This document shows positions 1 through 29,988 of a DNA stretch of 29,988 bases, in pieces. A program made the position numbers and the translations under genes. The stretch covers positions 1 to 29,988 of the IMG/VR virus record IMGVR_UViG_3300028844_001259. One strand, given 5' to 3'. This DNA is from a virus. Below the pieces are notes generated by a model. That model was not told the DNA's origin and ran no database searches. It was given only the letters and a program-made list of their open reading frames with translations. The stretch's first letter is position 1, and each line of letters starts with the position of its first letter.

Positions 1-144
1 CTGACGAAGGACAGACTGACGCGGAAATCGAGTCGGAGTCCATCACCTACACTGGGATCCCGTACCGCACGGCTTCCGGTCGCATCACGCCGCCCATCGT
101 GCCCATGTACTTCACCACCGACCCCAACGTCCCGCTCAGGGGCT
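1..144. repeat. Terminal direct repeat, left copy
   Basis: These 144 bases are identical to 29845-29988. The portal reading frame passes through the repeat unbroken in both places and is complete only when the two ends are joined. This supports a circular or circularly permuted molecule of about 29,844 unique bases. A true T7-like terminal repeat would have a similar size, but such repeats normally lie outside structural genes, so an assembly overlap of a headful-packaged genome is the likelier reading. Confidence 0.95.
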
Positions 145-980
145 ACAGCGCCCTTCGTCGGTCGCAGGACTACTGTACCGAGACGAACATTATCCGAACC
201 TTCCAAGCAAACGCGATCCGCAAGTGCGCCCGCCAGTGGTTTGCCGAGAAGGGTCTGCTGACTCCCGACGACGCAGCCAAGCTCGCTATGGGCATTGATG
301 GTGAGGTGATTGAGGTCGAACTGAGCAACGGTCAGACCCTCTCCGGGTCGTTCATGCCGGTCCCGCACTCCCCAACGCCACCCGAACTGGAACTGTATAT
401 CCGTCAGGTGGACAACGACTTCGGGCGCGGCTCCATCATGGCTCCCTTCACTCGTGGAGAAGCAACCAAGGCCACTGCAACTGAGGTCACAGCCCTTGCC
501 GCGTACACGTCCAGTGAGGTCGGGAGGCACAGTCGCACTCGCGATGCAGCGATTTCTGATCTCGCTCGGGTCTACTCGGTCATGTTGTCATTGATCCTCG
601 GTGACGCCACTGAGCCGCTGTACCTTGGACGGGAGCCGACCCTGCTGACCTCCGACGACCTTATCGCGGACTTCAAGTTCCACGCGACGGACGCCGGAAG
701 CACCGCCATGGGTGACGCAGCCAAGCGTCGGTCCATCGTTGACCTGACCGTGCTCCTGACCAACCTCGGAGTCAGCCCACAGGCTATCCGAGAGGAGATC
801 GTCAGGCTCTATGACCTCCCTGAGAGCTTCCTGAGTGAAGAACAGGGCGGGGCTGAGGCGGAAGCAGCAGGAGGCGCTGCACCACCCCCTGCGACTGCAC
901 CTGAGACACTGGAGCAGGCCGTTGCCGGTGGCGGCGTCAGCCCTGCGACGATCCAGCCAATGCTCCCCGGAGGTGTTTGA
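3..980 (+). CDS. Portal protein, C-terminal part (continues from 29031)
   Basis: This is the 3' part of the portal gene, whose start is at 29031 near the other end of the window. Joined across the 144-base overlap, the gene encodes 597 residues. The portal is the dodecameric ring at the capsid vertex through which DNA is packaged and ejected. The call rests on position directly after the large terminase (with one methyltransferase between), on size, and on the order portal, scaffold, capsid. The C-terminal 60 residues or so are rich in Ala, Glu and Pro and look disordered. An ATG at 99 is internal and should not be taken as the start. The stop TGA at 978-980 shares its last base with the ATG of the next gene. 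Confidence 0.85.
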   Translation, partial: DEGQTDAEIESESITYTGIPYRTASGRITPPIVPMYFTTDPNVPLRGYSALRRSQDYCTETNIIRTFQANAIRKCARQWFAEKGLLTPDDAAKLAMGIDGEVIEVELSNGQTLSGSFMPVPHSPTPPELELYIRQVDNDFGRGSIMAPFTRGEATKATATEVTALAAYTSSEVGRHSRTRDAAISDLARVYSVMLSLILGDATEPLYLGREPTLLTSDDLIADFKFHATDAGSTAMGDAAKRRSIVDLTVLLTNLGVSPQAIREEIVRLYDLPESFLSEEQGGAEAEAAGGAAPPPATAPETLEQAVAGGGVSPATIQPMLPGGV

Positions 981-1387
981 TGCCCCTTTACACGCGAGAG
1001 TGTATGCGGTGTCAGGTCAGGTTCGACGTGCTCAAGAAAATGAGCAAGCGGGATGACCCCGTGCCCTGCAAGACCTGTAAGGGTGAAACCAGTCGTGGCG
1101 TGGAACTGATTGCCTCCACCCCGTCCGGTTGGGGTGACTCACGATGGTCCGGTCGGTTCGACAAGGGCTTGGGCATCACGCTCCGAGACAAGGCCCACCG
1201 TGACCGTGTGATGAAGGAACGGGGTCTGGTAGAGGACACCGTGACCGACCAGCGGAAACGTCTTGACCACGCCGTCAAGGACGCCAACGAACACGAACGC
1301 ACCATGACCCGGTTCAAGTCTGAGCTTACCAAGGCAGACGGTGACCGTGGACTGGCTGTAGCCAACACCTTCCCCTCCACCCCATAG
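980..1387 (+). CDS. Small FmdB-like zinc-ribbon protein
   Basis: This 135-residue protein has an N-terminal zinc ribbon with Cys pairs at residues 8/11 and 30/33, in the style of FmdB-family ribbons often seen as small genes near phage portals. After the ribbon comes a segment rich in Gly, Trp and Ser, then a charged helical C-terminal half (about residues 60-120) that may form a coiled coil. The start is ATG at 980, overlapping the portal stop (TGATG), with GGAGG at 969-973 six bases upstream. A TTG at 977 is less likely. Its place between portal and scaffold suggests a virion or head-assembly role, but that is inference. Confidence 0.75.
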   Translation: MPLYTRECMRCQVRFDVLKKMSKRDDPVPCKTCKGETSRGVELIASTPSGWGDSRWSGRFDKGLGITLRDKAHRDRVMKERGLVEDTVTDQRKRLDHAVKDANEHERTMTRFKSELTKADGDRGLAVANTFPSTP

Positions 1388-1395
1388 AGGTTTTC

Positions 1396-1863
1396 ATGGA
1401 AAAGTCTGAAATCGAAATCGCCGTCCTCACCCCAGCCAAGGAAGCCGAGGGCATGATGGACGAAATGTTCACCAGTGCCGCACCCAAGGGTCGGTTCAGC
1501 AAGAGCGTGATGAACGCCCTTGTCCGGGTCTACCGGGACGCTCAGAAGGCGATGAACTTCCCCGAGGCCGAAATGTATCCCGAGTTCGGTGAGGACATCA
1601 CCGAGTTCCCGCCCGAGTTCGTCCGTGGACTGGCGATGCTTGCCTCCGCTGCTGAGGACTACGGACAGCCGGACATCATCACCCTCGATGGCATCACCAA
1701 GGACGAAGACGTTGCCCGTCTCGCAGCCAAGGTCGAAGCCCTGCTTGCTGACTCCGAGTTCCTTGCGTTCCTCGCCGCGCCCATGGAGGGAGGAGAGGAA
1801 GCCGTCGAGATGACCGAGGAAGGCCCCGACGACATGGAAGCCATGTTCGCTGAACGCGCTTGA
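1396..1863 (+). CDS. Acidic hypothetical protein in the head module
   Basis: This protein of 155 residues is strongly acidic, especially the last 25 residues, which are nearly all Glu, Asp, Met and Ala. I do not recognise a family. The middle part (about 35-125) is predicted helical by eye, with regular Ala/Leu spacing. An AGAGG element lies just upstream of the ATG at 1396. It sits between the zinc-ribbon protein and the scaffold in an uninterrupted head-assembly operon, so a scaffold partner or capsid assembly factor is plausible. Expression with the head genes is implied by spacing of only 8 and 28 bases to its neighbours. Confidence 0.7.
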   Translation: MEKSEIEIAVLTPAKEAEGMMDEMFTSAAPKGRFSKSVMNALVRVYRDAQKAMNFPEAEMYPEFGEDITEFPPEFVRGLAMLASAAEDYGQPDIITLDGITKDEDVARLAAKVEALLADSEFLAFLAAPMEGGEEAVEMTEEGPDDMEAMFAERA

Positions 1864-1891
1864 TCCCCAAACCCCAACAGAGGTTCACACC

Positions 1892-2740
1892 ATGAACACC
1901 CCGAGCACGGCCCCTGCGGCCCTCGGAGAGAGCCGTCCCGCTCTCAACGCCCCCTCGCCCTCCGGTGGAGTCACAAGCCGACTGAAGGCCCGTGACGCCA
2001 CCGAGAAGACCATCACCGACGAAGCCCACGAGAAGGACGAGGCCCGCAAGGCGGAAGCCGAAGCAGCCGAGGCTCAGGAGACTGAGCGCAAGGCCAGCTT
2101 GTCGTGGGATGACTCCATTCGTGAGATGGAAGACTCCGCACCTCACCTTGCCAAGCTCGCCCGAGAAATGCGTGCCGACTACACCCGGAAGACCCAGACC
2201 CTCTCGGCTGAGAAGAAGCGGCTCGCCGCAGACAAGGAAGCCCTGCTGAAGTCTGGAACGCTTGACACGCTCCGCGCCAAAGCCAACGAGGAAGTCGGTG
2301 AGTTGAACCCGTTTGACGAGTCCTCCATCAGTGCCCGTATCGAGCGCGAGGTTGCCCGTAGACTGGCTGAAGCACTGGAGCCAATGGAGCGGGAGCACAA
2401 GCAAGCCGCCGCCCGTCAGAAGTACGACACGTTCCTCGACAAGCACCCTGACCTCAAGACCGACGAGGGAGTCCGCAAGGAAGTGTTTGAGGCGCTGAAG
2501 GCCAACCCCGGTCTTGACCTCCAGAGCGCGTACTACGCAACACGAGGTCGTCGGGCTTCCAGTCTGGAGACTCAGCGTGAGGCAACGAAGAAGGCCCACC
2601 AGAAGGCTGCACGAGCCGCCGCACTGACCGCTACTGGTCAGGGACGCCGTGCGGGCACCCCGACCCTCTCCAAGATCGACGCGAAGGACATGTCGGCTTG
2701 GGATATCTACCAGAACCTCAAGCGTCAGCAGTCCCGCTGA
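1892..2740 (+). CDS. Capsid scaffolding protein
   Basis: This 282-residue protein has the features of a phage scaffold: it precedes the major capsid gene, is highly charged (Lys/Glu/Ala), lacks Cys, and is dominated by long helices with coiled-coil character (about residues 45-75 and 95-180). The N-terminal 35 residues are Pro/Ser/Ala-rich and probably disordered. The C-terminus is basic (many Lys/Arg/Gln, ending SR), as expected for a capsid-binding tail. Its role would be to direct procapsid assembly before leaving the shell. An AGAGG element lies about 10 bases before the ATG. Sequence identity to a named family was not established; the call is by context and composition. Confidence 0.75.
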   Translation: MNTPSTAPAALGESRPALNAPSPSGGVTSRLKARDATEKTITDEAHEKDEARKAEAEAAEAQETERKASLSWDDSIREMEDSAPHLAKLAREMRADYTRKTQTLSAEKKRLAADKEALLKSGTLDTLRAKANEEVGELNPFDESSISARIEREVARRLAEALEPMEREHKQAAARQKYDTFLDKHPDLKTDEGVRKEVFEALKANPGLDLQSAYYATRGRRASSLETQREATKKAHQKAARAAALTATGQGRRAGTPTLSKIDAKDMSAWDIYQNLKRQQSR

Positions 2741-2905
2741 TCCCAGCGGTAGTAAAGCGGTAGCTGTAGGTAGGTGAGGACTCCCCGCTTCGCGGGCACG
2801 AGCACCCCTCAACAGACCGGCCTACAGCCCCCTCCCGTGAGGGACACGCTTCGCTGACCGGGAACCCACTCCCCTTCATCAGCCTGTCCTTGACAGGAGG
2901 ACCAA
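2741..2905 (+). promoter_or_regulatory. Structured leader between scaffold and capsid genes
   Basis: This 165-base gap holds no gene on either strand that I would support. It carries several short stem-loops: CCGCTG/CAGCGG at 2734-2749 overlapping the scaffold stop, CCCGC-TTC-GCGGG at 2784-2796, CCCTC/GAGGG at 2830-2843, and a hairpin at 2883-2897 overlapping the capsid ribosome binding site. None has a T-run, so they are not ordinary intrinsic terminators. RNA processing, mRNA stabilisation or a capsid-specific promoter could explain a long structured gap in an otherwise tight operon. No clear -35/-10 pair was found. Confidence 0.4.
2883..2900 (+). promoter_or_regulatory. Hairpin overlapping the capsid Shine-Dalgarno
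   Basis: CCTGTC (2883-2888) and GACAGG (2892-2897) are perfectly complementary with a 3-base loop. The strong ribosome binding site AGGAGG is at 2895-2900, so the right arm of the stem covers its first half. The capsid ATG follows at 2906. The site could modulate translation of the major capsid protein; this is inference from the sequence alone. Confidence 0.5.
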
Positions 2906-3916
2906 ATGCCTACGACTTCCGGTGTTCAGGCGGACATTCTCGCCTCCACCCTCCGCATCCTGCGCGACAAGGAGGTTGACTCAACCTTCCGCGCTATCGC
3001 TCTCCTCGACGCCTGTGACCGCGCCGGGAACATTGTCCGTGAGAACGGCGGTTCCTACGTGGACGTTCCTCTCGTCCTGACCGACCACAGCCAAGTGACC
3101 CAGCTTTCGTCGGGTTATGAAGGTGTGAACCTCGCTGTGTCGGACGTTATGCGTACCGGTACTTCCTCGTGGTGTGACGCGGTGGCTCCCATCGTCATCA
3201 CCACCAAGGAATCCCTCAGCAACAAGGGTGAGCGGGCACAGATTCGCATTGCCGAGACCCGCATGAAGCAGGTCATGGGGATGCTCCGACGCGAGATCAA
3301 CAAGCAGATCGTCGCCGGAAACTCCACCATCCTGACCGACCTCAACACCCTGAACGGTGCTGTGGCTGGTGGCTTCCTTCACGCTGCGACCTACGGCACC
3401 CAGACGGGCACCGCACAGGGCGTGGACAAGGCTGCATTCCCCGAGTCCTACCAGAACCAGTTCATCGACGCTGGCGGAAACCTCTCCATCGCTGAGATGC
3501 AGGAACTTCTCATCCAGACCAAGGTGTTCGGTCCCGAAGGCGACGTGGATATCATCCTCGCCAGCCCCGAGTCCTACGCTGTCTATCGTGGTCTTCTTGA
3601 GGACAACGAGCGGTACACCAGCATCAAGGAAATGCAGGACATGTCCGGTCGCCTTGCCCTCGTGTTCGGCGGCTCCCCGGTCTACATCGAGCCGCAGCTT
3701 TCGGGCGTCAACGGTTCCAACGGCAACCCGCTGAGTCAGTATTTCCTGAATAGTGGGCTTTTTAACCTGTACACCGACGAAGATGCGTTTTTTGAGGTCG
3801 AGCCCATGGAGTCCATCCCTGGCTACGCTTCGATGGCTGCAAACATCATCGTCCGTATGCAGTTGACCGCCAGCAACCTGAGCGGCCACGGTATCCTCAC
3901 CAACGGCAACGCATAA
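2906..3916 (+). CDS. Major capsid protein
   Basis: This 336-residue protein follows the scaffold and precedes a small decoration-like protein, which is the classic place of the HK97-fold major capsid protein. By eye it has an N-terminal helical arm (about 5-45), a beta-rich segment ending in a long helix containing the GERAQIRIAETRMKQVMGML stretch (about 108-127, E-loop/spine-helix-like), and a C-terminal domain with an NPLSQYFLNSG segment. It lacks an obvious N-terminal protease-cleaved delta domain, in agreement with a separate scaffold gene. It has the strongest ribosome binding site in the operon (AGGAGG, 5 bases before the ATG), as expected for the most abundant virion protein. Confidence 0.88.
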   Translation: MPTTSGVQADILASTLRILRDKEVDSTFRAIALLDACDRAGNIVRENGGSYVDVPLVLTDHSQVTQLSSGYEGVNLAVSDVMRTGTSSWCDAVAPIVITTKESLSNKGERAQIRIAETRMKQVMGMLRREINKQIVAGNSTILTDLNTLNGAVAGGFLHAATYGTQTGTAQGVDKAAFPESYQNQFIDAGGNLSIAEMQELLIQTKVFGPEGDVDIILASPESYAVYRGLLEDNERYTSIKEMQDMSGRLALVFGGSPVYIEPQLSGVNGSNGNPLSQYFLNSGLFNLYTDEDAFFEVEPMESIPGYASMAANIIVRMQLTASNLSGHGILTNGNA

Positions 3917-3932
3917 GCGTAAGGAGGCCATC

Positions 3933-4385
3933 ATGGCTACTTCTACTCTTCTTCAGAAGCTCGATCCTGTCGCTGACGGCTTCGGTGCTACCACCTCCCA
4001 CCGTCGTCAGACTGAGATGTTCATCGCAAACGGCGCTATCGCCGCTGGCGATTGGGTCATGTTCGACACGACCAAGACCGGTGCAGACCGCGTTCTGAAC
4101 GTCATTGAGGCGGTCGGTGGCGGAACTGGCACTGGCCTCGTCGTCGGTGTCTCCACTCAGGCTGCTGCTGCTGGTGAGCGCGTCAAGGTCGTCGTCGCTG
4201 GCTACGCCGAGGGGGCTTCGGTCGCCAACGCTGTCGCCGCCGCTGGTATCGCGCTCGTCGTGGACGCCACCGCTGCTGGTCAGGCTGTCGCTATCGCGGC
4301 TGGCGACCTCGCACCGGCTTGCGGAGTCTCGCTTGAGGCTGCTGCTGGCAACCTTGCGGACGTTTGGGTCTACAAGCAGTTCTGA
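3933..4385 (+). CDS. Capsid decoration / head-stabilising protein
   Basis: This 150-residue protein is very rich in Ala, Gly and Val and consists mostly of predicted beta strands with repeated Ala-Gly-Val patterns. A short non-repetitive N-terminus resembles small capsid cement proteins (DUF2190-like in general character, not verified). It lies 16 bases after the capsid gene with an AGGAGG ribosome binding site, suggesting high, capsid-like expression. The likely role is to bind the outside of the mature shell and stabilise it after DNA filling. The codon run GCTGCTGCT recurs several times, which may reflect expansion of an Ala-rich stretch. Confidence 0.65.
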   Translation: MATSTLLQKLDPVADGFGATTSHRRQTEMFIANGAIAAGDWVMFDTTKTGADRVLNVIEAVGGGTGTGLVVGVSTQAAAAGERVKVVVAGYAEGASVANAVAAAGIALVVDATAAGQAVAIAAGDLAPACGVSLEAAAGNLADVWVYKQF

Positions 4386-4506
4386 TTTCCCACCGGGAGC
4401 GGCCCATACCGTTCCCACAGGCCCCTTGCCTTGCGTTTCCTCTACATTGTAGGGGCCAAGGTCGGGGGCCTTCCTCTAAGCCCCTCACAGCGGTCAGGGA
4501 GACTCC
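4386..4506 (+). promoter_or_regulatory. Gap with alternative stem-loops
   Basis: This 121-base gap contains no supportable gene. AGGCCCC at 4419-4425 can pair either with GGGGCC at 4452-4457 or with GGGGCCT at 4465-4471. The two structures exclude each other. The first loop contains a small inverted repeat CTAC-ATT-GTAG (4442-4452). The gap separates highly expressed head genes from low-copy tail genes, so it may partially stop transcription or limit read-through, but no U-tract follows either stem. Confidence 0.35.
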
Positions 4507-5799
4507 GTGAACTTGTCGGACCTCAAGCAGTACGTTGGCAACGTCATCGACTACGACCCAACGGCCAACCCGACCTACTCTGACCAGCTTGGACGCATCA
4601 TCAGTGATGCCTACGAGCGCATCTACACTGAAAAGCCGTGGACCTTCTGTCAGAAGGAAGCGGAAATCGAAGCCCGTCCTGACATTACAGGTCTGACGAT
4701 CCCAGTCACCAACGGATCGGCCACGCTGGCGCACGGTGGCGTGCTTGACTCCACCATGGACGGTCAGACCATCGAACTCGACGGTGTGGAATACACCATC
4801 GCCTACGTGAACAGCGCCACGTTCGCTTACTTGACCGAGGAATACCTCGGAGTGACCTCCGCAGGCGTCACCGCCAAGGTCGTCTTCCGCTACCTTGACC
4901 TCCCGGCTGACTGCGTGACGGTGATGAACGTCGCCACCCGGTCCAACTCCATCACACCGGAAGACCCCGGCATGATGGCGGCACTGACCCGGTACGAGGA
5001 CGAGTTCTTCAACCTCCCGCTGGGTGAGACTGGTGTTCCCCGGTTCTGGGTTCCCCATGACCCCATCTACATTTCCTCACCGTCCGTCGCACCCGTCGTG
5101 GCGACCCGTGCGGAACTGCTGAAGGGTGACCGGACCATCGAACTCGCTGTTGCCCACGAGTGGGGCGGTCGTAGCTCAGGTCTGAGTCCGTTCCTCTCCG
5201 TCACCCTCAACGCAAACCAAGACATCGACTGGACCGTCAGCACGATCCCGAACACCACGGGCTACCAGCGGGTCATCTACGTCCGTTTCCCCAACGACGG
5301 CTTCAAGGCTTGGTACAAGTTCGCTGACCGAAGCGGACTCCCCGTAAGCATCCCGCCGACCGGTATCGGCACGCTTGAGCTTGACACCTCGACCGGCAAC
5401 GGCCCTGTCAACACGGACAAGCTCCCCTTCATCGCACCACGCTTCCAAGGTGACGGTGGGATGCGTGAGCGCATTAGGCTCCATCCCCGTCAGGCTGAGA
5501 ACACGGTCTACACCGTCCGGTACATGGCTCGTCCACGCCCTCTGATTGAGGAGACGGACACGCCCGACATTCCAGCCGCCCACAGGATCATCATCGCCTA
5601 CAAGGCTCTTGAGAACCTGCTTATCAAGGCTGACTCCCCGGCTCAGAGTCAGCTTTACGCGAAGCGTGCGGAGCAGGAAATCCTGAAGATGGAGCGGCGC
5701 TACCTTATCACCCCGGCTCGCCGGATCGTGAAGGGGAACTTCAACACGGCTGGTTCCTTCCGGTTCAACCGGTTCACTCGACTCACGAAGGTTCCTTGA
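4507..5799 (+). CDS. Head-to-tail adaptor (tail tubular A / gp4-like)
   Basis: This protein of 430 residues starts at GTG 4507, preceded by AGGGAG about 7 bases upstream; no nearby ATG fits. The N-terminal helical region contains a segment of the type LGRIISDAYERIYTEKPWTF (about 27-46), common in podovirus adaptor proteins that form the ring under the portal. The middle part (about 55-320) is beta-rich with Ig-like character, and the C-terminus returns to helices and an Arg-rich tail. Its place between the capsid genes and the large nozzle protein matches T7 gp11 and P22 gp4. It is longer than T7 gp11, probably because of the inserted beta domain. The stop overlaps the next start as TGATG. 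Confidence 0.7.
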   Translation: MNLSDLKQYVGNVIDYDPTANPTYSDQLGRIISDAYERIYTEKPWTFCQKEAEIEARPDITGLTIPVTNGSATLAHGGVLDSTMDGQTIELDGVEYTIAYVNSATFAYLTEEYLGVTSAGVTAKVVFRYLDLPADCVTVMNVATRSNSITPEDPGMMAALTRYEDEFFNLPLGETGVPRFWVPHDPIYISSPSVAPVVATRAELLKGDRTIELAVAHEWGGRSSGLSPFLSVTLNANQDIDWTVSTIPNTTGYQRVIYVRFPNDGFKAWYKFADRSGLPVSIPPTGIGTLELDTSTGNGPVNTDKLPFIAPRFQGDGGMRERIRLHPRQAENTVYTVRYMARPRPLIEETDTPDIPAAHRIIIAYKALENLLIKADSPAQSQLYAKRAEQEILKMERRYLITPARRIVKGNFNTAGSFRFNRFTRLTKVP

Positions 5800-7973
5800 T
5801 GAAGAACACGACCGTCGAGGCCCGCGTACTTGGCGGCATACAGACCCCTCTCCCACAAGAAGGCACTTCCGCTACCGTCATTAGCAACGTGACGGTGGAC
5901 CGGAAGACTTTAGGGTGGTCCTCCCGCATTGGCTACGAGAAGTACCGACCGGACCCCAACGACGAGTTCCGTCCGTTCAATAACCTCGGACGCATCGACT
6001 CCCTGTTCGTGTATCCGGGTGCCGCGACGGGATCCCGAGACATACTGCTGATTGAGTCAGGCGGAATCATCTACCTGCTCCACGAGGCCACCAAGCCCAC
6101 GGTGTCCCTGCTCACGCTCGTCACCTCTCGGTCAGTGCCCTCCGCGACCCAGAACACGACCACCTACACGGCGGTACGTGACGGTGTGGTTGTCTGTAAC
6201 GGTGACCAAGCACCCATCCTGATTGAGCCATGGCCCCTCGGTGGCACCGTGTCGGCTCCGAGCACCACTCAGTTCCTCTACCGGACCTTGGGCTTCCCAG
6301 CCGCAGCCGCACCCATCGACCCGCTCCGAGTCGTGACCATGGGCACCACCATCGGGTCCGTTGAGGGTCAGTCTGGTGGAGCAGTGAGCTTGTGGTGGCC
6401 TACATGGAACAAGGCCATCGGTCAGTGGGGTGACTGGGGCCTCGGCTTCGCGAAGAACCCTGACGCCACTCGCGGCAAGAAGGCGCTGTACGACTACAAG
6501 TGCTCGTACATTAGCGACACCGGCTCGGAAAGCCCCCTGAGTCCAGCAGCAAGCGTGCAGTGGGAGCTTGAGGGCAACACCGAGGGCTTCCAATACTGTA
6601 CGGCTCTACGCATCCCCCGAGGCCCTGAAGGCACCGTAGGACGACGCATCTACAGGACGGGGAACTACTCGACGGACACGACCAACCCCAACCCGACCCT
6701 CGCCTACCTCGATGACGTGAAGAACAACGTCGATGAACTGTTCTTCGACCCCTACGCGAGCAACACCTTGGGATCTACGGCACCGGGAGCAAACGAGAGC
6801 GTTGCCATGCCGGTCCCGCGTGCCCGGTTCAGTGCCGTCTACAAGGACTGTCTGTTCCTCGACGGTGGTGTGGTTGACCCGTACACGCTGGTCTACTCCC
6901 ACCCTGACAAGATTGACCAGTATGCCGCTGAGTCGTTTATCAGGCTTCAGGCGTCAGCCGGTGGGATCACCGGACTGTTCAGCCTCTACACGAGCCTCGT
7001 CATTCTCCGTGAGAGCGGCATCGACGTGGTTCAGGGTGACTTCGCCAACGGGTTTGTCTCTACGACCGTGACCAATCAGGTCGCCTGTAGGTCCGCAAAC
7101 GCCCTCGACTCCGTTCCCGGCGTGGGTTTGATGATCCTCGCGCAAGACGGCATCTACCTGTTGAGCGGTGGACTGGTCGGCGGCGCTGAGTTTACGGTCA
7201 CACGGGTCAGCGACCCCATTGAGGACTGGGTTTCTCGCATCACGCCCGACTGCATCGCCCGAGCAGTCGCCCGGTACACGCCCCTGACCCGCGAGATGCA
7301 CTTCTACGTGCCCATCGACGGTTCAGACCGCCCGAACGTCGGTCTGATCTACCATGTGGACAAGAAAGCGTGGACGACCCGCGAGGGATTCCCGGTCGGT
7401 GCCATTGACCGGCTCTACACAGGCGAGTTGGTCTTCGGACACAACGAAGGCATCACTCCGACCACCCAGAACGACCCTGCTGGCCTGTTTGTCATCACCA
7501 ACAGCCGTCACATGGGCGGTTTCCTCGACAACGACCAGTATTTCCTCAACGGACCGCCGACTTCCAAGTACAAGTCGGCATGGCTTGACCTTGGTGACGC
7601 TCAGGCTCAGAAGCAGGTCCACTACGTCACCATATGGGTCAAGACGGAGGGGTCACAGGGCATCAAGTTGTCGGCCTACAAGGACCACCAGCTAAACGCC
7701 AACTCCCAGACCTCGGAATACAAACTCCAGCCGCCTGACAAGACTCTCAAGCGGGTCATGGGGCCGACCACGTTCCCAACCCGCGAGACAGCCATCTTCA
7801 ACACGGACGTATGGCAACGGGCTGACTTCGTACCAATGCGGTTCTCGGTCGCGACTCAGAGCGCGGCGTGGTTCGCGTTTGAGATTGAGTCGGTTGAAGA
7901 CTTCACACTGGTCGGCTGGGAAATCGAGTTCACTGCTCGTGGAACCCGAGTCATCAAGGGGCACGCAGTATGA
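5799..7973 (+). CDS. Tail nozzle / tail tubular protein B
   Basis: This 724-residue protein has the length and position of the podovirus nozzle (T7 gp12, P22 gp10). It is beta-rich with repeated blade-like segments typical of the nozzle propeller: a YTAVRDGVVVCNGDQAPILI segment (about 126-145), an SYISDTGSESPLSP loop, a segment reading YKDCLFLDGG with a Tyr/Asp pattern, and a late EMHFYVPIDGSDRPNVGLIY strand pair. In related phages it forms the hexameric tube tip through which DNA leaves. ATG at 5799 overlaps the adaptor stop; a TTG at 5796 is an alternative. The stop overlaps the next gene by four bases (ATGA). Confidence 0.78.
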   Translation: MKNTTVEARVLGGIQTPLPQEGTSATVISNVTVDRKTLGWSSRIGYEKYRPDPNDEFRPFNNLGRIDSLFVYPGAATGSRDILLIESGGIIYLLHEATKPTVSLLTLVTSRSVPSATQNTTTYTAVRDGVVVCNGDQAPILIEPWPLGGTVSAPSTTQFLYRTLGFPAAAAPIDPLRVVTMGTTIGSVEGQSGGAVSLWWPTWNKAIGQWGDWGLGFAKNPDATRGKKALYDYKCSYISDTGSESPLSPAASVQWELEGNTEGFQYCTALRIPRGPEGTVGRRIYRTGNYSTDTTNPNPTLAYLDDVKNNVDELFFDPYASNTLGSTAPGANESVAMPVPRARFSAVYKDCLFLDGGVVDPYTLVYSHPDKIDQYAAESFIRLQASAGGITGLFSLYTSLVILRESGIDVVQGDFANGFVSTTVTNQVACRSANALDSVPGVGLMILAQDGIYLLSGGLVGGAEFTVTRVSDPIEDWVSRITPDCIARAVARYTPLTREMHFYVPIDGSDRPNVGLIYHVDKKAWTTREGFPVGAIDRLYTGELVFGHNEGITPTTQNDPAGLFVITNSRHMGGFLDNDQYFLNGPPTSKYKSAWLDLGDAQAQKQVHYVTIWVKTEGSQGIKLSAYKDHQLNANSQTSEYKLQPPDKTLKRVMGPTTFPTRETAIFNTDVWQRADFVPMRFSVATQSAAWFAFEIESVEDFTLVGWEIEFTARGTRVIKGHAV

Positions 7974-8635
7974 GCCGCAAGTGGACCACCTACGAGCAGC
8001 GTGACAAGAACCTGCTCGACGCAGACGCCATCACGGAGGAGTTCCGGTCGAACCAGTCGAGCATCACCACGCTTGACCGTACACAAATGCCCGTGAACGC
8101 CGTCACAGAGGCTCGGCTGGCTCCGGGTGCCCTACACCATATGTACGTCACGGAACTCAGTGGCGGCACCTTCGCGGGCGAGCAGAACAACTACCGGGAT
8201 AACAACGCGACGACTTGGCAGTTCAAGTGCGCCACCTATCAGGTCTACGGGGGGTCATGGCAGACCTTGTTCACCAAGACCCTGACGGACTTCCGTGGTG
8301 GCAACCTGTTCATCGAGTGGGGAGGGTCGTGCTACGTCAACGGCCTGTGCCACCAGACCTTCAATGCCGCCTTCCCGCCCAACCCCAAGCACTTCAACCT
8401 TCGGATCCTCGTCGCCGGGGTCGAGGTGGCAAACTCGTGGGGTCCGGCCATAGGGTGCCAGTCCTACCGCTTGTTCGGTACACAGCAACTCCCTCCCGGC
8501 AACCATGAAGCCCTGTTCCAGTGGCGCGGTACACCCTCCGGTCCAGACGACATCGTGGTGGAGAACGGAGGCGGTAGGTTGATGCAGTTTCACTCATGGG
8601 GCAACAAGGCCCTCGCCATTGGGAGGTTCCGCTAA
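7970..8635 (+). CDS. Surface/tail-fibre-like protein, paralogue 1 of 3
   Basis: This 221-residue protein starts with ATGA overlap to the nozzle gene. Residues 15-25 (LLDADAITEEF) match a short motif also found near the N-termini of the next two proteins: small/acidic residues, then a hydrophobic, then Phe. This suggests a shared anchoring segment. The rest is beta-rich, with a GGNLFIEWGG strand that lines up with YWDLSV and FHYSWEM strands in the neighbours. Cys is unusually frequent for a virion protein here (three residues in the middle part). A receptor-binding or tail-decoration role fits the position directly after the nozzle. No family is recognised. Confidence 0.65.
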   Translation: MSRKWTTYEQRDKNLLDADAITEEFRSNQSSITTLDRTQMPVNAVTEARLAPGALHHMYVTELSGGTFAGEQNNYRDNNATTWQFKCATYQVYGGSWQTLFTKTLTDFRGGNLFIEWGGSCYVNGLCHQTFNAAFPPNPKHFNLRILVAGVEVANSWGPAIGCQSYRLFGTQQLPPGNHEALFQWRGTPSGPDDIVVENGGGRLMQFHSWGNKALAIGRFR

Positions 8636-9540
8636 TGTCCCGCATCACACGAGGCCGCATCGAGCCGGGTGACCCCTTGGACGCCACGGACTTGAACAAC
8701 CGGTTCAGTGACTACACACAGGGCGGAACGCTCAACCAAGAAAACACCCGCGATGGAGCGTTTGACACGCCTCACCTGACGGACGGGATCATCACGAAGG
8801 GGATCGCCAAGACGTTCCTCGGTACGGGTGACTGGACCCGAAGCTCCGTGAACACGGTGACCTCCCAGACCGTAGCGTCAACCGCAGCCGTGAAGTTCCC
8901 CGTCGAGGACGCTGGCGGTACGGAAACACGGCTCGATGCCGCTGACCTCACATGGACGATTGGAGCCAACGACGTTCTCAGGATCTACTGGGATCTTTCG
9001 GTCCACCCACAGTACGTCGGCTCACCTTGGACGGCATCCCCGTCGCTGTTGGCGATCCCCAAGGACGGTGGTGGCACCGTGAACCTGAGTGTTGGTGGAC
9101 ACTGCTGGATTATCAGTCTGGAGTGGGACATCACGAGCGCAGCCCTCTCAAACTTCGTTCCCATCTTCGGTGGCACTGACTTCACCGCTACGCTCTCTAC
9201 TTGGAAGGGTGGGACGTTGCCGGGATGCCGACACGCCACCGTGGTTCCGGCATGGCGGCTCTCGACCATCAACTCCGTCGATGGGCAAGCCAAGAACGGG
9301 TCGAGTGGCAACACTGCTGACAAGACAGGCTGGTACGGGTCGAGCGGGAGCTTCTACTACGCCCCGACGACTCCCGGCGTCACCGTCTACGGTATCCGAG
9401 TGGTGATCCACGGTATTTATCACCCCGCCCAAAGCACAACCGAGAACTACCTGCTGGTGGACGACACGGTTGGTGGTGCGGGTCAGAAGTTGGACTACAG
9501 CGGCGGTTTCCTAACGGCACTCTGGCAGAGGACTCAGTAG
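8635..9540 (+). CDS. Surface/tail-fibre-like protein, paralogue 2 of 3
   Basis: This 301-residue protein has its ATG at 8635 overlapping the previous stop (TAATG) and GGGAGG at 8621-8626; an upstream in-frame GTG at 8596 would overlap the previous gene needlessly. The N-terminus carries the shared motif PLDATDLNNRF (about 13-23). The body is Gly/Ser/Thr-rich and beta-rich, with the paralogous DVLRIYWDLSV strand about one third of the way in and many Trp residues. Such composition is typical of trimeric or sandwich-type phage adhesins. Likely part of the tail apparatus or capsid fibres; the receptor cannot be told from the sequence. Confidence 0.65.
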   Translation: MSRITRGRIEPGDPLDATDLNNRFSDYTQGGTLNQENTRDGAFDTPHLTDGIITKGIAKTFLGTGDWTRSSVNTVTSQTVASTAAVKFPVEDAGGTETRLDAADLTWTIGANDVLRIYWDLSVHPQYVGSPWTASPSLLAIPKDGGGTVNLSVGGHCWIISLEWDITSAALSNFVPIFGGTDFTATLSTWKGGTLPGCRHATVVPAWRLSTINSVDGQAKNGSSGNTADKTGWYGSSGSFYYAPTTPGVTVYGIRVVIHGIYHPAQSTTENYLLVDDTVGGAGQKLDYSGGFLTALWQRTQ

Positions 9541-10269
9541 ATGGCGTACACCCCTCCCAACGGCTTCGCACCGGGCACTATCTGTAACTCCGCAGACGTT
9601 CAGGGGAACTTCGATGCGTTGAAGGTCTACCTCCATGAAGGCGTAGCCTCCCCTGACCTCCAGAACACCCCTGCTTGGGTCGAGGCCCAGCATGTTCAGA
9701 GTCCTCGGTACAACGCCTACACGGGTCTACAGCACGGTGCCACGGGCTACCAAGGCGGTCAGAGTAGCGGTGGCCCCCTTGTCCGTGCGACGTTCACCAG
9801 TAGCTTCCTGAGCGGCGCGAAGTCGGGGTCACAGGACTGGATACCGGTACCACAGGCGGCACTTAGGATCCGAGTGATGGAGCCGGGAACGCTGGTGTTC
9901 CACTACTCGTGGGAAATGGCCGCAGGACCGGACGACGGCTACTCGACCTCCGCAAACCTCCCCGCCCCCGTTGACCGTGTGGCGTTCGTTGCCCCCTACT
10001 TCGCTAACTACAGCACGATTCAAGGTCAGACCGACCTCCCGGCCATCACACAGCAGGGTCAGGAGGTTCTAAACAACGGCAACGGGTGGAGCGCGGTGAA
10101 CAAGTCGCCTGACGCCCCTTACGAGATCGTCGGTTGGGGAACACGGTGCGGAACGCACACCGCCGACGTAAGCGTCGGGGATTACGTCATAGGGCTGTGC
10201 AGCTTCTCAGAGGTAGACCGGGTTGTGCTTATCAACTGGTCCGTCGCCGTCGAAATGTACTACCTGTAG
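9541..10269 (+). CDS. Surface/tail-fibre-like protein, paralogue 3 of 3
   Basis: This 242-residue protein follows the previous stop codon with no gap. The N-terminus reads TPPNGFAPGTICNSADVQGNF, where the segment ending in ADVQGNF matches the shared anchoring motif. A beta strand reading GTLVFHYSWEM aligns with strands of the two preceding proteins, and the C-terminus ends with VVLINWSVAVEMYYL, a typical closing strand of a sandwich domain. It is probably the third copy of a tandem family of virion surface proteins that diverged after duplication. There is no obvious ribosome binding site, so it is likely translated by coupling to the upstream gene. Confidence 0.63.
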   Translation: MAYTPPNGFAPGTICNSADVQGNFDALKVYLHEGVASPDLQNTPAWVEAQHVQSPRYNAYTGLQHGATGYQGGQSSGGPLVRATFTSSFLSGAKSGSQDWIPVPQAALRIRVMEPGTLVFHYSWEMAAGPDDGYSTSANLPAPVDRVAFVAPYFANYSTIQGQTDLPAITQQGQEVLNNGNGWSAVNKSPDAPYEIVGWGTRCGTHTADVSVGDYVIGLCSFSEVDRVVLINWSVAVEMYYL

Positions 10270-10278
10270 GAGAGAAAC

Positions 10279-10902
10279 ATGCCAGTCGCAATGGGAACAC
10301 TCGCCGCCATTAGTGCCGGTCTTGGTGTCGCAAAAGGTGTAGGCGGGGCCATCGCCGCCAAGAAGTCGTTCTCTCCCGAGCAGGAGGAGAGGATGCGCGA
10401 ACTGGAGTTGCTTCGCGAGTCCGGCCAGTTGGGCATGTCCGAGGCTGACCGTCAGGGACTTGAAGCCAGCCTTATGACCCAGCGTTCCGCAGGGCTACGT
10501 CAGGCCCAGACCATAGGTGAGCAGCAGCGTCAGGCGGCGGGAGGCTCCGGTCGTGACTTGTTCCTCGCTGAAGTCGCCGCTCAGGGAGCCGAGCAGCAGG
10601 CACGCACTCAGCAGGCTGAGATCATCGCGGCTCAGGAAACGGCTGCTCAACAGGCACAGCAGCAGGAACTTGTCGCTCTCCAGAACCAGCAGGCTCAGGC
10701 CAAGGCTGCGGCGACGGCGGCACTCACAGGTGGGATTGTCGAAGGTGGTCAAGCCGCTGTCGGAGTCGGGATAAAGCAGCAGGACCAGATGCAGGCATTG
10801 GAGATCGAGCGTATCAAGGCTGACGCGCAAATCAAGGCCGCAGCCGCCGCCGCTGGCTACACCACGCCCCAGTCCATCATTTCCGGCTACATGGGAGGCT
10901 GA
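10279..10902 (+). CDS. Small internal virion (ejection) protein, gp14-like
   Basis: This 207-residue protein begins with a hydrophobic Gly/Ala-rich helix (about residues 5-27, GTLAAISAGLGVAKGVGGAI), which could insert in a membrane. It continues as a long Gln/Ala/Glu-rich helix with coiled-coil character (about 35-140) and ends with another Ala-rich helix. This layout matches the smallest ejection protein of T7-like phages (gp14), which forms the outer part of the trans-envelope conduit. The next two genes are larger internal virion protein candidates in the same order as T7 gp14-gp15-gp16. The ribosome binding site is AGGAGAG just before the ATG. Confidence 0.65.
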   Translation: MPVAMGTLAAISAGLGVAKGVGGAIAAKKSFSPEQEERMRELELLRESGQLGMSEADRQGLEASLMTQRSAGLRQAQTIGEQQRQAAGGSGRDLFLAEVAAQGAEQQARTQQAEIIAAQETAAQQAQQQELVALQNQQAQAKAAATAALTGGIVEGGQAAVGVGIKQQDQMQALEIERIKADAQIKAAAAAAGYTTPQSIISGYMGG

Positions 10903-10905
10903 CCA

Positions 10906-13080
10906 ATGCCTAACACCCGTTCAGACTACCTTCGCGAAGTCTACTTCCCGACCGTCTACTACACCGAAGTCCTCGCCTACACCCTGAAGGAAATCGAGAG
11001 TGAGCAGGAGGCGTTCAAGGAACTTGACAGCCTAATCCTCAAGGCCAACGCCAACACCGCACGCCTCGCTGAGACGTACCGTGAGCGTGCCCCGTCACCC
11101 GGTCAGGCGATCCGTCTGACTGAATCCCGTCGCATCATGCGGGACTACGAAGCCGAGATTGAGGCCCAGCGTGCCTCGTCTGCTGGGTTCGCCGCCAACC
11201 CCGGAAGGGCTGGTATCGAGGCCGTCAGGGTCTACAGTGCGGCTGAGGGTGCCGCTGACCGGGCTGTGGCCGCAGAGGCCGTCAAGATTGCCACACGAGC
11301 CGCGTCCGGGATCTCCAACCCGGCCCTGAAGCGCAAGGCGTTCGTGGACATCATGGAGTCCACCGGGGTTGACTACAAGAACCTCGCAGGGGTGGAGTTG
11401 AACCGTGCCGTCAGGGCTACGTTCGATGACGCCTACGCCAACGTGGTCAGCAAGGCGGGATCACAGGAAGATGCAGCCGCCCGGTCAGCAGCCGGTGGGT
11501 TTGTGACCCCTGAGAAGCCCATCGCCATCATGCGGGCCGAGGGTGAGGTTTCCGCCGCCGAGAGTCCGTTCTCCCACGGCAAGATGGTGTCGGGCCTCAC
11601 CCCGGAAGACGAAGACCTCCGAAACCTGTTCGTGAACCGCCTCCGTGACGAGGCCACACCCGGAAAAGCCACCGCTGACGAGTTTGACTCCCCTGAGCAG
11701 TACGCCAAGGCCCGGACCGCCTACGAGACTGCTCGCGAGGAAGGTGCCTACCTGAAGTCGGACGCTGAGTGGTTCGCCGCCGACTACCTCTCCGCAGTCC
11801 AGACCGAAGCCGCTCTCAAGCGGAAGCAGGAAGAAGGCCCGACCTACGAAGACCCCTACAAGGAAGCACAGAGGCGTGCCCTTGATCGCGGAGGCTACAC
11901 CCCGGAGGAAGTACACTTCATGGCGTACCGGGGAAGCCCCGCTCAGGCCCGTGTCCGTCCCTCGTTTGCCCGCGCCTACGAAGATATCAGTCCACAGACC
12001 GAGCAGGAAAAGCTGGTGGCTTCCTTGTGGGAGCAGTCGGGCGAGGAACTGGACGTGGGTGCGCTTGAGGCCCTGCTCAACGAGAAGGCTCGTGAGTTCC
12101 GTGGACCCCTTATGACCACCCCTTACGGTGCGGCCCGAAGTGCTGTGAAGGGTGAGGACCGCAAGGGGCTTCGTGAGGCCAAGCGGGAAGCCAACGAGGC
12201 TCGTCAGGAGAAGTATTCCCCCGAGAACATCGAACGCTCCGTCGAGTATCTTATCGCCCTCAAACTCCGTCGTGACGGGATCGTCAAGGGTGGACTTCAA
12301 GGTGAGGGTGAGCCTGCTGAGGTCGTCGCTCCGCTTACCGGTGACGAGGAGAGTGCTGTAGCTGAGGAAGGCGACCAGCTTGCCGAAGCCGCTGTTGCCC
12401 GTGAGCAGGTTCTCCAGAGGGTGCGGGATGAAGTAGACGCACAGCCCATCACCGCTCCGACTGTTGAAGAAGCCCCCGGTGAGATCATTGACGAACCCGT
12501 AGACCAGCCCGTTCCTGCTGAGATCACGGAGACTCCCCCGACTGCTGCTGAGATCACACTCGGCCCCGGTGACATTGGCTACGAGTTTGTAGACGAGAGT
12601 GACGCCACCAAGCCTCGCTACCGGCGTACCGAAGACGGCTTCGTTGCAGTCTCAGGTCGGTACGAAGGTCGGGAGTTCCTTGGGCCGTCCGTTGGTGGGG
12701 TTGCCTTGACCCTTGCCGAGCGTGGTCAGTACGACCAACTCGCAGACCTCCAGCGTCGTCAGCGTGCTCTCCGTGAGCGTGAGCGTGAACGCCCTCTCCC
12801 GCCCGTCACGCCTACTGTAGAGGCTGGAGCGCCACCACCGGGGGCACCGCCCACCCTTGGGCTTGCAGGCCCCGTCACAGGCTCTCCGTTCGCTCCGCTG
12901 ACCCCGGAGGAAGCCGCCCGTCTGGAGGCTCGCCGTCTGGAAGCAGAAGGGGTCGCCCCGGTCAACCTCGACACCGCACCCATGATGGACCTCGGGACTG
13001 AGGAGATCGAAATCGACACGACCTCCGACTTCATCCGTGACGCGAACGGACGACTCATCCGAAACCCGAACAAGCGGTGA
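10906..13080 (+). CDS. Internal virion (ejection) protein, gp15-like
   Basis: This 724-residue protein starts three bases after the previous stop, with GGAGG eleven bases upstream. The first 450 residues are almost entirely charged helices (Ala/Glu/Arg/Lys), with a short conserved-looking Tyr-rich N-terminus (YLREVYFPTVYYTEVLAY). Residues about 470-560 form an acidic Pro/Glu linker containing repeats around AEIT, and about 620-700 is Pro/Arg/Glu-rich and probably disordered. By order and size it fits the middle ejection protein of podoviruses. No enzymatic motif is visible. I do not recognise a named family, so the call is mostly by context. Confidence 0.55.
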   Translation: MPNTRSDYLREVYFPTVYYTEVLAYTLKEIESEQEAFKELDSLILKANANTARLAETYRERAPSPGQAIRLTESRRIMRDYEAEIEAQRASSAGFAANPGRAGIEAVRVYSAAEGAADRAVAAEAVKIATRAASGISNPALKRKAFVDIMESTGVDYKNLAGVELNRAVRATFDDAYANVVSKAGSQEDAAARSAAGGFVTPEKPIAIMRAEGEVSAAESPFSHGKMVSGLTPEDEDLRNLFVNRLRDEATPGKATADEFDSPEQYAKARTAYETAREEGAYLKSDAEWFAADYLSAVQTEAALKRKQEEGPTYEDPYKEAQRRALDRGGYTPEEVHFMAYRGSPAQARVRPSFARAYEDISPQTEQEKLVASLWEQSGEELDVGALEALLNEKAREFRGPLMTTPYGAARSAVKGEDRKGLREAKREANEARQEKYSPENIERSVEYLIALKLRRDGIVKGGLQGEGEPAEVVAPLTGDEESAVAEEGDQLAEAAVAREQVLQRVRDEVDAQPITAPTVEEAPGEIIDEPVDQPVPAEITETPPTAAEITLGPGDIGYEFVDESDATKPRYRRTEDGFVAVSGRYEGREFLGPSVGGVALTLAERGQYDQLADLQRRQRALRERERERPLPPVTPTVEAGAPPPGAPPTLGLAGPVTGSPFAPLTPEEAARLEARRLEAEGVAPVNLDTAPMMDLGTEEIEIDTTSDFIRDANGRLIRNPNKR

Positions 13081-13083
13081 CCC

Positions 13084-16000
13084 ATGGGCACGAAGCCAAT
13101 CGTATTTGAGGGTGTGACCTACACCTTCCCCGACGACGCTACTGACGACGAGATCATGGAGACACTGGGGTCATTTGAGGCACCAGACACTACAGGTAGT
13201 GTTGCACCGGAGCCAGAGGCACTACCTGTAGGGGTGCAGCCTCTCCCGGTGGGTCTGGTTGAGGCACCTGAGACTGTCCAGCCTTCCTTGTCCGTCGAGG
13301 AAGTCGTTGAGCAGGCTGTCGAGGCTTCCAAGACCGGTGAGCTTGCCCGTACACCGGAACAGCAGGCGGGCCTGACGGAACTGGCTCGCCTTGAGGCTCA
13401 GGCTGGAGCGGGTGCCCTTGTGTCTCCCGGTGGTCGGGTGGACATCCCCCCAACCGAACAGGAACAGACGGGGATCCTCCAGACCGCATACGAGTTCTGG
13501 TTCCCTGAGTCGAAGCAGTCCGTTGACGACCTTCTGAGTCGCCGTCCCACCATGACGGCTGAGGCATTGGCGAGAGCACAGGCGAAGGCATCACTGGAAG
13601 GTGAGGAGTCCTACGCTGACTACCTCCCCGACGCTATGCGGCTCTCGTTGCAGGGCGTGGAGACACCGCTGGGTGCCACCGTGCGGGTTGTGGGCGACTC
13701 TATCGCCAGTGCCGCTGAGGTAGCCGCCCGAGAGGTGCTGACCTACGAGGAAGGAGACACCGAGGACTTGTCGTACCGGGCCGAGCAGACGATCCGTGGA
13801 CTGACTGGCGACGAATACTATCCCTCGACCTTCTCTACTGGTGGTGTGCTCGGGCTTGGTCCGGTCAACAAAATCACCAGAGGAATGTTCGACCTCGATA
13901 TCGCTGAAACACCCAAGCGAGAGTTGATTGACCTCGGTGTCCCTGAGATCATCGCGGGCTTCGCCGCCGAAGGTCTGACCGTTCCCACCTTCGGGCCGGT
14001 TGACTATGCCTCCGAAGCCGCGAAGGAAATGGATCCCTACGGTCTTCGGGTGGCTGACCCAACCCTCGACTGGAATGACCAAATCGTCCGCAACGCCACG
14101 GTAGGTCGGACGATGAAAGACCTGTTTGTGGACATGCCTGAGCTACGGGAGGTCTACAAGGAACACTACGGGTCCGAGTCAGCGGCGTACTACGGTGGTG
14201 CCCTCGCAGACCTCACTATCCCAGACCTGACCTTCGTTGGAGGCAAGGTCGTCAAGGGAACCAAGGCTGCTGGGTCGCTGGTCGATGCTGGCCTCACCTA
14301 TGTCGCCGGAAGCCGTATGTTCGGTGGTCAGGTGGCCCGTGAGGCTATCCGGGGTGCCAAGAAGGGTGATGATGTCGTTGCAGCCATGGGTGAGGTGGTC
14401 GCCCGTGAGGCTGTAGGCCCCCGTGCCCTTGTCGATGCCGTTGAGATCGCCGGGGAAGAAGCCGGTGACCTTGTTCGACTCGCTGAACAGGTCGCACCCG
14501 GCTCCAAGTCGGCCCTGTGGGTTGCCAAGAAGGCTGAACAGGTCGGATTGAACCAAGCGTTCAGTGAAATGCGTATCGCTCAGGGTGTCTCGGACATTGA
14601 GCGCGTGTTTGACGCCACCATCAAGGCTACCGACGACCTCTTGAAAGCCCGTCAGGCGGCTACGAGAGTCGCGAGAGCACTTGGAGGGGGCAGCGTACCG
14701 CCCACCATGACAAAAGCCATCGAAGGGGCCTCCACGGCCCGTCAGCTACGGAAGGCTGTAGACCTTGTGGTCCCGGCAAACAAGTCCGTCCTCGATATCG
14801 GCAGGGCAGGCACCGGTTCGGCCATGCGAGCCATCTTGAACAAGGCCGACGAAGCCCTTGAGGGTGTCGGAGCAGTTGAAGGTCGGGCACGGGTCGCTGA
14901 GATGACCCGCAAGGCGCTCGGTGAGATGGTTCCCCGAGACATGGTAGCCGTGACCTCGCGTGTGATGATTCCCCGTAGGATCGCTGACGCGATGCGGAAG
15001 GCGGTCGATAAAGACCTTGCTGGGACCATCGAGCAGTCCGGTGAGGGCTTCCGGGTCGTTGCCGACAAGATCAAACCGACGCTCGCAGCCATTGAGCGCA
15101 TGTTCCCTGTGAACCTGAGATCAGATTTTTGGGATGATCTCAGCGATGCTGTCCGACAAAAACGTGATCTCAGACCTGATCAGGTTTCCAGACTCACGGA
15201 AGCACTCCAGTCGGACGCCTACCTGAGACTCGCCCGTGATCCCACGACGGGTCGGGCCTTGGGCGAAGGACTCGCCAACATTGGCAAGGAACTCGATGCC
15301 GCAGTCGGTACACCGCTCCAGCGTGTTGCCGCACGGAACATTGCGGGCCGTGTCATGGGTGCCTTCGGCGGGAACGCCAAGGGTGCCCCCGCTGTGTATC
15401 AGGAAATGGGTCGCATCATTGGCAAGGAGACGTTCGGTGTCCCGAAGCGGGTCGCTGACGCCTTGAAGGCATCCCGCAAGGCCGGTGACCCTGACCCGTT
15501 CCTGAAGGTCGGTCAAGATTTGACCGCCAAGGCTGGTCGGTTGTCCGACAACTTCATCGAGGAAGCGTGGATGAACACGCTCTCGCCCCTGTACGGACCT
15601 CTCGCTCCCGCACTGAGGCGGAACGCGGAGGTGCGCCGCATCATGGAGTCGGTGCCGTCCTCGGAGGGTCTGAGGCGCGTTGACGAGATCGCTCAGGGCC
15701 TTGCACCGGAGTCAATCCGAGAACTGGCACCCAAGGACTTCGGTTCCGCCCTCGCCAACGGTCTGTTTGAGGCGGAAGGCTGGGTCACGGTACGGAATGT
15801 CGCTCAGAGGTTCATTGAGGACAACCCCGGCATGGACCTGAGTATGACTCCCGGCCTCCGTGGGCTTGACCCGACGCAGGCGAAGGCGATGGCGTCTCGG
15901 GCGATGGCGGACATCATCGAGCAGGGCACCACCTACGCTCACGCACCCGGCTTAGACGGCATGATGGACCTCGCGCTCGGTGCGGGCACCGAAGGGGTCG

Positions 16001-17676
16001 TGATGCGTGGTGCCGACGAGGCTTTTCAGTATCAAGCGGTCCTCAACTCAGTCGGTGAAGCCCTGAGAGCCTACGGAGTCAAGTACCTCGATGAAGGCAT
16101 GGACGGTCGTGAGGTCGCCAACCGTCTTCTCGACCAGCCGGGGTCGTGGCTACAGGTTCCCGAAGAACTGAACGCCCTTTTGCTGATCCCACAGGGCGAC
16201 GTAGTGCTCCGTAAGGCTCAGGAGCTTGACGGCATGATGAAGCTCGCTGAAGCCGCAGACGTTGTGAAGCGTGCCAAGAACCCTATGGACAAGGACACCT
16301 TCACAGCAGCGTTCGGATACCTCAACGACTTCGTGCGTGCCGGTGCCGACCTCGTTTCGATGAACGAGCCGACGAGACTGGTGAAGGCCACCTTCGGCCC
16401 CGCTATCGCCGTCCTTGCCAAGCAGGGTGCCGTCAGGGCCATCGAGACAACCTTCGGTGTCGCTACCGCACCGCTCCGACGAGCAGGTAAGACCCTCGAT
16501 GACACCTTGTTTGAGGCTTCCGGTCGTCCGTGGTCACAGCGTCAGGTCAACGAGGAAGTCACCCGACTCGGTGTGGGTGCAAGCACCCGCCTGAGTTCCG
16601 CGAGGCGCGGACGGTTGGCTTCCGACCTTCTTGCCGACCTTGGGGTCACTATGGAGGGGAACAAGGCACTGGGAGGCGCACAGAGGGCCACACAGTACGC
16701 CAGCCGGTTTGCTCGTATGCTTCCGTCGATGGTGGACAAGGTGGAGCAGGCTTTCCGCCGTGAGGTCTTCACCGTTGCCTTGAAGGAGGGTCGCACACCT
16801 GAGCGTGCCGCTGAGATCGCCCGCGATGCCGTCCTCGATTTTGAGCCCGCTGGTACGGGTCGAGCAGCACGGCTTCTACAGCCGCTTGTGGCCTCCGGTC
16901 AGACGGCTGTGGCGGGTCTGGAGTCAATGTTGAGCCGTCCGCAGGAAACCATGCGGATCCTGAGAGGGATGCGAGCCAAGCAGGACTACGTTCAGCGGAC
17001 CTACGGGACCGACGAGGAACTGGCCGGGTTTGAGCTTCCGCTTGGTATGGGACGGCTCAACATGTATGGCCCGTCAGCAGCAGCCTACACAGCCGGACTC
17101 GCCGCTGACATCTACTACAAGGGTGCTGACCCGGATACGGTTGTGGACGCCGCTAAGGCTGTCGTCGGAGGCTCTGGACCGACACGAGCACTCGGTATGG
17201 TCAGCGGTGGCATTTCGACGTGGATTGAGGGTGAGCCGACCGAACTGACCAAGGACGATGAAGTCCTACAGGTCATGTTGATGGCTTCCCTTGCCGAGCG
17301 TGGCTACACCGACCCGACTGGCTTGTCTCCAATGCAGCCGTGGGACGTGTTGGTTGAGCGGTACGGTCTGGAGGCAACCAACGTCGATCCGAAGACGGGC
17401 GGTATCACCCCCATCAAGATTGGTCGCCCTGCACGGTTCGGTGAAGGTCCGCGAGAAATCGAGGCGTCCTACACCTACAAGATGACTCCCGAGGGTCGCA
17501 AGCAGTTCAAGAAGGACATGGAGTGGGCACGTACCTTGGGTGCCGACCCCCTGCTTGAAGCCTACAAAATGTACGGGGTGCAGCCGGAACTTGGGGTCGC
17601 CACAGGTGGCATGACCGAGTTGGAGGTCGCGGAGCGCCGTATGGGTGAGGAAGTGCGGAAGGCGACCGGGCGTTAG
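13084..17676 (+). CDS. Giant internal virion (ejection) protein, gp16-like
   Basis: At 1530 residues this is the largest gene and takes the gp16 place in the ejection-protein set. The N-terminus (about 5-30) carries the FEGVTYTFPDDATDDEIMET pattern, a short module often found at the start of very large phage virion proteins. Residues 35-150 are an acidic Pro-rich linker. The rest is mostly helical with several amphipathic or moderately hydrophobic segments, as for proteins that unfold through the tail and span the cell envelope. I see no convincing lytic transglycosylase or peptidase motif. A small cluster of GATC-containing repeats lies inside the gene at 15116-15184. The ATG at 13084 follows the previous stop by three bases and has only a weak ribosome binding site. 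Confidence 0.7.
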   Translation: MGTKPIVFEGVTYTFPDDATDDEIMETLGSFEAPDTTGSVAPEPEALPVGVQPLPVGLVEAPETVQPSLSVEEVVEQAVEASKTGELARTPEQQAGLTELARLEAQAGAGALVSPGGRVDIPPTEQEQTGILQTAYEFWFPESKQSVDDLLSRRPTMTAEALARAQAKASLEGEESYADYLPDAMRLSLQGVETPLGATVRVVGDSIASAAEVAAREVLTYEEGDTEDLSYRAEQTIRGLTGDEYYPSTFSTGGVLGLGPVNKITRGMFDLDIAETPKRELIDLGVPEIIAGFAAEGLTVPTFGPVDYASEAAKEMDPYGLRVADPTLDWNDQIVRNATVGRTMKDLFVDMPELREVYKEHYGSESAAYYGGALADLTIPDLTFVGGKVVKGTKAAGSLVDAGLTYVAGSRMFGGQVAREAIRGAKKGDDVVAAMGEVVAREAVGPRALVDAVEIAGEEAGDLVRLAEQVAPGSKSALWVAKKAEQVGLNQAFSEMRIAQGVSDIERVFDATIKATDDLLKARQAATRVARALGGGSVPPTMTKAIEGASTARQLRKAVDLVVPANKSVLDIGRAGTGSAMRAILNKADEALEGVGAVEGRARVAEMTRKALGEMVPRDMVAVTSRVMIPRRIADAMRKAVDKDLAGTIEQSGEGFRVVADKIKPTLAAIERMFPVNLRSDFWDDLSDAVRQKRDLRPDQVSRLTEALQSDAYLRLARDPTTGRALGEGLANIGKELDAAVGTPLQRVAARNIAGRVMGAFGGNAKGAPAVYQEMGRIIGKETFGVPKRVADALKASRKAGDPDPFLKVGQDLTAKAGRLSDNFIEEAWMNTLSPLYGPLAPALRRNAEVRRIMESVPSSEGLRRVDEIAQGLAPESIRELAPKDFGSALANGLFEAEGWVTVRNVAQRFIEDNPGMDLSMTPGLRGLDPTQAKAMASRAMADIIEQGTTYAHAPGLDGMMDLALGAGTEGVVMRGADEAFQYQAVLNSVGEALRAYGVKYLDEGMDGREVANRLLDQPGSWLQVPEELNALLLIPQGDVVLRKAQELDGMMKLAEAADVVKRAKNPMDKDTFTAAFGYLNDFVRAGADLVSMNEPTRLVKATFGPAIAVLAKQGAVRAIETTFGVATAPLRRAGKTLDDTLFEASGRPWSQRQVNEEVTRLGVGASTRLSSARRGRLASDLLADLGVTMEGNKALGGAQRATQYASRFARMLPSMVDKVEQAFRREVFTVALKEGRTPERAAEIARDAVLDFEPAGTGRAARLLQPLVASGQTAVAGLESMLSRPQETMRILRGMRAKQDYVQRTYGTDEELAGFELPLGMGRLNMYGPSAAAYTAGLAADIYYKGADPDTVVDAAKAVVGGSGPTRALGMVSGGISTWIEGEPTELTKDDEVLQVMLMASLAERGYTDPTGLSPMQPWDVLVERYGLEATNVDPKTGGITPIKIGRPARFGEGPREIEASYTYKMTPEGRKQFKKDMEWARTLGADPLLEAYKMYGVQPELGVATGGMTELEVAERRMGEEVRKATGR

Positions 17677-17733
17677 AGCGGCGGTATTGCCCGGTATGTA
17701 GAGACTTCCAAGCAGTAGACGAAGGAGAGGTCA

Positions 17734-18165
17734 ATGCCATCCCATATCGTTCGATTCAAGCACGACTCCACGGTCGCAGGGGCACAGGTTCTCACGACCG
17801 GTTTCGGGGTCACCAAGTCCCACGCTCACGACCTGAACGCCTACCTCCCGGCCCCCTTGCAGGCTGGTCGGCGCTTCTCGGGCATCATCAACGGTCTGTT
17901 CATTCAGTTGAACAGTGCCGGTAGCCCGACCACCGTTACGGTCAGAATTTGCTCTGACTCTACGGGGAACTTGAGCTTGGTGCCTGACACGGTTGCCCCC
18001 CTCGTCGCTGGGATCACGGACGCGACCACGAAGTCAGCGGCGTTCTCCATCAACCTCCCCCTGTTCCAGACCGCCGTTGGTGGGATCTTCTACGTCTTCG
18101 CCAAGGTTGACGACGGGACTGGAAACCCGACGCTGGCTCGCACCATCCTCACTTGGCAGGAGTAG
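17734..18165 (+). CDS. Small beta-rich virion protein
   Basis: This 143-residue protein is beta-rich with Gly/Thr/Ser turns, typical of a small tail or capsid surface protein. It has a good ribosome binding site (GGAGAGG about six bases before the ATG) after a 57-base gap. That gap holds no recognisable signal. The segment FSGIINGLFIQLNSAGSPTT resembles strand-turn-strand elements in phage adhesins. It lies between the ejection proteins and the lysis genes, where receptor-binding proteins are often found in small podoviruses. No family is recognised. Confidence 0.6.
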   Translation: MPSHIVRFKHDSTVAGAQVLTTGFGVTKSHAHDLNAYLPAPLQAGRRFSGIINGLFIQLNSAGSPTTVTVRICSDSTGNLSLVPDTVAPLVAGITDATTKSAAFSINLPLFQTAVGGIFYVFAKVDDGTGNPTLARTILTWQE

Positions 18166-18168
18166 TCG

Positions 18169-18936
18169 ATGCCAGTCATCCCTTGTTTTGACTACAACAC
18201 TGGCGCAAGCGGTGGCCCAATCCCCTGCGGTGGTGGTGGCACTTCTCTGGCCGACCTGACTCCAGTGCTCGTTGATCTCACTGACGGCTGGACGCTCTAC
18301 GACCCGGACAATTTGGTTCAGAGTGTCACCCACAGCGCGGGCTGGAATACGGTAACGTGGGAGGCTGCTGGGGCCTCCTCCAACTACAACTGGAGCACTG
18401 CTTCAGGCTCCCAGAGGGCTCCGCGCTGGTACAAAAAGCTGATTCTATCGACAACGCAGGTTGTAAGTACCGATTGCCTCGCATTTCATTCTGAGATGGA
18501 GGCCAGCAGGACAGATGATTTTTTGAGTAAGGTCATCTTGACCGTGGCAGAGCAGCCCGGTAGCACAGACGTGGCGCTCATCAGAGCGGTCGGAGGCGCG
18601 GCCAATAAGGTCTCAACCACGCAAATCAGTGGAGGTGCGTACGCCTACAGTGCGGAGACTGTCAGTCAGGCAGCGGCGCTCCAAAAGACCATAAATACCG
18701 CGTTGAGGTCGAACAACAGCCTTGGTGGCTCCCTCTACGTCGCCCTCAACAACAGCGAGGCCGGTCAGGCCATGGGCAGTCGCATCTCAAATCGCAACGC
18801 TGTCGGTGCCGGGGGCACTCAAGACATTCACGTCATGGTCGGCGTGGGGCCTAAGACCTCAGCTATCAGTATCGGAGCCGGGGATACTCAGCGGTTCCAG
18901 CTTCGCTATATTGCTGCCACAATCGACTGGAGTTGA
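18169..18936 (+). CDS. Candidate receptor-binding / tail protein
   Basis: This 255-residue protein has a short N-terminal segment with two Cys and a GGGG run (about 5-25), then a beta-rich body full of Asn, Ser, Thr and Gly. From about 18420 to 18720 the DNA is visibly poorer in GC than its neighbours, with codons such as TTT, ATA, AAA and TTG that the rest of the genome avoids, suggesting recent acquisition or fast evolution. These traits fit a host-range determinant such as a fibre tip or spike. A good AGGAG precedes the ATG. No catalytic motif for a depolymerase is visible and no family is recognised. Confidence 0.6.
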   Translation: MPVIPCFDYNTGASGGPIPCGGGGTSLADLTPVLVDLTDGWTLYDPDNLVQSVTHSAGWNTVTWEAAGASSNYNWSTASGSQRAPRWYKKLILSTTQVVSTDCLAFHSEMEASRTDDFLSKVILTVAEQPGSTDVALIRAVGGAANKVSTTQISGGAYAYSAETVSQAAALQKTINTALRSNNSLGGSLYVALNNSEAGQAMGSRISNRNAVGAGGTQDIHVMVGVGPKTSAISIGAGDTQRFQLRYIAATIDWS

Positions 18937-18939
18937 ACC

Positions 18940-19179
18940 GTGCCAGAAATCTTCGTAGATATCGCCCAAGCCCGAATCGAGACTGTCTCAGCCACCGACA
19001 CCGACGGCTCTCAGATTGATACGCAGGGCTACCTTATCCCAGTTCTCGTCCCGGTAGACGCCGCCGCCGAATGGCTCGACCTCTATGATCCCGCCTCGGG
19101 AACCAGCCCGTCCGCCGCCAACAGCAGGATCATCGCTCGTGCGGTGCTTGAGGCGCTGAGGGTTACCGTAAACCCTTAA
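18940..19179 (+). CDS. Small hypothetical protein
   Basis: This 79-residue acidic protein starts at GTG 18940, with GGAG about eight bases upstream and three bases after the previous stop. A beta-rich N-terminal half (DGSQIDTQGYLIPVLVPVD) is followed by a C-terminal helix (about 60-75). It could be a small accessory to the preceding surface protein, for example a chaperone or fibre cap. That is only suggested by the tight coupling. Confidence 0.55.
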   Translation: MPEIFVDIAQARIETVSATDTDGSQIDTQGYLIPVLVPVDAAAEWLDLYDPASGTSPSAANSRIIARAVLEALRVTVNP

Positions 19180-19187
19180 AGCCAGCC

Positions 19188-19358
19188 GTGGCGACAATAC
19201 GAAGACGGGACTGGAGGAATCGGCCTGACTTGATGTCCTTGCCCCAAGCCGCGCTTGTCTTCGACCGTTGGCGTAAAACCTACGGTACGAACTACAATAA
19301 TACCGGAGGCGGCTACGTTGGCGTGCCTTCCGGCCCGTATAGGAGAAAGCGAAGATGA
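19188..19358 (+). CDS. Short basic protein (56 aa), GTG start
   Basis: This open frame fills an otherwise empty 175-base gap and its TGA (19356-19358) overlaps the ATG of the next gene as ATGA, which supports it being translated. It encodes 56 residues from GTG 19188, or 41 from an internal ATG at 19233. GGAGG at 19213-19217 lies upstream of the ATG but 15 bases away, so the start is uncertain. The product is Arg/Tyr/Gly-rich, with a NYNNTGGGYVGVPSGPYRRK C-terminus. No function can be assigned. Confidence 0.5.
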   Translation: MATIRRRDWRNRPDLMSLPQAALVFDRWRKTYGTNYNNTGGGYVGVPSGPYRRKRR

Positions 19359-19609
19359 GTCTTGATGAACTGGTCCCTTTAGTGGCTGGGCCTTTTGGTG
19401 CCATCGTTACGTGCCTTCTCGTTGGCATCGGCATCTACCGTCTCATGGTCTACATGTTCGTGCCGATGCTTCAGCGAAGTATCGACCGGCATTTTGAACA
19501 GGTGGACGAGTTAAACGCTCGCAACCACGCCGAGCACCAGAGGATCATGGACCGTCTCGATGCCTCCATCGCTCAGTCCAAATGCACCTACAGTGGGGCT
19601 GCGAAGTAG
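19355..19609 (+). CDS. Single-span membrane protein, holin or inner spanin candidate
   Basis: This 84-residue protein has one clear transmembrane segment at about residues 10-35 (GPFGAIVTCLLVGIGIYRLM), followed by a charged helix (about 40-75) that looks like a short coiled coil. It lies three small genes upstream of the M15 endolysin, so a lysis role is likely. The topology (N-terminal span, long charged helix) suits an inner-membrane spanin or a small holin. The sequence alone does not decide. A good AGGAG lies about ten bases before the ATG. Confidence 0.6.
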   Translation: MSLDELVPLVAGPFGAIVTCLLVGIGIYRLMVYMFVPMLQRSIDRHFEQVDELNARNHAEHQRIMDRLDASIAQSKCTYSGAAK

Positions 19610-19840
19610 ATGCCGAAACCGTCCAAGGGGAAAGCCCGCGTCAAGGTCACCAAGGGTGGCAAGAAGGTCAGCTACGGTGCCAAGGGTGCCAAGGTCAAGC
19701 CCGGTACGAAGAAGGGTGATGCGTACTGTGCCCGGTCCATGGGTCAGATGCGTAAGAACAAGAAAGCCGCCAACGATCCCAACAGCCCACTCCGTCTCAG
19801 TCGTAGACGGTGGCGTTGCAAGGGGGAGAAGTCCTCGTGA
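19610..19840 (+). CDS. Small Lys/Arg-rich protein
   Basis: This 76-residue, very basic protein starts immediately after the previous stop. The first 35 residues are a Lys/Gly repeat-like tract. The C-terminal half has the pattern GDAYCARSMGQ, then NSPLRLSRRRWRCKG, with two Cys. I have seen this signature in small phage proteins of unknown function (I think of DUF6321, unverified). Binding to nucleic acid is plausible from charge; the paired Cys and Arg-Trp motif hint at a compact fold. It overlaps the next gene by four bases (GTGA). Confidence 0.6.
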   Translation: MPKPSKGKARVKVTKGGKKVSYGAKGAKVKPGTKKGDAYCARSMGQMRKNKKAANDPNSPLRLSRRRWRCKGEKSS

Positions 19841-20046
19841 AGCACGGAAACCTCAACATTCCAGTCGGGCGTATCCTCCGACTGCTTACCAAAACCCTGA
19901 GAATGTCCAAGGACGGTCTGGACCGGGAGGAGCGCCGGGAACTCGGCATTGACCTCCTGCTGATCTCAGCCCATATCCTTGAAGGCATCGAACTCGATGA
20001 CCGACAAATGGGACTGTTCGATGCTGTGGCTGATACCAATGCCTGA
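19837..20046 (+). CDS. Small helical hypothetical protein
   Basis: This 69-residue protein starts at GTG 19837, which overlaps the previous stop as GTGA and has GGGGGAG about ten bases upstream. An earlier GTG at 19810 has no such signal. It is all-helical by eye, with Leu-rich amphipathic helices and a charged middle. It lies directly before and overlaps the endolysin, so it may belong to the lysis cassette, but no transmembrane segment is evident. Confidence 0.55.
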   Translation: MKHGNLNIPVGRILRLLTKTLRMSKDGLDREERRELGIDLLLISAHILEGIELDDRQMGLFDAVADTNA

Positions 20047-20497
20047 CGGAAGACCGGGAGAGTTCTTCTCGTGGAAGGAACTGACCTCCAGTGCCACAGC
20101 CTCACGGCTCGGTATGGACAACACTCCGAGCAACGAGCAGAAGGTCAACCTCAAGGCGCTGTGCAGTATGGTCCTCGACCCGCTCAGGCGTCACCTCGGC
20201 AAGCCAGTGCGTGTCACGTCCGGGTTCCGTACTGAGGCGCTGAACAAGGCCATCAAAGGCTCCAAGACCTCCGCTCACCGGTACGGACTTGCGGCGGACA
20301 TCAAGGTGACGGGGCTGGACGCCCATGCGCTTATGGAGGCGGTGATGCTCACGGACATTCCGTTCGACCAAGCCATCGCCTACGCCCCCGGTCGCGGAGG
20401 CCACCTCCACATTGGACTGAGCACCGCCCACAACCGGAAGCAGACCTTGTGGGCACCCAAGGGTGGCGGATACGAGAAGTACGACTTCTCTAAATAG
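20039..20497 (+). CDS. M15-family peptidase endolysin
   Basis: This 152-residue protein is a zinc D-Ala-D-Ala carboxypeptidase-like (peptidase M15) enzyme that would cut peptidoglycan peptides at lysis. The hallmark SAHRYGLAADI (His80, Asp87) and GGHLHIGL (His122/His124) motifs supply the zinc ligands, and SGFRTEALNKAI (about 61-72) is the usual preceding motif. There is no signal peptide and no separate wall-binding domain, so export probably needs a holin. I chose ATG 20039 because it overlaps the previous stop (ATGCCTGA). In-frame ATGs at 20021, 19997 and 19979 are alternatives with weak ribosome binding sites. It is the last gene before the terminator. Confidence 0.85.
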   Translation: MPDGRPGEFFSWKELTSSATASRLGMDNTPSNEQKVNLKALCSMVLDPLRRHLGKPVRVTSGFRTEALNKAIKGSKTSAHRYGLAADIKVTGLDAHALMEAVMLTDIPFDQAIAYAPGRGGHLHIGLSTAHNRKQTLWAPKGGGYEKYDFSK

Positions 20498-20501
20498 AGA
20501 A

Positions 20502-20529
20502 ACCCCCACCTATCGAAACAGGTGGGGGT
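20502..20529. terminator. Strong stem-loop at the convergent gene end
   Basis: ACCCCCACCT (20502-20511) and AGGTGGGGGT (20520-20529) form a perfect 10-bp stem with an 8-base loop, just after the endolysin stop and facing the end of the minus-strand unit. A second perfect hairpin, TTCTCT/AGAGAA (20486-20501), overlaps the endolysin stop. There is no long T-run on the plus side. On the minus side the stem is followed by a T/C-rich tract. It probably ends both converging transcripts. Confidence 0.85.
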
Positions 20530-20556
20530 CAGTGACACGCTCTTGGCTGGCGGCGT

Positions 20557-20727
20557 CTATACGTCCTTGTAACCCGGTGGGTCAGGCTCGGTCCACTTCA
20601 GCGGCTCTTTCCGCTCAAGAGTCTCGTCTTCCTTCGCCCACGCGAGGAAGGCTCTCGCTTCCTTCACTGTGTGGTACGTGAGCGGGATCAGGGCGAAGGT
20701 GAAGCAGAGCGTGATGAAGTCGGTCAT
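20557..20727 (-). CDS. Small single-span membrane protein (56 aa)
   Basis: This 56-residue open frame starts with ATG at 20727, preceded by GGAGAAG at proper spacing, and ends with TAG at 20557-20559, just before the terminator. The N-terminal half (about 4-18, FITLCFTFALIPLTY) is a short hydrophobic span; the C-terminal half is charged and Pro-rich. It overlaps the 70-residue frame of the neighbouring entry by 113 bases; the better ribosome binding site favours this one. A small inhibitor of host functions or a holin-like peptide is possible. Confidence 0.6.
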   Translation of the reverse strand: MTDFITLCFTFALIPLTYHTVKEARAFLAWAKEDETLERKEPLKWTEPDPPGYKDV

Positions 20728-20827
20728 GGAACTTCTCCAGTGGAGTCAAAAGGTCGCGTGGGTCGTTGGGGAGGGGGCCTTCGTGGTTGATTCCACGGAG
20801 CAACAGGTTCAGGGTGTGGTTCTTCAT
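20615..20827 (-). CDS. Possible 70-aa protein, overlapping next gene
   Basis: The ATG at 20825-20827 lies one base after the stop of the winged-helix gene (TGACATG), which suggests translational coupling. The product would be 70 residues, His/Leu/Arg-rich, with no recognised domain. Its last 37 residues overlap the 56-residue membrane protein in another frame, and the overlapped part may be meaningless. I rate the N-terminal part as likely translated, the full length as uncertain. Confidence 0.35.
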   Translation of the reverse strand: MKNHTLNLLLRGINHEGPLPNDPRDLLTPLEKFHDRLHHALLHLRPDPAHVPHSEGSESLPRVGEGRRDS

Positions 20828-20828
20828 G

Positions 20829-21239
20829 TCAGTCTCGGTCACCGAACTGCGCGAAGAACTCCATGATGCCAATGCCACGGTCCTCGTCTGCGGCGTCACA
20901 GGCTTCCTGCATGATGCGTGCAGCGGCTTCCTTGGCTTCCTTGATGGCTTCGGCGGGGCACCCTACGGGCACCTTGACGTGGATTTGCTTGGGTCCGGTC
21001 TTGACACGAGCGGTGAAGGTCGTCGCCTTGTATTCCACGCCGTCACGACGGTCTGTGGATCCCCGACGCTCGATGGTCCAGCCGTCTGCTTCCAGACCTG
21101 AGATGCGAGCCTGAAGGTTGCGGGACTTGGTGAGAGCTACGAGGTCAGCCGAGTGGCACCATCCCTGACGAATGGCGTCGAGGATCATTTCACCGTGGGT
21201 CTGCTGCTTGTGGGTCTGGGTCCAGAATGAGTTCTGCAT
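20829..21239 (-). CDS. Winged-helix DNA-binding protein
   Basis: This 136-residue protein has an N-terminal winged-helix domain (about 15-60): a helix QTHGEMILDAIRQGW, a turn, a recognition helix SRNLQARISGLEADGW, then the wing TIERR...GVEYKATTF. This is a common layout in small phage and plasmid regulators. The C-terminal half is a helical, Ala/Glu-rich segment that may mediate multimerisation. A probable control region with a CTCTA-CATA-TAGAG palindrome lies directly upstream (21265-21278), so it may regulate itself. Its leader carries the CCAACCAC..GGA element shared with four other minus-strand genes. Confidence 0.7.
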   Translation of the reverse strand: MQNSFWTQTHKQQTHGEMILDAIRQGWCHSADLVALTKSRNLQARISGLEADGWTIERRGSTDRRDGVEYKATTFTARVKTGPKQIHVKVPVGCPAEAIKEAKEAAARIMQEACDAADEDRGIGIMEFFAQFGDRD

Positions 21240-21264
21240 GGTAGTTTTCCGTGTGGTTGGGGTT

Positions 21265-21278
21265 CTCTACATATAGAG
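21265..21278. promoter_or_regulatory. Palindrome in the control region of the winged-helix gene
   Basis: CTCTA-CATA-TAGAG is an inverted repeat in the 55-base gap upstream of the winged-helix gene. On the minus strand it reads CTCTATATGTAGAG, with a TATATG that could serve as a -10 box. TTCAATA lies upstream but too far for an ideal -35. A similar arrangement (TTCAATA, then AGTTC, then TATATATAGA) is found on the minus strand at about 25664-25698 in the origin region. It may be a second minus-strand promoter or an operator. Confidence 0.4.
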
Positions 21279-21294
21279 GGGGTGAATAAACGAA

Positions 21295-21975
21295 CTATTG
21301 AAACTTTTTTCGGGGTGTCCTGTTTTTGGGGTGAGTGCGATGACGAAGACGACGGGCAAGGTCGCGGGCGGGTTGCCTGTGCCACTCCATTAGGGCTGCG
21401 ACCATCGGCTCAGTCTCCGACATAGCCTTGACCCTTCGGTACACGGTGTCTTGGGCGCACCCCGCCGTTCTGGAGGCTTTTGCCGTGGAGCCTGCGTCAA
21501 CGTAGGCGGTGAGAACGTCGGGCCACTCAACACGCTTCAGAGCGCCCCTGAGCGAACCCTTCGACCCGGCGTCCTTGTAGACGTTGGCGAGGTGGACAAC
21601 CCACTCCTCCGCACGCTTCAGGGCGATAGACCACCGCTGCTGGGTGAGGTCGCGTTCGTGCTCTACGTTGAAGGACACCCACCGTGCCGTGCCGCGTGGT
21701 CTACCTTCCTTGTATGCGAACGAGATGACCTCCCGGTCAGGCAAGGGGAGCCACCTGACGATCCTACGGAAGTCCCGGCGTACCGGTGCCCCGTAGGGTG
21801 ACGGAGGGGCGTACATGGCTTCTACGCGGTCCTCAAGGAACCACAGGTCGTGGGGGTCGTGGACACCGGGACGGCCTCGTGCGTCCTGAGCGTCTTCCTT
21901 GGCTACCTCGTCCCAGTACCAAGCCCATGCGGGGTCATCGCTGTCGCCTACGTCGTTGGTCATTGGGGCCACCAT
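21295..21975 (-). CDS. Sigma-like / HTH DNA-binding protein
   Basis: This 226-residue protein overlaps the polymerase-helicase stop by one base (TAATG). An acidic, Trp-rich N-terminus (about 1-60) is followed by a segment whose pattern LPLPDREVISFAYKEGRP (about 76-93) and trailing helix ending ALKRAEEW resemble sigma factor region 4. A second helix-turn-helix (about 152-184, STAKASRTAGCAQDTVYRRV) follows, then a basic C-terminal tail. It could direct host RNA polymerase to phage promoters, or bind the origin or packaging site. The similarity is by eye only. Near the 3' end the frame contains A-AAA-AAG (21310-21304), a classic -1 slippery heptamer, 7 bases before the stop codon. A second in-frame ATG is at 21963. 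Confidence 0.6.
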   Translation of the reverse strand: MVAPMTNDVGDSDDPAWAWYWDEVAKEDAQDARGRPGVHDPHDLWFLEDRVEAMYAPPSPYGAPVRRDFRRIVRWLPLPDREVISFAYKEGRPRGTARWVSFNVEHERDLTQQRWSIALKRAEEWVVHLANVYKDAGSKGSLRGALKRVEWPDVLTAYVDAGSTAKASRTAGCAQDTVYRRVKAMSETEPMVAALMEWHRQPARDLARRLRHRTHPKNRTPRKKFQ

Positions 21976-24338
21976 TAGAGTTCCGCGAAGTCGATGATGT
22001 TGTCCAGCTTGTTCCCACGGTCAACCTTGCGGGCGGGAACGTCGCAGACCCACTTGCGGGTCACCCTTCCGTCCTCACGGACTGACTTGGACTTGCAGTT
22101 GAACTTCTTCAAGGTGGCGCGGATACCACGGATTACACGGGGGCGGTCGGAGGGCTTTACGTCGAGGTGTTCCAGAACTTCGTCAACGGTCACCGCGCCG
22201 CTGTGATCCCGAAGGCACTCCCAGACCGCCGAGGCGAACGGGTCGTCAGCCGTGAAGTGGTAAGCCTGACGGTTCCGTTCCGCGTCCTGAGCTTCGTTGA
22301 GCCACCACTTGTGGTCCTTGCCTTCAGCGGTCAGGTACTTGTAGAGGTCAACGGCCTCGGCCCACAACTGGTCCTTGTGTTCCTTGATGGCGTCAATGTC
22401 GATGTTCCCGACCTTGATGGGCCAGTAGCGGCGAGAGCCAGTCGGGTCGCGGAGGAAGTCGTCTTCGTTGGTCGTGGCGGCGAAGACGGTCCTACGAGGG
22501 ATGCGAAGGTCACCCTTGGCATACGGGGGCCTCACACGGTCTTCGTTCAACGAGAAGTAGTCCTTGAGGGCTTCCTGCTCCCGCTTGGAGGCACCGGCAA
22601 GCTCAGGCCACTCCACGATGGCGAACCGGGAGGCACGGAGAACGGAGTCCTTGTCAGACGGGTCAATCTGGACGGGGGCGTATGACCCGCAAGGGGCGAT
22701 GGTACGGAGCAGGGTGCTTTTCTGAGCGCCCTGAGCGCCCATGATGACCAGCATGGTGTCTACCTTGCACCCCGGTTCATAGGCGCGAGCCACGATGGAC
22801 ACGAGCCACTTGCTTCCGTACACCTTGACGAGATCGCGACCGGTCGGGGAGTCAGACAACTCCTGAGCGTTGCAGTGGTCCTCCAGCCAGCAAGCAAGGC
22901 GCTCCACACCGTCCCACTTCAGACCTTCAAAGTAGTCGAGAACCGGGTCGAACTCACGCTCGCGGGCAACGTCGAAGACCGCTGACATAAGGGTCTGCTC
23001 ACCGACGCGGAGCATCCCGTACCGTTCCTCAAGGGCCGTGAAGTACGTGCGGCGAATCAGGGTGTCGTTGGCCTCGTCGCCTCCAATGTATGCCGTGGAC
23101 TCCCGAGCGTTGAACTGGAGGGCGGGGAGGGTGGTGTCCAGCCCGACGATCCGACAAATGTTGGTGTAGTTCGGGATCCCATGCGGGAGGTCGATGGGAG
23201 CGATGGCGTTGGGATCGTGGCGAATGGCCGAGTCCGTCTTCCACGAGACGGCATCACCACGCGCCGTGATGGCCGACTTGTATGCCCGACCTTCGACGGA
23301 CGACGGGTGGTGTGCCTTGCGTGCCCGGTCAGTCTCCGACTTCATGGCACACACGGCGAGGGTGAGTCCGTGGGGATCCCCGTGGTTGGTGACCGCCTTG
23401 AGGGCTTCCGCACGGAGGGCACGACCGACCAACTGCTCCCCGTCACCACCCCACGTCTGCTTGACCTCGTACTTGACCCAAGTATCGAGGTGGTTCGTGG
23501 CTTCGTCCACGGAGCCGGTGGACTTCAGGACCATGACCTTCGCCACAGCCACAGCCAACTTGTCAGCCTTGTCGGCGGGGACCGACACGAGGATCCCGTC
23601 GTGCAGGGGGAGGACGACCCTGACGCCCGCCTCAGCCAGCCGGGGAACCGACACAGCCTCACGGAGCATGTCAGCCTCCAGACGCATCAAGGCGACCCCG
23701 GAACCGGCATACTTGCGCTCCTCCGTCACCCAGCCCTGAGACACAGCCTCGTCGCGGAGGTCAAACAGTTCCGAGTTCGCCTTGGGCCAGCGGGTCTTGA
23801 GCAGGTCACGGGCACGGTCGATGAACGCCTTGGCTTCCGGCTCGGTGAAGAACTCCGCGAGAGCTTCGTGACCACCACCGTTGAGCACGGTGTTCAGCCC
23901 AGTCTTAGCAGCCTTGCGAGCCACGCCGGGGAACTGGGTCGTGTAGAGGTCACCGGAACGAAGGTCAGCCTGCAACTGAGCGTCGTTCGACCGGAAGGCA
24001 AGGATTTGCCAGTGGGAAGCAGACCAGTCGAGGTCAACCAGAACCTCACCTTCATACGGAGAGGTGAACGCCTCGCGGAGAGGGCTACCCTTGGGGATGG
24101 ACTGGACCGGGAAGGGGGCGACGGTGTACGTCCGGTCTTCCTTCTCCGTATTCTGGCGGACGGTCAGGTCGAGCACCCCGCCGTTCATCGCGGAGAGGTA
24201 AGGCCAGTGGTCGATCCCCAAGTCCCGCATGGCGAGCAGTTGGTCGGCGTCGGCGGTTTCCTTCCACTTGGAGAGTAGCTGAGAGAGTCGGCGGGGGTTG
24301 ACACCTACCGAGAGGGCTTGAAATGGGTTATTATTCAT
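21975..24338 (-). CDS. Superfamily-A polymerase-VapE/SF3 helicase fusion (TV-Pol-like)
   Basis: This 787-residue protein (from ATG 24338, with CGGAG eight bases upstream; GTG 24425 is an alternative) joins two replication enzymes. Residues ~95-255 are a minimal PolA palm. Motif A contains D104 in VDLDWSASHWQIL. The O-helix R141-x3-K145-x3-N149-x3-N153-G154 matches R-x3-K-x3-F-x3-YG of Pol I. Motif C is HDG (H246-D247). Exonuclease and thumb domains are absent; the usual motif A Glu is His109 and the HDE Glu is Gly248. Residues ~460-650 are a VapE-type SF3 helicase: LKWDGVERL, Walker A GAQGAQKST (534-542), Walker B-like IVEWPEL, sensor-like TTNE, and GSRRYWP. A C-terminal winged helix (~700-770) may bind the origin. 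The architecture matches TV-Pol proteins, proposed to act as primase and polymerase. It is the only replication enzyme visible here. Confidence 0.85.
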   Translation of the reverse strand: MNNNPFQALSVGVNPRRLSQLLSKWKETADADQLLAMRDLGIDHWPYLSAMNGGVLDLTVRQNTEKEDRTYTVAPFPVQSIPKGSPLREAFTSPYEGEVLVDLDWSASHWQILAFRSNDAQLQADLRSGDLYTTQFPGVARKAAKTGLNTVLNGGGHEALAEFFTEPEAKAFIDRARDLLKTRWPKANSELFDLRDEAVSQGWVTEERKYAGSGVALMRLEADMLREAVSVPRLAEAGVRVVLPLHDGILVSVPADKADKLAVAVAKVMVLKSTGSVDEATNHLDTWVKYEVKQTWGGDGEQLVGRALRAEALKAVTNHGDPHGLTLAVCAMKSETDRARKAHHPSSVEGRAYKSAITARGDAVSWKTDSAIRHDPNAIAPIDLPHGIPNYTNICRIVGLDTTLPALQFNARESTAYIGGDEANDTLIRRTYFTALEERYGMLRVGEQTLMSAVFDVAREREFDPVLDYFEGLKWDGVERLACWLEDHCNAQELSDSPTGRDLVKVYGSKWLVSIVARAYEPGCKVDTMLVIMGAQGAQKSTLLRTIAPCGSYAPVQIDPSDKDSVLRASRFAIVEWPELAGASKREQEALKDYFSLNEDRVRPPYAKGDLRIPRRTVFAATTNEDDFLRDPTGSRRYWPIKVGNIDIDAIKEHKDQLWAEAVDLYKYLTAEGKDHKWWLNEAQDAERNRQAYHFTADDPFASAVWECLRDHSGAVTVDEVLEHLDVKPSDRPRVIRGIRATLKKFNCKSKSVREDGRVTRKWVCDVPARKVDRGNKLDNIIDFAEL

Positions 24339-24377
24339 ATGAATGCTCCGTGGTTGGACGTTCAGTGGTTGCGATTG

Positions 24378-24411
24378 GATCCCCGTCGTCCCGGTAGTGG
24401 CGGCGGGGATC
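24378..24411. other. Hairpin in the leader of the polymerase-helicase gene
   Basis: GATCCCCG (24378-24385) and CGGGGATC (24404-24411) are perfect 8-bp inverted arms with an 18-base loop, in the 80-base gap upstream of the polymerase-helicase. No T-run follows on the minus strand, so it is not a plain terminator. It may attenuate transcription, shape the leader RNA or bind the protein itself. Confidence 0.5.
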
Positions 24412-24418
24412 TCTCCGT

Positions 24419-24808
24419 TCAGCACAGGTCAAGTTCGTGGACCTTGGCGATGACCTTGCCGTCCTTCTCGGAGACGAAGCAACCGTTTTCGATGACGATG
24501 GCCCAAGGGAGACGACCGTGGGCGTCTTCCACGCGGACGTGGAGGGAGTTCTTCACCGAGTCGGTGACGTTGGCATATCGAATCTTGGTGACACCCAAGG
24601 TTTCCATCACGGTGCAGACCCTCGACCAAGCCAACTCGTAGTCAGCGGTCCCGGAGGACCGGATAATGGGAAGGGGGAGGAGATCACCGACGACCCGAGT
24701 GAGAACGTCGCCATAGTGGGCTGGCTCACCAAGGGTCATGCCTTCGGAGAGGTCGTCCTTCCAAGTGGAGTCGATAAGGGAGTAGGTAGTGGTGTGGTCG
24801 GTGTTCAT
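24419..24808 (-). CDS. Hypothetical protein in the replication unit
   Basis: This 129-residue protein mixes strands and helices and has no motif I recognise. The segment TADYELAWSRVCTVMETLGV (about 54-73) is helical. The C-terminal half (GRLPWAIVIENGCFVSEKDG) looks like a small beta sheet. The leader contains CAACCACAGGAACC before the ATG, the repeated minus-strand element. It starts one base after the stop of the 36-residue membrane peptide and directly precedes the polymerase gene, so a replication accessory or host-takeover function is plausible. Confidence 0.65.
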   Translation of the reverse strand: MNTDHTTTYSLIDSTWKDDLSEGMTLGEPAHYGDVLTRVVGDLLPLPIIRSSGTADYELAWSRVCTVMETLGVTKIRYANVTDSVKNSLHVRVEDAHGRLPWAIVIENGCFVSEKDGKVIAKVHELDLC

Positions 24809-24809
24809 A

Positions 24810-24920
24810 TCAGTGGTTCCTGTGGTTGAGTTCAGCGATGACTCCGCAGACTATGGCGAGTCCGAAGGCACAGCATATGGCAAGGTCGATGACGAGTAGG
24901 GTGTGTGAGTCGAGGGTCAT
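24810..24920 (-). CDS. 36-residue membrane peptide
   Basis: This very short frame starts with ATG 24920, overlapping the upstream stop as ATGA, and ends one base before the next ATG. The product is a single hydrophobic helix (about residues 8-30, LLVIDLAICCAFGLAIVCGV) with short polar ends, so it should sit in the inner membrane. Perfect packing between two genes is the main evidence that it is real. Function unknown; superinfection exclusion or membrane anchoring are possibilities. Confidence 0.55.
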   Translation of the reverse strand: MTLDSHTLLVIDLAICCAFGLAIVCGVIAELNHRNH

Positions 24921-25198
24921 GCGGACGTGACCTCAGCGGCGAACTCACGGAGGGTCATACCAGCCGCCTGAGCGGCCTCGGAGAAGGTCTGGTTGCCGAC
25001 CATGTTGGGCTGACCCCTCCACACTTCCGACTTGAACGTCTCCAGAGCCTCAGCGTCGTCTCCGAGCCAGAGAAGAATGTGGTCGAGAACCTTGCGGCGG
25101 GACTGAAGGCCGACTTGCTTGCCAATCCAGTCAAGGACTGCGAGTTCGTGTGCTCCGACACGGGTGACACTGGAAGGTGGGAGGCGGTGGTTGGGCAT
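24917..25198 (-). CDS. Small helical DNA-binding candidate
   Basis: This 93-residue protein starts at ATG 25198 with CGGAG upstream; the frame is open to 25333 but the longer N-terminus is low-complexity Ser/Thr and lacks a start signal. Residues 15-50 (HELAVLDWIGKQVGLQSRRK then VLDHILLWLG) resemble a ribbon-helix-helix or other small helical regulator. The last 25 residues form a second helix-turn-helix-like pair (FSEAAQAAGMTLREFAAEV). It might bind the palindrome at 25475-25493. In its leader, CCCC-TTCG-GGGG (25235-25224 on the minus strand) forms a UUCG-capped hairpin. Confidence 0.6.
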   Translation of the reverse strand: MPNHRLPPSSVTRVGAHELAVLDWIGKQVGLQSRRKVLDHILLWLGDDAEALETFKSEVWRGQPNMVGNQTFSEAAQAAGMTLREFAAEVTSA

Positions 25199-25250
25199 GG
25201 GTGCTCCGGTAGTTGGTGGCCGACCCCCGAAGGGGCCGACCGAGGTGGTT

Positions 25251-25424
25251 TCAGTCGAGCTTGAGGTTGAGCCAGTCGAAGAACTTGTCCTTCCGCATGG
25301 ACTTCTTGCCCTTGAAGATGAAAGCAAGGTCAATGAAGACGAGAGCGAGACGGTCAGGGTCGTCTACGTTGTCAGCCATGGCGTCAAGGGTCAGGCGTGC
25401 AGCCTTGGAGCGCGAAATACGCAT
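25251..25424 (-). CDS. First gene of the minus unit, 57-aa basic protein
   Basis: This 57-residue frame (ATG 25424, TGA 25251-25253) is the first gene after the control region. The leader carries CCACCAACCACCGGAACC, the best copy of the repeated minus-strand element. The product is basic and helical: an N-terminal amphipathic helix (RISRSKAARLTLDAMAD), a central hydrophobic part (LALVFIDLAFIFKG), then a Lys/Phe/Trp-rich C-terminus. First-expressed small phage proteins often target host enzymes, but nothing specific can be read here. Confidence 0.6.
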   Translation of the reverse strand: MRISRSKAARLTLDAMADNVDDPDRLALVFIDLAFIFKGKKSMRKDKFFDWLNLKLD

Positions 25425-25847
25425 GATGGGTTCCGGTGGTTGGTGGTGAGGGTCGTGGTTGCGACCTGCTCAAAGTGTAACACAGAGTTACACCCATGCA
25501 CAAGTATTTCTTCATGTAGCGGCTGGATGAAGTAGGTAACGGCGGACCGTTACGGCGGGAACGCCGTAGGCGTCGGCATCTTCGGGGTCGGTAACGGCTG
25601 TGCGGCTGTAACGGCTGGTCGCCAACTGGTAGCGACCCTCTATGTCTCCCCCCTTCTCAATCCTTCTATATATATGAACTACTAAATATTTATTGAAGTA
25701 GCCGTTACACCGTTACAGGGACGAAAAGACCCGTCAGACCGGTGCTCTCGCCGTAACGGGGGCGTAACGGCTGGCGTCACAGCCCCTCAGCGGTAGGGGC
25801 ACGGTAGCCCCCCGGTAGTAGGACCACCCTTCACCGGAGTCTTTTGT
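25425..25847. other. Divergent control region and candidate replication origin
   Basis: This 423-base gene-free region lies between divergent units. The heptamer GTAACGG occurs on the plus strand at 25536, 25591, 25608, 25753 and 25764, and its reverse CCGTTAC at 25547, 25702 and 25710. The copies at 25536 and 25547 form a perfect inverted pair with a 4-base spacer. An AT-rich tract with TATATATA and AATATTTATT (about 25665-25700) is the only low-GC stretch here and could be the unwinding element. GGTCGC/GCGACC arms (25617-25637) form another inverted repeat. Repeated binding sites beside an AT-rich tract are the standard layout of an iteron origin. Outside this region I noticed the heptamer only once (6196). 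Confidence 0.65.
25475..25493. promoter_or_regulatory. 19-bp palindrome, likely operator
   Basis: GTGTAAC-ACAGA-GTTACAC is a perfect inverted repeat with 7-bp arms, about 50 bases upstream of the first minus-strand gene. This is the size and symmetry expected for a dimeric repressor or activator. The core GTAAC is shared with the GTAACGG heptamers, so the same protein family might bind both. Candidate binders are the small regulators encoded at 24917-25198 and 20829-21239. Confidence 0.55.
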
Positions 25848-26327
25848 ATGGATTGCCCCAACTGCGGGATGAACCGCATCCCCACGAAGCAGACGATCCC
25901 TGCTGACCGGCGTGAAGACAACCGCGTCCTCCGCAAGCGGACCTGTAAGAACTGTCAGACCCACTTGATGACGCTGGAGATCCCAGCCGCAGAACTACGG
26001 GCACTGGAGCAGCAGGCACACAACATGGTGCTCTCCGAAGGGGTCGGTGCCCCTCTCCCGACTTCTCCGACCTCACCCCTGCTCGATATCGAGACTGAAC
26101 TGGAAGACCTGCTCAGGCCCAGCCTCGACGCCTTGAACGAAGTCCTGACCTCAGCCAAGGATCCGAACCGGACCAAGGTGGACACGGCACGGTGGTTGGT
26201 TGCAGACCGGAGGGAATACCGGAAGGCGCTGGCTGAGACTCACGGCGCGGACGAGTCCACTGACCCAGCCATCGCGGAACTGGCGTCCATCTTGTCCCTC
26301 GTCCCTGACGTTGAGGTGGCTGAGTGA
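25848..26327 (+). CDS. NrdR-like zinc-ribbon protein, small terminase candidate
   Basis: This 159-residue protein starts with a zinc ribbon very like that of NrdR: CPNCG at residues 3-7, then RKRTCKNCQTHLMTLE (Cys33/Cys36), in the same spacing as the bacterial regulator. The NrdR ATP-cone domain is absent. Instead there is a Pro-rich linker (about 65-80) and a helical C-terminus (about 80-150; LDALNEVLTSAKDPNRTKVD, then a helix with ARWLV). Such helical modules occur in small terminase-like proteins. It is the first plus-strand gene and overlaps the large terminase by four bases (GTGA), so a DNA-recognising small terminase is the best guess. CGGAG lies nine bases before the ATG. Confidence 0.6.
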   Translation: MDCPNCGMNRIPTKQTIPADRREDNRVLRKRTCKNCQTHLMTLEIPAAELRALEQQAHNMVLSEGVGAPLPTSPTSPLLDIETELEDLLRPSLDALNEVLTSAKDPNRTKVDTARWLVADRREYRKALAETHGADESTDPAIAELASILSLVPDVEVAE

Positions 26328-27877
26328 CCGTGTGGCTTCCGCCGAACATTCCAACGTCGCTACAGGGCAAGCTGACCACCCTGCTTGGTGACCGGGAACT
26401 GTTTTGCCGCATGTTGAAGGTCTACGACAAGCAGTTGAAGAAGAACGTGCCGCTCAACGTGTGGCCCGCTCAACGGAAGGTGTGGTCAGCCATGGACCGG
26501 TCCAACCGGGTCTTGGTCGTCAAGGCACGGCAAATGGGAATCTCGGTCGGGATCCGAGCGTACCAGTTCCACAAGGCGTTCACTTCCCTTGACCCGCTCA
26601 AGTACGCCGTCCTCTCGTTCCATGCCCGAAGTGCCACCAACCTCCGTAAGCTGGACCGGGAGTGGCTGGCCGACCTACCGGAAGCCCTGAAGCGGGACAT
26701 GTCGGTAGACTCAGCCACCGACTCACAGTTTGCCGACACCGGAGCAGGCTTCGCCGCGTTCACCACAGGTGGTCGAGGTGGTACACGGTCCTTCGTCTTC
26801 ACCGGGGCACAACTCTCCGAGTTCGCGTTCTACACGGACCCCGACGAGGTTCTTGCTCAGGTTCTTGCCACCGTGGGTGACGGACCCATCATCATCGAGA
26901 CAACGGTGAACGCCCCCGGCGATGCCTTCCACCGACTCGTTGAAGGTGCCCCGGAGAACGGCTGGGAGGTCGTCTTCCTTCCATGGTTTCAACACCACCC
27001 CTACCAGCACACCGTTCCCTCCGACTTCGCCTGTACGTCGTCTGAGCAGAAGATGAAGACCCAGCACGGGCTGACCAACGAACAGGTCTACTGGAGACGG
27101 GCACAGGTAGCCACGCTGGGTGAGCACAAGTTCCGCCGTGAGTTCCCCGCCACCCTGCAAGAGTGCTTCATCGGGGTCACCAAGTCCGCATACCTTCCGA
27201 GTGAAGCCCTTGCCGACATCGAGACAGTCCACTTCAACACGCCGTACAGGGTCTTGGAGGAAGTAGACCTTGATGACTACTACGTCATAGGCGCTGACCC
27301 CGCAGGCGGCACAGGGGGTGACTACTCGGCCATGCAGGTCGTGTCAGCCATGACGTACCAGCCGGTCTACACGGAGCGGGACAACACCATCGCCCCTCAC
27401 GAGTTTGCCGAGAGACTGGTACAGGTCGCCGCGAAGTACACGACCACCAACGGCCCGCCCTTGATCCTGTGCGAGCAGAACAACCACGGCCATGCCGTCC
27501 TCCGTGAACTGGACACTCTCGGCTACAAGAACGTGTGGACCGACGCCAACCGGAAGCCGTGGGTGACCACACACAAGTCGAAGATTGACGCCTATGACAC
27601 GCTGAGAGAGTTCGTCATCAACGGGATGATCTTCAGGCTCGACCAGAGCACCTTGATGGAACTCCGGTCCCTGCAAATCCTCAAGGTAAGCCCTGAAGCC
27701 CCCGCTGGCCTCCACGACGACCTCGCTATGTCCCTTGCCCTCGCCTACCGTGCCCTACGGGACGTTCCACGTTCCAAGCGTAGAGAAGCGGTAGGGGCAC
27801 GTATGGAGAGCATGATGTCGAACGTGAAGGCTCGCAAAACACGCGCCCGCCGCCTCCCTTGGAACGTAAGAAGCTGA
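26324..27877 (+). CDS. terL: Terminase large subunit
   Basis: This 517-residue DNA-packaging motor has an ATPase domain with a Walker A-like VVKARQMGIS (about 65-74, with the KxRQxG variant usual for terminases), a Walker B/catalytic Glu region FTGAQLSEFAF (Glu166), and a coupling-motif-like IIIETTVNA (189-197). The RNase H-like nuclease follows with Asp325 in GADPAGG, Glu384 in LCEQN and Asp465/Asp466 in HDDLAMS. It cuts and pumps DNA into procapsids through the portal. The GTG start overlaps the previous stop. Headful packaging would suit the circular permutation implied by the terminal overlap, but the packaging type cannot be fixed from sequence alone. Confidence 0.92.
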   Translation: MTVWLPPNIPTSLQGKLTTLLGDRELFCRMLKVYDKQLKKNVPLNVWPAQRKVWSAMDRSNRVLVVKARQMGISVGIRAYQFHKAFTSLDPLKYAVLSFHARSATNLRKLDREWLADLPEALKRDMSVDSATDSQFADTGAGFAAFTTGGRGGTRSFVFTGAQLSEFAFYTDPDEVLAQVLATVGDGPIIIETTVNAPGDAFHRLVEGAPENGWEVVFLPWFQHHPYQHTVPSDFACTSSEQKMKTQHGLTNEQVYWRRAQVATLGEHKFRREFPATLQECFIGVTKSAYLPSEALADIETVHFNTPYRVLEEVDLDDYYVIGADPAGGTGGDYSAMQVVSAMTYQPVYTERDNTIAPHEFAERLVQVAAKYTTTNGPPLILCEQNNHGHAVLRELDTLGYKNVWTDANRKPWVTTHKSKIDAYDTLREFVINGMIFRLDQSTLMELRSLQILKVSPEAPAGLHDDLAMSLALAYRALRDVPRSKRREAVGARMESMMSNVKARKTRARRLPWNVRS

Positions 27878-27879
27878 CC

Positions 27880-29034
27880 ATGCACTACTACACCCACGAA
27901 GAACTTGACGGCGCAACACGAGCCAGCCTGAACGGGTTTGCTCGGTCAGCCAAAATCCACGGTCGCAGCAAGCTCAAGGTCAACGAACTGAGGGATGCCC
28001 TCCGAAAGCAGTTGCCGCCCCGTGAAGGCACCTCCCCCGGCTTGTTCGTGGAGTTGTGTGCAGGCACGGCTGCTCTCAGTTTGAGGCTACACAAGGAGCA
28101 GGCAAAGCCCCCGGTCAGCCGTATGGGATCCAAAGCGGGATACGCCAATACGATCCTACATGAGCTTGGGCTTTACCCCGGCCTCAAGGCAGACCACTAC
28201 CTGTGGTGTGAGCCGGACGACGGGTGCCGCCTGCTGCTTGAAACCTACCGTAACCACGACCTCGCCACTGCAACCGCCGAAATCATAAGGGGCTGGAAGG
28301 ACGAAGACCCGAAGGCCCTGTGGACAAGGCTGCGCAAGGAAGGCCCCGTCGTGGCACCGACCCCTCGCGAGACAGCACGCTGGACGCTGGCGCTACCCGG
28401 TGGCGCGTGGACAGCGATGCCGCCGAAGGCGATGTTCAAAGGACCGGGCTGCTTGGACGGCAGAACAACCACCCCTCACGCTGCGTCAACAGTCGCAGAC
28501 CGGTACGAAGACCTTGACGAACTGCCCGGTGAGATCACAGACGGGGCTGTAGATCCCCGTGAGGTGGCGCGGTGGTGCGTGTCTGAGGCTTGGACAATGT
28601 GTGATGCTAAGCCGATATATTCAGGACCGGGAAGGCAGGAAGGGGTTGTAAAATGGCAGACGCTTCCCGGCCTTACAGCCCGCCTATCCACCCTCCCCAC
28701 TCTCCCCGCTGAGATCACCGACGAGGCTGTAGAGCCGCCCCTGCTCCCGCCGAATACCGTGGTCTACATTGACCCGCCTTACGTCAACACGACGGGCTAC
28801 AAGCACGACCTCGGACGTGACCGGGTAGTAGAACTGGCGCTGGCGTGGCACGCTGCTGGGGCTACCGTCTGCATCTCGGAGCAGGAGGCCATCCCTGAGT
28901 TGGTTGCTCAGGGCTGGCGGTCTGTCGATATCACTGGCAAACGTCAGGGACAAAAGCGTACATTCAGCAAACAGAAATCGGAATACCTCACGGTCTCCCC
29001 GACCCCCTTGGAACATGAGAAGGTAGCCCCATGA
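27880..29034 (+). CDS. D12-like adenine DNA methyltransferase with duplicated middle region
   Basis: This 384-residue protein (ATG 27880, two bases after the terminase stop) opens with a small helical domain (about 5-46) resembling SAP/Rho-N DNA-binding modules. The SAM-binding motif I is FVELCAGTAALSL (56-68) and the catalytic motif IV is DPPY (298-301), as in N6-adenine methyltransferases. The GSK-type motif (SRMGSKAGYA, 80-89), which precedes motif I in Dam-like enzymes, here follows it. Residues 162-224 and 226-284, in the recognition-domain position, look like two diverged copies (PRETARW/PREVARW, KGPG/SGPG, LPGEITDGAV/LPAEITDEAV). It probably protects phage DNA from host restriction. 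Its place between terminase and portal is unusual. The stop overlaps the portal start (ATGA). Confidence 0.8.
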   Translation: MHYYTHEELDGATRASLNGFARSAKIHGRSKLKVNELRDALRKQLPPREGTSPGLFVELCAGTAALSLRLHKEQAKPPVSRMGSKAGYANTILHELGLYPGLKADHYLWCEPDDGCRLLLETYRNHDLATATAEIIRGWKDEDPKALWTRLRKEGPVVAPTPRETARWTLALPGGAWTAMPPKAMFKGPGCLDGRTTTPHAASTVADRYEDLDELPGEITDGAVDPREVARWCVSEAWTMCDAKPIYSGPGRQEGVVKWQTLPGLTARLSTLPTLPAEITDEAVEPPLLPPNTVVYIDPPYVNTTGYKHDLGRDRVVELALAWHAAGATVCISEQEAIPELVAQGWRSVDITGKRQGQKRTFSKQKSEYLTVSPTPLEHEKVAP

Positions 29035-29988
29035 TGAAGCCCTACGAAGTCCGAGCGATCTACGACGACCATTGCCGGTACTGGCGTGACCTCAGACCCG
29101 AGATGCGCAAACTCCGCAACTTGTACATGATGAGGTTCTGGGACCGTACTGAGCAGCAGCAGCAAATCACGGTCGAAACCAGTCGCGGCTATGAGCTTAT
29201 CGAGAGCTTCGTGGCGTCCCTGTTCACTCGCGACCCGTCCGTGGTCGTCACCCCTGACCTTAGAGGCCGTGGCGATAGCGCTGTGACCCAAGCGGTCTGC
29301 AACGACTTCCTGAGCCGGTCCCGCGATGCAGTAGAGCAAGCGACCCGTCTCGGTCTGGTCTATCCCTGCTCGTTCCTCAAGATGGCACCCGTTCCCGGCC
29401 CTGACCCACTCCAGCGTGTTGACGTTGAAGCCGTGGCACCGTGGGACATTATCGTGGACGCATCGTCCTCCAGTTGGAAGAACCAGCGGTACGTGGCCCA
29501 CCGCTACCTTCTCCCGCTTGAAGAAGCCCGTCAGCGGTACGGGAACAAGAAGTACACCCCTCGGTCCTTCCACCGGTTCCTTGACGACGAGACTGAGGGC
29601 ACCGACCTCTACTCGGTCACCCGCAACGAGGCGCGTGGAGGTCCGAACAACTCCACCGAGGGTCGTGCCCTCCCCACGAACAGTGAGGTCGAGCAGTTTG
29701 TCGAGGTGGTTGAGTTCTATGATCTCACACCGGGTCAGGACGCACTGGTCGTCTGGAGTCCTGACTACCAGAACGGAGACAAGTTTCTCTACAAGGGAGT
29801 CAAGGTACAGGTCGGCTCAAGCCTCGACACCGAGGTCGAGAACGCTGACGAAGGACAGACTGACGCGGAAATCGAGTCGGAGTCCATCACCTACACTGGG
29901 ATCCCGTACCGCACGGCTTCCGGTCGCATCACGCCGCCCATCGTGCCCATGTACTTCACCACCGACCCCAACGTCCCGCTCAGGGGCT
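29031..29988 (+). CDS. Portal protein, N-terminal part (continues at 1)
   Basis: The 5' part of the portal gene runs off the window end and continues at the window start, in the same frame. Two ATGs (29031, 29034) are possible; the first overlaps the methyltransferase stop as ATGA. The N-terminal helices (YRDDHCRYWRDL-type region, about 10-60) and the following segment with SRGYELIESFVASLFTRDPS (about 50-69) resemble podovirus portals, whose N-terminal wing begins this way. The mid part (APWDIIVDASSSSWKNQRYV, about 136-155) is a common portal segment describing a membrane-free, mixed alpha/beta wing. Confidence 0.85.
   Translation, partial: MMKPYEVRAIYDDHCRYWRDLRPEMRKLRNLYMMRFWDRTEQQQQITVETSRGYELIESFVASLFTRDPSVVVTPDLRGRGDSAVTQAVCNDFLSRSRDAVEQATRLGLVYPCSFLKMAPVPGPDPLQRVDVEAVAPWDIIVDASSSSWKNQRYVAHRYLLPLEEARQRYGNKKYTPRSFHRFLDDETEGTDLYSVTRNEARGGPNNSTEGRALPTNSEVEQFVEVVEFYDLTPGQDALVVWSPDYQNGDKFLYKGVKVQVGSSLDTEVENADEGQTDAEIESESITYTGIPYRTASGRITPPIVPMYFTTDPNVPLRG
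29845..29988. repeat. Terminal direct repeat, right copy
   Basis: Exact copy of bases 1-144. Both copies encode the same portal residues, so only one belongs in the circular map. Confidence 0.95.

Follow-up and report, generated by a model that had tools for sequence, protein, structure and literature searches.

What is the stump of a DNA polymerase doing at the head of a phage helicase, in the very place where a primase would ordinarily sit? To our knowledge, nearly all primases are of the DnaG or the AEP type, and the one demonstration of priming by a family-A polymerase is that of CCPol-MP, which cannot do so without a partner. The question is raised by a gene on the minus strand (21975-24338) of the window, by which we mean the whole 29,988-nt stretch of viral DNA analysed here (IMG/VR record IMGVR_UViG_3300028844_001259). 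Its product, P0001, joins the palm of a family-A polymerase (PolA) to a VapE-type superfamily 3 (SF3) helicase in a single chain. The answer that we favour, on balance and with modest confidence, is that this fusion is a primase-helicase that initiates replication, in which the PolA palm stands in for the customary TOPRIM or Prim-Pol primase and a host polymerase takes over elongation. A stripped-down polymerase core has, in short, probably been turned into a primase that starts the copying of phage DNA.

The gene runs from 24338 to 21975 as an open reading frame (ORF) of 787 aa, with stops interrupting the plus strand over the same coordinates. An alternative in-frame GTG at 24425 would lengthen the protein to 816 aa, but the ATG at 24338 is preferred because GGAG precedes it at the usual spacing. 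An assembly chimera can be ruled out, since two separately assembled IMG/VR contigs (L003 and L004), of the same species and about 99% identical, carry the fusion ORF unbroken. Counting codons with several changes once, 3 of 9 and 4 of 12 changes between strains alter an amino acid in the whole protein, as do 1 of 5 and 2 of 8 in the palm part; these small numbers lie below the neutral expectation of 74%, and the scarcity of amino-acid relative to silent changes is consistent with a functional protein. Because the window ends in a 144-bp exact direct terminal repeat, leaving 29,844 bp of unique sequence, the genome is taken to be complete. It has no nucleotide relatives among the 50,697 phage records searched. 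PHROG and Pfam profiles, run on nearly all of the remaining sizeable ORFs, yielded a capsid, scaffold, terminase, D12-like methylase, M15 peptidase and several unknowns, and recognised no exonuclease and no other polymerase, primase, helicase or SSB. A first-pass annotation, made from the sequence alone, had described a palm-helicase fusion in a complete genome of ~29.8 kb with no exonuclease, other polymerase or primase, and to that extent its description stands.

Homology of both halves of the protein to their respective families is beyond chance. The palm and fingers occupy residues 75-275 (23514-24116, minus strand), within a domain of about 75-300. Pfam DNA_pol_A matches the palm at E 3e-6 (26.8 bits, below the curated cut-off of 34.3), a PHROG DNA polymerase profile matches the fusion protein at E 6e-12, and the palm alone finds Taq polymerase at E 2.5e-6 (phmmer). 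An AlphaFold2 (AF2) model of residues 1-310, built on an alignment with 31 PolA relatives, reaches pLDDT 80-97 over residues ~90-220 and 64-84 over 230-270. It places strands at 98-105 (motif A) and at 241-245 and 248-254 (around motif C), with the O-helix at 141-152, and so returns the palm fold around D104 and D247 for which structure prediction had been proposed as a check. The top Foldseek matches of this predicted palm are Taq and Klenow (E 2e-10, prob 1.00), a result that is supportive rather than independent, since the alignment behind the model consisted of PolAs. Residues 1-74 are not reliably modelled, the helices predicted at 5-39 having pLDDT below 50. The palm and fingers measure only ~225 residues; there is no exonuclease domain, and little of the thumb and nothing of the palm hairpin (TGRRL) is left.

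The C-terminal half is a VapE-type SF3 helicase (residues 436-771; 22026-23033, minus strand), with a Pfam VapE-like match over 471-691 at E 8e-62. It has all of the catalytic residues, namely the Walker A Lys, an acidic Walker B, the sensor Asn and the Arg finger, and shares K540, E576, E579, R615, N624, R636 and R637 with all 86 aligned VapE relatives. Its Walker A motif, GAQGAQKS (534-541; 22716-22739, minus strand), has Q539 for the last Gly, an oddity that need cause no alarm because about 40% of the 86 relatives also do without that Gly. The nearest VapE helicases in IMG/VR have their primase either as a separate upstream gene or fused N-terminally; the slot is filled by TOPRIM in loci L016, L019, L025 and L031 (more weakly in L020) and by Prim-Pol in L061 (E 7e-38), while no N-terminal family was recognised in L018, L022, L026 and L036. 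Since the nearest helicases carry TOPRIM or Prim-Pol there, and never a PolA palm (among the best 80 of more than 591 IMG/VR VapE loci), the palm of P0001 occupies the usual place of the primase. By the same displacement logic, Iyer et al. (2008) predicted TV-Pols to be prim-pols (PMC2579912), and one member of that group, CCPol, the family-A polymerase of SCCmec, can start DNA chains de novo in complex with its partner MP (PMC7581432).

The residues of the palm tell of a selective erosion (E. coli Pol I numbering in brackets). The motifs quoted in the first-pass annotation, namely D104, R141-x3-K145-x3-N149-x3-N153-G154, H246-D247-G248 and, in the helicase, GAQGAQKST (534-542) and GSRRYWP (634-640), are all present at the residues given. 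Motif A has Asp104 (D705; 24027-24029, minus strand) within VDLDWSASHWQ, the O-helix residues 141-154 lie at 23877-23918 and motif C, His246-Asp247-Gly248, at 23595-23603, both on the minus strand. Six residues are kept and are invariant or nearly so among relatives: R69 (R668), D104, R141 (R754), K145 (K758), H246 (H881) and D247 (D882), with D104, D247, R141 and K145 invariant across a 32-sequence alignment. Six others are lost. That H109 (E710), N149 (F762) and N153 (Y766) stand in for the steric-gate Glu and the two aromatic residues of the O-helix had already been remarked upon; to these are added G214 (N845), M218 (Q849) and G248 (E883). In the 56 relatives examined at these positions, E710, N845, Q849 and E883 occur in 56/56, Tyr or Phe at 766 likewise in 56/56, and F762 in 55/56. 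Ribonucleotides are kept out by Glu710, the steric gate, with the help of residue 762 (PMC13228545); for viral PolAs, position 762 is given as Tyr, Phe or Leu and nothing else (PMC6302109, PMC13228545), a range outside which Asn149 falls. From this pattern of keeping and losing it follows that catalysis and triphosphate binding have been spared, and that the residues of sugar choice, base stacking and the primer terminus have been replaced.

The motif A pattern D-x-S-x-S-x-x-Q is presumably nearer to that of T7 RNA polymerase than to that of Pol I and, with the E710 gate now His and its F762 helper now Asn, the palm may be an RNA-polymerase-like or rNTP-permissive primase in which loss of the steric gate leads to RNA primers. 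Judged by these residues, use of rNTPs is plausible; however, priming by CCPol-MP requires dNTPs (PMC7581432) and His109 may itself serve as the gate, and we regard this version of the primase as possible but doubtful.

The nearest palms found are the PolAs of actinophages, in records of mycobacteriophage, Thermobifida phage and Streptomyces phage, with further relatives at 69 more IMG/VR loci and in prophages of Segniliparus, Streptomyces and Kitasatospora. When a tree was built with 11 cellular Pol I sequences for comparison, P0001 came out on the phage side (support 99/95). Its branch there is about 6-8 substitutions per site long, where the median is 0.43, and for that reason its exact place is unsure. 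As to the affinities of the phage, the palm points to actinophages; the terminase and capsid do not. A conserved-peptide scan of IMG/VR for the palm returned only two near-identical contigs, and five other matches to the motif C pattern LP.HDG..VP were dismissed, all being non-polymerase reading frames. The two halves of the fusion were not found together in any of the 50,697 phage records at E up to 10, nor was a fusion found with the palm among 72,556 plasmids, a palm-VapE fusion in a sample of 396 actinobacterial genomes, a VapE helicase near PolA at any of 72 PolA loci, or a relative of the fusion protein in a direct protein search of bacterial genomes. A search for a TV-Pol in Ma-LMM01 matched only its ordinary PolA. 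The IMG/VR and genome scans depended on short conserved peptides, and tblastn has little power on a palm this divergent; in these broad but not exhaustive searches, no second PolA palm-VapE fusion, and no palm with the same set of replacements, was found.

Polymerases and helicases in one chain are not new, being known from the PolA-S3H (SF3) fusions of polinton-like viruses and virophages (PMC11071308), from GP55 of phage 1706, which unites helicase, primase, exonuclease and PolB (PMC12205980), and from Pas55 of Actinoplanes phage phiAsp2 (1415 aa; NC_005885), which has primase-like (DUF3854, PHROG primase), helicase-like and full PolA regions. Like the TV-Pol-D5-like fusion of Sputnik (V13; PMC2579912) and PolA-S3H (PMC11071308), P0001 consists of a minimal family-A palm, with no exonuclease, followed in the chain by an SF3 helicase. 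The published list of TV-Pol features (PMC2579912), comprising a beta-hairpin/template Arg, two Asp, a fingers Asp and RxxxK, corresponds here to R69, D104 and D247, D130, and R141/K145; for the two-helix thumb module the only candidates are the helices predicted at 5-39, at the low pLDDT already given. TV-Pol and PolA-S3H proteins belong to eukaryotic viruses or bacterial mobile elements and have D5-like helicases, whereas P0001 belongs to a tailed phage and has a VapE helicase (PF05272), related to, but not of, the D5-like type named for TV-Pol (PMC2579912). The comparison with TV-Pols was made by published description, and the nearest palm relatives found here are the actinophage PolAs. The CCPol-MP and PolA-SSB primases of SCCmec and Bacillota elements (PMC7581432, PMC10061031) also place a family-A polymerase next to the helicase of a mobile element. 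However, CCPol-MP divides polymerase, OB-fold partner and helicase among separate genes, and CCPol is described with a full polymerase domain, whereas here palm and helicase form one fused chain and the nucleotide pocket is eroded. Pas55 runs in the opposite order (primase, helicase, then PolA) and has an exonuclease region and an intact QIHDE motif C, both missing here; its helicase region, an assignment that rests on motif reading and PHROG matches, shows no similarity to the VapE domain of P0001. The divPolA1 and divPolA2 proteins are likewise diverged phage palms with the thumb truncated or lacking and the exonuclease inactive or absent, but they are not fused to a helicase and are found alongside a regular DNA polymerase (PMC11348598). 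Phage P4 alpha and the VapE-type primase-helicases combine primase and SF3 helicase in one chain, in the layout of the nearest VapE genes, yet with TOPRIM or Prim-Pol as the priming domain where P0001 has a PolA palm. We tentatively suggest, as a history that is conceivable though rather improbable, that an actinophage-type PolA palm was captured and became a partner-independent primase, possibly one accepting ribonucleotides, coupled to an SF3 helicase in convergence with the PolA-S3H replicases of virophages.

The first-pass annotation went further and proposed a single-protein replisome, with the fusion as the sole replication enzyme of the phage. The palm would then prime and elongate the whole genome and the helicase would unwind it, with no host polymerase. 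Indeed, no replication enzyme other than the fusion was recognised in this complete genome, the TV-Pol joined to a D5-like helicase has been described as the sole replicative enzyme of Sputnik (PMC2579912), and GP55, with helicase, primase, exonuclease and polymerase (PMC12205980), and Pas55, with primase-like, helicase-like and PolA regions, show how much one chain may hold. Yet both GP55 and Pas55 keep a complete polymerase with exonuclease, whereas the palm here has neither exonuclease nor N845/Q849 and its thumb is truncated; nor does the want of another enzyme in the genome mean that the host's goes unused. Loss of N845/Q849 and of the palm hairpin, together with truncation of the thumb, argues against processive extension. 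Because it is without exonuclease and primer-template minor-groove contacts and has a truncated thumb, the palm suits the part of a primase better than that of a processive replicase, and is less likely to copy 30 kb alone than to prime. The replisome claim is an overstatement and, in our view, unlikely. Elongation could fall to host Pol III, as it does with other primase-helicase elements. Least probable of all is that the palm is catalytically dead, a DNA-binding or structural appendage beside a VapE initiator helicase with host DnaG supplying the primers, for although six substrate-contact residues are lost (the joint loss of E710, F762, Y766 and E883 could leave a weak or dead polymerase) and the branch is very long (about 6-8 against a median of about 0.4), both metal-binding Asp and the equivalents of His881, Arg754, Lys758 and Arg668 have been kept despite extreme divergence, and amino-acid changes in the palm (1/5, 2/8) are rarer than the neutral expectation.

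If P0001 is a primase-helicase initiator, the genome offers a candidate site for its work. An iteron-like array of GTAACGG on both strands lies at 25536-25770, upstream of the leftward operon that includes the fusion gene and between it and the packaging genes. These 235 bp hold 8 of the genome's 10 copies, making GTAACGG its most clustered 7-mer; the largest 7-mer cluster in 60 shuffled genomes was 6. Inside the array, a stretch of 78% A+T (25655-25700) is a candidate unwinding element, and L003 and L004 match the window letter for letter over 25425-25860. The array looks like an iteron origin, although its repeats could instead be operators for a regulator. A VapE hexamer would assemble at or near the array, and its ring would melt the AT-rich stretch before translocating; the palm would then make short primers on the exposed strand, which the host replicase would elongate, as in P4-type systems. 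In this scheme we infer priming activity, origin binding and host elongation, and assume that the replicase used is the host's.

The interest of P0001 lies in where the losses have fallen. In the primase slot of a VapE helicase sits a palm that has retained its catalytic residues but exchanged those normally responsible for selecting deoxynucleotides and holding the primer, which opens the question of which losses let a primer-dependent polymerase start chains de novo. It also extends the PolA-SF3 fusion, a common arrangement among eukaryotic viruses, to a tailed phage. If true, a partner-independent palm primase would add a third way of priming to those of DnaG and AEP, one that dispenses with an MP-type partner.

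The immediate neighbours of the fusion gene deserve brief mention. Directly upstream in the same operon is a gene for a 129-aa protein (24419-24808, minus strand) with no family match and an AF2 model of pLDDT 46, too low to interpret. CCPol needs MP to prime, and no partner has been identified beside the fusion, an observation that counts against the primase reading. Downstream, the start of a gene for a 226-aa protein (21295-21975, minus strand) overlaps the fusion-gene stop; the protein has weak C-terminal similarity to a helix-turn-helix (Pfam HTH_29, E 0.007, below cut-off). Further on, a strong terminator-like hairpin on the minus strand (20501-20530), with a 13-bp stem followed by a T-rich tail, probably ends the leftward early operon.

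The terminase (window 26324-27877) and capsid (window 2906-3916) find their relatives, at ~25% identity, among phages of Roseobacter, Bradyrhizobium and Myxococcus, affinities that differ from the actinophage-type palm of P0001, the PolA palm-VapE helicase fusion protein. When near-identical strains were compared, residue 157 of P0001 changed from His to Trp in L004, an IMG/VR contig of the same phage species, through three base changes within the one codon; this residue lies in the fingers, adjoining the O-helix. The actinophage phiAsp2 encodes Pas55 (1415 aa; L204:13305-17552, L204 being the phiAsp2 record), in which primase-like, helicase-like and full PolA regions share a single chain; its annotation goes no further than "putative DNA polymerase".

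Directly before the large terminase gene lies an ORF (window 25848-26327) whose product is perhaps a small terminase; at its N-terminus it matches the Pfam zinc ribbon of NrdR type at E 1e-4, short of the cut-off. The terminase and a portal-like gene flank a methylase-like gene (window 27859-29034), the product of which bears the motifs FVELCAGTAALS and DPPY and D12 methyltransferase matches that are weak at best. At window 25536-25770, eight copies of GTAACGG, on both strands and flanking an AT-rich stretch, form an iteron-like array that is a candidate origin or operator array. The 1530-aa protein encoded at window 13084-17676, which matches nothing in PHROG and no Pfam family at a score that passes the cut-off, is probably a virion protein, and a Peptidase M15 protein (window 19979-20497; Pfam E 5e-17) is the probable endolysin.
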